DNA of 64,000 bases, taken from Verrucomicrobiota bacterium (GTDB lineage Bacteria; Verrucomicrobiota; Verrucomicrobiia; Limisphaerales; J093). The translations under genes were made by a program, and so were the position numbers. Shown here piece after piece: positions 1 to 64,000 of this stretch. How positions within the stretch are numbered: the stretch's first letter is position 1; every line of letters begins with the position of its first letter. The DNA lies in the NCBI GenBank assembly GCA_029556615.1, contig JAKQDD010000210.1, positions 1 through 64,000 on the forward strand, in the 5' to 3' direction. The notes under the pieces are model-generated. The model ran no database searches. It was not told the origin of the DNA and saw only the letters and a program-made list of their open reading frames with translations.

Positions 1-672
1 GGCGGTCCCGGCGGTATTGAGGCTCTTGACGGACTTGAGGGATTTATCGGTGAGGAACTCGGGTTCGAGCTCGAAGAAGCCGCCGATGATCTGGCCTTTG
101 GTGGTCCAGTCATGGATGGTCGAGGTGCCGTCGATGGTGACGACGCAGCCGGGCTTGGCGGTGTAGCGCGCCGCAGGGGCAGCGGGCGCGGCGGGGGTGA
201 GCGCTGTGGCGGGCCAGTTGGTTGCTGGACCGTCGACGGGGCGATCGGCGCGGGCGTCGCGGCGGCGGCCGGAGGCGGGGTCCGCGACGCGATTCGTGCG
301 GGGTTTCTGGAGCGTTTCGTAGCGGCGGCGCTGGTCAGGGGTCAGCTCGGCCTCGATGGCCTTGCGGAGCCGCCGGAGTTCCTCGCGGGCGGGACTCTCG
401 ACGGGTTTCCAGAGGTCGCGCATGCGATTCTGGCTCTCGCCAATGAGCCCGTCGATGTGCTCGCGCTGGGCCTGCGAGAGGTTGAGGCGTTCGCCCAGGC
501 GGCGGAGGAAATCGTAGCGCTGGGCAAGAGGCGGCGTGGCGGGCATGCCGCCCGGGCCGGTGTGGGCTGTGTGGCGGGTCTTGGCGCGGTACAGGTGGGC
601 GGCGAAGGCGCCGGAGGCCATGCCGGCGAGGAAGATGACCAAGGCGGCGGCGATGACCTTCCAGGGTTTCAC
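1..672 (-). CDS. Exported Spy/CpxP-like plus YceI-like protein (partial)
   Basis: The gene runs off the left edge of the window, so only the first 224 codons are seen. It starts with GTG at 672 and overlaps the TGA of the upstream gene (GTGA), which indicates translational coupling. Residues 5-25 form a signal peptide or membrane anchor. Residues 60-120 are helical and charged, with LNLSQAQR and ELTPDQRRRY motifs like the LTxxQ repeats of Spy/CpxP periplasmic chaperones and metal sensors. A Pro/Ala linker (about 140-172) follows. From residue 177 the sequence VVTIDGTSTIHDWT resembles the opening strand of YceI-type lipocalin domains. The fusion assignment is inference because the C-terminus is missing. 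It sits last in an operon with an ECF sigma factor, so an envelope-stress role is plausible. Confidence 0.7.
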   Translation of the reverse strand, partial: MKPWKVIAAALVIFLAGMASGAFAAHLYRAKTRHTAHTGPGGMPATPPLAQRYDFLRRLGERLNLSQAQREHIDGLIGESQNRMRDLWKPVESPAREELRRLRKAIEAELTPDQRRRYETLQKPRTNRVADPASGRRRDARADRPVDGPATNWPATALTPAAPAAPAARYTAKPGCVVTIDGTSTIHDWTTKGQIIGGFFELEPEFLTDKSLKSVKSLNTAGTA

Positions 673-974
673 CAGCCGTCTCCCTCGGCGTCCGCCGCGG
701 CGTACACGGCGGCCTCGAGCTCGGCTTCGAGGGGCTCGAGGGTCTCGTGCCAAGCGCCCGAGGACCAGGTCCACGCCCCGAGGAGGAGAGCGAGGGCGAC
801 ACAGGGGGTCGCAGCGCGCCAGAGGAGACGGGCACAGCCGGCCCAGAGGCCGGGGGCGGAGCTGTGGGGCAGACGCGCCATGATCCTCCGCTCGAAGGCG
901 TAAGGAACGCGGTCCGAGGGCGGACAAGCCCGTGCGGCGGCGATCAACCGGCGGTGGAGATCAGCCAGGTTCAT
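669..974 (-). CDS. Small single-pass membrane protein, possible anti-sigma factor
   Basis: A protein of 101 aa, unrecognised by family. The ATG at 974 is preferred over a TTG four codons upstream. The N-terminal half is cytoplasmic-looking and basic (MNLADLHRRLIAAARACPP). One hydrophobic segment at about residues 58-73 (ATPCVALALLLGAWTW) is followed by an acidic tail. The gene lies 51 nt after an ECF sigma factor and overlaps the next gene by 4 nt. Short one-helix proteins encoded directly after ECF sigma factors are often anti-sigma factors. That role is inferred from position and topology only, and no zinc-binding anti-sigma motif is visible. Confidence 0.65.
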   Translation of the reverse strand: MNLADLHRRLIAAARACPPSDRVPYAFERRIMARLPHSSAPGLWAGCARLLWRAATPCVALALLLGAWTWSSGAWHETLEPLEAELEAAVYAAADAEGDGW

Positions 975-1025
975 GGTCTGTACCAAGGCAGACGGCCAAG
1001 GGCGGTTTCTGGTTACAGGGGGCGC

Positions 1026-1601
1026 TCACAGGTATTGCTCCCGGCTCATGCGGGCCAGGATCCGGCGCATCTCGGCCCGGGCGCGGAAGGCGCGGACCTT
1101 GACGAGGGGGATGGACCAGCCGGTGAGAGCGGCGATGTCGCGGACGCTGCGGTCCTCGATTTCGAGCAGGGTAATGACGAGGCGGGCCGGGGGCGAGAGC
1201 TGGTCGAGGACGCGGCGGACCAGTTCGCGGGCGGCGTCGGCGGTTTCCGGGGCGTCCGACGGGTCGGCGGCGAACCGTTCGAGCCAGTTGACTTCATCGT
1301 CGGAGAGGTCGGCGATGGGGATTTCGCGGCGTCGGCGGTGGGCGCGGAGGAAGTCGTAACAGGTGCGGACGGCCAGGCGCATGAGCCAGTGTTCGAACGG
1401 GGCGGCGCCGCGGTAGCTGTCGAGCCGCTGGTAGGCCTTGGCGAAGATCTCCTGGACGATGTCCTCGACCTCGCTGTCGAGCCGGGCGTAGCGGCGGGCG
1501 GTGGCGAACACGCGGGGTTGATAGCGCTGGACGAGCGTCTCGAAGGCCGCAGTCTCCCCGCGGAGGACTGCTGCGACCAACTGGGCGTCGTCGACATCCA
1601 C
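1026..1601 (-). CDS. ECF-family RNA polymerase sigma factor
   Basis: A protein of 191 aa with a GTG start at 1601. Region 2 is clear at residues 7-85: an AFETLVQRYQPRVFATARR helix and the core-binding stretch VEDIVQEIFAKAYQRLDSYR, followed by FEHWLMRLAVRTCYDFLRAHRR. Region 4 lies at about residues 130-185 and carries a helix-turn-helix (SVRDIAALTGWSIPLVKVRAFRAR). Length and lack of regions 1 and 3 match the ECF group of sigma-70. It should direct RNA polymerase to promoters of an envelope or stress regulon. The two genes downstream on the same strand, a one-helix membrane protein and a Spy/YceI-like exported protein, are probably co-transcribed and may be its regulator and target. Confidence 0.92.
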   Translation of the reverse strand: MDVDDAQLVAAVLRGETAAFETLVQRYQPRVFATARRYARLDSEVEDIVQEIFAKAYQRLDSYRGAAPFEHWLMRLAVRTCYDFLRAHRRRREIPIADLSDDEVNWLERFAADPSDAPETADAARELVRRVLDQLSPPARLVITLLEIEDRSVRDIAALTGWSIPLVKVRAFRARAEMRRILARMSREQYL

Positions 1602-1631
1602 AGCATGGAAGGCTGCCGGGCCCGGACAGGG

Positions 1632-3272
1632 TCAGGCGAGCCCGGTGGCTTCGCCGCCGGGCAGGATGCGGATCCGGACGGCAGCGGGCACTTTGGGCAG
1701 GCCGGGCATCGTCACGATGTTGCCGCAGATGACGACCACGAAGCCGGCGCCGGCTGAGACACGCAGCTCGCTGACGGTGATGCGGAACTTGCGGGGGCAG
1801 CCCCGGAGGCCCGGCACATCCGAGAGCGAGAGCGGGGTCTTGGCGATGCAGACCGGCAAGGTGCCGAACCCGTGCCGAGTCAGCAGGTCGAGGTCGGCGC
1901 GGGCGCCCCGGTCGAAGTCGACGCCCTCGGCGCCGTACAAGGCACGGGCGACGCGTTCGATCTTGCGCTCGATGGGATCGGTGAGGGCGTAGAGGAAATG
2001 AAGGCGTCGTCGCCGGTTGCTGGCGATGGCGCGCAGCACGGCTTCCGCGAGCCCGAGGGCTCCCTCGCCGCCCCGGGCGTGGTGTTCGGCCACGACGGCT
2101 TCGACGTCCTCGCGGGTGCAGCAGCGGATGATGCGGTCGAGATCGGCGGGGCGATCGTCGGCGAACCGGTTCAAGGCCACCACCGGCTCGAGGCCGAAGC
2201 GGCGGATGTTGGCAATGTGCTGCGCGAGGTTGGCGATCCCGCCGCCTTTCGAGAACCCGCCGTGGTAGGCGATCGCCTTGGCGGTGGCCACGATGACCGC
2301 GGCGGCGGGCCGCAGTCCCGCGGTGCGGCACTTGATGTGGAAGAACTTCTCCGCGCCCAGCTCGGTGGCGAACCCGGCTTCGGTGACCACCACGTCGGCG
2401 AGTTTCAGCGCCAGGCGGGTGGCCAGGGCCGAGTTGGTGCCCTGGGCGATGTTGGCAAACGGCCCGCCGTGCACGAGCGCCGGGGTGCCTTCGAGCGTCT
2501 GGACCAGGTTCGGATGGACGGCATCGCGCAGGAGCACCTGCATGGCGCCCACGGCTTCGATCTCCCGGGCCGTCACGGGCGCCCCGGCGTAGGTGTAGCC
2601 CACGACCATCCGGCCGAGCCGCTCGCCCAGATCGGCGAAATCCCTCGCCAGACAGAGCACAGCCATCACTTCGGATGCCGGCGTGATGTTGAAGCCGTCG
2701 CGTCGCGGCACGCCGTTCTTGGGGCCGCCCAGGCCGACGATGATGTCCCGGAGCGACCGCTCGTTGAGGTCGATGACCCGGCGCCAGACGATCCGGCGCG
2801 GGTCGATCCCGAGCGAGTTTCCGTGCTGCAGATGGTTGTCGACCATCGCCGCCAGCAGGTTGTTGGCCTTTTCGACGGCGTACATGTCGCCGACAAAATG
2901 CAGGTTGATCGCCTCAGCGGGGACCACCTGGGCGCGGCCGGCTCCGGTCCCGCCTCCCTTGATGCCGAAGTAGGGCCCGAGCGAGGGTTCCCGGACGCAG
3001 GCCATCGAGCGTTTCCCCAGCCGGCGCAGCGCGTCCGCCAGACCGACGGTTGTCGTGGTCTTGCCCTCCCCCTGAGGCGTGGGGGTCATCGCCGTCACGA
3101 GCACCAGATGGCCGTCCGGTCCGTCCGCGCGGGCGGTCAGCTCCTCGAGCGGCACTTTGGCGATGTAATGTCCGTGGGGCAGGATTCGGTCGGCGTCGAG
3201 CCCCAGTTCGCGGGCGACGTCGTGAATGCGGCGTGGCGGTTCCCCCAGGAGGCGTGTGTCAGGATCGGGCAT
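1632..3272 (-). CDS. fhs: Formate--tetrahydrofolate ligase
   Basis: A protein of 546 aa, close to the family norm of about 555. It makes 10-formyltetrahydrofolate from formate, THF and ATP in the cytoplasm, feeding purine synthesis and one-carbon flow. The ATP-binding P-loop TPTPQGEGKTTTTVGL lies near residue 60, followed by EPSLGPYFGIKGGGTGAG, typical of the family. NLHFVGDMYA and HGGPFANIAQGTNS are further signature stretches. The ATG at 3272 (MPDPDTRLLG) was chosen because the frame extends further upstream into sequence shared with the divergent dnaE leader. A good promoter lies about 70 nt upstream. It ends 30 nt from the sigma factor start on the same strand, but the two need not be one operon. 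Confidence 0.96.
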   Translation of the reverse strand: MPDPDTRLLGEPPRRIHDVARELGLDADRILPHGHYIAKVPLEELTARADGPDGHLVLVTAMTPTPQGEGKTTTTVGLADALRRLGKRSMACVREPSLGPYFGIKGGGTGAGRAQVVPAEAINLHFVGDMYAVEKANNLLAAMVDNHLQHGNSLGIDPRRIVWRRVIDLNERSLRDIIVGLGGPKNGVPRRDGFNITPASEVMAVLCLARDFADLGERLGRMVVGYTYAGAPVTAREIEAVGAMQVLLRDAVHPNLVQTLEGTPALVHGGPFANIAQGTNSALATRLALKLADVVVTEAGFATELGAEKFFHIKCRTAGLRPAAAVIVATAKAIAYHGGFSKGGGIANLAQHIANIRRFGLEPVVALNRFADDRPADLDRIIRCCTREDVEAVVAEHHARGGEGALGLAEAVLRAIASNRRRRLHFLYALTDPIERKIERVARALYGAEGVDFDRGARADLDLLTRHGFGTLPVCIAKTPLSLSDVPGLRGCPRKFRITVSELRVSAGAGFVVVICGNIVTMPGLPKVPAAVRIRILPGGEATGLA

Positions 3273-3340
3273 AGCGCAGTACAGGATCTCCTCGTCCGTG
3301 GCCGCACGGCTTCGCGGCGTCCGCGGTCGGTTGGCTTTGC

Positions 3341-3368
3341 AGCATACGGGGCTCTCATGGGCTGTCAA
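3341..3368 (-). promoter_or_regulatory. Putative sigma-70 promoter of fhs
   Basis: On the minus strand a perfect -35 TTGACA (3368-3363) and a -10 TATGCT (3346-3341, four of six matches) are separated by 16 bp. The predicted transcript would begin about 60 nt upstream of the fhs ATG at 3272. It lies in the 175 bp divergent gap between fhs and dnaE. The call is by consensus match only. Confidence 0.45.
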
Positions 3369-3447
3369 CGCGCTGGGCAGGCTCCTGCCCGCCGGAGCCG
3401 TTTCGCGGTGCTTGCGCCGGTTTCTCGACGGGCGATACTCTGGGGGC

Positions 3448-6400
3448 ATGGCGCACGCTGATTTTGTTCATCTGCACGTCCACACGGAGTACTCGTTGCT
3501 GGACGGGGCGTGCCGGCTGGACCGCTTGCTGGAGCGGGCGCACGAGCTGCAGTTCCACTCGCTGGCGATCACGGATCACGGGGTGTTGTACGGGGCGATC
3601 GATTTCTACCAGGCGGCGCGGGCGCGGGGGATCAAGCCGATTTTGGGCTGCGAGGTTTACGTGGCGCCGGGGAGCCGGTTCGAGAAGAAGACGGCGAGCG
3701 GGGGGCGGGATGCGTATCATCACCTGGTTCTGCTGGCGGAGGACGAGACCGGCTACCGCAACCTGGTGCGGCTGGTGACCGCGGCCCATCTCGAAGGGTA
3801 CTATTACAAGCCCCGCATCGACAAGGAGCTGCTCAGCCAGCATCGGGCGGGTCTGATGGCGCTTTCGGGCTGTTTGAAGGGGGAGATTGCGGAGCTGATC
3901 GTGCGCGACCAGCTCGAGTCGGCGCGGCAGGCGATCGACTGGTACCGCCAGGTTCTGGGGGCGGACCGTTTCTATCTCGAGCTGCAGAATCACGGTCTGC
4001 CGGAGCAGGCCAAGGTGAACCGGCAACTTCTCGAGTGGGCGCCCGAGTTTGGTTTGAAGGTGGTGGCGACCAACGACGTGCATTACGTGCGCCAGGAGCA
4101 CTGGCGGGCGCATGACTGCCTGATCTGCATCGGCACGCAGACCACGCTGGATGACACCCGGCGCCTCCGCTATGCGCCCGGCCAGTTTCATCTCCGGTCC
4201 GCCGAGGAGATGAAGGCGCTGTTCGCGGAGGTGCCCGAGGCGATCCGCAACACGGAGGAAGTCGCCCAGCGCTGCAACGTCGAGCTGCGATTCAAGCAGC
4301 TTCACTACCCGACGTACGAGCCCCCCGAGGGGCGCACCCGCGAGGGGTATCTGCGCGAGCTGCTCGTCGAGGGGCTGCAGCGACGCTACGGGCTCAGCGC
4401 GCGGTTCGAGGAGGGGCGCCTGGCGGTGGACGCCGTGGCGGATCCGCGGCGGCTGCCCACGTATGCGGCTCCCGAGGCCGGGACCGACGGCGGCGGGGAG
4501 AGGGCGGCGGCCGCGGCGGCGGTCCGCGCGGTGGCGGATCGGGTCGAGCTCGAGCTCGGGGTGATCGAGAAGACGGGGTTCGTCTCGTATTTTCTGATTG
4601 TGGGGGATTTTGTGCGGCACGGCCGGAGCCGCGGGATCACGTGCGTGGCGCGGGGATCGGCGGCCGGCTCGATTGTCACCTATCTGCTCGAGATTTCGAA
4701 TGTGGATCCGCTCCGCTACGGGTTGTTGTTCGAGCGGTTCCTGAACCCGGAGCGCGTGAACCCGCCGGACATCGACATTGATTTCGCGGACGACCGCCGG
4801 GCGGAGGTGATCGAGTACGTGCGCGGCCGGTACGGCCGGGATTGCGTCGCCCAGATCATCACGTTTGGCACGATGGGGGCGAAGTCCGTGATCCGGGACG
4901 TGGGCCGGGTGATGGGGGTGAGCTACGCGGACTGCGACCGGCTGGCGAAGCTGGTTCCCAGCGACTTGAAGATGACCCTCGAGAAGGCCCTGAAGCAGGC
5001 CCCCGACCTCCAGAAGGCCTGCGACGAGAACGACACGTACCGGGAGCTCATCGAGGTGGCCTTCGTCCTCGAAGACCTCACCCGGAACGCGTCGGTCCAC
5101 GCCGCGGGCGTCGTCATCGGCCCGGAACCGCTTGTCCAGCTCCTCCCTTTGAAGCAGGACGAGGACGGCGCGATCGTGACCCAGTACGCGATGGGGCCGG
5201 TCGGCGATCTCGGACTGTTGAAGATGGACTTCCTGGGGCTGAAGACGCTGACCGTGATCCGCAACACGTGCGAGCTGGTGCGGCGGACCCAGGGGGTCGA
5301 GATCCCGATCGATCACCTTCCCCTCGACGACCCCGACACCTACGACCTCCTGAACAAGGCCAACACCCTCGGCGTGTTCCAGCTGGAATCCGGCGGGATG
5401 CGCGATCTGTGCCGGAAGTTCCAGATCAGCTCGATCGAGCACATCACGGCGCTGATCGCCCTGTATCGGCCGGGCCCGATGGACCTGATTCCGGAGTTCA
5501 TCCAGCGGCGGAACGGCGAGCTGGCCATTGCCTACGAACATCCCCTGCTCGAACCGATCTGTCGCGAGACCTACGGCATCATGGTCTACCAGGAACAGGT
5601 GATGCAGGCCACCCAGGCCCTGGCCGGCTACACCCTCGGCGGCGCCGACCTGCTCCGCCGGGCGATGGGCAAGAAGAACGTCGAGGAAATGGCGCAGCAG
5701 CGCGCGGTCTTTGTCGAGGGCTGCCAGAAGAAGAACCAGATCCCCGAAGCCACCGCCCAGCGGATCTTCAATCTCCTCGAACGCTTCGCCGGGTACGGCT
5801 TCAACAAGTCGCATGCCGCCGCCTACGCGGTGGTGGCCTATCAGACCGCCTATCTGAAGGCGAACTACCCGGTCGAGTTCTTCTGCGCGATGATGACGAA
5901 CGACATGGCGGACACCGCCAAGCTCGGGGCCTACATTGCCGAGGCCCGCGCCTTCGGCATCGAGGTGCTGGGGCCGGACGTCAACGAGAGCGGCGTCCAT
6001 TTCGCGCCCGCGCCGCCCCGGCCGGGCGCCGCCACGCCCGGGCGCGCGATCCGGTTTGGCCTGGTGGCGATCAAGGGCCTGGGCGAGATCGCGGTCCAGC
6101 AGATCCTCGACGCCCGGCAGGCGCACGGTCCGTTCCGGTCCCTCGCCGACCTCTGCGCGCACGTGGACACCCGCACCGTCAACCGGAAGGTGCTCGAGGC
6201 GCTCATCCGCTCCGGTGCCTGCGACGCGCTGGGTGCGTCCCGCGCCGCCCTGTGGGCGTCCATCGACGCGACGCTCGCCCGGGCGGCGAGCGCAGCCCAG
6301 GATCGGACCCGCGGCCAGACCTCGCTCTTTGGCCTGCTCGAAGGCGGCGATCCGCAGGCGCTGTCCCCGATCGTGGCCGTCGAGGAGTGGCCGGAGTCGG

Positions 6401-7116
6401 AGCTCCTCGCCGCCGAGAAGGAGCTTCTGGGTTTCTATGTGAGCGGCCATCCGCTGGCGGCCTGGGCGACGGTGCTCGAGAAGTACGCGCTGGCCACGGC
6501 GAGCTCGCTGGCGGGGCTCGAGAGCGGGTCCATGACCCGCGTCGGCGGGCTGGTGACGAGCGCGCAGCCCGGCATCTCGAAGAAGAACGGCAAGCCGTAT
6601 CTCCTGGCCGTTCTCGAAGACCTCACCGGCGCGATCCCGCTCGTCTGCCTCGGGGAGGCGTGCGAGAAGTTCAAGCCGGTTCTCGTTCCCAAGCGTTCCC
6701 TGCTCGTCATGGGCGAAGTCAACACGCGCGACGACCGGCCGAAGATCTTCCCGCAGGAGATGTTCCCCCTCGAGGAGGCGCCCAAGCGCCTGACCGAACA
6801 GGTCCATCTCCGCCTCCACACGGCGCACCTCGACCGGGAGCGCCTCGAAGCAGCCCGCCAACTGATCGAGCAACACCCGGGCCGGTGCCCGCTCTTTCTC
6901 CGGCTGCTGCGGCCCGACGGTCAGATGGTGTTTCTCGAGGCGCACAGCCATTTCTCCGTGACGCCCTCGGCCGAGCTGCAGCGGGCTGCCGACGCGATGT
7001 TCGGCGAAGGCACGTACTACGCCAAGGTCGATGTCCGCCTGCCTGCCAAGGCGCCGCGCCGGTTCGAGCGGCGCGCGGAGAACGGCTCCGGGAATGGCCG
7101 GCAAGACCGGGACTGA
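3448..7116 (+). CDS. dnaE: DNA polymerase III alpha subunit
   Basis: A protein of 1222 aa, slightly longer than typical DnaE (about 1160). It is the catalytic subunit of the replicative polymerase. The N-terminal PHP domain opens with DFVHLHVHTEYSLLDG. The palm carries the catalytic aspartates in NPPDIDIDFADDRR. The fingers include GYGFNKSHAAAYAVVAYQTA. A C-terminal OB-fold (TRVGGLVTSAQPGISKKNGK) precedes the tail. A short Ala/Gly-rich insertion at about residues 345-365 (GTDGGGERAAAAAAVRAV) may be lineage-specific. The ATG at 3448 gives the usual PHP start; ribosome-binding sequence is weak. The stop is only 4 nt before the next gene, so dnaE probably drives expression of the condensin-like module behind it. 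Confidence 0.97.
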   Translation: MAHADFVHLHVHTEYSLLDGACRLDRLLERAHELQFHSLAITDHGVLYGAIDFYQAARARGIKPILGCEVYVAPGSRFEKKTASGGRDAYHHLVLLAEDETGYRNLVRLVTAAHLEGYYYKPRIDKELLSQHRAGLMALSGCLKGEIAELIVRDQLESARQAIDWYRQVLGADRFYLELQNHGLPEQAKVNRQLLEWAPEFGLKVVATNDVHYVRQEHWRAHDCLICIGTQTTLDDTRRLRYAPGQFHLRSAEEMKALFAEVPEAIRNTEEVAQRCNVELRFKQLHYPTYEPPEGRTREGYLRELLVEGLQRRYGLSARFEEGRLAVDAVADPRRLPTYAAPEAGTDGGGERAAAAAAVRAVADRVELELGVIEKTGFVSYFLIVGDFVRHGRSRGITCVARGSAAGSIVTYLLEISNVDPLRYGLLFERFLNPERVNPPDIDIDFADDRRAEVIEYVRGRYGRDCVAQIITFGTMGAKSVIRDVGRVMGVSYADCDRLAKLVPSDLKMTLEKALKQAPDLQKACDENDTYRELIEVAFVLEDLTRNASVHAAGVVIGPEPLVQLLPLKQDEDGAIVTQYAMGPVGDLGLLKMDFLGLKTLTVIRNTCELVRRTQGVEIPIDHLPLDDPDTYDLLNKANTLGVFQLESGGMRDLCRKFQISSIEHITALIALYRPGPMDLIPEFIQRRNGELAIAYEHPLLEPICRETYGIMVYQEQVMQATQALAGYTLGGADLLRRAMGKKNVEEMAQQRAVFVEGCQKKNQIPEATAQRIFNLLERFAGYGFNKSHAAAYAVVAYQTAYLKANYPVEFFCAMMTNDMADTAKLGAYIAEARAFGIEVLGPDVNESGVHFAPAPPRPGAATPGRAIRFGLVAIKGLGEIAVQQILDARQAHGPFRSLADLCAHVDTRTVNRKVLEALIRSGACDALGASRAALWASIDATLARAASAAQDRTRGQTSLFGLLEGGDPQALSPIVAVEEWPESELLAAEKELLGFYVSGHPLAAWATVLEKYALATASSLAGLESGSMTRVGGLVTSAQPGISKKNGKPYLLAVLEDLTGAIPLVCLGEACEKFKPVLVPKRSLLVMGEVNTRDDRPKIFPQEMFPLEEAPKRLTEQVHLRLHTAHLDRERLEAARQLIEQHPGRCPLFLRLLRPDGQMVFLEAHSHFSVTPSAELQRAADAMFGEGTYYAKVDVRLPAKAPRRFERRAENGSGNGRQDRD

Positions 7117-7120
7117 CGCC

Positions 7121-8344
7121 ATGCGCATCCCGCCACAGACCTTCTTCCACTTTTGCGCGGCGCACGTGCCGCTGCTGCGCGCGCTGGCCGAGGTCCCGGC
7201 CGAGCTCTCCGAAGCCGAGGTTCGCCGCCACATCCGCGCCGCGGCGGGTCCCGAGGACGAGCTGCCGGAGACCACCTGGCGCCGGCTGAACGAGCTGCAG
7301 ATCCTCGTCCCGGTCGAGCCCGGCAGCGATTTTTATTTTGTCGCCGACCCCGTCCGGCGCGTGGTGGCCTATCTTTTTGACGAGGCGCAGCCCACCACGC
7401 CCGAGATCATCCGCGGCTATCTCCAGTCCCTCGACGCCCTGGACCGGCGTCTGGCCCGCGCGATCGAAGGGGACGACCTCACCACCGTGCGGCTGGCGCT
7501 CGAGGAGATCCAGCAGACCTTGCGCCGGATCGCCGCCGACCTGGACGAGACCCACCGCTGCATCCTGGCGGAGGTGGCCCGTTACAAGGCCGAGCGCCAG
7601 GCGGTCTCGGTGCGTGAGAAGTTCCGCCGGATCGTCCACTGGATGGAACGGTACGTGGACCCGATGGTGGACATTCTGCGGCCGGACGGTCCGCTGCGGG
7701 CGGCGTTTATCGAGACCGATCGGCTGCTGCGCCGGGCCCGCGAGAACGGGCTCTTCAACGACCTGCCGGCGCTGGATCGCAACAGCCGGCTCCTCCGCTG
7801 GGTCGAGCGGCACGCGCTCCGCGTGTTCCGCCAATGCCGGCTCGAGCTGCAGCCGCTGTATGAGTCCCTGCGGCGCGCCTCGTTCATGGCCGCCGGCGCC
7901 GCCGCCGCCCTCGACCGGCTTGCGCGGGACGGCCCTGACCGCTGGGCCCCCGAGCACGTCCTCCAGGTCTGCGCCCTCCGTTGGCAGCACGTTCCCTCGG
8001 ACGCCGCCCTCGACCGCGCGCTTCGCAACGTGGCCGAGCATCCGCCCGAGCCGGCCCCCGTGCTGGCGTTCCCGGACGAGGACCCTGCGCCGGCGGCCTA
8101 TCAACGCCGGCTTTGGCTCGAAGGGCTGCCCGAGGCGGTCGGTCCGGTGTTGCCGGTGGACGATCTCCTCGGATGGCTCGTCGGCCGGAACCCTCGTCCC
8201 AACACCGCCGACACCCTGGCCGGGTTCTCGCACCTGGTGTTTCACCCGGTCTTTCGCGCCCGGTTCACCGAGGCGCCCGTGGCTCGCTACCCCACCGCCG
8301 ACGGCGAACTCGAGGCGCCGCCGGTCCGACTTTCCGCCTCATGA
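7121..8344 (+). CDS. jetA: JetA/MksF-like kleisin subunit of a Wadjet-type complex
   Basis: A protein of 407 aa, starting 4 nt after the dnaE stop; an in-frame ATG at 7094 would overlap dnaE. The N-terminal part (1-85) looks like a winged helix: helical, with a strand pair around GSDFYFVADPVRRVVAYLF. Residues 90-200 are mostly helical with heptad-like spacing (LARAIEGDDLTTVRLALEEI), as in MukF and JetA. The C-terminal 120 residues are again helical and end in a small domain. By sequence alone this is weak. The call rests on gene order: a KITE-like protein, an SMC-like ATPase and a Toprim protein follow with overlapping starts, the JetABCD (MksFEBG) order. The kleisin would bridge the ATPase heads. 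The stop overlaps the next start (ATGA). Confidence 0.7.
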   Translation: MRIPPQTFFHFCAAHVPLLRALAEVPAELSEAEVRRHIRAAAGPEDELPETTWRRLNELQILVPVEPGSDFYFVADPVRRVVAYLFDEAQPTTPEIIRGYLQSLDALDRRLARAIEGDDLTTVRLALEEIQQTLRRIAADLDETHRCILAEVARYKAERQAVSVREKFRRIVHWMERYVDPMVDILRPDGPLRAAFIETDRLLRRARENGLFNDLPALDRNSRLLRWVERHALRVFRQCRLELQPLYESLRRASFMAAGAAAALDRLARDGPDRWAPEHVLQVCALRWQHVPSDAALDRALRNVAEHPPEPAPVLAFPDEDPAPAAYQRRLWLEGLPEAVGPVLPVDDLLGWLVGRNPRPNTADTLAGFSHLVFHPVFRARFTEAPVARYPTADGELEAPPVRLSAS

Positions 8345-8901
8345 CTGAACTTCCCCATCTCCGCGAGGTCTTCGAGCTGCTCCGCAGCGGCCATCACCTG
8401 TCGCCCGAAGACGAGCCGGCCTTCTCGGCGGTCGCCAGCCGCCACGACGATTACGCGGCCTATTTCGCCCCGCTCGGGCTCCGGCTGGTCCGGCATCCGC
8501 AGGACTTTTTCTACTTCGAGCCCGAGGGCGGGGAGACGATGCCGCAGACGCTTCCCCGGATCGCCGTGTTCGCCTACATCCTGATCGACCACGCGGCCAA
8601 TGCCGGGCGGGTGATCGAGGATTACGTGTTCAACACGACGTTTCTTCTCGACCGGCTCCCGCACTTCAGCCTTGATCGCTACGCGGCCCTCCTGCGCCAG
8701 GTCGAGGTCGACGATCTCGGCGGGCTCCGGCTCATTGTGAAGAGCATGGAACGCCTCGGGTGGGTGAAGTTCACCGGCGAGGACGAGTTCCGGTTCCTCC
8801 GGCCGATCCACCGGGTATTCGACAAGTGCCTCGAGCTGGCACGGCGGTCGGGCACCGGGACGCAACTCGAGAGCTCCGGCGAGAGCCCGGCCAACCCTTA
8901 G
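8341..8901 (+). CDS. jetB: JetB/MksE-like KITE subunit
   Basis: A protein of 186 aa whose ATG at 8341 overlaps the preceding TGA by 4 nt. It has a helical N-terminus and a strand-turn-strand (LRLVRHPQDFFYFEPE, residues 43-58), then helices and a second winged-helix-like part (MERLGWVKFTGEDEFRFLRP, about 137-156). The two winged-helix segments, the size and the position between a kleisin-like and an SMC-like gene fit the MukE/MksE/JetB group, which binds kleisin as a dimer. The low-complexity C-terminus (about 175-186) looks disordered. Direct similarity is modest, so the name depends on context. Confidence 0.72.
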   Translation: MTELPHLREVFELLRSGHHLSPEDEPAFSAVASRHDDYAAYFAPLGLRLVRHPQDFFYFEPEGGETMPQTLPRIAVFAYILIDHAANAGRVIEDYVFNTTFLLDRLPHFSLDRYAALLRQVEVDDLGGLRLIVKSMERLGWVKFTGEDEFRFLRPIHRVFDKCLELARRSGTGTQLESSGESPANP

Positions 8902-8913
8902 ACCTCCCCTGCC

Positions 8914-11637
8914 ATGCCCCACGGTCCCACCAAGCTCATCCTGATCCGCGCCGGGCGCTACGATTACGCCGAGGTCGAACTGCGCGGGACGCTCCAGATC
9001 GTCGGCCCCAACAACACCGGGAAGACGACCCTGATCAACACCCTCCAGTTCCTTTACCTCGATGACCGTCGCCACATGGACTTCGGTTCCTACACGGCGG
9101 AGCAGACGCGGGACTACTATTTCCCCAACCAGTACAGCTATATCCTCTTCGAGTGCGTGGGTGTCCGGGGCCAATGCGTCCTCGGCTGGCGCGGCACCAG
9201 CAAGGCGGCTGGCGGCGACCCCGAGCGCTTCGGCTACGAAGGCCCGTTTGATCCCGCCGATTTCCTCGAGGACGACCATCGGGTGCGCGAACCCAAAGCC
9301 GTCAGCAGCCGACTCGGTCTGAAGAACCTGGTTGTGTTCAAGACTGCCCAGGAACATCGCGAGTTCCTCCTGCCCCCCACCCGCGGCCATGGGACCGGCG
9401 CCGGCCTCGTCGGCCTCCGCGACGCCGACCACTACCCCCACTTTCGCGAGACGCTCAAGAACCTCCTCTGCCTGAGCATCATCACCCAGGACCAGATGCG
9501 CGAGCGGCTCCTCATGCTCGCCGGTCTCCCGGCCGACCGCTGCGCCCTCGATGTCCGGCAGCTGTTCGGCGACGACTACGAGCGGATCCTGCGCCTCAAG
9601 CAGAAGCTGCTCCGTTTCAAGAAACATCAGGCGCGGGTTGAACAGCTCGTCGACGCCGCCGCCCGGCGCGACCGCTTGCGCGGGGAACAGATCTACCGGT
9701 GGAGCGACCTGCGCGGCAAACGCCTCGCGTTCGAAACCGCGCACCAGGCCCGGCTCGACCAGCTCGCCGCCGAGGCCGACGCCGCCGCCAACCGCCTGCG
9801 CCTTCTCCAGGCCGAGCTCGCGGATCGACGGCAGGAGGCGGAATCCCTCGCCGGCGCCCGGGGTGCTCTCGAGGGCCAGCTCGCCGGCCTTGCCGCCCTC
9901 GCGCGGGAGTTCACCGGGTTCGTCGAGCCGCTCGCGCGCACCGCGCTCCGCAACCTCGAAGCCGATCTCCTCCGCCTCCAGCAGCAGCTCGGCGAAGCCG
10001 AGCGCGAGACCCGGCCGAAAGCCGAACAGAAGGTCGCCCTGTACCGCGAGCTCGTGGCGCGCCAGCGCCGCACCCTGGAACATTTTGATCGCGCCCTGTT
10101 GACCGTGCTCCGCCGCGATCTCTCGCTGGACGAGCTCGACCCGGTGGCCCGCCTCTTCAACTTCGATCTGCTCGAGCAGCCGGTCGGCAAGGACGGCGTC
10201 GAGATCCGGCGTCGCGACGAGCTGGCCGGCCTGCTTCGGCTCATTGCCTCGCGGATTCGGGACAGCACCTACCGCGATCCGGCGCTCGTCCTGCCCCTGC
10301 CGCCCGCCCGGCAGACCGTCGACAGCCTGGCCGACCCCGAGGCCGTCCGCGAACGCCTCGCCGAAGAGGAGGACACCCTCCGGCGCTGGGAACGCATCCT
10401 CAACGCCATCACCGAACGGGAGAGCCTCCAGGCCGAGCTGACCCGGCAGACCGCCGACCTCGACCGCCTGCGCCAGCAGATCTTCCGCTGGGATCAGTAC
10501 CAGACGGCGCGCGCCGAGGAGCCCCGGCTCGAGGCCGAGCGCCAGAAGACGGAGGCGGCTCTCGCCGCCGCCCACGCTGCCGCCTCCCGCCTCGAGGGCC
10601 AGATCGAAACCGTCCGCAAAGCCCGCGAAACCGCGGAGACGGCCCGGATTGCCGAGGAGAACCAATTCAACGCCGTCATGGGCCGCTACAACCTGTGCGA
10701 CTGTCCCGAGTTCGACGCGCGGCTGCAGGCCCCGGAGGACGTGTTGCCCGGGGACTTCGACACCGCCGTCGCGCTCTTCCTCCGCGCGCAAAAGACGCTC
10801 GAAGACCTCAACGTCGGCGTCCGCGAACGCTTCCTCGAATTGGAGGGCGCCCTGGGCAGCGAGTTCACGGGGCCCGACGAGGCTGAGACGCTCCGCACGC
10901 TCCGGGAGGAACTCGAAGCGCTGCCCGACCGCGAGGAGGCGCTCCGCCGCAATTGGGAGCACCAGCTTCACCAGCTCCGCGCGACGTTTGATCATCTCCT
11001 CCGCGATTTCGCCGACATCAAGAGCGCCGCCGATCGCCTCAACCGCGCGCTGGGCGGCATCCCGATCTCGAACCTCAAGGCCCTGCATCTGGACGTCATC
11101 GAGCATGCGGACATCGTCGGCTCCCTCCGCCGCCTGGCCAACCTCGAACAACCCGGGCTCTTTGACGACAGCGCCGGCCTCGAGTCGGCGGTGGCCGCCT
11201 TCCGCCAGAAGTTCGAGGCGAGTCCCCTGCTCCGGTATGCCGACCTGTTCACGCTCCGGTTCACGGTCACCGGCGACGACGGCAAGCCGCATGCCTACCA
11301 CGACTTCCGCCAGGTCGAATCCCACGGCACCACCATTACCATCAAGGTGCTCTTCAACCTCCTGGTCCTGCGCAGTCTCCTGCGCGAAGACCACGCCAAG
11401 GGCCCGCTGTGCGAGGTCCCGTTCTTCCTGGACGAGATCCACTCGCTCGACGCCGTCAACCGGCACGCCATCCTCACCACCGCCCGCCGGCTCGGCTTCA
11501 TTGCGATCACCGCCGCCCCCGAGCCCGTCAGCGAAGTCGAGGCTCTCTACTTCCTCCAGCCCCGGGACGGGCGGATCATCCTCCGCCAGCGTCATCGCGT
11601 CGGCATCACGCGGTCCACCCCACCCCTGCCCTCGTGA
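8914..11637 (+). CDS. jetC: JetC/MksB-like SMC-family ATPase
   Basis: A protein of 907 aa. Walker A is GPNNTGKTT at residues 31-39, within a YDYAEVELRGTLQIVG head opening like MukB and JetC. Long coiled coils rich in Glu, Arg, Leu and Ala occupy roughly 205-340 and 445-690, with a non-coiled stretch between them (about 340-445) that could be a hinge. An ABC-like signature is replaced by ESHGTTITIKVLFNLLVL (about 802-819; S803). Walker B is VPFFLDEIHSLD with D840 and E841. At 907 aa it is shorter than MukB (about 1480) and than usual JetC (about 1100), so arms are short. It starts 12 nt after jetB and its stop overlaps the jetD start (GTGA). ATP-driven loop extrusion on DNA is the expected role. 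Confidence 0.85.
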   Translation: MPHGPTKLILIRAGRYDYAEVELRGTLQIVGPNNTGKTTLINTLQFLYLDDRRHMDFGSYTAEQTRDYYFPNQYSYILFECVGVRGQCVLGWRGTSKAAGGDPERFGYEGPFDPADFLEDDHRVREPKAVSSRLGLKNLVVFKTAQEHREFLLPPTRGHGTGAGLVGLRDADHYPHFRETLKNLLCLSIITQDQMRERLLMLAGLPADRCALDVRQLFGDDYERILRLKQKLLRFKKHQARVEQLVDAAARRDRLRGEQIYRWSDLRGKRLAFETAHQARLDQLAAEADAAANRLRLLQAELADRRQEAESLAGARGALEGQLAGLAALAREFTGFVEPLARTALRNLEADLLRLQQQLGEAERETRPKAEQKVALYRELVARQRRTLEHFDRALLTVLRRDLSLDELDPVARLFNFDLLEQPVGKDGVEIRRRDELAGLLRLIASRIRDSTYRDPALVLPLPPARQTVDSLADPEAVRERLAEEEDTLRRWERILNAITERESLQAELTRQTADLDRLRQQIFRWDQYQTARAEEPRLEAERQKTEAALAAAHAAASRLEGQIETVRKARETAETARIAEENQFNAVMGRYNLCDCPEFDARLQAPEDVLPGDFDTAVALFLRAQKTLEDLNVGVRERFLELEGALGSEFTGPDEAETLRTLREELEALPDREEALRRNWEHQLHQLRATFDHLLRDFADIKSAADRLNRALGGIPISNLKALHLDVIEHADIVGSLRRLANLEQPGLFDDSAGLESAVAAFRQKFEASPLLRYADLFTLRFTVTGDDGKPHAYHDFRQVESHGTTITIKVLFNLLVLRSLLREDHAKGPLCEVPFFLDEIHSLDAVNRHAILTTARRLGFIAITAAPEPVSEVEALYFLQPRDGRIILRQRHRVGITRSTPPLPS

Positions 11638-12494
11638 ACTCGAAAGAACAGGTCCGCGCGCAACTCGAGCGCTTCGCCCGCGAGGGCACCCTGGCGGGAA
11701 CCGCCTGCAGCAAGGCGCTCCGCACCCGGCTCCTGCCGCTGCTCGCCAGCGGTATCGTCGCCGAGGAACGCGCCGGCGCCGGCCGGCGCTTCGTCCTCGC
11801 CGATCGCCAGGCGTTCGCTCGATTCCTCGCCCGCCAGTTCCCGGCCGCCGACCTGCCCGGCCCGGCGCTCTCCCGCGTGACCGGTCTCGGCCGGTTCCGC
11901 GACTCGAAGGCCTACTCGAGCGACACCCCTGAGATCGTCGCGGTGCGCGCCGCGCGCGACGTCCTTCTGGATCCCGACGGTCAGCCTGTGGCCGCCGCCG
12001 CCGCCACCGCCCATCACGGGGTCTTCGCCTTCCTGCTTTCAGCCGGGTCCAGGTACCGCCTCGAAGGTCCGACGGCGCTGATCGAGAATCCGGCGCTCTT
12101 CACCCAGTGGGAACGGCTTGGATTGCCGGTCGGGCTGGCCCTCTACAGCCAGGGCAAGATCTCCGGCCGGCTTCTTGATTGGCTCGTCCGGCAGACAGCC
12201 TCTCGGTTCACGTTGCTGCACCTGCCGGACTATGATCCCGCGGGCCTTGTCGAGCACGAACGCCTTTGCCGGCGCTTGGGCTCCCGGGTCGAGCTGTATT
12301 GGCCGGAGGATCTCGAGGCCCGTTTCCATCGCTACGCCAACCGATGGCTGCTGGATCGGCCCCGCCAACGCGCGGCGCTGGCCCGGCTGCGCGCAGCGGC
12401 GTCCCCGGCCGTGCGTGCCGTCGTGGCCCTGATCGACCGCTCCAACGGCGGGCTCGAGCAGGAAGCCCTGCTCCTGCCCGCCGGGATCGCCTAG
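11634..12494 (+). CDS. jetD: JetD/MksG-like Toprim nuclease subunit, compact form
   Basis: A protein of 286 aa with a GTG start at 11634 overlapping the jetC stop. Residues 1-75 form a small winged-helix-like part (VRAQLERFAREGTLAGTACS). The C-terminal half is Toprim-like: the acidic residue in TALIENPALF (E151), the metal-binding pair in LLHLPDYDPAGL (D199, D201), and a terminal GLEQEALL motif seen in JetD. Known JetD proteins are about 380-420 aa, so the N-terminal region is reduced. In Wadjet systems this subunit cleaves DNA trapped by the extruding complex, which removes small circular plasmids. The stop codon TAG is part of the CTAG edge of repeat element A. Confidence 0.8.
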   Translation: MNSKEQVRAQLERFAREGTLAGTACSKALRTRLLPLLASGIVAEERAGAGRRFVLADRQAFARFLARQFPAADLPGPALSRVTGLGRFRDSKAYSSDTPEIVAVRAARDVLLDPDGQPVAAAAATAHHGVFAFLLSAGSRYRLEGPTALIENPALFTQWERLGLPVGLALYSQGKISGRLLDWLVRQTASRFTLLHLPDYDPAGLVEHERLCRRLGSRVELYWPEDLEARFHRYANRWLLDRPRQRAALARLRAAASPAVRAVVALIDRSNGGLEQEALLLPAGIA

Positions 12495-12668
12495 CGAGGC
12501 GCGCCTCAGACCTAACGAAGTCCGCGATCCCATGAAGCCTTCCTGCCTTTCCGGACCCTCTCTTCCGCGCCTCGCTCATTCAGATCCCTCGACGGAGGAA
12601 GGGGAGGCCTGGAACGGCAGGGACCCAACTTGACCTGTTGACCCCATATTCCCCAAGTCGAGGGCTAG
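12491..12668 (+). repeat. Composite inverted-repeat element, copy A (modules 2+1)
   Basis: The element is bounded by CTAG at 12491-12494 and 12665-12668. Module 2 (12492-12576) has termini TAGCGAGGCGC and GCGCCTCGCT. Module 1 (about 12581-12667) ends in the inverted pair CCCTCGAC and GTCGAGGG. The internal sequence matches copy B closely, including the string TGGAACGGCAGGGACCCAAC. The left CTAG contains the jetD stop codon. It has no coding capacity. It fills most of the gap before the next gene. Confidence 0.9.
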
Positions 12669-12722
12669 CCCGCCGCTTTCGGATTCCCTCCGTGGGGCCG
12701 GCGGGCGTATCCTCCCGCCCCG

Positions 12723-14084
12723 ATGACCGCAACGGCGCACCGCAGGGTTCTGCTGATGATCGGGCTCTGGCTTGGAGGCTTGACGGCTTGGTCCGACGAC
12801 TGGCCGCAATGGATGGGACCTCGCCGGGACGGGGTTTGGCGTGAGACCGGCATTCTCGAGCGGTTCCCGGACGCCGGGCTCGTGCCGCGATGGAAAACGG
12901 CCATCCGCGGCGGGTACGTCGGACCAGCGGTGGCGGGCAACCGGCTGTTCCTGCTTGATCGCCAGGCGGGCACCATGCCCGAGCGCAAGAAGGGGGAGAC
13001 CAGCCTGCCTCAGATCCCGGGGAACGAACGCGTCCTTTGCCTCGACGCGGCCACGGGCGCCCGGGTGTGGGAGCACACGTACGACTGCGCCTATCGCATC
13101 GACTATCCCGCCGGCCCGCGCGCCACGCCGGTGATTGCGGACGGGCGTGTGTTCACGCTGGGGGCCATGGGTGATCTCCGCTGCCTTCGGGCCGGGGACG
13201 GCACGCTGGTCTGGTCGCGGCAACTGCTGATGGAATTCCAGCTGTCGGATCCCCCGCTCTGGGGGTGGGCGGGACACCCGGTGCTGGACGGCAACCGTCT
13301 GATTTGTCTGGTGGGCGGCCCCGGCAGCGCGGTGGTGGCCTTTGACAAGGAGACCGGCCGCGAAGAGTGGCGCGCGCTGACAGCCGTCGAGATTGGCTAC
13401 GCGCCGCCGGCCCTGTACACCGTGAACGGCCGGCGCGAGCTGATCGTCTGGCACCCCGACGGCGTCGCCGGGCTGGCTCCCGAGACCGGAGCGGTGTTGT
13501 GGTCACACGCCTATCCCGTGGGCGGCAAGCCGCAGCGGCCGGAGGTGGCGATTGCCATGCCCCGGCTCGAGGGCGATCGGCTCCTGCTGACGTCGTTCTA
13601 CCAGGGCTCGCTCCTGTTGCAGCTGGCCGTCGACGGTCCGAAAGTGGTTTGGAACCGCCGCAGCACAAGCAAGTCCACGATGAACGACGGCTTGCATGCG
13701 GTGATGACCACGCCGCTCTTCAAGGATGGCTTCATCTATGGCTGCTGCGGCTTCGGCGAGCTGCGCTGCCTCGATGCCGCGACGGGCGATCGGCGCTGGG
13801 AGACGTACGCCGCCACCGGCGGCAAGAAGGCGTTCTTCGGCACGGCGTTCCTGGTCGAGCACGAGGATCGGGCCGTCGTGTGGAACGACCAAGGGGAGTT
13901 GATCCTCGCGCGGCTCGAGCCCGAGGGTTACACCGAGATCAGCCGCACCCGGCTTCTCGAACCGCTTGAGAACACCCGTGGCCGGACGGTTCTCTGGTGT
14001 GCGCCCGCCTTCGCCAATCGCTGTGTCTACGTCCACAACGGGCACGACCTGATCTGCGTCTCGCTGGCGGCCGGCCCTTCCTAG
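12723..14084 (+). CDS. PQQ-binding-like beta-propeller exported protein
   Basis: A protein of 453 aa with an N-terminal signal peptide (VLLMIGLWLGGLTAWSDD). The mature start DWPQWMGPRRDGVW is typical of the BamB-like, PQQ-type propellers common in Verrucomicrobiota and Planctomycetota. Repeated blade motifs are visible: LCLDAATGARVWEH, VVAFDKETGREEW, AGLAPETGAVLWSH and LRCLDAATGDRRWE. These are structural WD-like/PQQ blades and give no proof of cofactor binding. The protein is presumably periplasmic or surface-located; substrate unknown. The TAG stop is the edge of repeat element B, and a related propeller gene converges on the same element from the other side. Confidence 0.88.
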   Translation: MTATAHRRVLLMIGLWLGGLTAWSDDWPQWMGPRRDGVWRETGILERFPDAGLVPRWKTAIRGGYVGPAVAGNRLFLLDRQAGTMPERKKGETSLPQIPGNERVLCLDAATGARVWEHTYDCAYRIDYPAGPRATPVIADGRVFTLGAMGDLRCLRAGDGTLVWSRQLLMEFQLSDPPLWGWAGHPVLDGNRLICLVGGPGSAVVAFDKETGREEWRALTAVEIGYAPPALYTVNGRRELIVWHPDGVAGLAPETGAVLWSHAYPVGGKPQRPEVAIAMPRLEGDRLLLTSFYQGSLLLQLAVDGPKVVWNRRSTSKSTMNDGLHAVMTTPLFKDGFIYGCCGFGELRCLDAATGDRRWETYAATGGKKAFFGTAFLVEHEDRAVVWNDQGELILARLEPEGYTEISRTRLLEPLENTRGRTVLWCAPAFANRCVYVHNGHDLICVSLAAGPS

Positions 14085-14261
14085 CGAGGCGCCGCCTCAG
14101 ACCTAACGAAGTCCGCAAGCCCAGGAAGCCTTCCTGCCCTTCCGAACCCTCTCTTCCGCGCCTCGCTAATGTAGAGTCCTCGACAGAAGGAGGGATGGCC
14201 TGGAACGGCAGGGACCCAACTTGACCTGTTGACCCCATGTTCCACAGGTCGAGGACTCTAG
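14081..14261 (+). repeat. Composite inverted-repeat element, copy B (modules 2+1)
   Basis: This is the best preserved copy. Module 2 is 14082-14168 (87 bp, termini TAGCGAGGCGC and GCGCCTCGCTA). A 3 bp spacer follows, then module 1 at 14172-14260 (89 bp, perfect 13 bp termini TAGAGTCCTCGAC and GTCGAGGACTCTA). CTAG occurs at both outer edges (14081-14084, 14258-14261). The left CTAG carries the stop of the upstream plus-strand gene and the right CTAG carries the stop of the minus-strand gene, so one element ends two convergent genes. Confidence 0.95.
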
Positions 14262-15553
14262 CGAGGCGGGCCTTCGAGGCGGTAGAGGCGGCTGTCCGTG
14301 CGCAGGAAGAGCGAGCGCCCAGCCGCGGCAGGGGTGGCGACGACCGGGCCCGGCAGCGCGTTTTCCGCGAGCTTCACCAACGCCGTGCCGGCCTGGAGCA
14401 CGATCGTCTTGCCCGAGTGCGCGAAGAAGTAGAGCCGGCCTGCCGCCGCCAGCGGCGAGGCGAGGAACGTCTCGCCTGTCCGCTCCTGCCAGCGGATCTC
14501 TCCGGTCCGGGCGTCCGCGCAGGTGACCATGCCGTCGTCGGCTCCCCAGTAGAGCTCGTCTCCCACCAGGACGGGAGAGGACATCACCGGGACTTGCCGC
14601 AGGGTTTTCCAGGCGACTTGGCCGGCGGTCAACTCCCCGTCGCCGTCGGCACGAACCGCCCACAGCTGCGCCTTGAAACAGCCCGTTCCGAAGAACGCCA
14701 GCCCGTGGCCGAACACGGGGCACGTGCCGATCGAGAATCCGTCGCCGTGCCGGACGCGCCAGTGTTCGGCGCCGGTGGCGGGGTTGTAGGCAACCGTCCA
14801 GTGGGCTCCCGGGGCGATCAGTTGCGTGCGCCCGGCGTGCTGGACGACGATCGGGGTCGAGAACGACTTCTTGAGGTTCGGACTCGAGGTGTTGATCGGG
14901 GGCCGGTCGGTGCGCCACGCGGTCTTGCCCGTGGTCTTGTCGAGCGCGGCGACGTACTGGGCGTCGCGGCCATCGCGCACCAGGATCAGGGAGTTGTTCC
15001 AGAGCACGGGCGAGCTGCCGGGGCCCACCTGGTGGTCGAGCGGGAGCTGCACCTGCCAGAGGACCGTCCCCGTGGCCGCCTCGAGGCAGGCCGTCCCCAT
15101 CGTCCCGAAGTCCACGTAGAGCCGATCCGGTTCGATGACCGGGGTGGGTGTGGCCCAGCTGTTGAACCAGTGGACCGGGTCGGGGTGATCGATGTCGCGG
15201 AACGTGGTCTGCCAAACCTGTTTGCCGCTCGCCCGATCGAGGCACAACACCTGCAGCGTGACGTGCTCCGCGGTCTGCATGTCGTCGGACCCGATCCGCG
15301 TCCGCTCGATCCCGCGCTCGAGGGCCGTGGTCAGCCAGATCCGATCCCCGAGGACGACCGGCGACGATCGTCCCCGTCCCGGGAGCGCCGTCATCCAAAC
15401 CACGTGATTGGTTTCACTCCAGAGGACTGGCGGCTGGGCCTCGAGCGCGAGGCCGTCGCCCGTCGGCCCCCGAAACCGGGGCCACTCGGTGTCGGCCCGC
15501 ATCGCGCTCGACACCAGCAACACCATCAACAGCCGTCGCCATGAATCCAGCAT
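14258..15553 (-). CDS. PQQ-binding-like beta-propeller exported protein
   Basis: A protein of 431 aa with a signal peptide (WRRLLMVLLVSSAMRAD). The mature start TEWPRFRGPTGDGLA parallels the convergent neighbour (DWPQWMGPRRDGV). Blade motifs include VLCLDRASGKQVWQ, ACLEAATGTVLWQ and TCADARTGEIRWQ. The ATG at 15553 is used because upstream in-frame sequence lacks features of a protein. The two propellers are related in type but differ in sequence, so they are paralogues at most distantly. Function is unknown, probably periplasmic. The last codons and the TAG stop are formed by the edge of repeat element B. Confidence 0.87.
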   Translation of the reverse strand: MLDSWRRLLMVLLVSSAMRADTEWPRFRGPTGDGLALEAQPPVLWSETNHVVWMTALPGRGRSSPVVLGDRIWLTTALERGIERTRIGSDDMQTAEHVTLQVLCLDRASGKQVWQTTFRDIDHPDPVHWFNSWATPTPVIEPDRLYVDFGTMGTACLEAATGTVLWQVQLPLDHQVGPGSSPVLWNNSLILVRDGRDAQYVAALDKTTGKTAWRTDRPPINTSSPNLKKSFSTPIVVQHAGRTQLIAPGAHWTVAYNPATGAEHWRVRHGDGFSIGTCPVFGHGLAFFGTGCFKAQLWAVRADGDGELTAGQVAWKTLRQVPVMSSPVLVGDELYWGADDGMVTCADARTGEIRWQERTGETFLASPLAAAGRLYFFAHSGKTIVLQAGTALVKLAENALPGPVVATPAAAGRSLFLRTDSRLYRLEGPPR

Positions 15554-15715
15554 AAACGCCCTCGATTGCCCGGAGAGAGTCGGCGATCGACAGACCGCTG
15601 GCCAAGCAAAATCGGGATGGGACAACCGCTTGTGGGGCGGGCTCGACGGGGGGGTCTGAGGCGGCGCCTCGCGACCATTGCACTCAGCGGCCGGTCTTGG
15701 CACACTCGTGGCGTC

Positions 15716-16696
15716 ATGCAGCCGTCATGCGTTTCCCGCCGTGGCGCCCTCGCCCGCACCGGCGCGTTTCTCGGTGCCACTCTCGTCAGTCCCGCCGCCG
15801 GCCTTCGGGCTGCTGACACGTCACCGGGCGGATCCCCGGCGTCGGAACGATTCGTCCTCGGTTTCAACACGGCCTGCATTCGCGGCCAGAAGGTCGGCAT
15901 CGAGAAGGAGATCGAGATCGCCGCCGGCGCCGGTTTTCGGGCCATCGAACCCTGGGTCGAGTCGATCGAAGCCTACGTCAAGGGCGGCGGGGCCCTTGCC
16001 GATCTCCGCAAGCGGATTGCCGATGCGGGGCTGAGCGTCGAGGGCGCGATCGCCTTTCCGGAGTGGGTCGTGGATGACGACGCGCGGCGCGCCCGGGGTC
16101 TCGAGCAGGCGAAGCGGTGCATGGACCTCGTCGCCCAGATTGGCGGGTCGCGCCTCGCTGCCCCCCCGGCCGGCGCCACCAACGAGCCCGGGCTCGACCT
16201 CGACAAGGCGGCCGAACGGTACCGGGCGCTCCTCGACGTGGGCGAGGCGATGGGCGTGGTGCCGATGCTCGAAGTCTGGGGCTTCTCGAAGAACCTCAAC
16301 CGCCTGTCCAACTGCGCGTACGTCGCGATTGCCGCAGGCCATCCCAAGGCGGCCCTGCTCGCCGACATCTTCCACCTCCACAAAGGCGGCTCCGCCTGGG
16401 ACGGCCTCAAGGTCATCGACGGCGGCGTGCTGCCGGTCTTTCACATGAACGATTATCCGGCGGACCCGCCGCGCGACCAGATCAACGACGGCTTCCGGTG
16501 CATGCCCGGCGACGGCGTCGCTCCGATCGGGCCGGTGCTCCGGGATCTCTGGGCGAAGGACCGGCGCGTCGTCCTTTCCCTGGAGCTGTTCACGCGCCGG
16601 TTCTGGGAGCAGGACCCGGCCGAGGTGGCCAGGACCGGTTATCAGAAACTCAAGGCTGTTGTTCAACAGGCCATCGCCCCTGCCCGCACGCCATGA
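15716..16696 (+). CDS. Tat-exported sugar phosphate isomerase/epimerase (TIM barrel)
   Basis: A protein of 326 aa. The N-terminus has a twin-arginine signal (CVSRRGALARTGAFLGA) followed by a hydrophobic stretch. The rest is an AP-endonuclease-2/xylose-isomerase-like barrel: GFRAIEPWVESIEAYV, VPMLEVWGFSKNLN and LADIFHLHKGGS, with a metal-ligand-type motif in PVFHMNDYPADPPRD and the late VVLSLELF strand. Such enzymes epimerise or isomerise sugars or inositols, and many PVC genomes export them. The start at 15716 gives a complete Tat signal. The stop overlaps the next start (ATGA), so the two are co-translated. Confidence 0.85.
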   Translation: MQPSCVSRRGALARTGAFLGATLVSPAAGLRAADTSPGGSPASERFVLGFNTACIRGQKVGIEKEIEIAAGAGFRAIEPWVESIEAYVKGGGALADLRKRIADAGLSVEGAIAFPEWVVDDDARRARGLEQAKRCMDLVAQIGGSRLAAPPAGATNEPGLDLDKAAERYRALLDVGEAMGVVPMLEVWGFSKNLNRLSNCAYVAIAAGHPKAALLADIFHLHKGGSAWDGLKVIDGGVLPVFHMNDYPADPPRDQINDGFRCMPGDGVAPIGPVLRDLWAKDRRVVLSLELFTRRFWEQDPAEVARTGYQKLKAVVQQAIAPARTP

Positions 16697-18504
16697 ACCG
16701 ACGCCGTTTTGTCAGAACTGCCAGCGGTGCTCTGACCCTCGCTCCGCTGGCCGCCCTCACCCCCGCCGCCCGACCCGGCGACGCGGCAGCCGCGGCCTCG
16801 ACGGCCCCCGCCAAGACCGCCACCGTGCGCGTCGAGGACGACCGGGTCCGGGTTGAGACCCACACGCTGTCCGCGGTCTTCCACAAGGGCTGGCTCGTGT
16901 CCCTCCGATGCCGGGCCACCGGCGAGGAATATGTCGGCGGCGTCGAACCCGACGCCGGGGCCGCCCTCGAGCTGGTCTATCGCTCCGACGAGCGTGTGCG
17001 CATTGACGCCAGCAAGTTCGGCCGCATCACGACGCACCCCGTGTCCGAGCGCTGCGCCGAGTTCGTGTTCCACAGCTGGGACGGGGACGGCGTGCTCTCG
17101 GTCAGCGCCGATCCCGAGACGGGGGACGTCCTGATCGAGCCTGCCGCGTTTTCCTCGAGACCCGGCGTGCGCGGTTGCCGATGGAGCCTCGCCGGGCTGC
17201 GCAAGGACCTCGACCTCGTCGCCCCGTTCTTTCAGGGCACACGGCTGCCGCTCGAAGATCCGCTGATTCGCAACAGCCACTGGCCCTGGCCGTTCTTCTG
17301 GGAGGCGGGCCTGGTGATTCTCCAGGGCAAGGCGGGCGGTTTCTGGGTCCATACGCAAGACGCGCGCTATCGCTACAAGGCGCTCCAGGTCGGTTCCCCG
17401 GCCAACCCCCGGCAGCTGGGGTTCGACACGGAGGCCTACGGTCCGATCGACAACAACCTGAGCGCCGGCGGCCTGGCCTGGCGATTGAACGTGCACCAGG
17501 GGGACTGGTCCGTGCCGGCCACCGTCTATCGCGACTGGCTATGGGACGCCTACCGCCTGCGCCCGGACGAGCAACAACGGCCCCCCTGGATCCGGGACAT
17601 CGCCTTCGCCGTCAGTTGGTGCCCCGGGGACGCCACGATCCTCGAGGCCCTCGCCCGGCGCCTCGATCCCCGGCGCGTCCTGCTCCACTACCCCCATTGG
17701 CGCACGGACCCCTACGACGAGAACTACCCGAACTACGTCCCCAGCGACGATGCCCGCCAGTTCATCGCCAAGGGCCAGTCCATGGGTTTCCACGTCATGC
17801 CGCACTTCAACTCGGTGGACATGGATCCCTCGCATCCGGCCTACGCTTTCCTCCGGGATTTCCAATACCGCGGCCTTGACCGGCAGGACCTTCGAGGATG
17901 GAGCTGGCACGAGGGCCGCGGCCTCGGGGTGCCTGAGTCCAACGCCACCCGCGTTCAGAACCGGGACAAGAAGGTCATGGTCAAGATCCATCCCGGCCTT
18001 GCCTTCTGGCGCTCGCTGCTGGGACGGAGCATTGGCCCGGTGGCCCGGGATCTCGCGCTCGACACCGTCTTCATCGACGTCACCCTGGTCTCTCACAACC
18101 TCCACAATTGCCTCGTCGACGGCATGACGTCCACCGAAGGCATGAACCGGCTCATCCGCCATGTCGCCGGGCTGGGACGCGGACTCGCCGTGGGGGGCGA
18201 AGGCCTCAACGAGATCACGATGCAAGGCCAGTCCTTCGCCCAGGTCCATCTCTTCAAGAGCTGGCAGGATTCGATCGACGGTCTCGAGCGCACCGGCGGC
18301 TGCCCGCTCAACGAGCGGCTCTTCGGCCGGCTCTGTCGTTCGTTCGGCTACTCGGGCCTGGGGGGCCGCAATCCGAAGGAGGAACTCCGCATCCGCGTCC
18401 ACCTCGAGCACGGCGCCATCCCCACGGTCACCCTGCGTTCCGCCGCCGAGATCGACCAACCCAACGCGGCCGTCAAGTCCCTCCTCGAGCGCGCCGGGAG
18501 CTGA
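16693..18504 (+). CDS. Tat-exported glycoside-hydrolase-like protein (DUF6259-like)
   Basis: A protein of 603 aa. A Tat signal (MNRRRFVRTASGALTLAPLA) is followed by an N-terminal beta-rich part (about 40-270) and then a probable TIM barrel opening at DIAFAVSWCPGDATI. LHYPHWRTDPYDENYPNY, MGFHVMPHFNSVDMDPSHP and DTVFIDVTLVSHNLHN would carry acidic active-site candidates. The layout resembles exported family members annotated DUF6259, thought to be glycoside-hydrolase relatives; substrate unknown. It overlaps the upstream epimerase gene by 4 nt, so both probably act on the same carbohydrate. Confidence 0.75.
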   Translation: MNRRRFVRTASGALTLAPLAALTPAARPGDAAAAASTAPAKTATVRVEDDRVRVETHTLSAVFHKGWLVSLRCRATGEEYVGGVEPDAGAALELVYRSDERVRIDASKFGRITTHPVSERCAEFVFHSWDGDGVLSVSADPETGDVLIEPAAFSSRPGVRGCRWSLAGLRKDLDLVAPFFQGTRLPLEDPLIRNSHWPWPFFWEAGLVILQGKAGGFWVHTQDARYRYKALQVGSPANPRQLGFDTEAYGPIDNNLSAGGLAWRLNVHQGDWSVPATVYRDWLWDAYRLRPDEQQRPPWIRDIAFAVSWCPGDATILEALARRLDPRRVLLHYPHWRTDPYDENYPNYVPSDDARQFIAKGQSMGFHVMPHFNSVDMDPSHPAYAFLRDFQYRGLDRQDLRGWSWHEGRGLGVPESNATRVQNRDKKVMVKIHPGLAFWRSLLGRSIGPVARDLALDTVFIDVTLVSHNLHNCLVDGMTSTEGMNRLIRHVAGLGRGLAVGGEGLNEITMQGQSFAQVHLFKSWQDSIDGLERTGGCPLNERLFGRLCRSFGYSGLGGRNPKEELRIRVHLEHGAIPTVTLRSAAEIDQPNAAVKSLLERAGS

Positions 18505-18550
18505 GCTTCCTTCCCTGACCGCGGGCGGCTACAGCATCTCCCTGCGGACT

Positions 18551-18620
18551 GAAATCTGCGCTCCGCCCTGAATCGGCGAGGGACCCTCCCCGCACAGATT
18601 CGGGCCGGATCGCCGATTGG
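18551..18620 (+). repeat. Module-3 palindromic repeat, copy 1
   Basis: A 70 bp stretch with inverted arms AATCGGCGA (18571-18579) and TCGCCGATT (18611-18619). A closely related copy is at 47853-47922, with matching strings such as GCTCCGCCCTGAATCGGCGA. It overlaps the start of the 90 bp tandem repeat. It may be another small interspersed element or a hairpin at the transcript end of the upstream gene. Confidence 0.75.
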
Positions 18621-18770
18621 GGAGGGGCGGGAGAGCCGGCTTCGCGAACCGATTGTGAGCCTGTCACCTTGTCACCCCCCCGCACAGATTCGGGCCGGAT
18701 CGCCGATTGGGGGGGGGCGGGAGAGCCGGCTTCGCGAACCGATTGTGAGCCTGTCACCTTGTCACCCCCC
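18591..18770 (+). repeat. Two tandem copies of a 90 bp unit
   Basis: Units 18591-18680 and 18681-18770 are nearly identical; the visible difference is GGAGGGGCGG against GGGGGGGCGG. Each begins CGCACAGATTCGGGCCGGAT and ends CTGTCACCTTGTCACCCCCC. With module 3 this fills the 319 bp between the glycoside-hydrolase-like gene and the pseudopilin gene. No gene is seen here. Confidence 0.95.
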
Positions 18771-18823
18771 CAGGCGTGGGGAAGGACTCGCCAACGACCC
18801 CTTCCTACAGTAGATTGACGCGC

Positions 18824-19723
18824 ATGCTGGACTCAGGCTCAGGCCCCACGAGGCGGGCGTTCACCTTGATTGAACTCCTCGTCGTCATCGCCATCATCGC
18901 GATCCTCGCCGGGCTGCTGCTACCCGCGCTCGCCGGCGCCAAGTCCCGCGCCCAGCGCCTGAAGTGCCTTTCCCAGCTCAAACAGCTCGGCGTCGGCTTT
19001 GCGATGTTCACGGGGGATCATGACAGCCAGTACCCTCCTGCGGCCTATTCGACCGGCGATTGGGAGTACCAGCTTTCCTGGGACGACTACCTGCACCGTT
19101 ACATCGGGGGATCGGCTCCGGAAGCCGACCTGATCGTGGGCATCTCGGGCGCCCTCGCCGACCCGGCGGTGATCCCCAAAATCCTGAAATGCCCCGCGGA
19201 CCGGATCGAGACCAGCATCGAGTACGCCTCGTTCGCCCGGCGTCGGACCTACGCCATGAACTGGGCAGGGCCCTCCTTCATCCTCAACGCCCCCACCGCC
19301 GCCCTTCCCGCCCCGAATTACGGCGTCGGGCTCTACTACAACCTGCGGTCGTTCAGCCCGGGCGCCCTCCCGGACTGGGAGCCGCGCGGCTATCGCGAGA
19401 GCGCGGTGGTCGATCCTTCGGGGACCCTGCTTCTCGTTGAATTGCCCAACGGCCGCAATGCGGTCGGCAATGACTGGCCCTCGTTCTGCTCGGGGCCCGG
19501 CTCGGTTCCGCCGTTTGGCATGACCCCCGATTCCGTGCAACTGAGCCGCGCCACCTCCTTCAACACGATCAGCTACGGCAGCGCCGCCTACGGCCTGCAC
19601 GCACGCCGGTTCAACTACCTCTTCCACGACGGCCACGTCTCGATCCACAAGATCACCGAGACGGTCGGCAGCGGAACCACCAATGCCCCCAAAGGCATGT
19701 GGACGATCCCCGCCGGCGATTGA
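18824..19723 (+). CDS. Type II-secretion-like pseudopilin, H-X9-DG type
   Basis: A protein of 299 aa. The class III prepilin signal is clear: [20 protein letters not shown] at residues 9-28, with cleavage expected before the Phe and Glu at +5. After the helix comes a globular domain with [18 protein letters not shown], and the C-terminal motif [18 protein letters not shown], the H-X9-DG signature abundant in Planctomycetota and Verrucomicrobiota. These proteins are numerous and their roles are poorly known; assembly into a pseudopilus is possible. The ATG at 18824 sets the leader at 10 residues before RRAFTL. It stands alone, with no secretion genes next to it. Confidence 0.92.
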
Positions 19724-19759
19724 CGTGACATCCCCCCTCGAAGCCGGTTGACTCACGTC

Positions 19760-21409
19760 ATGCGCCGCATTCCTTCGACGGTGTGGAGCCGACGCCGCTG
19801 GCTCGGCGCCACGGCCACCACCGCGCTCCTCGCCCCCGTGGCCGCCGCCGCCCCCGACATCGGAACCGAGGTCCGCCGCTTCCACGTCTGCCTTGCGCCC
19901 CCCGTCGTCTGCCGTGACCCCGCCCTCCTCGAAGTCGTCCGCGCCGCCGGCATTGGCGCTGTCTGGCTCGCCGGGTTCTTCTACGGACACCGGCCCTACC
20001 CCGATGACCTGTTGCGCCAGGCCCGGGCCCGCGTCCGCGACGCCGGGCTCGAAGCCCATCTCATCAACATCCCGCTCGGCCACCCGGGGGATTCCCTGGA
20101 CGCCAAGGACGGCTCGTTCCCCCTGACGCCGCCCCGCCACTGGCGGATGGCGCGAAGACCGGACGCATCCGAGTACGCCGGGACGTCGCTCCACGATCCC
20201 GCCACCGCGGAGAACCAACAGGCCTTCCGGGAGCAGCGGGCGTTCGGATTCCGACGCGCGTTCGTCGACGACGACTTCCGCCTGGCCCGCAGCCCGGGAG
20301 AGATTGGAGGCTGCCATTGCCAGGAACACCACCGGCGCTTCTTCGAGTCCTCCGGGATCCCCGCCTCCCGCCGCGACGAACTGCTCGATGATCTCAGCGT
20401 CCGCCGCCTCACCGCGCTCGTCCGCGCCTGGGTCGAATTCCAGTGCGACGCGCTCACCGCCTCGTTCCGGGCGCAACAACGCGCCTTCCGCGGCGAGCTC
20501 GGCACCATGATCATGGTTCTAGGCTCCGAAAAGGCGGGCATCCGCCTCCGCGACTACCGCCGTGTCCCTCTGCGCGTCGGCGAGGGCATGTTCGACGACG
20601 CCGCGTTCAGCCCGGTCAAGGGCAAGACGGACGAGCTCTTCAGCGTCCTGTTCCATCGGCGGTTCGTCGACCCGGAGCGGGCCTTCAGTGAAACCACCGC
20701 GTTTCCCGTCGACCGCCTTTCCCCGGTTCATCTTGCCGCCAAGTTGGTCACCTCGACTCTCGCCGACGTCCGCCACACGATGTTCATGAGCGGTCTCACG
20801 CCGTACCCGGCAGGGCACTGGGACATCCTCGGCCCTGCCATGCGCCACCAGGCCTGCCTGCACGCCCGGCTCGCCGGCGCCGTCCCCCGCGGACCGCTCA
20901 AGCACTTCTGGGGCGAGGCCCAGCGCACAGTTGGCGACGACCGCCCCTTCAGTCTCTGGCTCGCGGCGGGCATTCCCTTCGAAGTCGCCGACCGCGTTCC
21001 GGGCGAGGGCTGGACGTTTCTCAGCGACTTCGACGCCCGGGAACTGGCGTCCGAGCGGAGCCTGCCAACGGGCCGGTTGCTCTGCCGGCCCTCCGCCCCT
21101 GCCCGGCCTTCCGCCGCTGAACCGATCGAGGAGTCGCTGCCCGCCTTGTTTGCCTTCAAACGCCGCATCGCCCCCGATCTCGAAGCGGTCCCCCATGTCA
21201 TCGAAGAAACCCCCGCTGTCTGCGCCTGGTACCCGGCCCGCCGCCGGGCGCTGGTGTGGAACCTGACCCCCGAACCGCGCTCGCTCACCGTCCGCCACGG
21301 CCCGCGGCGCCATCCGATCGCCCTCGGCCCCCTCGAAGCCGGCTTGATCGAGCTGGACCCCGCCGTCAGGACCGCCAAGTCCTTCTTTACAGGCGACGGC
21401 GCCTCCTGA
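19760..21409 (+). CDS. Tat-exported protein of unknown function
   Basis: A protein of 549 aa. The ATG at 19760 (MRRIPSTVWSRRRWLGATAT) gives a Tat signal with SRRRWLG and a hydrophobic stretch; an upstream ATG at 19748 is also possible. The mature part starts EVRRFHVCLAPPVVCRDPAL. It has features of a beta/alpha barrel, such as AGIGAVWLAGFFYGHRPY, RAFVDDDFRLAR and CHCQEHHRRFF, resembling hypothetical exported glycosidase-like proteins of PVC bacteria. A C-terminal beta domain (about 480-545, RRALVWNLTPEPRSL) is like those that end GH barrels. No family is recognised with confidence. It lies 24 nt before cysS. Confidence 0.7.
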   Translation: MRRIPSTVWSRRRWLGATATTALLAPVAAAAPDIGTEVRRFHVCLAPPVVCRDPALLEVVRAAGIGAVWLAGFFYGHRPYPDDLLRQARARVRDAGLEAHLINIPLGHPGDSLDAKDGSFPLTPPRHWRMARRPDASEYAGTSLHDPATAENQQAFREQRAFGFRRAFVDDDFRLARSPGEIGGCHCQEHHRRFFESSGIPASRRDELLDDLSVRRLTALVRAWVEFQCDALTASFRAQQRAFRGELGTMIMVLGSEKAGIRLRDYRRVPLRVGEGMFDDAAFSPVKGKTDELFSVLFHRRFVDPERAFSETTAFPVDRLSPVHLAAKLVTSTLADVRHTMFMSGLTPYPAGHWDILGPAMRHQACLHARLAGAVPRGPLKHFWGEAQRTVGDDRPFSLWLAAGIPFEVADRVPGEGWTFLSDFDARELASERSLPTGRLLCRPSAPARPSAAEPIEESLPALFAFKRRIAPDLEAVPHVIEETPAVCAWYPARRRALVWNLTPEPRSLTVRHGPRRHPIALGPLEAGLIELDPAVRTAKSFFTGDGAS

Positions 21410-21433
21410 ATCCTCGATCCCTGAAAACAGGCC

Positions 21434-22861
21434 ATGGCCTTTCAACTGCACAACACCCTGACCCGCGGGACCGAGCCGTTCGTACCCCTCGACTCCGCCG
21501 GACGCCGCGTCGGCCTTTACTGCTGCGGCCCCACCGTCTATGACTTCGGGCACATCGGCAATTTCCGGACGTTTGTCTTCGCCGATCTTGTCCGGCGCTT
21601 CCTCGAGTACCGCGGCTACGCCGTCTGCCACGTGATGAACATCACGGATGTCGAGGACAAGATCATCGCGCGCGTGCGCCAGACCGGGATGTCGCTCCAC
21701 GATTACACGCGCCAGTACGAGGAGGCTTTCCTGGCCGACTCCCGCACCCTGAACCTCCTGCCGCCCCATCACCGCCCCCGGGCCACGGAGTTCATCCCCG
21801 ACATCCTCGCGCTCATCGAGCGCCTCGTCGCCCGCGGCCTTGCCTACCAGGCCGGCGACCGTTCCGTCTACTTCAGCATCGAGAAGTACCGCGCCGCCGG
21901 CCGGCGCTACGGCACCCTGGTGCGGTTGAACTTCGACGAAATGCGCGTCGGCGAACGGGTCAAAAATGACGAGTACACCAAGGAAGCCCTCGCCGATTTC
22001 GCCCTGTGGAAAGCCCGGGTTCCCGAGGACGGCGACGTGTTCTGGCCCAGCCCCTGGGGGGAGGGCCGGCCCGGTTGGCACATCGAGTGCAGTGCCATGA
22101 GCATGAAGCTCCTCGGGCCCAGCTTCGACCTCCACCTCGGCGGCGAAGACCTGATCTTCCCGCATCACGAGGACGAAATCGCGCAGAGCGAGGGCGCCGG
22201 ACTGCAGATCCCCGGCCAGCCCTTCGTGAAATACTGGCTCCATGGCGCCCATCTCCAGGTCGAAGGCCGCAAGATGGCCAAGTCGCTTGGCAACTTCTTC
22301 ACCCTCCGGGACCTGCTCGGGCGCGGTTTCACCGGCCGCGAGATCCGCTACCTGCTCCTCACCGCCCACTACCGGGAGACGTTCAACTTCACCCTCGAGG
22401 GTCTCGCCGGCGCCCGCGCCGCCCTCGGCCGGATCGACGAATGCCTCGCCAAACTCCGCGAGCACGCCGGACCCAATCCCCCGTCGGCCGCTCCCGAGCC
22501 GGGCCTCGTCGAACGGTTCGGCGCCGCCTTGGACGATGACCTTAACATCTCCGCCGCGTGGGCCGCCGTCTTCGACTGGGTCCGCGATCAGAACCGCCTC
22601 CTGGCCCAGGCGGCTCTCAACCCCGCCGCCGCCGCCGCCGCGCTTGCCGCCTGGGACCGGATTGACACCGTGCTGGGCGTTGGCGCCGCCGCGGCCGAAG
22701 CCGACGCGCCCGCCGGGATGCTCGCCCTCCTCGAAGCACGCCAGGCGGCCCGGAAGGACCGCGACTTCGCGCGAGCCGACGCCTTGCGCCAGGAATTGCT
22801 CACCCACGGCTGGATCGTCGAAGACACCCCCAAGGGTTCACGGCTCAAACGCGCGCGATGA
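21434..22861 (+). CDS. cysS: Cysteinyl-tRNA synthetase
   Basis: A protein of 475 aa, the usual length. It charges tRNA-Cys in the cytoplasm. Class I motifs are present: GLYCCGPTVYDFGHIGNFRT has the first zinc cysteine and the HIGN form of HIGH, and the KMSKS loop is KMAKSLGNF. Further zinc ligands lie in WHIECSAMS and FPHHEDEIAQSE. The alpha-helical C-terminal tRNA-binding part ends RKDRDFARADALRQELLTHG. The gene follows the exported protein by 24 nt and its stop is 10 nt from the glycosyltransferase start, so it may be in one transcript with cell-surface polysaccharide genes. Confidence 0.97.
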   Translation: MAFQLHNTLTRGTEPFVPLDSAGRRVGLYCCGPTVYDFGHIGNFRTFVFADLVRRFLEYRGYAVCHVMNITDVEDKIIARVRQTGMSLHDYTRQYEEAFLADSRTLNLLPPHHRPRATEFIPDILALIERLVARGLAYQAGDRSVYFSIEKYRAAGRRYGTLVRLNFDEMRVGERVKNDEYTKEALADFALWKARVPEDGDVFWPSPWGEGRPGWHIECSAMSMKLLGPSFDLHLGGEDLIFPHHEDEIAQSEGAGLQIPGQPFVKYWLHGAHLQVEGRKMAKSLGNFFTLRDLLGRGFTGREIRYLLLTAHYRETFNFTLEGLAGARAALGRIDECLAKLREHAGPNPPSAAPEPGLVERFGAALDDDLNISAAWAAVFDWVRDQNRLLAQAALNPAAAAAALAAWDRIDTVLGVGAAAAEADAPAGMLALLEARQAARKDRDFARADALRQELLTHGWIVEDTPKGSRLKRAR

Positions 22862-22871
22862 CGGCTCCAGC

Positions 22872-24089
22872 ATGCGATTGGCCTTCCTGACGCACGAGCC
22901 GTTCTATCCTCCAAGCGGCGGGGGATCGGCCGAAGGACTGTACCTGGTCCGAGAGCTTGTGGGACGCGGCCATGCCGTCGAGGTCTTCTGTCCTGCCATC
23001 GCGGATCCGCAACGCGTGGCGGCGGATCTTGGCGTCCGGCTCCGCCTGTTCCGGGGCTGGCGCATGGGGCGTTACACCTCGTTGCGGAGCGTGAAGTACC
23101 TCCTGTTCCCCCGCGCGCTCGAGACCCTGGTGGCCCGCGCCGCCCGATCGACCCGGTACGACCTGATCCTGTCCCAGCACGCCATTGCTTCGGTGGCTGC
23201 CGGTTGGCTGAAGCGACGGCTGCAGCTGCCGGTGGTGATGAACCAGCTCGACTTCCTGACCGGCTTCATGGACACGTGGCCCCGCTGGCGCATGCCCCGA
23301 ACGCTGCTCACCCTGCTGCAACGCTACGAGCTGTCCCTGCCCCGGCGTTGTGACGCCAATGGCGTCCTCACCGTCTCCCAACCGCTCGCGGATCGCATCG
23401 TGGCCGCCGGGTTTCCGCGCGAGCGCGTGCAGGCGATTTACTACGGCTACGACGCCGGGCTGTTCGCCTGGAACGAGCCCGCCGCCCGCCCGGTCGCCCC
23501 GGCCCCACCGGTCGTCGTCATGCACGGCTCGTTCGATCATCACCACCTTGGTCGCATCGCCCTCGGCGCCATCGCCGCAGTCCGCCGGGTCCGCCCTGAG
23601 ACCCGGTTCCGCTTCGTGGGACAAGCCACCATCGCCCTGGGACGCTTCCTGGCTGAACTCGACCGGCACGGCCTGGGCGATGGAATCGAGCGCACCGGCT
23701 TCGTGCCCTACGCCGATGTGGCGGGAGCCCTGGCCGACGCGACGGTGGGCGTGGTCCCTTACGAGGAATCCGCGGGCACGCATTGCGCCTTCGTCGCGAA
23801 AGTGGTCGAGTATCTCGGCCTCGGGATCCCAACCGTGTGCACCCCGCTCGAAGGCGTCCGGACCTACTTTGCCAAGGAGCCGCTCGCCAGATTCAGCCGG
23901 TTCGACGGCGCCGATTTCGGGGCCCGCATCGTCGATTGGCTCGAGACCCCCGCGGTGGAGCGGGTCCGGCTGGGCCGTGCCGCCGCCGAGCGGGTGAAGC
24001 GCGAGCTGGACTGGCGGGTCATCTGCCGCCGGGCGGCCGACCGGATCGAGCGCGTCGCCGCCGAAGCCTCACCGACCAACCGCCACTGA
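22872..24089 (+). CDS. Glycosyltransferase family 4-like protein
   Basis: A protein of 405 aa. The N-terminal Rossmann-like half begins MRLAFLTHEPFYPPSGGGSA, with a glycine-rich acceptor loop, and has SQHAIASVAAGWLKRRL. The C-terminal half has VVVMHGSFDHHHLG, RFVGQATIALGRF and the donor-binding region VGVVPYEESAGTHCAFVAKVVEYLGLG, in which the EX7E-type acidic pair of GT-B enzymes may lie. It probably transfers a sugar from a nucleotide donor in the cytoplasm to a cell-surface glycan. The start at 22872 is the first good ATG. The flippase gene starts 3 nt after its stop, so they act together in polysaccharide export. Confidence 0.85.
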   Translation: MRLAFLTHEPFYPPSGGGSAEGLYLVRELVGRGHAVEVFCPAIADPQRVAADLGVRLRLFRGWRMGRYTSLRSVKYLLFPRALETLVARAARSTRYDLILSQHAIASVAAGWLKRRLQLPVVMNQLDFLTGFMDTWPRWRMPRTLLTLLQRYELSLPRRCDANGVLTVSQPLADRIVAAGFPRERVQAIYYGYDAGLFAWNEPAARPVAPAPPVVVMHGSFDHHHLGRIALGAIAAVRRVRPETRFRFVGQATIALGRFLAELDRHGLGDGIERTGFVPYADVAGALADATVGVVPYEESAGTHCAFVAKVVEYLGLGIPTVCTPLEGVRTYFAKEPLARFSRFDGADFGARIVDWLETPAVERVRLGRAAAERVKRELDWRVICRRAADRIERVAAEASPTNRH

Positions 24090-24092
24090 ACC

Positions 24093-25418
24093 ATGGGTGA
24101 GACGCATCGATTGACCTTCTTCCGTCAGGCGGGGTGGATGACGATGGCCACCTCGCTCGGTGGCGCGTTCATGTACTCCGTCCACGTGCCGGCCGCCAAG
24201 ATGCCCCCTGCCGAGTACGGCGTCTTTCTGGCGCTGCTCCAGGTCATGAACCTGCTGCTGATCCCGGCCATCGGACTGCAGACGATCATGGCCCAACAAA
24301 CCGCCGCCGCGGTCACACCGGCGCACCAGCGGCAACTCGCCTACACGGTGCGCCGGCTGCTGGTCGCCGGAGGTTTGCTCTGGCTGATTCTGGTGGCCGC
24401 CACCGCGGTGGGGCACCCCGTCCTCATCCGGCGCCTCCAGATTGTCAATCCCGCCTCGCTCTGGCTGACCTTGGGGATCGGTCTGGCCATGCTCTGGTGG
24501 CCGGTGTTTCAGGGTGTGCTCCAGGGACAGCAGAACTTCCTCTGGCTGGGAGTGCTCCAGATCGTCAACGGCCTGGGCCGGCTGATCTGCGTGCTGGCGC
24601 TGGTCTGGTGGCTGGGCTGGCACGCGGCAGGGGCCATGCTCGCCGCGCTCCTGGGATTCGCCGTCACCCTCGGCAGCGCCGCCTGGCTGACCCGGTCCGT
24701 CTGGTCCGGACCGGGCGAGAAGGTCGCTTGGAAATCCTGGGCCGCCCGCGTGATTCCCCTGACGCTCGGGGCGGGGGCCAGCCAGTTCATGGTGGCTGCC
24801 GACCAGATCCTGGTGCAGGACACCTTCAGCCGGGAGGTGACCTCGCTTTATGGGGCCGCCGGCACGATCGGCCGGGCTCTGGTGCTGTTCACGGCCGCCG
24901 TCTTCGCCGTGATGTTCCCCAAGGTGGTGGCCAGCCGGGCCCGCGGCGAGTCGACCGACGTGCTGGCAGTCGCCTTCGGAGGCTCCGCCATCCTGGGGGC
25001 AATCGCCACCACCGCCTGCATGCTGCTGCCCGCCCTTCCGCTGAAGGTGATCTACGCCAGCCAACCCGTCTACTGGACCGTCGCGCCGCTGATCCCCTGG
25101 TTCGCTTGGTGCATGCTGCCGCTGAGTCTGGCCAACGTGCTCATCGCCCACCTGCTGGCACGGGAGCGATTCCGGGCTGTGCCCTGGCTGATCCTCGTGG
25201 CCGCAGGTTACGGTGTCACCCTCTGGGCGCGACAGGATACACTGCGCCAAATGGAACAATTCCCGGCCTTCTTGTCCGTGGTCAGAACCCTGGGCGGCTT
25301 CAGCCTGCTGTTGTTGTCGGTGGCGGCCTGGTTCACCTGGGGCGGACGGTGGACCACCAAGGTACTGTGCAGAAACTCACCAGGAGCCGATGGCGAACGT
25401 TCGCGCCGCACGCCTTAG
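24093..25418 (+). CDS. Oligosaccharide flippase (polysaccharide biosynthesis family)
   Basis: A protein of 441 aa with about 12 hydrophobic helices, for example VFLALLQVMNLLLIPAIGL, LLVAGGLLWLILVAATAVG and GGFSLLLLSVAAWFTW. The arrangement and length match MATE/MVF-type lipid-linked oligosaccharide exporters (RfbX/Wzx-like). It would move a lipid-linked glycan across the inner membrane. The gene starts 3 nt after a glycosyltransferase and is probably translated with it. Which polymer is exported cannot be read from the sequence. The C-terminus is basic and polar. Confidence 0.85.
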   Translation: MGETHRLTFFRQAGWMTMATSLGGAFMYSVHVPAAKMPPAEYGVFLALLQVMNLLLIPAIGLQTIMAQQTAAAVTPAHQRQLAYTVRRLLVAGGLLWLILVAATAVGHPVLIRRLQIVNPASLWLTLGIGLAMLWWPVFQGVLQGQQNFLWLGVLQIVNGLGRLICVLALVWWLGWHAAGAMLAALLGFAVTLGSAAWLTRSVWSGPGEKVAWKSWAARVIPLTLGAGASQFMVAADQILVQDTFSREVTSLYGAAGTIGRALVLFTAAVFAVMFPKVVASRARGESTDVLAVAFGGSAILGAIATTACMLLPALPLKVIYASQPVYWTVAPLIPWFAWCMLPLSLANVLIAHLLARERFRAVPWLILVAAGYGVTLWARQDTLRQMEQFPAFLSVVRTLGGFSLLLLSVAAWFTWGGRWTTKVLCRNSPGADGERSRRTP

Positions 25419-25576
25419 CGGTCCATAGAACCCCTTAGGCGAGGATCCCGGCGGCCTTGCTGTCCTTGCCACGGGAGGCCCAGATGGTCCATGATGCGCC
25501 GCACGAGCCGAGGGGTGGCTCGAGACGCAACGCGGGGCTCCCGTCTGTCGGGATCACCCGGAACGGCTCACGCATC

Positions 25577-26083
25577 ATGTACAAGTGCCCACGCTGCACA
25601 GCAGACCTGAAGACGATCCGGTACGAAGGGGTCGACATCGAGACCTGCCCGATTTGCGAGGGTGAGTGGCTCGACGCGGACGAATTGGCCCAGATCATCC
25701 AGCGGGTCGAACACTCGTTCTCCCGCGAGGAGATCGGGGCCATGGACCGCGCCCGGCAGCGCGTCTTCCGCGTGACCCACGGCGGCCAGGAGCGTTTGGA
25801 CTGTCCCAAGTGCCCGGGCCAGAAGCTCACCCCATTCAACTACGCCTCGACGTCGGGCATCATCCTGGACAAATGCCCGAACTGCGGGGGGATATGGCTC
25901 GATCGGGGCGAACTCGAGATGGTGCAGGTCCTCGTCGAGGAATGGAGCGGCTATGTTCGACACGAGGAACGCCGCCCTGACATCGCCAGCCGGGTCGTCG
26001 AGGAAGAGGCGAAACGAACTCCCGCCGGCAAGGTGAAGGGCCGGGTTGGCTTCGTCGCCGCTGTTCTCCGCTGGTTCAGTTAG
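25577..26083 (+). CDS. Zinc-ribbon (zf-TFIIB) protein
   Basis: A protein of 168 aa. The ATG at 25577 directly precedes the first zinc ribbon, MYKCPRCTADLKTI..ETCPICEGEWLDADEL. A second ribbon is LDCPKCPGQKLTP..LDKCPNCGGIWLDRGELE. Each has paired CxxC knuckles and the WLDxxEL tail typical of zf-TFIIB proteins. Between them is an alpha-helical segment. Function in bacteria is not established. It stands alone; its TAG stop is part of a YTAR-type edge (TTAG, 26080-26083) of a palindromic element shared with the convergent arsR-like gene. Confidence 0.9.
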   Translation: MYKCPRCTADLKTIRYEGVDIETCPICEGEWLDADELAQIIQRVEHSFSREEIGAMDRARQRVFRVTHGGQERLDCPKCPGQKLTPFNYASTSGIILDKCPNCGGIWLDRGELEMVQVLVEEWSGYVRHEERRPDIASRVVEEEAKRTPAGKVKGRVGFVAAVLRWFS

Positions 26084-26143
26084 TGTGGTGTCTCACAAAT
26101 GCACTTGTGAGACACCACATTAGCGAGGCGCACCTCCCGCTAA
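26080..26143. repeat. Perfect 15 bp inverted repeat plus mini module 2 (element F)
   Basis: Arms TGTGGTGTCTCACAA (26084-26098) and TTGTGAGACACCACA (26105-26119) enclose a 6 nt loop. After one base comes TAGCGAGGCGC, the module-2 terminus, then an inverted TCCCGCTA end at 26135-26142. Edges are TTAG (26080-26083) and CTAA (26140-26143). The stop codons of both convergent genes lie exactly in these edges. No T tract is present, so it could act as a two-way transcript end without a classic intrinsic terminator. Confidence 0.85.
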
Positions 26144-26583
26144 TCCACGTACTCGACCCCGGCCGACAAACCCGGCAGCGGACGAGGCTCGGCGATGACG
26201 CTCTCGGGATGCGACTCCGGCTGGCGTCCCGAGCCCATCGACTTCGAGACGATCGCGCTGACCTCGCCGGCCATGGAATCGAGCCGCGCCAGATCCGCCT
26301 TGAAGAGATCGAGTCCGGCGGCGGCTTGATCGAGGGCTGCGAGCATGGTGTTGGTTTCCCGGGACAAATCGCTGCGCAAACGGTAGACACGGAAGTTGCG
26401 GTAGATCGCTTTCTCGACCAGGCCTAGTCGCCGCAAGTACCGGAGTTGCTTTGAAATGGAGACTTGGGTGGCGTCGAGGATCGTTTGGAAATGACTGACG
26501 CACAACGCGCTTCGCCTCAAGAGACAGACCATCCTCAAACGAGTCTCATCAGCCAGCCCACGAAACAGGTTCACCAAACTCAC
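26140..26583 (-). CDS. ArsR-family winged-helix regulator
   Basis: A protein of 147 aa. The opening LVNLFRGLADETRLRMVCLL is the classic ArsR first helix pair. A recognition helix is in TQVSISKQLRYLRRLGLVEK, followed by the wing IYRNFRVYRLRS. The CVSHF segment near residue 28 is close to where metal-sensing ArsR proteins have a CxC pair, but only one Cys is in this stretch. The C-terminal 60 residues are low-similarity. Probably a small DNA-binding repressor; its targets are not evident. The upstream neighbour is the 3' end of the pilT-like gene, 51 bp away. Confidence 0.9.
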   Translation of the reverse strand: MSLVNLFRGLADETRLRMVCLLRRSALCVSHFQTILDATQVSISKQLRYLRRLGLVEKAIYRNFRVYRLRSDLSRETNTMLAALDQAAAGLDLFKADLARLDSMAGEVSAIVSKSMGSGRQPESHPESVIAEPRPLPGLSAGVEYVD

Positions 26584-26601
26584 TTCTTCAGATTATCATC
26601 T

Positions 26602-26632
26602 GCTGCATATGCCACAAGGGAAATAATGCAGC
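26602..26632. promoter_or_regulatory. Imperfect palindrome between pilT-like and arsR-like genes
   Basis: GCTGCATAT (26602-26610) and ATAATGCAGC (26623-26632) form inverted arms with one base bulged, within the 51 bp between the pilT-like stop and the arsR-like start. Position just upstream of arsR suits an autoregulatory operator. It could instead be a weak transcript end of the pilT-like gene. Confidence 0.3.
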
Positions 26633-26634
26633 GA

Positions 26635-27651
26635 TTAGCCTAAGCCGTCTTCGGGTTTTGGCACGTGCCAGTCTTTCCGGCGGTCGAGCCATGTCTGGTA
26701 GCGATGCCAGGTCCACATCCCGCTCTCGGCGCCGACTTCGATAGCCGAGATCAACTTGAAGAAGTCGCCATTGCGAATGTGGTTCTTGACCGCGGTGTTG
26801 GACGTGAGGATCTCGCATTCCGGCACACGGATCTTCAGGTCCGTCCGGTATCGCAGCCGCTGACAAACGACCCCGACGAGGCTGTCCGCGAGCTGGGCGC
26901 GGACTGCGCTCTGGATTTCCGGAGGAAATGCCGAGGTGATCCGCTGGAGGGCTTCCGCGCAGGTCGAGGAATGGACGGTGGTCAGGACGAGATGGCCTGT
27001 CTCGGCCGCGTTGAGCGTCAGGCGCATCGTTTCGGGATCGCGCATCTCGCCCACCATGAGGACATCGGGATCCTCGCGCAGGGCATCGAGCAGAGCCTGC
27101 TCGAAGGAGGGTGTATCCCGGCCGACCTCCCGTTGTCGGATGTAGGCTAGCTCGGGACGCAAGGAGTACTCGATCGGGCTTTCGATGGTGATGATATGGC
27201 GGGTTTCCGTGACGTTCAGCTCCTGGAGCAAAGCCGCCAGGGTGGTGGATTTGCCGGAACCCGTGGGGCCGCTGACCAGGACGAATCCGTGCGCCGGGGC
27301 GACGAGGCGCTTGAGATCCGGGTGGAGGTTCATGGTCTTCAGGGTGGCCTGAAACGACGTGAGAAGCCGGATCGCCATGCCGACGCCGCGGACAGTATGC
27401 AGCAGATTGATGCGGCACCGAACGCCGCCCAGGGTGAGCGAGAGATCGGCGGACCGGCGCTCGACGAAATGGGGCCAGGCTTCCGGTCCGACCACCTCGC
27501 GGGCCATGTCGAGCAGGGTCGGCGGGGGAATCGGTTCGCCCTTCGCCTGAAGGTCGCCGCGAATGCGCAGGGCAAGCGGGAGACCGGCTTCAAGATGGAG
27601 ATCGCTGGCGCCGTGGCTGCGGGCGGCCTTAATCAGTTCTTCCAGTTGCAT
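26635..27651 (-). CDS. PilT-like type IV pilus retraction/GspE-family ATPase
   Basis: A protein of 338 aa. N-terminal domain: EELIKAARSHGASDLHLEAG. Walker A is GPTGSGKST near residue 129, Walker B-like MVGEMRDPETM, and the His box TGHLVLTTVHSS. The C-terminal AVKNHIRNGD parallels the AIRNLIRE region of PilT. The conserved Asp-box string ITIEDPIE here reads ITIESPIE, with Ser for Asp. It is likely an ATPase that retracts a type IV pilus or powers a secretion pseudopilus. No other pilus gene is next to it. The 43 bp to the lipoprotein gene on the same strand suggests co-transcription. Confidence 0.9.
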   Translation of the reverse strand: MQLEELIKAARSHGASDLHLEAGLPLALRIRGDLQAKGEPIPPPTLLDMAREVVGPEAWPHFVERRSADLSLTLGGVRCRINLLHTVRGVGMAIRLLTSFQATLKTMNLHPDLKRLVAPAHGFVLVSGPTGSGKSTTLAALLQELNVTETRHIITIESPIEYSLRPELAYIRQREVGRDTPSFEQALLDALREDPDVLMVGEMRDPETMRLTLNAAETGHLVLTTVHSSTCAEALQRITSAFPPEIQSAVRAQLADSLVGVVCQRLRYRTDLKIRVPECEILTSNTAVKNHIRNGDFFKLISAIEVGAESGMWTWHRYQTWLDRRKDWHVPKPEDGLG

Positions 27652-27693
27652 CGGGGTGGAATCCCGGGTCGTACTCGTGCGGGGTTGTGCGGA

Positions 27694-28101
27694 CTACTTA
27701 AGTCTGAGGGCGACACCGACCACGATCCGACCGGGGATGGAGCTGACGGATGGGGACCACCACGGGCCCCATGTGTAGTAGCCTACCGGCTGGATGCTGT
27801 CGTGGACGATGAACACCGCGTTGGCTCCAAGGGCGGCCGCGCGTGTCCGGAGGGCGGCCTCGATCTTCTCCATGGGCGGCGACGGATCCACGGAGGCGTC
27901 CACCGTCACCTCCCCCAGGCGCTCATGCTCCCCTGCCGGGGGTGCGTGCAGGATCACAATCGTGGCGGGATCCGTGGGGGCCAGTCGGGGGGCTCCCACA
28001 TAGGGCATGGTTCGGGTCTGAAGCGAGGTGCAGCCGGTTAGCGCCGCCAGCAGCAGCGCGGCCAACCCCGCCCGGGCCAATCGGAAGGCAGGCGTTTTCA
28101 C
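27694..28101 (-). CDS. Small lipoprotein of unknown function
   Basis: A protein of 135 aa. The signal ends in a lipobox, LLLAALTGC, with Cys24 as the lipidated residue. The mature part includes ATIVILHAPPAGEHERLGEV and AAALGANAVFIVHDS, resembling the YdgH-like or DUF4156-like fold in which a small domain senses nothing known. The short C-terminal PGRIVVGVALRLK could be a final beta-strand. No function is proposed. It precedes the pilT-like gene on the same strand by 43 bp. Confidence 0.75.
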   Translation of the reverse strand: MKTPAFRLARAGLAALLLAALTGCTSLQTRTMPYVGAPRLAPTDPATIVILHAPPAGEHERLGEVTVDASVDPSPPMEKIEAALRTRAAALGANAVFIVHDSIQPVGYYTWGPWWSPSVSSIPGRIVVGVALRLK

Positions 28102-28300
28102 TGCGGGGGATCATAGTCTCGCGCCAGCCCCGTGCAACCTTTGCTCGCGCACCCGGATCCGCGCCGAACCCGGCTTCTGCACGCGAGCCGGGTTGGCGAG
28201 GCGCAGGGAGGAAGCAAATCCGAGGCCGGGGTGCTCGCATGGGGCCCGGAGGCGCTGCCCGCAAATGCCCAAGAGGCTCTTGGCCAGATCCTCGATCCGG

Positions 28301-30847
28301 TCATTTCTCCAGTCGATAGCGGGCGAGCAAACTCGTGCCCCTCTCGGAAAGTCGAAACTCGTGCCCGGCCATCAGATCCCGACCCCGATGCCGGGATCGG
28401 TGAACGTTGCGTGCTTCATCGGATACCGCCAGCTCGTACTCAGACTCCGGCCGGAGCCCGCGCAAGGGAACTTCGAGGGTGGGATACGGGCACTCCCTCC
28501 GGCGGAATGCCACGACAATTCCGGCGTCGCGATCCGGCCGATGCCATTGCCATGCCGCCCAGACGTCCGGCGTCGAAACCACGCGCGTCAGCGGCCAGTA
28601 ATCGCCATACCAGAACTCGCGGACTTCGGAGATCTCCTCGATGGCCTGGCGGGCCCCATCGATTTCGAAGGCAGGGTCGAGGAAATCGAACTGGGCAGCC
28701 AATCCGGCGGTCGCAGCACTCCGCATCTCATACGCCTGCGGTGTCCATGAGCAGCTTGCAAACAGTGGTATATACATAGACAGCCCCATGGTCTGAACTT
28801 GGTTCCAGTCCGGATTGCCAGGGCGACATCCGGTGTCGCTGCGCCATAGCGGTACCGAACGGCTGATCGTCTCCAGATCAATCCTCCGCCCCCCGCTGGC
28901 GCAGTTGTCAATCCTCAGTCCGGGATGTCGCGTCCGCAGCGCGTCCCACAGCGCGTAATGGCCTTCCACGTATCGTATCTCGGTCATTCCCCGCCGATCG
29001 GGTGAGTCCTGCTGCCTCCAGGCGGCCAACGGGTCCATGTTGAAATCATTCCGATAAATGTCGATCCCCCCAACACGAAGGTGTCCCGACAGGAGCTCTG
29101 TGAGCCACTGGCGGGCCTGGGGATCCTGGAGCTTGAACAACCCGCCGGCACTGCCGCCAAAGACCCGGTCGGGATGGTCGCGCGCCACGGCAGTGCCCGA
29201 CGCGACGCGCTCCGGCTCGAACCAAACCAGGAAATCGAGGCCGCGCTCGTGACAGGCGTCGCTCAACGGCTTGAGCCCCCGGGGGAAACCCTCCGGACGC
29301 GGCATCCAATTCCCGACCCCGTTCGGGAACCCGCCAGGGAACCAGGCGGCATCGAGCCAGAAGGTGTCGCACCCGAGCCGCGCCGCCGCCTCGATTGCCT
29401 GGATCTGCATGCCTTCCGTCGCCCAATTCGTCCTTGTCCCGCTGTACCGGTCGTAGCACTGAAGCGCGATTGGCAGCGCCACCGGACGGCCTTCATCCTT
29501 CGGAACATACTCGAAGAGCAGGAGCCGGCGCCACCGATTGTGCGCGGTCAGTCGGTCGCCCTGCCAAGGCATCACCAGCACTCTCGGCGTCCGCACTCTC
29601 TCCCCGGGACGGAGCTGAAACCTCGCCATCTCCCAACCGATCCGAACGCGCGTCGGGCCAACCGGCGATCGGTCGAATCGCGCATTCCACTGCCCAGACC
29701 ATCCGATGGCAAGGAATATACCCTGAGAGGCGTACTCGAGGTTAAAGAACGGGAATGCCCCGTTCGAGGGTCGACCGCCCACAGGCGCCAGCTGATGCGA
29801 TTGGCCCGCTTGCAATGGGATCTCCCGCGGCCAGAATGATCGCTCGTCATTGGCGTCCCCGGTCAAATGATGAATCACGGCCGGGCGCCGGGCAAACCCG
29901 GTCGCCATCCGGCAATCCAGCGGCAGCACCTGCTCGAGCACCGGGCTGTCCTGATCCCCGGTGTTTTCGAATTCGAGCAGCCACTCGACTGCCGGGTATC
30001 GGCGGAAAGCCGTGGCGACAGCCTGAATCCGAAGGCCCGTCTCGGGATCCATCCAACTGATGGTCCGGACCATCCGACCACCGCGGACCTCGAACCCCGT
30101 CTGATGCGGCCAGAGGGCGAGGAGATCACCGCCTCTCCGGCCGTCGTACACGAAAGAGAACGGCGGCTGGCTCCGGAGGAATGAGTGAGGCTGGGCGTCA
30201 GCCCACACGACCCGCCCGTCCCCGAGAAGAACCCGAGCATCCGCCCAGTCCGCATGATCCCAGGCAGGTCCATCCGCGGTCGGATCGGTCTTGAGGGTGA
30301 GCCGGCGGCAGCCCTCGGGAAGGTCGACCGCGACGGATGCCGGCGGCAGCCCGGCTTTCAGCGTCGACGACCGATAGACTTCCCTGCCTTCGATCTCGAG
30401 GATGAACTGGACGGAGCCGCGTCCGGGCCCGGTCTCCGGGTTGAGGTCGACTCCGATCGAGGCGTGGAAGCTGCTGCTGCCCGGCGGCACGTGAAGGACA
30501 ATCTCACTGCCTGCGTGTGTGCCGAGCCCGCGGTTGAAGTGGCGGTCGCCGAGCCGCAACGGGGTATCGACGCAGGATCGGCCGAACTGGAGGACGGAGT
30601 GATCCTGGCGCCGGACTTCGACCCGGATGGCCGGGGCGGTGTCGCCCGGGGTTTCCGCGCCGAAGATCTCGGCCATCCAACGGTGCTGTTGCTCGATCTC
30701 GACAGCCCCGGCCATGACGGTGTCATCGGGCGCGTCGGTGGGCAGCGCCGGGGGCGTGGCGAGGGTCGAGACCCAGGGCAAAACGACCGACAGGCTCAGG
30801 CCGCCGGCTCGGCTGACTGCGATCCGCCAACAACGGGAGAACGCCAT
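28301..30847 (-). CDS. Exported GH36-type alpha-galactosidase with NPCBM domain
   Basis: A protein of 848 aa. The ATG at 30847 gives a plausible signal (AVSRAGGLSLSVVLPWVSTLA). Residues 60-220 look like an NPCBM carbohydrate-binding module (LGDRHFNRGLGTHAGSEIVL). A beta-sandwich follows, then the barrel, where DTFWLDAAWFPGG, DFLVWFEPERVA and GGIDIYRNDFNMDP occur. The Asp in YRNDFN is the nucleophile candidate and the Asp in LWRSDTGCRPG the acid/base, as in GH36. A C-terminal beta domain ends the protein. It should release terminal galactose from oligosaccharides outside the cytoplasm. It is divergent from the stress protein gene, 128 bp away. Confidence 0.88.
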   Translation of the reverse strand: MAFSRCWRIAVSRAGGLSLSVVLPWVSTLATPPALPTDAPDDTVMAGAVEIEQQHRWMAEIFGAETPGDTAPAIRVEVRRQDHSVLQFGRSCVDTPLRLGDRHFNRGLGTHAGSEIVLHVPPGSSSFHASIGVDLNPETGPGRGSVQFILEIEGREVYRSSTLKAGLPPASVAVDLPEGCRRLTLKTDPTADGPAWDHADWADARVLLGDGRVVWADAQPHSFLRSQPPFSFVYDGRRGGDLLALWPHQTGFEVRGGRMVRTISWMDPETGLRIQAVATAFRRYPAVEWLLEFENTGDQDSPVLEQVLPLDCRMATGFARRPAVIHHLTGDANDERSFWPREIPLQAGQSHQLAPVGGRPSNGAFPFFNLEYASQGIFLAIGWSGQWNARFDRSPVGPTRVRIGWEMARFQLRPGERVRTPRVLVMPWQGDRLTAHNRWRRLLLFEYVPKDEGRPVALPIALQCYDRYSGTRTNWATEGMQIQAIEAAARLGCDTFWLDAAWFPGGFPNGVGNWMPRPEGFPRGLKPLSDACHERGLDFLVWFEPERVASGTAVARDHPDRVFGGSAGGLFKLQDPQARQWLTELLSGHLRVGGIDIYRNDFNMDPLAAWRQQDSPDRRGMTEIRYVEGHYALWDALRTRHPGLRIDNCASGGRRIDLETISRSVPLWRSDTGCRPGNPDWNQVQTMGLSMYIPLFASCSWTPQAYEMRSAATAGLAAQFDFLDPAFEIDGARQAIEEISEVREFWYGDYWPLTRVVSTPDVWAAWQWHRPDRDAGIVVAFRRRECPYPTLEVPLRGLRPESEYELAVSDEARNVHRSRHRGRDLMAGHEFRLSERGTSLLARYRLEK

Positions 30848-30975
30848 GCGGCAATGAGGCGGAGAATTCCCGTTCCGGTCAAGCGGCTTGCGTTCGCTGT
30901 TTACACGAAAGGCCGCTTCGGTGAAATTCGGGCTGGATTTCCGCCGAGGGCGGGAGCGCAACGGGAGAACGGCCG

Positions 30976-31812
30976 ATGATACGCGTCAGGAACATACTGC
31001 ATCCCTCCGACTTAAGCGAGGCCAGCGAGATCGCCTTTGCCCATGCGCTGAGAGTGGCGCTCACCGCGAAGGCCCGGCTCAGCATGCTTCACATATCCCC
31101 CGACCCGCATTCGGCGTCGCATCGGTTTCCGGGCGTTCGTGAGACTCTGGTCCGGTGGGGGGTGCTGCCCGCAGACTGCGACAAGGATGCGGTCACGGGG
31201 CTGGGGATTCAGGTTCGCAAGATTGTGCAGCGGGACCGTGATCCCGCGCCATCCGTGCTCCGGTTTCTGAGCAAGCATCCGGCGGATCTGATCGTGATGG
31301 CCACGAGCCAGCAGCCGGGCCGGGTCGGATGGCTGCGCCACTCGGTGTCGGAGCCCATCGCCCGGGGCGCGGGTCAGATGACCCTTTTCGTTCCCCACGG
31401 CGTCGAGGGCTTTGTCGGCTGCAAGGACGGTTCGGTCACGCTCCGTCGCGTGCTCCTGCCGGTTGACGAGGATCCTTCGCCGCGGCGGGCGACCGAGATG
31501 GCCGTCCGGACGGTGCGGGGTCTGGGTTGTGCCGGTGCCGCCTTCACCCTGCTGCACGTGGGCAATAAGGAGGCTTTCCCCCCGCTCGAGCAGCCCAGGG
31601 ACGCGACAGGAGAATGGAAGACCGTGGTCCGGTCGGGGGATGTGGTCGAGGAGATCCTGCGGGCGGCCGAGGAGACCCAGTCTGACCTGCTGGTGATGAC
31701 CACGGCGGGGCGCCAGGGCATTCTGGATGCCTTGCGCGGCACGACGACGGAACAGGTGCTGCGGCGGGTCCGATGCCCGCTGCTGGCCGTCCCGGCCTCG
31801 GACGACGACTAG
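30976..31812 (+). CDS. Tandem universal stress protein
   Basis: A protein of 278 aa with two Usp domains. Domain 1 opens IRVRNILHPSDLSEASEIAF and has ADLIVMATSQQPGRVGWLRH. Domain 2 opens LRRVLLPVDEDPSPRRATEM and ends DLLVMTTAGRQGILDALRGT. The G-2x-G-9x-G(S/T) nucleotide motif is recognisable in the second. It is cytoplasmic, probably ATP- or AMP-binding, and linked to stress survival in other bacteria. The TAG stop is the CTAG edge of repeat element C. Its promoter is not clear. Confidence 0.9.
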   Translation: MIRVRNILHPSDLSEASEIAFAHALRVALTAKARLSMLHISPDPHSASHRFPGVRETLVRWGVLPADCDKDAVTGLGIQVRKIVQRDRDPAPSVLRFLSKHPADLIVMATSQQPGRVGWLRHSVSEPIARGAGQMTLFVPHGVEGFVGCKDGSVTLRRVLLPVDEDPSPRRATEMAVRTVRGLGCAGAAFTLLHVGNKEAFPPLEQPRDATGEWKTVVRSGDVVEEILRAAEETQSDLLVMTTAGRQGILDALRGTTTEQVLRRVRCPLLAVPASDDD

Positions 31813-31897
31813 AGTCCTCGAAGGGGGGCCTGGGGTTGGAACGGCAGGGCCCAAACTTGACCTGTTGACCCCATATTCCACAAGTCGAGGACTCCAG
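31809..31897 (+). repeat. Inverted-repeat element, copy C (module 1 only)
   Basis: The element starts CTAG (31809-31812) with TAGAGTCCTCGA and ends AGTCGAGGACTCCAG, so the right edge is CCAG instead of CTAG. Internal strings match copies A and B (GGAACGGCAGGG, TTGACCTGTTGACCCCATAT). No module 2 follows. It lies exactly at the stop of the universal stress protein gene, ahead of the ATP synthase genes. Confidence 0.92.
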
Positions 31898-32065
31898 GGG
31901 TGGTGTACCCCCCATGGGCGGACATTCGCGGCCACAACTCGCCCGCCAGACAAGGCGCGAATTCCCTTGTTCGAGCGCGGGTTTTTATCCATTTTAGCCC
32001 CTGTTTTGTCGCGTGCCCGGGCGGGGCGCATGCCGCTCCCGCTGCGGGAGGCGTCGAGTTTGCCG

Positions 32066-32983
32066 ATGCGTTGTTTTGGTCGGACCATGTGGATCTGGAT
32101 GGCGGCGGCGGGGCTTGTCGTGCCCGCGGCGGCGGCAGCCGCGGCGGCGGGCTCGGGAGGCGGCTTGACGCCCTATGCCATGCCCGTGTTCGGGGAGAAG
32201 GCGTGGGTGACCAACTCGATGCTGGTGACCTGGCTCGTGGCGGCCGGGATCATCCTGCTCGCGCAGCGGGCGACGCGCCGGATGGCGCCGGTGCCGGAGG
32301 GCCTGCAGAACCTGTGGGAGTGGATGGTCGAGAGCTTGTACGACTTCCTCGAGGGGATCATCGGCGGGGACCTGACGAAGCGGACCTTCTGGTTTTTTGC
32401 GACGGTGTTTCTCTTCATTTTGGCGGCAAACTGGTTCGGCCTGATCCCCGGCGTGGGGACGATCGGCTGGGGCGTTCCGGATGCGACAGGTCATCTGCAT
32501 CATATCAGCCTGCCGCTGTTGCGCGGTGTGAATGCGGATTTGAACATGACCTTCGCCATCGCGATGATCTTCTTCGCGCTCTGGCTCTACTGGGCTCTCC
32601 GGGTCAACGGGGTGCGGGGAGTCCTCCTGCATCTTTTCGGGCCGAAGGGGAACATGACCGGTTTGCTGCGCTGGGTGATGATCGCGGTGTTCCTCGTGGT
32701 GGGACTCCTGGAGGTGGTGACGATCCTCTTTCGGCCGGTCACCCTGAGTTTCCGGTTGTACGGCAACATTTTCGCGGGCGAGAACATGCTCGAGGCCATG
32801 GCGTCGCTGGTCCAGCAGCCGGCGTGGCTGCGGATTCTGGCGAGTGTGGTGGTGCCGGTCCCGTTTTACTTCCTCGAGGTGCTCGTCGGTCTGGTGCAGG
32901 CTCTCGTGTTCATGCTGCTGACCGCGGTGTTCACGCTGTTGATTTGCACGCATGAGGAAGGGGCGGAGGGCGCATCCCACTGA
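32066..32983 (+). CDS. atpB: ATP synthase F0 subunit a
   Basis: A protein of 305 aa. Helices cover most of the protein, including LVTWLVAAGIILLAQRA, TFWFFATVFLFILAANWFGL and the conserved SFRLYGNIFAGENM, where Arg faces the c-ring. The end LVQALVFMLLTAVFTLLIC is typical. The N-terminus (AAAGLVVPAAAAAAAAGSGG) resembles a cleavable signal. Starts at 32030, 32066 and 32087 are all in frame; 32066 was chosen because GGGAGG lies 15 nt upstream, but this is uncertain. It forms the proton channel with AtpE. It is first of six atp genes; no atpI precedes it. Confidence 0.95.
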   Translation: MRCFGRTMWIWMAAAGLVVPAAAAAAAAGSGGGLTPYAMPVFGEKAWVTNSMLVTWLVAAGIILLAQRATRRMAPVPEGLQNLWEWMVESLYDFLEGIIGGDLTKRTFWFFATVFLFILAANWFGLIPGVGTIGWGVPDATGHLHHISLPLLRGVNADLNMTFAIAMIFFALWLYWALRVNGVRGVLLHLFGPKGNMTGLLRWVMIAVFLVVGLLEVVTILFRPVTLSFRLYGNIFAGENMLEAMASLVQQPAWLRILASVVVPVPFYFLEVLVGLVQALVFMLLTAVFTLLICTHEEGAEGASH

Positions 32984-33073
32984 AGGCATGAGGCTCGACA
33001 CCCGGAACAACGACTTCGGCGGCTGGACCGTGCTTCGCGTGCGGGAGCCGTTGAGAGAAGGAAAGGACTGCAT

Positions 33074-33307
33074 ATGGTAATGCCACTGTTGGCGCAAGGC
33101 GTGACGGCGGGCATGACGGGGAATCTCCACATCGGGCTCGCCTGCCTGGGCGCGGCCCTCGGCGTGGGGTTCATCGGCATGAAAGCCTCGGAGGCGGTCG
33201 GCCGGAATCCCGGCGCGTCGACGAAGATCCTGGTACAGGCGATCCTGAGCACTGCCTTCGCAGAGGGCATTGTCTTCTTCGCCATTTTCCTGGCGAAGGG
33301 CCAATAG
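33074..33307 (+). CDS. atpE: ATP synthase F0 subunit c
   Basis: A protein of 77 aa with two helices joined by the polar loop (RNPG, residues 44-47). The ion-binding carboxylate is Glu64 in STAFAEGIVFFA. No Gln-Glu-Ser/Thr set typical of sodium c-subunits is seen, so a proton ring is expected. The ATG at 33074 has a strong ribosome site, AAGGAAAGGA (33058-33067), 6 nt ahead, fitting the high translation that c subunits need. A 90 bp gap separates it from atpB. Confidence 0.96.
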   Translation: MVMPLLAQGVTAGMTGNLHIGLACLGAALGVGFIGMKASEAVGRNPGASTKILVQAILSTAFAEGIVFFAIFLAKGQ

Positions 33308-33370
33308 CGCTCTCCGGGCGCGGCGGATGGCCGCCGCGCCCGGACCGCGCGGTTTCATGGAACTGTCCCT

Positions 33371-33889
33371 ATGATCCTGGCGAGCATCCTCAACGACACC
33401 GCGCTGCAATTCGGCGTTGACTGGCCACACTTCCTGGCGCAGTGCGTCAGCTTCGGCATTGTGCTGGCACTGCTGCACCGGTTCGCTTATCGCCCAATCC
33501 TCCAAGTGCTGGCGGAACGCCGCCAGCGAATCAAGGAAAGCCTCGAGAACGCCGAGAAGGCACAGCGCAAGCTGGCCGAAGCCCAGGAGGAATGCCGCCG
33601 CATCCTTGAGGAGGCGGCGCAACGGGCCAACCAGGTGATCGCCGAGGCGCGACAGGCCGCCGCCCAATTCCACGAGCAGGAGCAACAGAAAGCCATCGCC
33701 GCCGCCGCCGAGATCCTGGCCAAGGCCCGCGCCGCCGCAGAAGCTGATCTGGCCCGGATGCGGCTCGAACTCCGCAAGGAAGTCGGACGCCTGGTGGTCG
33801 AAACCACAGCCCGCGTGACGGGCAAGGTGCTGAGCGTCGAGGACCACCAGCGGCTCGTCGAGGAGACCAACCGGGAGTTGGCAGCCTAG
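33371..33889 (+). CDS. atpF: ATP synthase F0 subunit b
   Basis: A protein of 172 aa. One N-terminal membrane helix (FLAQCVSFGIVLALLHRFA, residues 21-39) is followed by a long charged coiled coil (AERRQRIKESLENAEKAQRK and onward) that forms the peripheral stalk. The length is normal for a bacterial b subunit. The gap from atpE is 63 bp and the gap to atpH is 30 bp. One b gene only is present; no b-prime gene is in the cluster. Confidence 0.94.
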   Translation: MILASILNDTALQFGVDWPHFLAQCVSFGIVLALLHRFAYRPILQVLAERRQRIKESLENAEKAQRKLAEAQEECRRILEEAAQRANQVIAEARQAAAQFHEQEQQKAIAAAAEILAKARAAAEADLARMRLELRKEVGRLVVETTARVTGKVLSVEDHQRLVEETNRELAA

Positions 33890-33919
33890 CCACCGCCACC
33901 GCGATTGCTGCCTTCCGCC

Positions 33920-34312
33920 ATGAGAATCACCAAGCAGGCCCGGCGCGAGGCGAAACAGCTGTTTCGCTCCTGCCAGATCGAAGGCCGGCTCGACGAGGAC
34001 CGCGTCCGTCGGGTGGTGGCAGAAGTCATTAGCCGGAAGCCGAGGGATTACCTGGCTCTGCTGTCGCACTTCCACCGGTTGGTGAAACTCGACGTGCAAC
34101 GCCGCACGGCCAGAATCGAGAGTGCGGTTCCCCTCGAGGCCGCGACGCGCGCGATCCTGCAGCAGAATCTCGAGCGCCGCTATGGAGCCGGGCTGCACTT
34201 GAGCTACATCGAGAAGCCGGCCCTGATCGGCGGCCTCCGGGTGAGGGTGGGGAGCGACGTGTTGGATGGCACCATCCGCGCACGGCTGACGCGGCTGGCC
34301 GAGAGTCTTTGA
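33920..34312 (+). CDS. atpH: ATP synthase F1 subunit delta, short form
   Basis: A protein of 130 aa against about 175-185 for most AtpH. The N-terminal six-helix region is reduced, starting [20 protein letters not shown]. The C-terminal part, [20 protein letters not shown] and [24 protein letters not shown], is recognisable, including the strand before the final helix. It links F1 to the b stalk. The ATG at 33920 is preferred to 33905. Either this lineage has a compact delta or part of the interaction is taken over elsewhere. It ends 20 nt before atpA. Confidence 0.85.
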
Positions 34313-34332
34313 ATGACGGGGACGAGAGACCT

Positions 34333-35973
34333 ATGAGCAACCTGGTTCAGGAGATCGAAGCCCAGATCGCGGGCGTCAAGCAAGGTGTCGTGCGGGAGAG
34401 CATCGGCGTCGTGCGCGAGATCGGCGACGGCGTCGCCAAGATCGAGGGGTTGAGCGGCGCGATGCTTAACGAGATGCTCGACTTCGGCAATGGAGTCGTC
34501 GGCCTCGCGCTGAATCTCGAGGAGACCGAAGTGGGGTCGATCATCCTCGGCGACTACCTGGGGATCAAGGAAGGCCAGGAGGTCCGGACGACCGGCCGAC
34601 TGCTCCAGGTCCCCGCGGGCAAGGGACTGCTGGGGCGCGTTGTGGATGCCATCGGGCGTCCGCTGGACGGACGGGGGCCCGTGCCGTCCACGGCCCAGTA
34701 TCCGGTCGAGAAGATCGCCCCGGGCATCATCAAGCGCCGGTCGGTCAACCAGCCGGTCCAGACTGGCATCATGGCCGTCGATGCCATGATCCCTATCGGG
34801 CGCGGCCAGCGCGAGCTGATCATCGGCGATCGGGCCACCGGCAAGACGACGATCACCATCGACACCATCATCAACAACGCCCGGTTGAACAAGAACGCGG
34901 AAGCGGCCGGCCAGAAGGACTTCCGTCCGCTCTACTCGATCTACGTCGCCATTGGCCAGAAGCAGTCGAGCATCGCCAACACCATTGGCGTCCTCGACAA
35001 GGAGGGGGCCCTGCCCTACACGATCATTGTGGTTGCCAGCGCCGCCGACTCCGCCGCGAACCAGTATCTCGCCCCCTTTTCCGGGTGCGCGATGGGGGAG
35101 TGGTTCATGGACAACGGCATGGACGCGCTCATCATCTACGACGACCTGTCAAAGCACGCCGTGGCGTACCGCCAGGTCTCGCTCGTGCTGCGCCGGCCCT
35201 CGGGCCGCGAGGCGTATCCGGGGGACGTCTTCTACCTGCACAGCCGCCTGCTCGAACGCTCGGCCCGCCTCAATGAAAAGCAGGGCAATGGCTCCCTCAC
35301 CGCGCTGCCGATCATTGAGACCCAGGCGGGTGACGTCAGCGCCTACATCCCCACCAATGTCATCTCGATCACCGACGGCCAGATCTTCCTCGAAACCGAC
35401 CTGTTCTACCAGGGCGTGCGCCCGGCGATCTCGGTCGGCATCTCGGTCTCCCGCGTCGGCTCGGCGGCCCAGGTCCGGGCCATGAAGCAGGTCGCCGGAC
35501 GCATCAAGCTCGAGCTCGCGCAATTTCGGGAGCTGGCGGCCTTCGCCCAGTTCGGCAGCGACCTCGATCCGAAGACTCTCGCGCAGCTCGAGCGCGGCCG
35601 CCGGATTGTCGAGCTGTTCAAGCAGCCGCAGTACAACCCGATCCCTGTCGAACACCAGATCGCAGTGCTCTGGGCGATCCAGAATGGGCTTCTCGATGAT
35701 GTTCCGGGCGAGAAAATCAAGGACTTCCAGTTGCGTTGGATGGATTTTCTGGCGACGCGGCGGGCGCCGCTGCTCGCGCGTCTGGCCGGTTGGCAGTTGG
35801 TGTCCAAGAAGGATGTCGACGAACGCCTTGAGAAGCTGGGCAAGGAGACTGGCAAGTCCCCAGCCGAGCGCGAGGAGATCGCGAAGAAAGAACAGGCCCG
35901 CCTGGCCGCAAGCGAGTCGGTCCGCACCGACCTGCAGGCGGCCGTCACCGAATTCAAGCAGACCTACCGCTAA
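34333..35973 (+). CDS. atpA: ATP synthase F1 subunit alpha
   Basis: A protein of 546 aa, longer than typical (about 505) at the C-terminus ([20 protein letters not shown]). The beta-barrel start [20 protein letters not shown] is standard. The P-loop is [25 protein letters not shown] and the ADP-crown stretch [20 protein letters not shown] are present. It forms the non-catalytic subunit of F1. The ATG at 34333 gives the usual N-terminus; an earlier start at 34309 overlaps atpH. The charged C-terminal extension is unusual and may be lineage-specific. Confidence 0.97.
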
Positions 35974-35997
35974 CGCGGCTCGCCCCGGCCCCTTCTC

Positions 35998-36891
35998 ATG
36001 CCCAGCACCCGCGACATCCGACGCCGCATCCGGTCGGTCAAGAACACCGCCCAGATCACGAAGGCCATGCAGATGGTGGCCTCGTCGAAGATGCGGAAGG
36101 CTCAGGAAACAGCGATTGCGGGGCGGCCGTACGCCCGGCTCATGAGCATTGTCCTCCGTGAAGTGCTGGATCATGCCGGCGACTTCTCGCATCCCCTGAT
36201 GGAACGCCGTGAGGTCCGTCGCCGGGCGGTGGTTGTCATCAGCACCGATAAGGGCCTCTGCGGGGCCCTGAATGCGAATCTGGCCCGGGAAGCTGCGCGC
36301 TATGACGCGTCGAGGACCGACTTCCTGGCCGCCGGCCGCCGAGTAGCCCAGTTCCTGGTTCGCACCCGCCGCACGCTGTCATTCGAGTTCAGCTACAGCG
36401 ACACCCCGAAGTTTGCCGAGGCGCGCGCCATCTCGCGAGCCGTGCGACAGTTGTTCACGGAGGGCAAGGTCGATGCCGTCGACATCGTTTTTAGCCGCTT
36501 CATCAGCACGCTGAGCCAGGAGCCAACAGTCCTTTCCTTCCTGCCCGTCACCGACTTCAAACTTCAAACCCCTGCGGCGCAGATCCCGCGCGGAGAGGGA
36601 CCGGAAGCAGACCAAGAGGCGGCCCGGCGGGCGACGGAATTCCTGTTCGAGCCGGGGCCGGAGCAGGTGTTGGGCAATCTCCTGCCGCGGTGGCTCAACT
36701 TTATGATGTACCAGCTTCTGCTCGAGGCCAAAGCGAGCGAACACAGCGCCCGGATGGTCGCGATGAAGAACGCGACGGATAACGCCAACCAGCTCGTCAA
36801 GGATCTGACCCTCGAGTACAACAAGATCCGGCAGGCTGCTATCACCAAGGAACTCCTCGAAATCAGCAGCGCGGCCATGGCCGTCGCCTGA
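35998..36891 (+). CDS. atpG: ATP synthase F1 subunit gamma
   Basis: A protein of 297 aa. The N-terminal helix DIRRRIRSVKNTAQITKAMQ and the C-terminal helix DNANQLVKDLTLEYNKIRQA form the rotor coil; the middle has VVVISTDKGLCGALNANLAR. It sits 24 nt after atpA. In most bacteria atpD and atpC follow here, but a convergent dnaN gene begins 67 bp beyond, so beta and epsilon must be encoded elsewhere if the enzyme works. Confidence 0.96.
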   Translation: MPSTRDIRRRIRSVKNTAQITKAMQMVASSKMRKAQETAIAGRPYARLMSIVLREVLDHAGDFSHPLMERREVRRRAVVVISTDKGLCGALNANLAREAARYDASRTDFLAAGRRVAQFLVRTRRTLSFEFSYSDTPKFAEARAISRAVRQLFTEGKVDAVDIVFSRFISTLSQEPTVLSFLPVTDFKLQTPAAQIPRGEGPEADQEAARRATEFLFEPGPEQVLGNLLPRWLNFMMYQLLLEAKASEHSARMVAMKNATDNANQLVKDLTLEYNKIRQAAITKELLEISSAAMAVA

Positions 36892-36914
36892 CGCGGATCC
36901 CTTCTCAGGATCTG

Positions 36915-36936
36915 GTGGGGTATCTCGATACACCAC
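36915..36936. terminator. Possible two-way hairpin between atpG and dnaN
   Basis: GTGGGGTATC and GATACACCAC form an imperfect stem (one mismatch, short loop TC or CTCG) in the 67 bp convergent gap. There is no T tract on either side. It could pause or end transcripts from both directions. Confidence 0.35.
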
Positions 36937-36958
36937 ACGATCGACGACCCTCTTCTTG

Positions 36959-38068
36959 TCAGTTCATGCGCATGGGCATGATGACGTAGAGGAAGGGCCC
37001 GTTGATCTTCAGCACCCCGGGGCTGAGCTCGTCGCTCAGCTCGAAGAAGACCTCGTCGTTGTCCAGTGCTCGCAGCGCCTCGAGGAGGAAGCCTGGATTG
37101 AACGCCACGGCGAATTCGCGCCCCTTGTAGTTGATCGAAAGGGTCTCGACGGACTCGCCCACCTCGGGTGTATTGGCGGAGAGGACGAGGCTGTTGCGCC
37201 CGAGCGCCAATTTGACCGAGTTGGATTTCTCGGTCGTCATTTGCTCCGCCCGGCGCAACGCCTGCACGAATTCCTCGCGGACCAGGGCGATGCGCTCCTT
37301 GCTTTCCCGGGGAATAACCTGTTGATAATTCGGATATGTTCCCTCAACGAGCTTTGAGATCAAGCGGACCCTGACTTTCTGGTCGACCGACAGCGTAAAT
37401 CGGATCTGATTATCCGTGAACGCGATTTCCGCCTCGCCCTTGTCGAGGAGGAGCCGGCTCAACTCAGCGATGGCCTTCGTTGGCACAATGAGGTCCGCCT
37501 CGCACTCGGCGGCAATGTCCGCCTCTTCGTCCGTGAGCGCCAAACGCCGTCCGTCCGTAGCCACCATCGTCAACGCATGCCCTTTGAAGCTGAAGTAGAG
37601 CCCGTTCAGAACGTATCGCGTCTCGTCTGCGGATACGGCAAATGCGGTTCGCCGGAGCATCCCTTTGAGCTTGTCCTGGGGCACGACGACCTTCTTCACT
37701 TCTTCAAAGACCGGCAAGGGCGGGAACTCCTCGGCGCCCAACCCATGGATCTTGAAGCGCGACGCCCCGGACAACAGGGTACAAACGTTCTTCTCGTCGA
37801 CATCGATGCTGACATCACCGACGGCCAGCTCACGAACGATGCTGAAGAAGCGACGCACGGGCAGCGTCGTGGCTCCTGGGCTCTCGACCTGGGCCTCGAC
37901 ACCACAGCTGATCGTGACATCGAGATCGGTTGCCGTAAACAGCAGCTCGCTCCCGTTCGCCTGAAGCAGGACGTTGGAGAGAATGGGCAGCGTCGTCCGG
38001 CTGCCCACGATATTCTGAACGGCCTGCAGCCCATCCAGCAGTTGCTCTCGGGCGATGGTCAGTTTCAT
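36959..38068 (-). CDS. dnaN: DNA polymerase III beta sliding clamp
   Basis: A protein of 369 aa, the normal clamp length, with three clamp domains. The N-terminus is MKLTIAREQLLDGLQAVQNI. ILSNVLLQANGSELLFTATDL opens domain 1, FAVSADETRYVLNGLYFSF domain 2, and the end is FLYVIMPMRMN, as in DnaN. It encircles DNA and tethers the polymerase. A promoter-like site is upstream at 38120-38148. No dnaA or recF lies beside it; instead a sigma-54 activator gene lies upstream on the same strand. Confidence 0.97.
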   Translation of the reverse strand: MKLTIAREQLLDGLQAVQNIVGSRTTLPILSNVLLQANGSELLFTATDLDVTISCGVEAQVESPGATTLPVRRFFSIVRELAVGDVSIDVDEKNVCTLLSGASRFKIHGLGAEEFPPLPVFEEVKKVVVPQDKLKGMLRRTAFAVSADETRYVLNGLYFSFKGHALTMVATDGRRLALTDEEADIAAECEADLIVPTKAIAELSRLLLDKGEAEIAFTDNQIRFTLSVDQKVRVRLISKLVEGTYPNYQQVIPRESKERIALVREEFVQALRRAEQMTTEKSNSVKLALGRNSLVLSANTPEVGESVETLSINYKGREFAVAFNPGFLLEALRALDNDEVFFELSDELSPGVLKINGPFLYVIMPMRMN

Positions 38069-38119
38069 CCGGGACTACGGTGGTTCTTTTTGAACTAAGG
38101 ACCTTCTTATTATGGGGTG

Positions 38120-38148
38120 TGAATAGTGCAAACAACCCGCGCTGTCAA
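38120..38148 (-). promoter_or_regulatory. Putative sigma-70 promoter of dnaN
   Basis: On the minus strand TTGACA (38148-38143) and TATTCA (38125-38120) are separated by 17 bp. The -35 is perfect and the -10 matches weakly (three of six). The transcript would start about 45 nt upstream of the dnaN ATG at 38068. The 252 bp between dnaN and the upstream activator gene contains no gene and no clear DnaA boxes. Confidence 0.4.
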
Positions 38149-38320
38149 GGTCACCGCAAGGGTTTATGAAGCGGACCGGCAGCCAACAGGCGGTGAGTGG
38201 CCGACCGCCAGGGGGTGGAGAAACGCAGGGGAAGGGCCTATTCACGTCTTATTGAGCGGCTGTTGGACTGTTGTTCGAGAGGTTGTTGAGTCCGGTCGAT
38301 GAGTCGTCATGCGGGCGCTT

Positions 38321-39730
38321 TCAACGATCGACCTCGAGTTGGTAGCGCTTGATCTTGTTGTAGAGCGTCTGGCGGCCAATGCCCAAACGGCGGGCGGCGA
38401 GAAGCTTGTTGCCGCGGGTTTCGCGGAGTACCTCCTCGATCTTCTGGCGTTCGACATCTTCCAGGGCGGTAAGCCGTTCCGAGGCATCCTGGGAGAGGGA
38501 TCCGATCGACAGATCCTGGGTGTCAATCTGTGAACCGTCGCAGACAAGGACGGCGCGCTGGACTTCGTTCTCGAGCTGGCGAACGTTCCCCGGCCAGTGG
38601 CAGGCCAGGAGGCGGTCCATCGCACCCTGCGTGAAGCCCGTGACCGAGCGACCCGCCTGTGCCGCGAACCTGGACAGGAAAGTCTGGGCCAGAGGGAGGA
38701 TATCCTCACGCCGCTCACGCAGGGGAGGAAGATCCAAGCGAACGGTGGCTACACGGAAGTAGAGGTCGCCGCGCAGCTTGTGCGAGGCAATGGCAGCATC
38801 CACATCGAGGTTTGTGGCCGCCAGGATCCGGCAGTCGGTGGGGCGGGACGTTCGCCCTCCGACAGGACGGACCTGTTTCTCTTGAAGGACGCGGAGGAGT
38901 TTGCTTTGCGTTTCCGCCGGCATCTCAGCGAGTTCGTCCAGAAACAGCGTTCCGCCCTGCGCCTGACGGAAGAGCCCATCGCGGTCTGCGTGGGCCCCGG
39001 TATAAGCCCCTTTAACGGATCCAAAAAGCTCGCTTTCAATGAGTTCGCGGGGCAAGGCAGCACAGTTCACCTTCACGAGGGGCCCTCGAGAACGGGGGCT
39101 GAGCGAGTGAATAAGGTCTGCAATGACCTCCTTGCCAGTGCCGCTCTCGCCGGCGATGAGAATCGAGGCTGGACTGGGGGCGACGCGCTCGACCATGCGC
39201 AGGACGACACGCATGGCCGGGCTCCGGAAGACGGGAGCAGGTGCTCCGGTGAGCGTGGAGACAACACGACCCAACTGCTGGGTCTGGTATTGGAGATGCC
39301 GATGTTCCGCAGCTCGCTGGACAAGAATCAGCAGGGAAGCAGGATCGATCGGTTTGGACTGAAAATGGAAAGCTCCCATTTTGGTGGCCTCGACTGCCGC
39401 GTCGAAGGTCCCAAAACCCGTCAGAACAATGACTTCCGTTGTTGCCCAGCGCTTCTTGATGAGTGGAAGGAGCTGAATGCCGTCGGCGTCAGGAAGGTGC
39501 CAGTCAAGCAGGACAACATCTGGTGTCTCGCCGTCCAAGCCGTCGATAGCGCGGCGGAGATCAGCAGCGCTGGTTCCCCGGGACACCTCAAACGACGCTT
39601 CCTCCAGGATGCGGCTCAGAAGGGCGAGCACGGCGGGATCGTCGTCGACCACGAGCACGCGGCCTGGGATCTCACATCGGGGCTTCTGGGAAGAGTTCAC
39701 GAATGCGCTTTCGTAGGCGGGCTGGTTCAT
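38321..39730 (-). CDS. Sigma-54-dependent response regulator (NtrC family)
   Basis: A protein of 469 aa from the ATG at 39730. The receiver has acidic pocket RVLVVDDDPAV and phosphorylation site Asp76 (VVLLDWHLP). The AAA+ domain has Walker A GESGTGKE, the sigma-54 loop GAYTGAHADRDG, and Walker B GGTLFLDELAEMP. A Fis-type helix-turn-helix (RGNKLLAARRLGIGRQTLYN) ends the protein. It activates sigma-54 promoters when phosphorylated; the partner kinase is not in the window. The start overlaps the upstream small gene by 59 bp; a GTG at 39697 would reduce this to 26 bp. The ATPase should act in the cytoplasm. Confidence 0.95.
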   Translation of the reverse strand: MNQPAYESAFVNSSQKPRCEIPGRVLVVDDDPAVLALLSRILEEASFEVSRGTSAADLRRAIDGLDGETPDVVLLDWHLPDADGIQLLPLIKKRWATTEVIVLTGFGTFDAAVEATKMGAFHFQSKPIDPASLLILVQRAAEHRHLQYQTQQLGRVVSTLTGAPAPVFRSPAMRVVLRMVERVAPSPASILIAGESGTGKEVIADLIHSLSPRSRGPLVKVNCAALPRELIESELFGSVKGAYTGAHADRDGLFRQAQGGTLFLDELAEMPAETQSKLLRVLQEKQVRPVGGRTSRPTDCRILAATNLDVDAAIASHKLRGDLYFRVATVRLDLPPLRERREDILPLAQTFLSRFAAQAGRSVTGFTQGAMDRLLACHWPGNVRQLENEVQRAVLVCDGSQIDTQDLSIGSLSQDASERLTALEDVERQKIEEVLRETRGNKLLAARRLGIGRQTLYNKIKRYQLEVDR

Positions 39731-39944
39731 CCGGGGGCAAAAGGCGGCGTTCGACGCGCCGAAGCACGGCATCAAGCAGGGTGAGCCAGTCCTCGAGCGG
39801 CGGCTCCGGAAGCGGCTGCCAGGGATCGTAGCGTCGCTCACGGGTGAAGAAGCGCCAGCGCTGTCCGAAATGCCGCGCATAGACTTCGCGCCGTTCCCCC
39901 TCGGGAGTGCGGTTCTTCCAGCCGATCTCTGCTTTCGACGACAC
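39672..39944 (-). CDS. Small conserved-looking hypothetical protein
   Basis: A protein of 90 aa, from a GTG at 39944 (VSSKAEIGWKNRTPEGERRE), 25 nt after ispF. The composition is polar and aromatic, rich in Arg and Trp (VYARHFGQRWRFFTRERRYD), then a helical C-terminal half (EDWLTLLDAVLRRVERRLL). No domain is recognised. It overlaps the activator gene start and lies in a run ispF - this gene - activator, so it is probably translated from one transcript. Codon use looks coding in this frame. The function is unknown. Confidence 0.6.
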   Translation of the reverse strand: MSSKAEIGWKNRTPEGERREVYARHFGQRWRFFTRERRYDPWQPLPEPPLEDWLTLLDAVLRRVERRLLPPDEPARLRKRIRELFPEAPM

Positions 39945-39969
39945 AGGGAAACGCGCGTGGCGGGTTGAC

Positions 39970-40449
39970 TTACTGCGCGAGATCGATGCTGACGACCGCC
40001 AGTGCGGCGATCCCTTCCTCGCGGCCGATGCTCCCAAGACCTTCGTTCGTCGTAGCCTTGATCGAGATCCGCTGTGGGTTCAACTCCAGCGCCTGGGAGA
40101 TCTGGCTTTTCATGGCATGCAGGTAGGGGGCCACCTTCGGCGTCTGCGCGACGATGGTCGAGTCGAGGTTCACAATGCGCCCGCCCCGGAGTTGGAGGAG
40201 GCGAGCGGCCTCGTGAAGGAAGACCTTGCTGGGAGCATTATGCCAACGCGGGTCGGTGTTCGGAAAGAAGTGGCCGATGTCCCCCTCGCCGAGCGCGCCG
40301 AAAATGGCGTCGCAAATGGCATGCAGGAGCACATCGGCATCCGAGTGTCCCTCGAGCCCCTTGTCATGATGCAGATCGACGCCCCCGAGGATGAGCTTGC
40401 GGCCGGGAACCAACCGGTGCACATCGTAACCGATCCCCACGTGGATCAT
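39970..40449 (-). CDS. ispF: 2-C-methyl-D-erythritol 2,4-cyclodiphosphate synthase
   Basis: A protein of 159 aa, the normal length. It makes the cyclodiphosphate in the MEP isoprenoid pathway with a divalent metal. Motifs: MIHVGIGYDVHRL with metal-binding Asp and His, GVDLHHDKGLEGHSDADVLL, DIGHFFPNTDPRW, and the end GREEGIAALAVVSIDL. The ATG at 40449 fits the family start; upstream codons do not. Homotrimer in the cytoplasm is expected. The elbB-like gene about 4 kb away is also linked in other bacteria to isoprenoid synthesis. Confidence 0.96.
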   Translation of the reverse strand: MIHVGIGYDVHRLVPGRKLILGGVDLHHDKGLEGHSDADVLLHAICDAIFGALGEGDIGHFFPNTDPRWHNAPSKVFLHEAARLLQLRGGRIVNLDSTIVAQTPKVAPYLHAMKSQISQALELNPQRISIKATTNEGLGSIGREEGIAALAVVSIDLAQ

Positions 40450-40564
40450 GGACTGAGCATACAACACGCCGCGCCAAAACGTAAGCCTTTTCCATCGCAA
40501 GCTTGGGCGCAGCGAAGCACCATCCCTTGGTGAGCACCACACCAGGCGGGGAGAATCCCGGGCG

Positions 40565-42889
40565 ATGAACAGGCCGCGCGAAGAGGCGTCCCGGGAGTTG
40601 TCGCCCGGACTTTTTGCGGGGGCGCTCGCGCTGCTTCTCCTGTTGGGGTGGGGTTCCGTGCTCTGGGGAGGCAGAGTTCTCTATTGGCGTGACTTTGGCT
40701 CCCTGGCCTACCCGGTGGCCGCCTGGCACCGGTCCAGCCTCTGGTCGGGGGAACTTCCGCTTTGGAATCCCTGGAGCCATTGTGGAGTTCCGTTTCTGGC
40801 TCAGTGGAACACGCTTGTTCTATACCCGGGGGCCCTGCTCTACGTCCTGGGTCCGGTGGCGGAAGGCCTTGCGGTGTTTTGCGTGTTGCACATCTGGCTG
40901 GGGGGTCTGGGAATGTACCATCTCGTCAGAGCATGGGCCGATGGCCTTGGGGCTCAGCCGCATGGCTGCGGTCTCGGGCCGCCTCTGGCTGGGGTCGCCT
41001 ACGCCTTCGGTGGCGGCATGATGGCAAGCCACATCTACCCGAACTACCTCGTGGCCTTGGGCTGGATGCCGTGGGTGGTTTGGCTGGCAGTCAGGGCCTG
41101 CTCCGGAAAAGCAGGGGCTTGGCGGATGGCAAGCCTCGTGGGAGCGCTGCAACTCCTCTCGGGGGCGCCGGAAATTGTCCTGCTGACATGGGTGATGGTG
41201 GGCGTGGTGGGGTTGAGTGAGGGGTCGGCCAGTGGGTTGCGAAGCGGTGGGCGGGTCCTTCTTGCAGGGAGCGTCGCCGCCGGCCTGGTGGCGGCCCAGT
41301 TGCTGCCGTTCCTGGCGCTGGCGATCCACTCGCACCGCGGGCCAGGCTATTCGAGCGCGGACTGGGGTTTGCCTCCGTGGGGCACAGTGAACCTCGTACT
41401 GCCCCTGTTTCACTGCACACCGGGTCCTGATGGGATCCCGATGCCGCCGGGCCAGTCCTTCCTCATGTCGTGGCATGTATCAGGAGCCGTGGTGGCGCTC
41501 GCAGTGAGCGCGCTGGCCGCGCGGCGCAGCAGGCGTCTCGCCTGGGTCGTCTTCGGTCTGGTGGCGGGCTCGCTGTTCCTGGCGTCGGATTGCAGTGGGC
41601 CGGTGCGCCGCGGCTTGGCAGGGGTGCTGCCCGGCGAGGGCTTGTTTCGCTACCCGATCAAGTGGGTCTATCTGGCTGTGATCGGATTCCCCTTGCTGGC
41701 GGGTCTGGGTGCAAGGGCCATCGAGGCAGGAATCGAGAAAGGAGACCGCGGGCCGTGGCGATGGTGCTGGGGTGCCGCGGTTGGAGTGGTCATCCTCATG
41801 GTGGCGGCGGGATCGAGCGAAGGAGCGGGGGCGGCAGCACGGGCGCGGCTCTGGGAGGAGGTTGTGGCTCTGGGCGTGGTCATGGGCTGCCTGGCCTTGG
41901 CCCTGGCCTGGCCTCGGCGCTTCCCGGCGGCGGGAAGGATCGTGGTGATGGCGGCCCTTGGTGTGGCGTTGTGGCGAGGGGCATCCTTCTGGGTTCCGTC
42001 CGTGAGCGGAGACGCGGTGAAGGGCACGCTGGGGGCAGCCGTGCCGCGGCCGGGTCTCGGACAAGGCCGCGTGATGATCAGTCCCGCGGCCGAAGCGGTC
42101 CTGCAGCGGCGTGCCGTTCCCGATCCCCTACTGGATGTTATGGGTGCCCGCTTGGCGCTCTGGTCGAATTGGAACCTCGTCGAGCAGGTAGCCAAAGTGA
42201 ACGGGGCGATGACCCTGCGCTCTCGGGGCCAGGCGAAGATCGAGCACCGGCTGTACTCGAATCCGACGAATCGGGCCTTGCCGTTGCTCCGCTTTCTTGG
42301 TGTGAGGCATGTATCGCATCCGGAGAATCCCACCGAATGGGCGCCGCTCGAGGGTGGGATGCCGTGGGTGACCGGCGGGCAAACAGCGCTATTCGCCCCG
42401 GAGTCCGAGGCGATCGAGGCGGTGTGCGAACCGGGCTTTCAGCCGGAAACAACGGTCTACCTCCCGTTGGAAGCAGCGATGGACAGGGCAGAGAGCCCTG
42501 GCCGGGTGATGGTGACCGACGTCGTTGCCAGGCCTCACGAGGTCTCGTTCGAGGTGAAAGCGGAGGGGGCGGGCTGGGTGGTGGTGGCGCAAACCTGGCA
42601 TCCTGGCTGGAAGGCCCGGGTGGACGGCAGCCCGAGCCGTGTATGGAAAGCCAATGGCGCTTTCCAGGCGGTGGCCGTGCCTCGAGGGGTCCACAAGGTC
42701 GAGCTTCGGTATCGGGAAGATGCCTTCCTGGCCGGCTGCGCGATCAGTCTGTTGAGCCTCATGGCATGCGCGGCGGCCTGGGTTCGCCGCGGCTTCAGGG
42801 CGTTGCGGAAGGGCGGGAAGCCAGCGCTTCCGCGATCAATCCAAGGGCTTCGTGCCGGGGCAGGGCCCCCAGCAGATGGCGTTGGCTGA
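40565..42889 (+). CDS. YfhO-like polytopic membrane protein
   Basis: A protein of 774 aa with about 12 hydrophobic helices up to residue 500, for example FAGALALLLLLGWGSVLWGG. GELPLWNPWSHCGVPFLAQ near residue 62 matches the loop typical of YfhO-like proteins, which belong to the GT-C-like glycosyltransferase group. A periplasmic beta-rich C-terminal part (WVVVAQTWHPGWKARVDG) is also typical. It may add sugars to lipid-linked or surface polymers. The last 95 bp overlap the 3' end of the convergent ClC gene, so both ends are coding. Confidence 0.85.
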   Translation: MNRPREEASRELSPGLFAGALALLLLLGWGSVLWGGRVLYWRDFGSLAYPVAAWHRSSLWSGELPLWNPWSHCGVPFLAQWNTLVLYPGALLYVLGPVAEGLAVFCVLHIWLGGLGMYHLVRAWADGLGAQPHGCGLGPPLAGVAYAFGGGMMASHIYPNYLVALGWMPWVVWLAVRACSGKAGAWRMASLVGALQLLSGAPEIVLLTWVMVGVVGLSEGSASGLRSGGRVLLAGSVAAGLVAAQLLPFLALAIHSHRGPGYSSADWGLPPWGTVNLVLPLFHCTPGPDGIPMPPGQSFLMSWHVSGAVVALAVSALAARRSRRLAWVVFGLVAGSLFLASDCSGPVRRGLAGVLPGEGLFRYPIKWVYLAVIGFPLLAGLGARAIEAGIEKGDRGPWRWCWGAAVGVVILMVAAGSSEGAGAAARARLWEEVVALGVVMGCLALALAWPRRFPAAGRIVVMAALGVALWRGASFWVPSVSGDAVKGTLGAAVPRPGLGQGRVMISPAAEAVLQRRAVPDPLLDVMGARLALWSNWNLVEQVAKVNGAMTLRSRGQAKIEHRLYSNPTNRALPLLRFLGVRHVSHPENPTEWAPLEGGMPWVTGGQTALFAPESEAIEAVCEPGFQPETTVYLPLEAAMDRAESPGRVMVTDVVARPHEVSFEVKAEGAGWVVVAQTWHPGWKARVDGSPSRVWKANGAFQAVAVPRGVHKVELRYREDAFLAGCAISLLSLMACAAAWVRRGFRALRKGGKPALPRSIQGLRAGAGPPADGVG

Positions 42890-44615
42890 GCGTGTCGACC
42901 ACCGGGATGTTGCGCATCTCGCTGGCGAGCAGGACCGGCAGGACATCATGGAGCTTCTGGCCCGGGGTGAGACAGGGCGGAACCGGCCGCATGAGGTCGA
43001 CAGCAATGACCCCGCGCAGTTCGTCGCCTGCGTTCAGGTGTCCTTTGAGGTCCTGCAACGCGACAACGCCCAGCAAGCGGCCGCGCGTGTCCACCACCGG
43101 CAGGAAGTTGTTCGGACTGGTAAGGAAGCGGTCGGCAATCTCGCGCAGGGGCGCATTCTCGGCCAGGGGCTTGACGGGCGGCCGCATGAAATCGCCGACC
43201 GTCTGTTCGAGATCGGCCCCGAGGCGATCCGTGTCCCCGGTGGGGAGGAGGCCCTTGAGACGAAGCGGCTCCGTGTAGACGGAGTCCGGATGCAGGCGCC
43301 GGCCGACGAGTGTGCCAATGGCGCACGCCAGCATCAGCGGGGGCATGAGACCGTAGTTGAGCGAGATCTCGAACACGAGGATGATGGCGAGCAGCGGCGA
43401 GTGAGTGGTCGCGGCCAGCATGCTCCCCATCCCCACCAGGGCGAAGGCGCCGCGGGCGACACCGGGGTCCAGGCCGGCGATGTGCAGGGCCTCGCCGTAA
43501 AGCCCCCCCAGGGCCGCGCCCAGAAACAGCGTCGGCGTGAACACGCCGCCTACCGTGCCCGCTCCGACGCTGACGACCGTGGCCGCCAGTTTGGCGATCA
43601 GCAGCACCGCCAGAAACAACAGCGGCGCACCGAAGTCCTCGGACAGGATCCGCGAGGTCACGCTGTACCCATTACCCCACACTTCCGGCAAGCGGACGGC
43701 CAGTGCGCCCACGAAAAGACCTGCCACGACCAACCGCGCTGGAATCGGGAGTCGGGTACGGTCAAAGAGCTGTCCCGCCTCGCGCAACAACCGGAGAAAC
43801 AAGGCGCCCAGCCCCCCGGAAAGCACACCCAGGAAGAGGAACCAGGGGAGTTGCAGCAGGCTCGTGACCTGGAAGTCAGGGACATGATACCAGGGTTCGA
43901 TGCCGAAGAAACTGCGGGAAACCACCGCGGCCGCGACGGACGCGCACACGAGCGGTGCGAAGAGGTTCATGGCGAAGTTGCCGAGGACAATCTGCGCGGC
44001 AAAAACCGCGCCGGCGATCGGCACGTTGTACGACGCGGCCATGCCTGCGGCGGCGCCGCAGGCCAGGAGAAGGCGAAGGCGATACGGCGGCCACGCCACC
44101 AACTGGCCCGCCTTTGACGCCAGCATGGCGGATAGGTGAATGAGCGGGCCCTCCCGCCCAACAGACGCCCCGGTGCCGAAACTGAGCAAGGAGGACAGGG
44201 TTCGGACCAACGTCGCCTTGAATGGAAGACGGCCGTCGCCGGCCACAACGACCTCGAGCAGGTTGCTGGCGCCTGAGGGTCCGGCCAGGCGCAGGCCCCA
44301 GTGCAGCACCATGCCGGCCATGCAGGCCCCCGCCGTCGGCGCCACCAATCGGGCCCAGGGCGCCAACATCTCCGCAATCTCGACCGGATCCCCCGGACGG
44401 CGGAGAGCGAGCCACTTCACCCACTCGGTGGCAAGGTAGAGAATGAAATTCGTCACGCCCGCCGCCATGCCCACCAGCACGGCGAGGACGAGGTGGAACG
44501 TTTCCTCGCGAACCCGGAACCGCTCGCGGAGCGCCAGGTACTCGCGCCAGCGGGGCGCGGCGTGGCGACGCACCCATTCCAAGACGCGCCGAATCGAGTC
44601 AGAATGGGGAAACAT
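42795..44615 (-). CDS. ClC-family chloride channel/antiporter with CBS pair
   Basis: A protein of 606 aa. The conserved GREGP motif holds the gating Glu155 (GTGASVGREGPLIHLSA). The first selectivity motif is altered (GPSGASN). Later motifs include GTVGGVFTPTLFLGAALGG. About 450-590 form two CBS domains (VGDFMRPPVKPLAE, ALQDLKGHLNAGDE, DLMRPVPPCLTPGQKLHDV), used for nucleotide regulation. It may exchange chloride and protons across the inner membrane. The C-terminal 32 codons overlap the YfhO-like gene on the other strand. Confidence 0.95.
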   Translation of the reverse strand: MFPHSDSIRRVLEWVRRHAAPRWREYLALRERFRVREETFHLVLAVLVGMAAGVTNFILYLATEWVKWLALRRPGDPVEIAEMLAPWARLVAPTAGACMAGMVLHWGLRLAGPSGASNLLEVVVAGDGRLPFKATLVRTLSSLLSFGTGASVGREGPLIHLSAMLASKAGQLVAWPPYRLRLLLACGAAAGMAASYNVPIAGAVFAAQIVLGNFAMNLFAPLVCASVAAAVVSRSFFGIEPWYHVPDFQVTSLLQLPWFLFLGVLSGGLGALFLRLLREAGQLFDRTRLPIPARLVVAGLFVGALAVRLPEVWGNGYSVTSRILSEDFGAPLLFLAVLLIAKLAATVVSVGAGTVGGVFTPTLFLGAALGGLYGEALHIAGLDPGVARGAFALVGMGSMLAATTHSPLLAIILVFEISLNYGLMPPLMLACAIGTLVGRRLHPDSVYTEPLRLKGLLPTGDTDRLGADLEQTVGDFMRPPVKPLAENAPLREIADRFLTSPNNFLPVVDTRGRLLGVVALQDLKGHLNAGDELRGVIAVDLMRPVPPCLTPGQKLHDVLPVLLASEMRNIPVVDTLSQRHLLGALPRHEALGLIAEALASRPSATP

Positions 44616-44672
44616 AGGGCCAGTCGGATGCAGACGGCGCGAGCGAACCTGCCGCCCCCCGGGCCGTTCGCG

Positions 44673-45329
44673 TCAGGCCATCTCGAGCACAGCCTGGACG
44701 AGTCGCTGGATGCCGGCTTCGGCTTCCGTGATCCGCTCGGCCAACATATAGGCTGGCGTGGTCACGATCTTGAGACGGCCGTCAATCACCACGTTGTGGA
44801 CAGGGCAGTTCACGTGCCGCCCTCCGTACCGTTCGAGAAGTCGCGCCGTAGCGGCGTCCTGGCCGATGGTGAACTCGACCTGCTCCGGCCCGAACAGCCG
44901 CGCCGCGATCGCCGGCGCAATGCAGACAAACCCGAGCGGTTTGCCCGCCTGGCGCGCCTCCCGGAGGACACGAGCGACCTCCGGATGCACGTCGAATGCT
45001 TCACCCTTCAGACCGAACGTCGAGAGGTTCTTGGCCGCGCCAAAGCCGCCGGGCACGATGACGCCATCCACGGAAGCGATCTGCAAGCGGCCGAGCGGGA
45101 TGATCGGATCACGGGCGATGCGGGCGGACTCGACCAGGACATTCCGTTGCTCGCGGGGCGAGGGCTGGCCCGTGAGATGGTTGACCACATCGTGCTGCGG
45201 CATGTCCGGGGCTGCGCAAACCGCCTGTGCGTTCGCCCGGTCCAGGGCCAGCAGAACGAGAACCGACTCCTGGATCTCCGAGCCGTCGTGGACGCCGCAG
45301 CCCCCCAGAATCACAGCGACTTTCTTCAT
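44673..45329 (-). CDS. elbB: ElbB-like DJ-1/PfpI-superfamily protein
   Basis: A protein of 218 aa, equal to ElbB of other bacteria. It starts KKVAVILGGCGVHDGSEIQE, continues VDGVIVPGGFGAAKNLSTFG, and has the nucleophile elbow Cys in PLGFVCIAPAIAARL. ElbB is reported as a glyoxalase-like enzyme associated with isoprenoid biosynthesis; the true reaction is uncertain. The ATG at 45329 is preferred to an upstream start. It is 58 bp downstream of the ClC start side, on the same strand. Repeat element D lies just upstream of it. Confidence 0.92.
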   Translation of the reverse strand: MKKVAVILGGCGVHDGSEIQESVLVLLALDRANAQAVCAAPDMPQHDVVNHLTGQPSPREQRNVLVESARIARDPIIPLGRLQIASVDGVIVPGGFGAAKNLSTFGLKGEAFDVHPEVARVLREARQAGKPLGFVCIAPAIAARLFGPEQVEFTIGQDAATARLLERYGGRHVNCPVHNVVIDGRLKIVTTPAYMLAERITEAEAGIQRLVQAVLEMA

Positions 45330-45380
45330 GGGGTCACCGTACAAGGGAACGCCCTCGCACGGCAAGGCGCTTCAGAGCCG

Positions 45381-45561
45381 CTAGAGTCCTCGACTCTTGG
45401 ATTGTGTGGTCAAGAGGTCAGGTTCTGGTCGGTCCGGTTTCAAGCCTCCCCTCCTTCCGTCGAGGACTCTATATTAGCGAGGCGCCAGATGGCGGGCCGG
45501 GAGGGACCGCAGGGTCTTCATGAGCCTGAGGACTCGACCGGGTCTGAGGAGCGCCTCGCGA
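45381..45561 (-). repeat. Composite inverted-repeat element, copy D (modules 1+2)
   Basis: In plus-strand order: CTAG at 45381-45384, module 1 at 45382-45471 (termini TAGAGTCCTCGAC and GTCGAGGACTCTA), a 3 bp spacer, module 2 at 45475-45561 (TAGCGAGGCGC to GCGCCTCGCGA). It is the reverse of copies A and B. Module 2 lies inside the end of the histidine kinase gene, and the kinase stop is in the inner edge of module 1. The outer module-2 edge has lost CTAG (CGCGA). Confidence 0.93.
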
Positions 45562-47118
45562 CGGGGTTCGGCCCTCAGGACCGGAGCCCGGCCTGGGCCA
45601 GATCAGCCGGAATCGTGTGAGGCCAGGACGGCTCTCGGCAAGCACGAGATCGCCCTGGTGCGCCCGGGCGATCTCTCTCGCCAGGCTCAGGCCGAGGCCG
45701 CTCCCCCCGGTGTGCCGGGCGCGCGCGGCCTCGGCGCGGAAGAACCGGTCGAAGAGACGCGGTTGGTCTTCCGGGGCAATGCCAGGGCCGCTGTTCGCAA
45801 TCTCGACGTCGGTCTTTTCCGCGCGGACGGTCAGGCTGACAGCGACGCGGCCGCCGGGCTCGGCGTAGTGCACGGCGTTCACGAGGAGATTCAGGAGAGC
45901 CTGGCGCAGGAGAATTGGATCGGCCTCGATCCAAACCGCCGGCGGCACGGTGAAATCGACGCGAAGCCCAAGACCGGCCGCCAGGGTCTCGATGTCTTCG
46001 CGCAATGAGACCAACTCGGCGCTGAGATCAACGCGCGCGGGGGCGAGCGGAAGGCGGCCGGCATCCGCCTGGGCCAGCAGGAGCAGGGAGCGCAGGATGC
46101 CAGCCAGGCGACGGGTCTCCTCGAGGAGCGCGGCAAGAACTTCCTGCTGGCGGGAGCCGACCTCGGCGGTCTGCAGGGCGCTCTCGATCTCGCCCTGCAT
46201 GACGGCCAGCGGCGTCTTCAACTCATGCGACGCGTCGGCACTGAACCGGGTGGCCTGGTGAAAGCTCTTTTCAAGGCGGTCCATCATGTCGTTGAGGACC
46301 CGGATGAGACGCCGGATTTCGGGGTCGTTGTCCGAGGGCGGGATCCGCTGGTCCAGGCCTCGGGCGGTGACGCGCTCGGCCACCTGGGCGATCGAGGAGA
46401 GGGGGCGCAGGGCTCGGCGGGCGAGCCAGGCACCGCCGCCGCCGACCGCCAGCAAGGCCACCGGCAGCGCCAGGAGAAACGCGTGGCGCATGCGATCCAG
46501 TTCCGCCTGGAAGCCGGCACAGTCCAGTCCGACGACCAACCGGTCCTCCTCATGGCCGAACACGCCCAACCGCCAGGAGCCGGCGGCGAGATCCACAGTG
46601 AGGAAACGCGGGGACTTCGAGTAAGCGATCGGGGGAGCCCCGGGGCCCCGGCCGCGCCCGATGCCCGCGGGGAATCCCCGGGGCGCGTCCAGTTCCCCGG
46701 CCCACCGGGGGCCGCGCCGCGGGGCGGGTGCCCGCCGTCCAGACGGGTCGCCTGGCGGCGTGTCGACCTTTGGAGAGTCGGACAAGTGCAGGTCCAGGCT
46801 CTCGGGGTTCAAATCCTCGGGCCAATGCGGTGAACGATGGCGGATGACGCCGGCGGTGTCCGCAACCATGAGGATGATCTGTTCCCGGCGATCCTCGCCA
46901 TAGACCAGTTCGAGCATGGTGCTGAGCCGTTCGAAGTCGGCCCGCGCCCCCATCCAGCCGGGATGCCGATACACCAGGGAGCGGATCTCGCGGTCGAGGG
47001 CTTCGAGACGCTCGCGATAGATCAGATAGCCAGCCGTGGTGCCAAAGGCCAGGAGGACCGCCCCCGACACCAGCACCGAGAGCAACGCCATGCGGAATCG
47101 AAAGGGCAATGGCTTCAC
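45469..47118 (-). CDS. Sensor histidine kinase with repeat-encoded C-terminus
   Basis: A protein of 549 aa from a GTG at 47118 overlapping the response-regulator stop. A membrane helix lies at 10-32 (ALLSVLVSGAVLLAFGTTA), a periplasmic domain with a Gly/Pro/Arg-rich stretch at 120-165, a second helix near 212, then HAMP (ALRPLSSIAQVAERVTARG). The phospho-accepting His is in SADASHELKTPLAVM. ATPase boxes: LLNLLVNAVHYAEPGG, ANSGPGIAPEDQPRLFDRFF, TGGSGLGLSLAREI. The last 30 codons (about from GRTPSRGAPQTRSS to the end) are encoded by repeat element D; the true domain ends near FRLIWPRPG. Confidence 0.93.
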   Translation of the reverse strand: MKPLPFRFRMALLSVLVSGAVLLAFGTTAGYLIYRERLEALDREIRSLVYRHPGWMGARADFERLSTMLELVYGEDRREQIILMVADTAGVIRHRSPHWPEDLNPESLDLHLSDSPKVDTPPGDPSGRRAPAPRRGPRWAGELDAPRGFPAGIGRGRGPGAPPIAYSKSPRFLTVDLAAGSWRLGVFGHEEDRLVVGLDCAGFQAELDRMRHAFLLALPVALLAVGGGGAWLARRALRPLSSIAQVAERVTARGLDQRIPPSDNDPEIRRLIRVLNDMMDRLEKSFHQATRFSADASHELKTPLAVMQGEIESALQTAEVGSRQQEVLAALLEETRRLAGILRSLLLLAQADAGRLPLAPARVDLSAELVSLREDIETLAAGLGLRVDFTVPPAVWIEADPILLRQALLNLLVNAVHYAEPGGRVAVSLTVRAEKTDVEIANSGPGIAPEDQPRLFDRFFRAEAARARHTGGSGLGLSLAREIARAHQGDLVLAESRPGLTRFRLIWPRPGSGPEGRTPSRGAPQTRSSPQAHEDPAVPPGPPSGASLI

Positions 47119-47792
47119 CGGATTACGCTTCGGATGCGATAGCCCACCCCCCGGATGGTCTCGATCAGCGGGACCGGGGCGTCGCTGTCGATCTTCCTCC
47201 GCAACCGCTGGACGTAGACGTCCACCAGGTTGCTGCCGGGGTCAAAATGGTAGCTCCAGACCTGCTCGCATATCTGGATTCGGGTCAGGACCCGGCCCGG
47301 GGAGCGCATAAGGTGTTCGAGGAGGGAGAACTCCCGGGGGGTGAGATCGATGCGTCGCCCGGCGCGCTGGACCTCGCGGGTGATCAGGTTCAGGGTGAGA
47401 TCCGCCACCTCGAGCAGGCTGGCAGGCGTTCCCGTGCTGCGCCGGGCCACCGCCTGCAGGCGGGCGATCAGCTCCTCGATGTAGAAGGGCTTGGTCAGGT
47501 AGTCGTCCGCCCCGAGGTTGAGTCCTTCGAGCCGCTCATTCAGCTCGCTGCGCGCGGTGAGCAGGATGACGGGCACCGTCGAACGCCGCTCGCGGAGGTT
47601 GCGGAGGATGCTGAGGCCATCCCGGCCGGGCAGCATGATGTCCAGGACCAGCGCGTGGTACGGCCGGCTCAAGGCCAGGGCGTAGCCGTCGTCGCCGTGA
47701 TGAGCCACGTCCACAACAAAGCCCTGCGCCTCGAGCCCCTTGCGGATGAACGAGGCGATCTTCTTTTCGTCTTCGACAACCAGGACTTTCAC
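47115..47792 (-). CDS. OmpR/PhoB-family response regulator
   Basis: A protein of 225 aa. The receiver has VLVVEDEKKIASFIRKGLEA, phosphorylation site Asp51 (ALVLDIMLPGRDGL), and Lys in DDYLTKPFYIEEL. The winged-helix DNA-binding domain is LTPREFSLLEHLMRSPGRVL with LVDVYVQRLRRKID and the last strand GVGYRIRSVI. It pairs with the overlapping kinase gene. The ligand is unknown; the Gly/Pro-rich exported protein encoded upstream on the same strand could be a target. Confidence 0.96.
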   Translation of the reverse strand: MKVLVVEDEKKIASFIRKGLEAQGFVVDVAHHGDDGYALALSRPYHALVLDIMLPGRDGLSILRNLRERRSTVPVILLTARSELNERLEGLNLGADDYLTKPFYIEELIARLQAVARRSTGTPASLLEVADLTLNLITREVQRAGRRIDLTPREFSLLEHLMRSPGRVLTRIQICEQVWSYHFDPGSNLVDVYVQRLRRKIDSDAPVPLIETIRGVGYRIRSVIR

Positions 47793-47852
47793 GCGCGGTC
47801 TTGGCCTTGACGCTGCGAGTCTGTCACGAGCCGGAGGGGGCTGCCCAGTCCG

Positions 47853-47957
47853 GAAATCGGTGCTCCGCCCTGAATCGGCGAGGAGCTATCCCCGCGCAGA
47901 TTCAGGACGGATGGCCGATTGGCTTTGGGACTTCGCCGGGTCTGAGGCGCGCCTCGC
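47853..47957 (+). repeat. Module-3 repeat joined to a module-2 end (element G)
   Basis: 47853-47922 matches the module-3 sequence at 18551-18620 (GCTCCGCCCTGAATCGGCGA). Directly after it, 47923-47957 matches the right part of module 2, ending TCTGAGGCGCGCCTCGCA. It fills most of the gap between the response-regulator start and the Gly/Pro-rich protein stop (47965). The two repeat families are thus fused here. Confidence 0.75.
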
Positions 47958-47964
47958 ACGGCGA

Positions 47965-48480
47965 TTACTGGGCGGGCGGCAGCTCGGGCGCGTTCGGGCA
48001 GGCCCCGTCGAGCGCGCGGGGACCGGTGCCGTCCCGGGGGCCCTGGCGGAAGCCGCGGCCGTAGCCGCGGCCGGGAGCTGCGTCCGGACGGGGCCCGGGC
48101 CCCGTGCCGTCACCCAGGCCCTGGCGGAAACGCCGACCCTGGCCGTTGCCGTTCGCAGCGCCCGGTCCCTTGCCGGCCCCGCGGCCGCGGGGGACGCCGT
48201 TGATGCACGGGCCGCCGCGTTGCTGCGCGTTCTTGAGCCAGGCTTCCTCTTCGGGGCTGAGGGTGCCGTTGGCCAGCTTCTGGCGCAGCGTGTCGATCGT
48301 TTGCTGCATGGCAGCCCGCTGCTCCGCCCGCTGCTCCGGCGTCAGATTCCGCCCATAACCGGGCGGGTGCCCGAACGGGCACTCCCGCGCCGGCGGCGCG
48401 GATTGCGCCAGCGCGGAAACGATGGAGCCGGCCAACAGCACGGCGGCGAGGATCGAGGGGGTGAGCTTCAGTGTTTTCAT
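47965..48480 (-). CDS. Exported Gly/Pro/Arg-rich protein with Spy-like segment
   Basis: A protein of 171 aa. A signal peptide (SILAAVLLAGSIVSALAQS) leads to GRNLTPEQRAEQRAAMQQTI, an LTxxQ-like helix as in Spy and CpxP proteins, then low-complexity sequence with repeats (RGYGRGFRQGPRDGTGP). The ATG at 48480 is preceded by a GGAGAGACC ribosome site. It is probably periplasmic. The tandem Gly-rich segments (RFRQGLGDGTGPG, RGFRQGPRDGTGP) look like a short duplication. It may be a stress- or metal-responsive protein controlled by the adjacent two-component system; this is inferred from position only. Confidence 0.75.
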   Translation of the reverse strand: MKTLKLTPSILAAVLLAGSIVSALAQSAPPARECPFGHPPGYGRNLTPEQRAEQRAAMQQTIDTLRQKLANGTLSPEEEAWLKNAQQRGGPCINGVPRGRGAGKGPGAANGNGQGRRFRQGLGDGTGPGPRPDAAPGRGYGRGFRQGPRDGTGPRALDGACPNAPELPPAQ

Positions 48481-48619
48481 GGGTCTCTCCGATGTTGTGT
48501 TGTTCTTTGCTTCTCGTTTTGGGGCGGCATCCACGTCGCCCTTTCACTGGGAGTAGACCCTGTGAAGATGAGAACTCGCCCGGAAGAGAGATTACAGTTC
48601 TTTCATTTCAGACAGGCGC

Positions 48620-49477
48620 TCAACCGGCAGCACCGCGGAGGTAGGCCAGGATCAGGTTGGGGAGCTCATCGCTGTAGCCCCCCTCGAGGACGCCGAAGCA
48701 GGGAACGCCCAGACGCCGAAGCTCCGCACCCAGCCAGTGATAATCCTCCTCCTCGAGGGAGGCATCGCTCAAGGGATCCCCGCGATAGGCGTCGAAACCC
48801 GCCGAGACGGCCACCAGGGCAGGGCGAAAGGCCTTGAGATCGTCGAGGGCCTGGCGCAGCGCGCTCCGATACTCGTCGCGCGACGCCCCGGGGCGGACGG
48901 GATAGTTGTGGGCATTGTCGCTCGAGTAACGGCCGGTTCCGGGATACGCCGGGTATTGGTGCACGGAGAAGTAGGCGCAATCGTCCCGGCCGAGGAAGAT
49001 GTCCTCGGTGCCGTTCCCGTGATGGACATCAAAGTCGTAGACCGCCACAGGCCGATGGCCGCTGCTCAGGGCTTCCAGCGCGGCGATGGCGACAGAATTC
49101 AAGTAACAGAATCCCATCGCGCGATCGGCAGTGGCATGATGGCCGGGAGGCCTCATGAGACTCAGGGCCGCGTCATTGTCGAGGGCAGCCTTCAAGGCGC
49201 TCAGCGCGCCGCCCACGCTGCGCTCGGCGTGGGACCGGATGTCGGGGTGCGCGGGCGTGTCGGTGTCGAAGTCCATCGGCAGGCTGAGACGATCGAGGAA
49301 GAGCGGGTCGTGGACCCTGAGGATTTGGGATTCCTCGGGTTCCAAGGGGGTGGCCCAGGTGATGGGCAGCGCCGTCTGGGACTTCAGCAACTCGAGGGTG
49401 CGACTGACGCGTTCCGGACGTTCCGGATGGCCGGGTTCGCGGTAAGACGCACAACGGGGATCGGTGATGACGGTCAT
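48620..49477 (-). CDS. Histone deacetylase-family amidohydrolase
   Basis: A protein of 285 aa. Zinc and active-site motifs: LMRPPGHHATADRAMGFCYL with the paired His, VYDFDVHHGNGTEDIF with Asp and His ligands, and AGFDAYRGDPL. The family includes acetoin utilisation and acetylpolyamine amidohydrolases; the substrate here is unknown. The ATG at 49477 overlaps the upstream TGA (ATGA), so it is co-translated with the zinc-motif protein. It is cytoplasmic as no signal is seen. The C-terminal GVLEGGYSDELPN carries the conserved Gly-Gly-Tyr loop. Confidence 0.95.
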   Translation of the reverse strand: MTVITDPRCASYREPGHPERPERVSRTLELLKSQTALPITWATPLEPEESQILRVHDPLFLDRLSLPMDFDTDTPAHPDIRSHAERSVGGALSALKAALDNDAALSLMRPPGHHATADRAMGFCYLNSVAIAALEALSSGHRPVAVYDFDVHHGNGTEDIFLGRDDCAYFSVHQYPAYPGTGRYSSDNAHNYPVRPGASRDEYRSALRQALDDLKAFRPALVAVSAGFDAYRGDPLSDASLEEEDYHWLGAELRRLGVPCFGVLEGGYSDELPNLILAYLRGAAG

Positions 49478-51135
49478 GACGGGGTGCCGGAAGGGTTCCG
49501 CAGTTCTTCAAGGCCGAGCTCGGCGAGCACCTGGTGCAGAACCGCAAGCATCTGGGAGGATCTGCCGCGCGCAGCCCCGAGGCGTAGATGTTCCTTCATC
49601 AGATCCACCAGCAGAGGCCGGCGGGCGGGATCCCCGGCGGCGGCACGCGGGGTGACCCCGCCGAGATCGGCAAGGGGCGTCTCGAGAAACCGACGGTAAA
49701 CCGCGAGCATCCGGCCGTCCACACCCTCCGGCTCGGTCACGGGCTGCACCGCGGGCTCCCCGGCGGAATCGAGCGTTGGCGGTTCGAGTCCGTCGTCGTA
49801 AGGGTCGTCGCCGGCATCCTCGCCGGCTTCTTCGGTCTCCGACTCATCAGCGCCGTTGGTGGGCTGTGGCGACGTACCGTAGATGTCCGCGGTGGCCTCG
49901 CTCAACAGTGCGCGCTGCTCCTGGAATTCCGGTGCGCTACCGTCGAGGTTCGCACAGCGGTCCTCGGCGATTTCGATCAGGTCCCCCAGCCAGCGGGCGA
50001 GCAGGCGTTTGGCGAATTCCTGACGCGCCAGTCCGAGGCCGGCCAGGAGCAGCCATCCCTCGGTCAGCTGCAGGTAACCCATCTTGATCGGATAGGCCGT
50101 GAGCGGGTCGAGGGCGAAATGCACATCGGGCTCGACCAGGTACGCAGCGGACTCCCCCTCGCATTGCCAGGTAAAGGAGTTGGCGACGGATGAATCGAGC
50201 GCAGCGGGGTCGGGCACCTCGCGCTCGAGTTCCGGCTTGGTGGCGAGGATGGCCTCGACGGGTGCGCGTCCCCGGGTCAGCCGGAACTCCGTGAAACAAG
50301 CGGCGGCCTCGCGCCGGTTCTTCCGCTTTTCGTCCTCTTCGAGATGCAGCTTGTGGATCAGGGCGACCTCCGCCACGAAATGGGTGCGGAGGTAGTCGCT
50401 GAGCGTGAGTTCGGGATTCGCCTTCCGGGCGGCCTGCCAGCGCTCGTCGAGCGTGGCACGCCAGGTTCGCCAGATCGGGAATTCGACTCTGAGCACGGGG
50501 GTGAGCGTGCGGGCGCACCGGGGCATGAATTCGATCCATCCGAAAAGGCGGCTGAAACGGACCAACGGAGAGAGGAAATCGCTCATCACCAGGGGGAAAA
50601 GGGGCTGTTCGGGATCGAGCAGGTCCCGGCAGAGCTGGATCCCGTCTTTGGTCGGGGCAGACTCGACTTCGAGCACGGTGGGGCGGCTGTTCCGGCGCCA
50701 GTGGACCAACTGGCGTTCGTCATTGTTGAGCCCACGCCAACGGTCAGCCGCCCAGCGGTCAGCGGGAGTCTGTCCCGCCCCGTCCTTCATGAGGAAGAAG
50801 GACTCGTGGTTGAGCTGGGTCAGGGCGAGAAGGAACCCAAGAGCGTCGGCATCCGGGATCTTCGACTGCAGGCGAATCGCGTTCGCGTTGATCACATCCC
50901 GCTTGCCGGCCTCGGCGAGGCACGCATCGATTTTCCTGAACAGCGAATCGCTGGCTCGTGCGTAAGGGGCGTCGGGATGGGTGCCAAAGGGGAAGAACGG
51001 ACAGTCGACGGGACATTCGAGGCGGCTGCCGCGACTCGCCCCGCAGTCGGCGGGGCTGATGAAACCGCCGGTCGCCGGGCAGGCGCGGCGGCCCCGGTTG
51101 GCCGAGGGTCCGGATGCTGGCACTGGATTGCTCAT
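49474..51135 (-). CDS. Large hypothetical protein with N-terminal Cys cluster
   Basis: A protein of 553 aa, not recognised with confidence. Cysteines 19, 31, 41 and 45 in the first 50 residues (ACPATGGFISPADC, ECPVDCPFFPFG) look like a metal-binding knuckle. Residues 60-360 are helical and charged (LDERWQAARKANPELTLSDY). A long acidic linker follows (about 430-475, ESETEEAGEDAGDDPYDDG). The end is helical (VLHQVLAELGLEELRN). It shares a 4 nt overlap with the HDAC-like gene. No partner or reaction can be named; the acidic linker suggests a flexible connection between two domains. Confidence 0.75.
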   Translation of the reverse strand: MSNPVPASGPSANRGRRACPATGGFISPADCGASRGSRLECPVDCPFFPFGTHPDAPYARASDSLFRKIDACLAEAGKRDVINANAIRLQSKIPDADALGFLLALTQLNHESFFLMKDGAGQTPADRWAADRWRGLNNDERQLVHWRRNSRPTVLEVESAPTKDGIQLCRDLLDPEQPLFPLVMSDFLSPLVRFSRLFGWIEFMPRCARTLTPVLRVEFPIWRTWRATLDERWQAARKANPELTLSDYLRTHFVAEVALIHKLHLEEDEKRKNRREAAACFTEFRLTRGRAPVEAILATKPELEREVPDPAALDSSVANSFTWQCEGESAAYLVEPDVHFALDPLTAYPIKMGYLQLTEGWLLLAGLGLARQEFAKRLLARWLGDLIEIAEDRCANLDGSAPEFQEQRALLSEATADIYGTSPQPTNGADESETEEAGEDAGDDPYDDGLEPPTLDSAGEPAVQPVTEPEGVDGRMLAVYRRFLETPLADLGGVTPRAAAGDPARRPLLVDLMKEHLRLGAARGRSSQMLAVLHQVLAELGLEELRNPSGTPS

Positions 51136-51203
51136 CGGTCGGCTGCGAGCATCGCCTGCAGCCGACCGAAAGCAAAGGAGAAAGCCCCAGCGCGGGGTGC
51201 GGA

Positions 51204-52340
<1,137 letters not shown>

Positions 52341-52402
52341 AAAAAGGAGTTCGTGGCGGTGAGCGACCTGTGGGTCCAAAGCCTGTGCGGCCGTCGCGAA
52401 CG

Positions 52403-53455
<1,053 letters not shown>

Positions 53456-53647
53456 GATCCTCGTCCTTTCATCCGGCCGCAGCGCGACACAAAGCCCACC
53501 CGGCGCCTGCCCCCGCGCTTGCCGGAGGCGGCTTCCCGGGTCCTGGGCCGCAGCCTAAGGCGTCGGCGCGGGTGCGATCAACCGGAAAATGGCGGGGCGC
53601 TGCAACGCGGGGGCTGCCGGCGAGCGTCCCCGCAAGCCGGGCTTGTT

Positions 53648-53818
53648 GCGGGTCAGACGACCCATCACTACGCTCATTTGTTTGCCCAGCTTCGGAAGGG
53701 TGGGACGCCGATCCCGACGAATGGCCTCTGGATTGCGGCGCTGGTTGTGCAGCATGATCTGGTCCTGTGCACTGCCGATCCCCAGTTCGGGCGCCTGCCC
53801 CAGGTCGCCCGCTGCTGA
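53648..53818 (+). pseudogene. C-terminal remnant of a PIN-domain (VapC-like) toxin gene
   Basis: The frame 53648-53818 encodes HHYAHLFAQLRKGGTPIPTN, then GLWIAALVVQHDLVLCTADP and QFGRLPQVARC. This matches the last 50-55 residues of VapC-type PIN domains (consensus GxPIPxNDxWIAA, then TxDxxF). The usual catalytic Asp of PxND is Gly here (TNGLW), while the later Asp in CTADPQF is kept. The N-terminal half and antitoxin gene are not found in the preceding 190 bp, and upstream codons do not continue the fold. It is a dead fragment, part of the 421 bp gap between two minus-strand genes; nothing else is recognised in the gap. Confidence 0.6.
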
Positions 53819-53876
53819 GTCCCGGGGTTGCACGGTGCGGGCGCTGGGGCCGTCTGCCGGCGTTCCGCTCGGTCGA

Positions 53877-55985
53877 TCACCGCCGGGCCGTCTTGCGGCG
53901 GACGCCGACCCGGGTGAGGTCGATGGGATTGAACCCGGTGCGGAAGGCGGGGGAGCTGGGGGTGAGCCGGAAGTTGTAGGCGCGGACGTTGTAGAAGAGG
54001 GGATCCGCGACGATCGAGTTGACGTCGTGGCCGCGCTTGCGCCACTCGTCGAGGCTGGCCCCGGCGAACCGGAGGGTCTCGGGCCGGGCCTCGGGCCGGG
54101 CATCGAAGTAGAGATTCGCGTCCATCCGAAACTGGTTGTTGGTCCACGTGCTGCCGAGAAGGTCGCCGGAGTCGAAGTAGACGATGTTCCGTTCAAACAC
54201 GAACGAGCGATGGTCCTCCTCGCGGGAGCGCATGAGCTGGTGCTCGCGGTTGAGGGCAAAGATGTTGTTCCGGACGATGTTCTCCCGTCCGTAGTGCTGG
54301 TGGAAGCCGGCGCTCTTGCACCGGTAGACCAGGTTGTTCTCGAGCAGGATGTAGCTGCTGCCTTCGTCGGTGTAGAGACCCCAGCCGCCGTAGGTGAACG
54401 CGTTGACATCGTGGATGAGGTTGTTGCGGAGAACCGTCCCCCGCTGGATGCCGAGGGTGTAGATGGCGCCCATGTCGCTGAGCAGCGACTTGCCAATGTC
54501 ATGCAGGTGGTTGAACTCGACGACGTTGCTGCAGCAGGGGGTTTCCTGGTAGCCCCAGTTCCAGCCCAGCGAAATGGCGGTGTAGTAGAGATCGTGGATG
54601 TGGTTGTGGGCAATCCGGTTGTCGCCGCTCTGGAGGACGAAGACCCCGACGCCGGAGGCGTAGACGCGCCCCAGGCGGTAGAGATGATTGTCGGTCACCG
54701 TGTGCCCGTGATTCCGGGCGGTCGGGTCCTTCGGGACCTCCGTTTCGCCGATCCGGATCGCGCCGGCCCCAAGGTCGAACATCTCGTTCCCCAGAACCTG
54801 CCACTGCTGGCAGCCGCGCCCGAGATCCAGCCCGTAGCCGCCCAAATGGGTGAACGTGCAGTCCTCGATCACGCAATCGGTGGCGTACTCGGCCCGGAGG
54901 TCGCCCCGGATCTCGACCGCGGCCTGCGTGTCCGCGTAGCCGGTGGGCCCCAGAGCCCAATCGGTGTGCGCAAAGGTGAGGTCGCGCAGGATCACGTGCC
55001 GCACGGCGCCTCCCCACGCCGGGCTGCCCTGGAAACGGACGAGCTCCTCGAGGCGGGGCGCCACGACCTCGGCCCGCATCAGGTCCTCCCCGGGCTCCGG
55101 CCAGTAGAGCAGCACGCCGGTCTTCCGATTCAGATACCATTCCCCGGGCTGATCCAGGGCGTCGATGGCGTTCTCGATGTAGTACTGGGCGTTGGCCTCC
55201 CGGTTGGACGGGCGCGGTTCGCCGGAGAGCGTCGCAACGTGGTTGCTCTCGTCAAGGGCGCGGATCTGCATCCGGAGATCCGCCCACGCCAGCAGGGCCA
55301 CCGCCTCGACATCGCCGTCTTCCGCCCAGGCCTTCCGCAGGTCGCCCTCCTTGTACTTGAGCTGGACCGGCTTGCCCGTGGGACTCTCCCCCTGGATCCG
55401 GAAAAAGGCGTCGTTGGGCGTGCGGGCGCGCATCTTGCGCTGGCCATTCACGAACAACTGCCGGAAGTACCAACGGCCGTCGCGGACGTCGGCAATCTCC
55501 GCCTGCCAGAGGCCGGGCCGGTCTTCGAGCCGCTTCCAGCCGGTGATACGCCGTCCCCCGCTCAGGATGGGTTTCTCGTCCGGGTACGCCGTGATGAGCA
55601 GCGGACGCTGGGCGTCGGATCCGGCGTGATCCGGGAGCAGGACGATCGGCTCCTCGACCTCGTAAGTTCCCCCGCGCAGCAGAATGGTGACCCCATCGAA
55701 TTGATCGGGCTGGGACCAGCGGAGGGCCTGAACCGTCTTGAGGGCGGCGCCGAGCGTCGCGAGCGGGCCGTCATCCCGGCTGGGCGTGGGGACGGCGAGG
55801 CCCCCGCTCCAGTCGTCGTTCCCGTTCGTCGCGACGTTCAGGACGAGCGTTCGCGCCACGCCGGCAGGCAGGTTGCCGAGGACGAGGAGGCCGAGGCCGA
55901 GCCATAGCGCGAGCCAGGGCCGGGACCCGAGCCGAAACTGGGACTCGAGCCGGACCGGAATCTTGAAGAGCCGGCAGCATCGCAT
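53877..55985 (-). CDS. Exported right-handed parallel beta-helix protein
   Basis: A protein of 702 aa. The ATG at 55985 gives a signal-like helix (WLALWLGLGLLVLGNLPAGV). The mature start LVLNVATNGNDDWSGGLA and GVTILLRGGTYEVEEPIVLL are typical of exported beta-helix enzymes of PVC bacteria. Helix rungs repeat, e.g. HTVTDNHLYRLGRVYASGVG, NRIAHNHIHDLYYTAISLG and NVVEFNHLHDIGKSLLSDMG. It resembles carbohydrate-active or pectate-lyase-like proteins; substrate unknown. It stands alone on the minus strand. Element E lies upstream, between it and the DHOD-like gene. Confidence 0.87.
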   Translation of the reverse strand: MRCCRLFKIPVRLESQFRLGSRPWLALWLGLGLLVLGNLPAGVARTLVLNVATNGNDDWSGGLAVPTPSRDDGPLATLGAALKTVQALRWSQPDQFDGVTILLRGGTYEVEEPIVLLPDHAGSDAQRPLLITAYPDEKPILSGGRRITGWKRLEDRPGLWQAEIADVRDGRWYFRQLFVNGQRKMRARTPNDAFFRIQGESPTGKPVQLKYKEGDLRKAWAEDGDVEAVALLAWADLRMQIRALDESNHVATLSGEPRPSNREANAQYYIENAIDALDQPGEWYLNRKTGVLLYWPEPGEDLMRAEVVAPRLEELVRFQGSPAWGGAVRHVILRDLTFAHTDWALGPTGYADTQAAVEIRGDLRAEYATDCVIEDCTFTHLGGYGLDLGRGCQQWQVLGNEMFDLGAGAIRIGETEVPKDPTARNHGHTVTDNHLYRLGRVYASGVGVFVLQSGDNRIAHNHIHDLYYTAISLGWNWGYQETPCCSNVVEFNHLHDIGKSLLSDMGAIYTLGIQRGTVLRNNLIHDVNAFTYGGWGLYTDEGSSYILLENNLVYRCKSAGFHQHYGRENIVRNNIFALNREHQLMRSREEDHRSFVFERNIVYFDSGDLLGSTWTNNQFRMDANLYFDARPEARPETLRFAGASLDEWRKRGHDVNSIVADPLFYNVRAYNFRLTPSSPAFRTGFNPIDLTRVGVRRKTARR

Positions 55986-56106
55986 GCGCGTTGAGGATAC
56001 GCACCTGCCCCGGGCCGTATTCAACCCAAAAACGCGATCGCGCGGATTGGCGGCTACCGGTGCCGGCGAAGCTCTGGGAGTGCGCCGGACCCTCCGGCGC
56101 GGTCGT

Positions 56107-56287
56107 CTAGAGTCCTCGACTTGTGGAACGTGTGGTCAACAGGTCAAGTCTGGTCCCTGCCGTTCCAGGCCATCCCTCCTTCCGTCGAGGACTCCACATT
56201 GGCGAGGCGCGGAAGAGAGGGTGGGCAGGCACAGCAGGGTCTTCATGAACCTGAGGACTCGACTGGGTCTGAGGCGCGCCTCGCTAG
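56107..56287 (-). repeat. Composite inverted-repeat element, copy E (modules 1+2)
   Basis: In plus order: CTAG (56107-56110), module 1 at 56108-56196 (TAGAGTCCTCGAC to GTCGAGGACTCCA), 3 bp spacer, module 2 at 56200-56286 (TGGCGAGGCGC to GCGCCTCGCTA), and CTAG at 56284-56287. Both modules are 89 and 87 bp as in copy B, but reversed. The right CTAG contains the stop of the minus-strand DHOD-like gene. With 122 bp of flanking sequence it fills the 298 bp gap. Confidence 0.94.
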
Positions 56288-57279
56288 CTCGGTTTCCAGG
56301 TCGAGATGACCCGCATGTACTGGGCCCGCTCGAAGGCGCTGGGTTCCGGACATTTCTCCTGGCTCAGGCAGCCTTTGAGCTGGGCGACCGACTCGTACTC
56401 GTGCTGTTCCATCCACTGGCGCATGTCGCGTTCGATGACGCCGATCTGGCTGATGCCTTTGCGGAGGAGCACCGAGCAGAGCATGGTGACATCGGCGCCG
56501 GCCATGAGGATCTTGAGGGCATCCGCCGCGGTGTGGATGCCGCTGGTGGCCGCGAGGCTGGCCTTGACGTGGCCGTACAGGAGGGCGATCCAGCGCAGGG
56601 GAAGCCGGCGGGCCTGGGGCGTGCTCAAGAGCAGACTGTGCTCGACTTCGAGGGCGTCGAGGTCGATGTCCGGCTGATAGAACCGGTTGAACAACACGAG
56701 CCCGTCGGCGCCGGCCTGGTCCAACTGCCGGGCCATGTTCGCCATGCTGCTGAAATACGGGCTGAGCTTGACCGCCACCGGAATCGTGACCGCGGCCTTC
56801 ACCGCGCGCAGGATGTCGAGGTACGTCTTCTCGACCTCCGCGGACGTCAGGTTCGGATCGGTGGGGATGTAGTAGATGTTGAGTTCGAGGGCGTCGGCTC
56901 CGGCCTGCTGGATCTGGCGGGCGTACGCGGTCCAGCCGCCGAGGGAAGCGCCGTTCAGGCTGGCAATGATCGGGATCCGCACGGCGTCCTTGGCCGCCTG
57001 GACATGCTCGAGATAGTCCTCCGGGCCGAGCCGGAATTCGCCGACCTGGGGGAAGTAGCTGAGGGCTTCGGCGGTGCTCAGGCTGCCCTGCTCGAGAGCC
57101 AGATCCAATTCCTCGCTCTCTCGGGTGATCTGCTCCTCGAAAACCGAAGGCAGCACGATGGCGCCGGCGCCGGCGTCTTCGGCCCGCTTGATGTTATCCA
57201 ATTCACAGGTCAAGGGGCACGCGGACGGCATCAGGGGACTGCGCAGAGAGAGGCCGAGGTAGGTGGTGCTGAGGTCCAT
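56284..57279 (-). CDS. Dihydroorotate-dehydrogenase-like protein
   Basis: A protein of 331 aa. The ATG at 57279 has an AAAGGAA ribosome site. It is a flavin barrel of the DHOD class: STTYLGLSLRSPLMPSACPL, IPIIASLNGASLGGWTAYAR, ALELNIYYIPTDPNLTSAEV, VAVKLSPYFSSMANMARQLD, then TSGIHTAADALKILMAGADV for the phosphate of FMN. It has no pyrimidine neighbours and lies 82 bp after nifJ, and similar proteins are often found next to pyruvate oxidoreductase genes, so it could be a redox partner. Its stop TAG is the edge of element E. Confidence 0.9.
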   Translation of the reverse strand: MDLSTTYLGLSLRSPLMPSACPLTCELDNIKRAEDAGAGAIVLPSVFEEQITRESEELDLALEQGSLSTAEALSYFPQVGEFRLGPEDYLEHVQAAKDAVRIPIIASLNGASLGGWTAYARQIQQAGADALELNIYYIPTDPNLTSAEVEKTYLDILRAVKAAVTIPVAVKLSPYFSSMANMARQLDQAGADGLVLFNRFYQPDIDLDALEVEHSLLLSTPQARRLPLRWIALLYGHVKASLAATSGIHTAADALKILMAGADVTMLCSVLLRKGISQIGVIERDMRQWMEQHEYESVAQLKGCLSQEKCPEPSAFERAQYMRVISTWKPS

Positions 57280-57361
57280 GGGGTTCCTTTTGCAGTGGGC
57301 GGTTTGGGTCGCAGGAGGGCCTGTGGGCGGGCCTCTGGGCCCGCCCACAGGCCGCGGAAGT

Positions 57362-60955
<3,594 letters not shown>

Positions 60956-61467
60956 GGTTTCTTGGCTCACAAGTTCACACCCTCCGGGCTCAGCCTCCCC
61001 CGCGGCCGACCGGGCCGGTCGTCGTATTCGTCGTATCCATCCGGGCGCAACCCACCGCCCCGGCCGCCAAGGCCGGGGTGCCGCGGCTCCGGACAGCAAT
61101 CACGATCCCGGGGACGGGCCGGATCGGCTCCACATGCTTTGCCCACTGCTTTGCATTTTTTGCGCTGCCCCGACCGTGGAGCCTCCGCCGCGGGCGCGAC
61201 CCCGGCCGTAACCCGCGCCGGGGGCGCGTCGTCTCATCTGCGGAAATCGGAGGCGTTCGACGCATGTCAGTCTGTGAGCGTGGTGGACTTGATGCAGCGG
61301 CTTCAGCGGGCGTTCGAGGGCGAGAGCCCCGGCGCTGGAGTGTTCGGCTTGTGGAATGGGCGGTCCACAGGTCGTGTCCTCGTCGCCGCAAGTTGGTATT
61401 GTCGGAGCCCGCGGGAACCCCTACGCTCCCGCGCACGTTCGATGCCAGAGCGAAGCCAACATCCCGC
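60956..61467. other. Divergent gap between nifJ and the TolC-like gene
   Basis: The 512 bp contain no gene that is supported. Part of 61341-61388 (GGCTTGTGGAATGG, GTCCACAGGTCGTGTCCTCG) resembles a decayed, reversed copy of repeat module 1 (compare copy E). GC-rich runs such as GCCGCCAAGGCCGGGGTG occur. Promoters for both genes must be here but none can be fixed with confidence. Confidence 0.5.
61341..61388 (-). repeat. Degenerate module-1-like fragment (element H)
   Basis: GTTCGGCTTGTGGAAT, GGGCGGTCCACAGGTC and GTGTCCTCGTCG parallel the order in reversed module 1 (GTCCTCGACTTGTGGAAC and GTGGTCAACAGGTCAAGT). Ends and CTAG edges are absent. It may be an old copy, but chance likeness is possible. 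Confidence 0.35.
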
Positions 61468-63222
61468 ATGAGGCGCGACGCGACCACCCATGGAGCGACG
61501 ATTGGCGCGGCGTTCCGGGCCTGGGCCTTGGGGGTCCTGGTCCTGGGGCTTGTGGCGGGTTGCAGCACGGCGCACTACCGCCGGTCGGCGGACAAGGAGG
61601 TATACGGCATCCTGCACGGGGTGGAGCAGCAGGTGCTCGGCCGGACGAACGCCTTCACGATCGACACGCCCTACTCGGGGCGGGATCCGAAGACCATTGC
61701 CCCCGAGGAGATCATCGACGGCCGTTCGGCGGCGAACCGGCTGAAGGTGAATCTCGACCAGGCCCTCGACCTGGCGGTGCGGGGCAGCCGGGAGTATCAA
61801 GGTGAGAAGGAGCGGCTGTATGCGACGGCGCTGACGCTGACCGGGGTCCGGCAGAAGTACCGGCCCTCGTTGTCGGCGGATGTCGCGGGACAACTGGCGG
61901 GCACGCCGGACGGGCTGTCGAGCTCGTCGTTGGGGAGCCGGGCGGCGCTGGACCAGAGCTTTCTGCTGAAGACCGGCGGGCAGCTCGGGGTGAACCTGGC
62001 CAACGACATCCTGAAGTACTACACCGGGGACTACTCGCGATCGATCGTCAACTCGATCTCGGTGGATCTGACCCAGCCGCTGCTGCGCGGTTTCGGAAGG
62101 AACAACGCGGAGATCGAAACCCTGACCCAGGCCACGCGGAACGTGGTGTACGAGGTCCGGTCCTTCAACCGGTATCAGCAGGAGTTCGCCGTGGGGGTAG
62201 TGAGCGCGTATTTCAGTCTGCTGACACAGAAGGCCCAGGTCCGCAACAACTACCGCAGCTACACCAACAAGGTCGAGACCACCAAGTTCCTCGAAGCCCG
62301 GTCCGTGGACCGGGTGCCGCAGAGCGACGTGGATGACGCGCGGTCGTCCGAGCTGGATGCGCGGATCAGCTACATCAACTCGCTGGCGAGCTATCTGAAC
62401 CAGCTCGATTCCTTCAAGCTGCGGCTGGGGCTGCCGCTCTCGACGCAGCTCTGCGTCGAGGACCAGGACCTGACGGACCTGATCGGCGTGGGCCTGGTGC
62501 CGGTCGAGGTCAGCCGGAAGGCGGCGTTCAGCCTCTGCGTGAACCGGCAGATGGAGCTGCTCAACGCCATCGACCGTTTCGAGGACAGCAAGCGCAAGGT
62601 CCGGATCGCCGCCGACCAACTGCGGCCTGACCTCAACGTGTTCGGCTCGGCCAGCCTCGCCTCCGAAGAGCCGGACGACTACACGGAGTTCGATCTCAAC
62701 AAGCTGCGCTACACGGCCGGTTTCACGCTCAACCTACCGCTGGATCGGCGGCGGGAGCGAAACACCTACCGCGCCACGCTCATTGCCTTCGAATCGCAGC
62801 TGCGATCACTGGTGCAGAGCTTCGACGACTACAAGAACCGGATCGACCGCGGCCTGCGGACGGTCGAGCAGTCCCGCCTCAACTACCTCAATGCCGTCGA
62901 GGGCTTGAAGGTTGCGGAACGCCGGGTCGAGAACAACTCGATGCGCCTCGAGGCGGGGAGGACAACGATCCTGTACTTGCGCGAGGCCCAGGACAACCTG
63001 GTCCGGGTGCAGAATATCCTCGCGGGCACCTACACCGCCTACCTCACCGCCCGCCTCGAGTTGATGCTGAACATCGGGGTTCTTGACACCCGGCCGGGAC
63101 AATTCTGGCTGCAGGACCCGCTCAAGGACCGCTTGGCGCCGGACCAGCGGGGTGTTTCGCCGCTGCAGATGCCGGAGGATCAGGTGCTGCCGCCGGAGAC
63201 CTTTTTCGAACCTGCCTCATGA
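61468..63222 (+). CDS. TolC-family outer-membrane efflux lipoprotein
   Basis: A protein of 584 aa. A lipobox VLGLVAGC places lipidated Cys32. Two TolC-like halves of long helices are seen: NLDQALDLAVRGSREYQGEK, and later RVENNSMRLEAGRTTILYLR with AQDNLVRVQNILAGTYTAYL. The protein is larger than the usual 430-500 aa. It forms the trimeric duct through the outer membrane. Its stop overlaps the adaptor start (ATGA), so both belong to one tripartite exporter; the pump itself lies outside the window. The ATG at 61468 gives the signal peptide. Confidence 0.93.
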   Translation: MRRDATTHGATIGAAFRAWALGVLVLGLVAGCSTAHYRRSADKEVYGILHGVEQQVLGRTNAFTIDTPYSGRDPKTIAPEEIIDGRSAANRLKVNLDQALDLAVRGSREYQGEKERLYATALTLTGVRQKYRPSLSADVAGQLAGTPDGLSSSSLGSRAALDQSFLLKTGGQLGVNLANDILKYYTGDYSRSIVNSISVDLTQPLLRGFGRNNAEIETLTQATRNVVYEVRSFNRYQQEFAVGVVSAYFSLLTQKAQVRNNYRSYTNKVETTKFLEARSVDRVPQSDVDDARSSELDARISYINSLASYLNQLDSFKLRLGLPLSTQLCVEDQDLTDLIGVGLVPVEVSRKAAFSLCVNRQMELLNAIDRFEDSKRKVRIAADQLRPDLNVFGSASLASEEPDDYTEFDLNKLRYTAGFTLNLPLDRRRERNTYRATLIAFESQLRSLVQSFDDYKNRIDRGLRTVEQSRLNYLNAVEGLKVAERRVENNSMRLEAGRTTILYLREAQDNLVRVQNILAGTYTAYLTARLELMLNIGVLDTRPGQFWLQDPLKDRLAPDQRGVSPLQMPEDQVLPPETFFEPAS

Positions 63223-64000
63223 GTGCGACATCCTCCTTCGGAAAGGCCGGAACGCTGGTGCGCCGCCGGCCGCTGGTGCTTGGGCTGGCCGTCCTTGGCG
63301 TCGGTTTGCTGCTGTATCTCTGGTTGCGATCCCCCGGGACCGAAGGGGCGCCGACCGGCTATCACGAAGTGAGGCGCGGGGATTTCACGGTTTCCGTCGT
63401 TGAGGGCGGCAATCTGGCGGCGGTGAGCGAGGTCAGCATCCGGAACGATGTCGAGGGGACGGCGCGGATCATCTCGATCGTGCCCGAGGGCAGCTATGTC
63501 AAGAAGGGCGATTTGCTGGTCGAGCTCGACTCCGCCCAGGCGCAGGACCAGGTGAACCAGCAGCAGATCAGCTATGAGAAGGCGGTCTTTGCCGTCGAGC
63601 AGGCCCGGGCGCAGCTCGAAATCCAGCGGAGCGCCACCAACAGCGACTACCTGGCAGCGCTGCTGAAGCTGAAGTTCGCCGAGATCGACCGGGACAAGTA
63701 TCTCCAGGGCCAGATGTTGGTTGATCTCATGGAAGCGAGCAACAAGCTCGTCTCGGCCCAGTCCCAGCTCGTAGTCAATGAGGACAGTCTCTCGAACTCG
63801 GTCCTGCTCGCCGCCAAGGGCTACGAAACGAAGACGAAGGTGGACGGCGACCGTCTCACGGTGCTGAACAATCAGAATTCGTTGATCGTGGCCAGCAACG
63901 GCATCTGGATGCTGCGGGCGTTCGACATCCCGAAGCAGACGAACAAGTTCTCTTCGGACGTTCTCCAGGCGCAGCAGGAGCTGGACCGGGTGATCGTCTC
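63219..64000 (+). CDS. HlyD/RND-type periplasmic adaptor (partial)
   Basis: The gene runs off the right edge after 260 codons. A membrane anchor lies at residues 17-37 (RPLVLGLAVLGVGLLLYLWL). Then comes a barrel-sandwich start (EVRRGDFTVSVVEGGNLA) and the lipoyl-like VPEGSYVKKGDLLVELDS, followed by a coiled-coil hairpin (QQQISYEKAVFAVEQARAQL) that contacts TolC. It overlaps the TolC gene by 4 nt. The transport partner is probably an ABC or RND pump encoded next. Substrate unknown. Confidence 0.93.
   Translation, partial: MSATSSFGKAGTLVRRRPLVLGLAVLGVGLLLYLWLRSPGTEGAPTGYHEVRRGDFTVSVVEGGNLAAVSEVSIRNDVEGTARIISIVPEGSYVKKGDLLVELDSAQAQDQVNQQQISYEKAVFAVEQARAQLEIQRSATNSDYLAALLKLKFAEIDRDKYLQGQMLVDLMEASNKLVSAQSQLVVNEDSLSNSVLLAAKGYETKTKVDGDRLTVLNNQNSLIVASNGIWMLRAFDIPKQTNKFSSDVLQAQQELDRVIV

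Follow-up and report, generated by a model that had tools for sequence, protein, structure and literature searches.

A four-gene operon of a Verrucomicrobiota bacterium, encoding an MksBEF-like short-arm SMC ATPase and a compact Toprim protein, as a candidate system for restriction of small circular DNA

A four-gene operon in a Verrucomicrobiota bacterium probably encodes an MksBEFG/Wadjet-like restriction machine for small circular DNA, built on a short-arm SMC motor of MksBEF-like type. The operon lies in the window, the whole stretch of 64,000 nucleotides that was analysed, and its genes, like all motifs given below, run co-directionally on the forward strand. They encode a kleisin (gene A, 7121 to 8344, 407 aa, JetA/MksF role, assigned by NCBIfam NF040857), an MksE-type KITE subunit (gene B, 8341 to 8901, 186 aa, JetB/MksE, Pfam PF21980), a short-arm SMC ATPase (gene C, 8914 to 11637, 907 aa, JetC/MksB role, NCBIfam NF040859 and a tree of SMC heads) and a putative compact Toprim nuclease with a GTG start (gene D, 11634 to 12494, 286 aa, JetD/MksG role, DUF7281-type, predicted fold and profiles). 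Genes A and B share a 4-nt overlap, ATGA, as do C and D, GTGA, and 12 nt separate B from C. A sequence-only reading of this DNA had described these ORFs, sizes and junctions as they are, and its subunit roles and JetABCD order were right as well. Because the identical A-B-C-D order recurs in 13 further loci, 7 from Verrucomicrobiota-type genomes and 6 on plasmids, the conserved arrangement marks the four ORFs as genuine genes and not chance reading frames.

The two small subunits resemble Mks proteins. Gene A, the first gene in all 14 aligned operons, scores 51 bits (E 9e-14) against NF040857, an Mks subunit model of 412 positions, and profile-profile comparison of A with the canonical Wadjet kleisin gives no match (prob 1.4). 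Gene B scores 100.5 bits (E 1.6e-28) against PF21980, MksE, for which the cut-off is 27, and the profile of its family matches MukE structures at E 6.8e-7. The profile-profile match of B to the canonical Wadjet KITE (prob 84) is weaker than the Toprim match described below. None of the PADLOC Jet profiles matches A or B at E<=1.

Whether these proteins are small depends on the yardstick. The sequence-only reading had called all four subunits short, which is true when they are set beside the phylum's canonical Wadjet operons, where A measures 478-521, B 211-250, C 1122-1166 and D 390-410 aa in the five loci with all four genes clearly readable (L098, L105, L106, L109 and L110). This does not carry over to the NCBIfam Mks models, whose lengths are 412, 232 and 926 positions, with no such model for D. 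By these models A and C are of normal size and B is somewhat short; D alone is clearly reduced, at its N-terminus (286 vs 390-410 aa).

In gene C, Walker A (GPNNTGKT, 9004 to 9027, residues 31-38) and Walker B (FFLDE, 11422 to 11436, residues 837-841) are where the sequence-only reading had placed them, with N33, N34, G36 and K37 of the former and D840 and E841 of the latter invariant in 14/14 proteins. The ABC signature, SHGT (11320 to 11331, residues 803-806), is non-canonical. The pattern S-x-G-[T/S] is found in 23/23 rows of the window-type clade (21 by pattern, with L015 and L017 read separately), as against SGG[E/Q] in 16/16 comparison JetC rows, and with this departure the ATPase cycle may differ. 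Against NF040859, the Mks SMC model, C scores 150 bits (E 6e-44), where the equivalog cut-off is 1900, and the SMCs of its relatives L014, L015 and L013 score 330, 308 and 220 bits. The same model has no match at E<=0.001 among three canonical JetC proteins, one long-arm SMC and MukB. The phylogeny of SMC heads likewise sets the window type apart: its 23 rows separate at 100/100 from canonical JetC (15 rows), a single type II/III-like row and MukB, a split that may have been sharpened by the collection of rows with two different profiles. L101 and L118-L122 were left out of this tree, as was L052, whose SMC is partial and lies at the end of a contig.

PADLOC profiles describe C poorly. Its best match there is LmuB of Lamassu, at 26.9 bits over residues 178-710, followed by JetC1 at 23.5 bits over residues 6-59 of 907, the Walker A region; no full-length match to a JetC profile of PADLOC was found. 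LmuB at E<=0.01 is common to 10 of the 14 members of the C alignment, that of the window included, and JetC1 is matched by 11. Kinship of C to Lamassu, Gabija, AriA or OLD was considered and dismissed, as the matches cover mainly Walker A or a coiled-coil stretch. The profile search proposed with the sequence-only reading gave a divided answer, with Mks models matching B and C, but Jet profiles reaching C only at Walker A and A and B not at all. Because the AF2 model of C (pLDDT 54.7) is too poor for measurement of arm or hinge, arm length was read from the spacing between Walker A and the signature. This is 767 residues in C against 942-994 in the 15 canonical rows, in agreement, as far as canonical Wadjet is concerned, with the earlier suggestion of reduced arms.

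The AF2 model of D has a pLDDT of 74.6, its N-terminal part being a weak prediction, and the fold is predicted to be a Toprim of Topo VI-A/MksG type. VIA Z is 12.2 with Topo VI-A, 12.1 with C. glutamicum MksG (8b7f; rmsd 2.8, 151 aligned) and 10.6 with JetD (7til). Thus both points on which the sequence-only reading had staked its assignment, an SMC matching an Mks model and a predicted Toprim fold for the 286-aa protein, came out in its favour. Profile-profile comparison pairs the D family with canonical JetD over the Toprim half (prob 92.8, E 3.9e-7); a search of PDB sequences with the D profile found no match. The acidic residues named earlier, the Toprim glutamate E151 (12084 to 12086) and D199 and D201 of the DxD motif D199-Y200-D201 (12228 to 12236), are invariant in 22/22 compact D proteins, as is G204. 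So is E277 of the C-terminal E275-Q276-E277 (12456 to 12464), whose other two residues are kept in at least 90% of the 22. In hhalign this triplet pairs with E387-Q388-E389 of the LEQE motif of canonical JetD, invariant in 7 proteins.

The N-terminal region of JetD is reduced in this protein, as had been proposed: some 90-98 residues precede the aligned Toprim in D, compared with about 216 in MksG and about 204 in JetD. D thus lacks the full N-terminal region (about 200 residues) of those proteins and is about 110-120 residues shorter than canonical JetD. An N-terminal winged helix is suggested tentatively by matches of residues 1-75 of the model at Z of about 7, inside the noise range of the tool. 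In PADLOC, D scores 13.7 bits to JetD2, over its C-terminal part only, and among relatives the D of L014 scores 26.1 bits to JetD2 and that of L053 15.9 bits to JetD1. Pfam DUF7281 (PF23947) gives the window D 21.5 bits, for a cut-off of 27; at E<=0.01 it matches 12 of 15 D proteins, that of the window included, and the D proteins of L014, L053, L054 and L056 pass the cut-off.

Full or partial copies of the system occur in 6 of 58 relatives, its own genome counted; at E<=0.001, 8 of the 58 have matches, two of these being short Walker-type matches only. Among 387 genomes of the phylum, D is matched in 7 and C in 13, the latter comprising five short-arm SMCs (one partial), six long-arm SMCs and two matches that are weak or confined to coiled coil (G167 and G271). 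The own genome also carries a separate SMC. In the aligned set of 14 loci, the B protein of L015 and the D proteins of L015, L016 and L017 were recognized by position and conserved motifs and not by a significant pairwise match to the window protein; the D of L016 is matched by that of L014. The copy in G012 appears broken, split across two contigs with pieces of A and C fused in one frame, although misassembly is possible. It was excluded from alignments A2-A4 and A11, and its D stretch (L023), which lacks the C-terminal EQE, was kept in A1. For the long-arm relative L119, no D was seen in the 5 kb read downstream. The six plasmids with all four genes are circles of 76, 156, 172, 190, 904 and 972 kb, from a collection of 72,556 records and 7.3 billion bases; plasmids of Salinibacter and Halioglobus are among the carriers. 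No relative was confirmed in viral contigs scanned with the profiles of D and of C, and phage records gave no match to the SMC of L014.

The start codon of jetA stands 4 nt past the stop codon of dnaE. A partnership of dnaE with the jet genes was considered and set aside: of 42 other loci searched, two have a DnaE-family gene upstream, L022 and, at a greater distance, L021, and these genes are only 29-30% identical to the window DnaE. Neither a tRNA nor an Rfam match at the gathering threshold was found in the window, comparison with PHROGs gave nothing useful, and inspection by eye showed no defence island around the locus.

By analogy with characterised Wadjet and MksBEFG systems, two copies of C, the kleisin A and KITE dimers of B would form an ATP-driven complex that loads onto DNA and extrudes loops. 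D, presumably as a dimer, would dock on this ABC complex and make double-strand breaks once extrusion has run its full course on a closed circle of small size; plasmids would thereby be destroyed and the chromosome spared. Judged from its anatomy, D would keep at most a small winged-helix domain N-terminal of the Toprim; being short at that end, it may have simpler autoinhibition and docking, or depend on A and B for both.

The complex might instead be a chromosome-organising MksBEF condensin, whose Toprim partner serves the chromosome, for instance by untangling it or by introducing regulated breaks. The nearest named profiles are indeed those of Mks condensin subunits, the locus has housekeeping-looking neighbours and a base composition without anomaly, as a native gene set would, and P. 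aeruginosa MksBEF works in chromosome segregation (PMC7485682). We consider this unlikely, since the system is patchily distributed (6 of 58 relatives) and the genome has an SMC of its own, both of which weaken any housekeeping reading; moreover, copies reside on plasmids, that of G012 is apparently broken (if not misassembled), and the catalytic residues of MksG are retained in 22/22 D proteins. Defence aimed at phage or at linear or replicating DNA, with recognition shifted by short arms and an altered signature, is quite improbable. Those two features of C would fit it, as would LmuB of Lamassu as top PADLOC match, an AbiEii toxin gene near one relative and a phage integrase near another; but the LmuB match falls in a coiled-coil stretch, Lamassu has a different gene set, and MksG and JetD, the closest of the characterised nuclease subunits, are both described as acting on plasmids (PMC10586767, PMC10123090).

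Very improbable, in our judgement, is a module for competition or stability borne on plasmids or islands, by which large replicons exclude or cure smaller circles and from which the chromosomal copies would have been captured. It draws on the sizes of the six plasmids and on the head tree, where a contig labelled Prosthecobacter nests beside one labelled Limisphaerales. The records of the plasmid collection average about 100 kb in any case, however, making six large ones suggestive only, and the idea overlaps the restriction of small circular DNA favoured here.

More broadly, and tentatively, DUF7281-type operons could constitute a distinct Wadjet/Mks type, with SMCs of about 900 and about 1200 aa, an altered ABC signature and a minimal Toprim nuclease, and be nuclease-bearing relatives of the chromosomal MksBEF of P. 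aeruginosa. If so, both the step from plasmid defence to condensin and the relation of arm length to the size of circle cut would be testable inside one clade. A review considers P. aeruginosa MksBEF likely derived from plasmid-cutting JetABCD through loss of the nuclease (PMC10586767), and operons that pair a nuclease with an MksBEF-like motor offer material for testing that origin. As one nuclease type occurs naturally with SMCs of both short and long arms, a direct test could be made of arm length as what sets the size of restricted circles, and the compact D is a simpler target for separating the control parts of JetD from its cutting parts. PADLOC (PADLOC-DB 2.0.0, with Wadjet types I-III), a widely used defence catalogue, leaves the system uncalled, and surveys of defence genes based on models of this kind would miss it. 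The epithet 'undescribed' that the sequence-only reading gave its compact subtype is unproven, as a 2025 survey applied size filters that the window operon would pass (PMC7617805), and such operons are probably already in that survey, unnamed. MukBEF, described there as lacking MksG/JetD, is like the window operon in MukE-KITE homology and a weak SMC profile match to MukB, and unlike it in the 1486 aa and STGE signature of MukB.

Among known systems, profile comparison supports a position closer to MksBEF models than to Wadjet JetABC profiles, resting on the names of the NCBIfam models and not on direct comparison with P. aeruginosa proteins. Like MksBEF, the operon has an MksE above the Pfam cut-off, an SMC of about 900-930 aa and a kleisin matching a 412-position model, but its scores fall far below the equivalog cut-offs of NF040857/58/59, which we take to represent the P. 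aeruginosa-type MksBEF complex. MksB coiled coils are reported to be shorter than in typical SMCs (PMC4255302). The complex of P. aeruginosa, the best-known MksBEF, is described as acting in chromosome segregation and organisation (PMC7485682) and as having no nuclease (PMC10586767), whereas the window operon has a fourth gene of nuclease type. With Wadjet type I/MksBEFG (C. glutamicum MksBEFG, in which MksG is the demonstrated nuclease of a plasmid-restricting complex (PMC10123090), and the Wadjets of PA14 and E. coli), it shares gene content, order, Toprim fold and catalytic set. It differs in an SMC head of another clade with S-x-G-[T/S] instead of SGG[E/Q], in a shorter Walker A-signature spacing, in a shorter D and in a kleisin unmatched by profile. 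The DUF7281-type long-arm systems L053-L058 (C of 1201-1226 aa) have an SMC about 300 aa longer, with Walker A GTQGTGKS in 4/6, and the C of L053 matches PF12128, DUF3584, and not NF040859 (one row tested each). They share with the window operon the compact D of about 285-300 aa, the ABC signature, the clade, and a B found with the same profile, that of L053 matching MksE PF21980.

Re-reading of the coordinates and translated sequences bore out the four open reading frames, their junctions and their motifs as proposed by the sequence-only reading. The kleisin gene A (7121-8344, 407 aa) is followed by the KITE gene B (8341-8901, 186 aa), the SMC ATPase gene C (8914-11637, 907 aa) and the gene for the compact Toprim protein D (11634-12494, 286 aa, GTG start). 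The proposed JetABCD order likewise holds beyond the window, since A-B-C-D is kept across 14 aligned loci, in which B of plasmid locus L015 and D of plasmid loci L015-L017 were placed by position and motifs.

The window comes from a draft assembly of 7.2 Mb, made up of 260 contigs. The G+C content of the operon is like that of its surroundings, and in third-position G+C genes A and C resemble dnaE. The dnaE gene itself (3226-7121), whose identity was confirmed with TIGR00594 and which is the best match to that model in the genome, has its stop codon 4 nt before the jetA start. DnaE-family genes also lie upstream of jetA in two other loci, about 1.3 kb away in L022 and about 6.5 kb away in L021, and are only 29-30% identical. 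Other neighbors, recognized by eye from their first residues, are presumably cysteinyl-tRNA synthetase, ATP synthase subunits and dnaN, a housekeeping-like setting; inspection of the window flanks by eye revealed no defense island around the operon.

PF21980 identifies B as a KITE protein of the MksE family (100.5 bits against a cut-off of 27), and the profile of its family also picks up MukE structures (E 6.8e-7). In keeping with the SMC-like ATPase proposed, C is matched at 150 bits by the NCBIfam model for Mks SMC proteins, NF040859 (926 positions). A is matched at 51 bits by the corresponding kleisin model, NF040857 (412 positions), and both scores fall far under the equivalog cut-offs. 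We take these two models to represent the P. aeruginosa-type Mks complex. Their names look swapped, the kleisin model being called "MksB" and the SMC model "MksF", the reverse of published use; MksB of C. glutamicum is described as a 1111-aa condensin-like protein (PMC10123090). Among the defense-system profiles of PADLOC, C scored highest with the Lamassu profile LmuB (26.9 bits over residues 178-710) and next with JetC1 (23.5 bits, residues 6-59), D matched JetD2 at 13.7 bits, and the Jet profiles gave no match to A or B.

The Pfam family DUF7281 matches D of the window at 21.5 bits (cut-off 27); at E<=0.01 it is matched by 12 of 15 D proteins, this one included, and JetD_C by 5 of the 15. 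The structure of D was predicted with AlphaFold2 from four sequences (mean pLDDT 74.6, residues 70-96 unreliable). The Toprim fold proposed for D is borne out by this model, for which VIA-align returned Topo VI-A 9o0g at Z 12.2 (177 residues aligned at rmsd 3.4). C. glutamicum MksG 8b7f scored Z 12.1, with residues 99-283 of the model superposed on 217-377 of the chain (151 aligned at rmsd 2.8). Spo11 followed at Z 11.2, then P. aeruginosa JetD 7til at Z 10.6, where residues 91-284 of the model correspond to 205-371 of the chain (161 aligned at rmsd 3.3); the next Toprim rows fall to Z 7.6. Foldseek gave two matches at E<=0.001, both Topo VI-A. When compact D was compared profile to profile with seven canonical JetD proteins from this phylum, the alignment covered the Toprim half (probability 92.8, E 3.9e-7) and paired E151, DxD and EQE; EN, GDxD and EQE are invariant in those seven. 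Residues E151, D199 and D201, singled out from the sequence alone, are invariant in all 22 compact D proteins, as are G204 and E277, and K92, N152, E275 and Q276 are nearly so. The N-terminus is about 110-120 residues shorter than in MksG and canonical JetD. From the invariant residues and the structure and profile alignments, D therefore retains the catalytic set behind a shortened N-terminus, in which residues 1-75 tentatively model as a winged helix (Z about 7).

C found matches at E<=0.001 in 8 of 58 relatives. Two of these are Walker-type matches of only 44-51 residues (E 6e-4 to 8e-4); with these set aside, the count is six of 58, own genome included. In one of the six (G012), pieces of A and C are fused in one frame, the rest lies on another contig, and the end of D is altered; this copy looks like a broken operon, for which decay and misassembly are both possible. 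The window's own genome has a separate SMC, and PADLOC JetC1 found no match there at E<=1e-10. The phylum draw gave C in 13 of 387 genomes (five short-arm, six long-arm, two weak) and D in seven of 387. The long-arm SMCs from the phylum search have 1201-1226 aa (L053-L058), and their B and compact D are recognized by the same profiles, the Pfam check covering B and C of L053 and D of L053, L054 and L056. Of 213 genomes of the phylum, 22 have canonical JetC1. Seventeen canonical loci were fetched, including L112 from the JetD2 search; the five clearly readable for all four genes encode A of 478-521, B of 211-250, C of 1122-1166 and D of 390-410 aa.

The four-gene set occurs on six plasmid records, from Salinibacter (76 kb), Halioglobus (156 kb), Neptuniibacter (172 kb), Polaromonas (190 kb), Pseudomonas Leaf58 (904 kb) and P. 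amygdali (972 kb); the plasmid of Pseudomonas FeN3W (910 kb) has a C-like piece only. The SMC of plasmid locus L014 had no match among 50,697 phage records. Plasmid relatives from Vibrio (L120) and Acinetobacter (L122) have a C-first gene order, a related long SMC and a compact D of DUF2399/DUF7281 type and similar size. Large Enterobacterales plasmids carry short SMC matches, with an insertion sequence close behind the gene in the one opened (L121). The operon of Persicobacter plasmid pPP3 (L119, 3212-8675) is a long-arm member with B and C, and A by position; no D was found within 5 kb downstream, possibly a natural loss of the nuclease inside the clade. In L021, genes for an AbiEii-type toxin and a DUF7002 protein (1042-3347), some 3-5 kb downstream of the operon, possibly make up a small defense cluster, and in L011 a gene for a phage-type integrase (966-2432), some 3.8 kb upstream of the operon, hints at mobility.

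MksG was earlier proposed as a partner of MksBEF (PMC7083940). A survey of the Wadjet group required MksB over 890 aa, MksF of 400-1200 and MksE of 150-800, sizes with which the window operon would pass, and checked neighbors of MksG-negative operons by AlphaFold2 (PMC7617805). The literature searched, outside which most subscription papers and preprints lie, yielded neither a named compact or fourth Wadjet type nor a mention of DUF7281.

Wadjet/MksBEFG complexes, with MksG as nuclease subunit, are understood to load onto DNA, to form loops by extrusion and to cleave a small circle once extrusion on it is complete (PMC10586767, PMC10123090). The same logic probably applies here and is our best guess, because the Walker motifs and Toprim residues are conserved, D has the predicted fold and the genes form an operon: the complex would load onto DNA in like manner, the SMC motor would extrude loops, and D would cut when extrusion finishes on small circular DNA. 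JetD touches an IFDR motif at the JetB N-terminus (PMC10586767). The sequence [I/V]FDRL occurs near the N-terminus in 6 of 14 B proteins, the window B having VFELL, and may hint at how D docks; alternatively, its role as a helix may be purely structural.

In a 40-row tree built from joined pieces of the ATPase head, a 100/100 branch separates 17 short-arm and six long-arm DUF7281-type rows from 15 JetC1-type rows, E. coli MukB and one type II/III-like row; under the midpoint root, the long-arm rows form a single 100/100 group within the short-arm rows. Because of that root, the long branches (MukB, the type II/III-like row and several flagged joins) and the different profiles with which the two sides were collected, the split is claimed, firmly, for these rows only and without a direction of arm-length change. 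The ABC signature reads S-x-G-[T/S] in 23/23 DUF7281-type rows, SGG[E/Q] in 16/16 comparison rows and STGE in MukB. Walker A and signature are 767 residues apart in C of the window, 766-800 in 15 short rows (L015 and L017, missed by the signature pattern, have no value), 1069-1092 in six long rows, 942-994 in 15 canonical rows, 1198 in the type II/III-like row and 1327 in MukB. Model NF040859 matches all three short plasmid relatives searched (220-330 bits) and, at E<=0.001, none of three canonical JetC proteins, one long-arm SMC and MukB. The compact subtype first suggested falls, together with the long-arm rows, in a separate clade of the head tree, and its reading as a plain shortening of canonical Wadjet is not borne out: on tree split, signature, arm spacing and NF040859 matches, the predicted system is an MksBEF-like motor plus a nuclease, more than a canonical Wadjet with shortened subunits.

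Follow-up and report, generated by a model that had tools for sequence, protein, structure and literature searches.

A high-copy two-part repeat family of a Verrucomicrobiota genome lies at CTAG sites and frequently adjoins genes at their amber stop codons

The genome of this Verrucomicrobiota bacterium carries a short, two-part repeat whose edges read mostly CTAG and often coincide with the amber stop codon of an adjoining gene. We consider it probable (roughly 0.6) that these repeats are a high-copy family of non-autonomous DNA transposons that insert at the TA within CTAG, as IS630 does. An initial annotation of the DNA had suggested MITE-like elements with a CTAG target and an IS5-type mechanism; the mobile, MITE-like family and its target are supported by our analysis, and the IS5-type mechanism is not. 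The stretch of DNA that was annotated (the window) is bases 1 to 64000 of contig C100, which belongs to a draft genome of 7.2 Mb in 260 contigs. All five copies that had been annotated in the window are present, four with two parts (178 to 181 bp) and one that is a solo second module. These copies, their fragments, and the adjoining stop codons are as follows.

12491..12668, + strand: composite copy A, module 1 plus module 2
12492..12494, + strand: TAG at the left edge of copy A, which forms the stop of a JetD-like gene (DUF7281)
14081..14261, + strand: composite element, both edges CTAG; the convergent PQQ-type propeller genes on both sides stop on the element
14082..14084, + strand: element-edge TAG that ends the left propeller gene
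14258..14260, - strand: element-edge TAG that ends the convergent propeller gene
15653..15672, - strand: left-end fragment, 20 bp
31809..31897, + strand: solo module 2, 89 bp; edges CTAG (left) and CCAG (right)
31810..31812, + strand: TAG at the edge of module 2, stop codon of a universal stress protein gene
45381..45561, - strand: composite element; CTAG at the module 2 edge, module 1 edge degenerate (GTCG inward)
47898..47957, - strand: left-end relic of the repeat family, joined to another repeat, 8 bp past a gene end
56107..56287, - strand: composite element, both edges CTAG
56284..56286, - strand: TAG stop of a dihydroorotate dehydrogenase-like (DHOD-like) gene, at the left (module 1) edge
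61335..61377, + strand: right-end-like sequence, diverged, 70% identical

Module 1 extends from GCGAGGCGC(N)GCCTCAGACC, which follows CTA, to GCGCCTCGC, which is followed by TAA, and module 2 extends from GAGTCCTCGAC, which follows TA, to AACTTGACC...GTCGAGGACTC, which is followed by TAG. Each module has inverted ends; these had been described as perfect, and the inner ends are imperfect in some copies. The two outer ends of the composite, left and right, do not form an inverted repeat. At the right edge of copy A, 3 bp are lost, and GGGCTAG stands in place of GGACTCTAG. The outer edges had been annotated as CTAG; two of them, as listed above, read GTCG and CCAG. All five of the annotated amber stops are real ORF ends, and all of them lie on element edges. 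The window also contains another repeat family, a 90-bp tandem repeat that is 98% identical (18585 to 18764 and 18551 to 18620/47853 to 47922), in which GTGAGCCTGTCACCTTGTCA is similar to the sequence that precedes two truncated RAYT genes (L077 and L078).

In the whole genome, a pattern count found 216 ends matching CTAGNGNCCTCGA and 3 matching the reversed pattern; exact left ends numbered 217, compared with 0 for the control. The module termini that had been annotated thus occur more often than by chance. A profile search of a 1.54-Mb sample identified 140 copies (81 with both ends, 36 with only the left end, 21 with only the right end, and 2 internal), which is ~650 copies when scaled to the whole genome. 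The sample is composed of twelve contigs picked as long or as holding good copies, so its copy density may run slightly high; this choice was independent of stop codons. The 140 copies are short and noncoding and are at unrelated sites, and their flanks are random past CTA. They include full copies, solo module 1 copies, and solo module 2 copies, some with CTAG-type edges, as well as mosaics of the element with other repeats.

Several unusual forms were observed. Two minimal copies of ~40 bp (G000 C12:109949 and C4:124882) have the left end fused to the right end via GTCGAG and represent either repeated deletions or a minimal unit that is itself mobile. In a longer variant, the right end is followed immediately by a third palindromic part (CCACGCCTTTTCCCAGACTGCGCTGGGAAAA...) rather than by CTAG (G000 C12:182554, C29:74726, C6:34002, and C122:3382; also L078). 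Left-end pieces of ~40 to 70 bp span the gap from the end of one gene to the start of the next (G000 C12:24363, C12:28856, C12:169562, C204:40109, C204:65749, and C4:1518). Several of these pieces have the TAG stop of the upstream gene on the element edge, and for some the start codon of the next gene appears to come from the element's own CATG.

The conservation of each edge position in the sample locates the boundary of the element. Read from the outside inward, the left edge is C 85%, T 87%, A 84%, G 98%, C 98%, and G 96%, and the right edge is C 79%, T 79%, A 80%, G 93%, A 96%, and G 99%. Mutation of a palindromic CTAG alone would be expected to hit the first C as often as the last G, which is not what we see. 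CTAG therefore does not behave as a single unit: the last base resembles the element, the first three bases resemble the flank, and the boundary is inside CTAG. The simplest reading is that an element G...C was likely inserted at C-TA-G with duplication of TA, although some of the decay of TA could come from mutation of CTAG itself. A joined-flank search gave one weak case of a partial empty site, and none from a near relative; the site is in a diverged paralogous repeat (81% identity) that is collinear with a single CTAG-sized target. This site supports a probable short duplication and is compatible with both 2 and 4 bp.

The same profile bears on the mechanism that had been proposed initially, in which the repeats are MITEs of the IS5 family (IS5 or IS427/IS870 group) that duplicate the 4-bp CTAG. 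CTAG dominates the edges and is present on both sides in 32 of the 81 full copies, which agrees with this proposal, as does the CTAG requirement of IS870. A bacterial MITE with a 4-bp duplication of CTAG or YTAA is also known (MITEPsy1; PMC3189936). However, the difference between the element-like fourth base (98% and 93%) and the flank-like first base (85% and 79%) does not fit a 4-bp duplication, from which the edge pairs TTAG/CTAG and GTAG/CTAG that occur here would also be unexpected. DUF4096 has no match in the host genome, and no IS5-type transposase carries these ends at the loci inspected. Based on these results, we regard an IS5-type origin as unlikely.

Instead, we favor an IS630-like mechanism, although we do not claim membership in IS630. 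We favor it because IS630 moves into the TA of CTAG (according to the title of the 1991 paper by Tenzen and Ohtsubo that is cited in PMC2170065) and because an IS630-family copy (L250, 916 to 2056), from a delta-proteobacterial genome in which the left end also occurs, has GTGCTTAATTG...CAATTAAGCAC between CTA and TAG. The edges of this IS630-family copy (CTA, GTGC...GCAC, TAG) have the same anatomy as those of the repeat, with different ends, and the edge profile of the repeat in the sample agrees with an IS630-style CTAG preference. The L250 copy sits in CTAG, has long inverted ends, and is a neat control for TA-in-CTAG insertion. By an IS630-like mechanism, a unit that begins with G and ends with C would enter the TA of C-TA-G, and TA would be duplicated, as described for IS630. 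The target TA and the first G of the element would again form TAG, and the opposite side would read C-TAG. Since TAG would be re-formed on both sides, an amber stop at the target would survive insertion from either direction. Selection would purge copies inside genes, and copies would gather at noncoding CTAGs, a large share of which would be amber stops. We infer that the copies were mobile in trans in the past and that the enzyme was of the DDE/IS630 type. Two observations argue against an IS630-like mechanism: the outer ends of the composite are unequal, unlike normal IS630 inverted ends, and no DDE_3 transposase is bounded by element ends at the inspected loci.

A search for a transposase with the same ends, which the initial annotation had suggested, found no such partner among the IS630 DDE_3, DDE_Tnp_1, DUF4096, Y1/RAYT, and IscB (RRXRR) families at the loci inspected in the draft genome and in carriers. 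Element ends bound none of the host loci (two DDE_3, two DDE_Tnp_1, and five Y1_Tnp), none of many such loci in carriers, and none of the IS630 loci in ten other genomes. The IscB (RRXRR) search gave no match in the host or in any control genome, and its absence may thus be only apparent. No convincing long-spaced pair of left and right ends was found. One candidate autonomous copy, with 2 kb between element pieces (C12:159558-161571), was rejected; by eye, its long ORF resembles a secreted propeller-type protein rather than a transposase.

The Y1 loci are relevant to a further explanation, which is that the repeats are REP/REPIN/BIME-like elements that a Y1 (HUH, RAYT-like) transposase mobilizes in single-stranded form, XTAG taking the role of the GTAG tag. 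Y1_Tnp genes are present in all 14 of the element-carrying genomes tested, the left end is a tetranucleotide followed directly by a palindrome (CTAG-C-GAGGCGCGCCTC), the modules make hairpin pairs and form mosaics with other repeats, and GTAG REPs have been reported as a source of TAG stops for adjoining ORFs (PMC3733652). However, none of the RAYT loci inspected in the host and in the carriers is bounded by element ends, with a copy merely nearby in two cases, and the host RAYTs already have GTAG REPs of their own. In addition, XTAG is present on both edges, TA decays faster than G, the tag is mainly CTAG rather than a 5' GTAG or GTGG at the hairpin foot, and orientation has no association with GC skew. 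We therefore consider movement by a RAYT-like enzyme doubtful, but less so than the IS5-type proposal.

In order to count docking at stop codons, we called genes with a custom codon-usage gene caller (1,069 genes in the 1.54-Mb sample) and considered the interval from -300 to +200 bases around the element edge. For the 105 genes that read into an edge, the stop is exactly the edge TAG in 56, is upstream of the edge in 39 (in 13 cases by no more than 20 bases), and is inside the element in 10. Of the 66 genes that extend to the edge, ~22 would be expected to be in frame if frame were irrelevant, compared with the 56 observed. Where both edges are CTAG, a stop existed at the target prior to insertion, and the initial view that gene ends are kept by frequent exact docking at preexisting amber stops agrees with these counts. 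In the window, the universal stress protein has a domain that is complete to 5 amino acids before the edge stop by its family model, and the DHOD-like protein, which stops at the edge, is full length compared with NF005741. These are the two of the five docked window genes with C-terminal family-model coverage, the other three being without an informative C-terminal model.

Docking was compared with the target sites that are available. Docked elements make up 43 of 98 CTAG-edged elements (44%), while stops account for 31 of the 109 noncoding CTAGs that are free (28%), which is an odds ratio of 2.0 (p = 0.029, uncorrected). We conclude that the docking excess beyond target choice is modest and that most docking follows from the rare CTAG target. 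CTAG is strongly depleted: the sample contains 337, whereas the counts of CTA, TAG, and TA predict 1,077. Of the 337, 81 are inside genes, and many of the CTAGs that are left in the sample are at element edges. The initial suggestion that stops are the main free sites is weakened, since stops are the 28% minority of free noncoding CTAGs given above and are favored ~twofold. About half of the noncoding CTAG targets (~98 of 207) are occupied, and 44 of 80 stops that read cTAG adjoin a copy. Elements are between convergent genes in 35 of 132 cases; convergent spacers are 13% of intergenic bases, and this is about twice the length-based expectation. In other genomes, an ORF of at least 100 codons is in frame with the edge TAG at 20 of 62 left ends, compared with 13 and 12 for the other frames, and ~14 of those 20 ORFs have a coding-type third-position GC signal in a reading of the table by eye.

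Another explanation is a conserved structured RNA or transcript-end element whose mobility is only apparent. The two strong hairpins (z of -3.7 and -2.9) and the compensatory changes in the module 2 stem between genera of the host's order fit this idea, although such covariation is also expected for co-recognized transposon ends, and both strands of the element fold well. Stem departures in the genome are 17 G-T compared with 18 A-C; such equal numbers are expected from neutral decay of DNA, and there is thus no sign of selection on an RNA strand. The flanks are random, the orientation is mixed, and searches gave no Rfam match, only sub-threshold chance matches to microRNAs. A terminator scan found no terminator-like site at the elements, which, together with the lack of strand asymmetry in the stems, speaks against the transcript ends that had been suggested initially. 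We consider an RNA function without mobility very improbable.

Outside the host, Verrucomicrobia, including Opitutaceae, and the Gammaproteobacteria Thiosymbion and Thiohalocapsa have an identical left end, CTAGCGAGGCGC(N)GCCTCAGACC. It is also present without change in an Acidobacteria genome, a Bryobacterales genome, a Planctomycetota genome, and a delta-proteobacterium. It is absent from all 288 other genomes drawn from the host's phylum, and a search of plasmids gave only chance-level matches. Carriers with named contigs are mostly Verrucomicrobia; L119 and L083, of which one is a named carrier and the other is a genome of the host's family, hold the same element copy. Exact left ends number 17 in the delta-proteobacterial bin, 12 in the Opitutaceae bin, and 8 in Thiohalocapsa, and single-copy occurrences are weaker than these multicopy ones, since metagenome bins may hold stray contigs. 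Within the host's order, the layout of left end, inner GCGCCTCGCT, TAGARTCCTYGA, AACTTGAC, and right end is kept at 167 to 183 bp, and the interior differs. Patchy presence combined with near-identical ends points to probable horizontal spread of the element among bacterial phyla. We tentatively raise the possibility that this is an undescribed transposition system, in which a two-part unit, with a left end that is a near-invariant hairpin of 22 bp and a right end that is conserved but unequal to it, has spread horizontally over several phyla as a CTAG specialist that uses amber stops as safe harbors.

These results put figures on the cheap spread of a mobile repeat to hundreds of copies, where the cost is low because the target is rare in genes and because the protein end is unchanged after insertion at amber stops. 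The conserved ends (TAGCGAGGCGCGCCTCAGACC plus the right end) are bait for the missing transposase, and the repeat offers a naturally occurring system for site-specific insertion at the ends of genes.

IS870, of the IS5 family, depends on CTAG and creates a TAG stop at its own edge; that stop serves the ORF of the IS itself, whereas here host stops are preserved. MITEPsy1 of Pseudomonas syringae, a ~100-bp element that inserts at CTAG or YTAA (PMC3189936), is also non-autonomous with a CTAG target, but it has a 4-bp duplication and ISPsy2-like ends, and it lacks the two-part structure. IS630 (Tc1/mariner-like) and its MITEs share with the repeat a target TA in CTAG and, probably, TA duplication, but the repeat has unequal outer ends, which are unlike those of the IS630 copies seen. 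GTAG REP/BIME elements with RAYT, which are reported in Verrucomicrobia and Planctomycetes and whose termini often provide flanking ORFs with their TAG stop (Di Nocera et al. 2013; PMC3733652), are likewise short, high-copy hairpin repeats with tags beside palindromes. In contrast, the repeat described here is ~180 bp and two-part, has CTAG at both edges, has no RAYT bounded by its ends at the loci inspected, and has a left end that is near-invariant across phyla. The principle of amber-stop docking has thus already been described for GTAG REPs, and what is new is a CTAG-specific two-part family, numbers for its occupancy, and the cross-phylum conservation of its ends.
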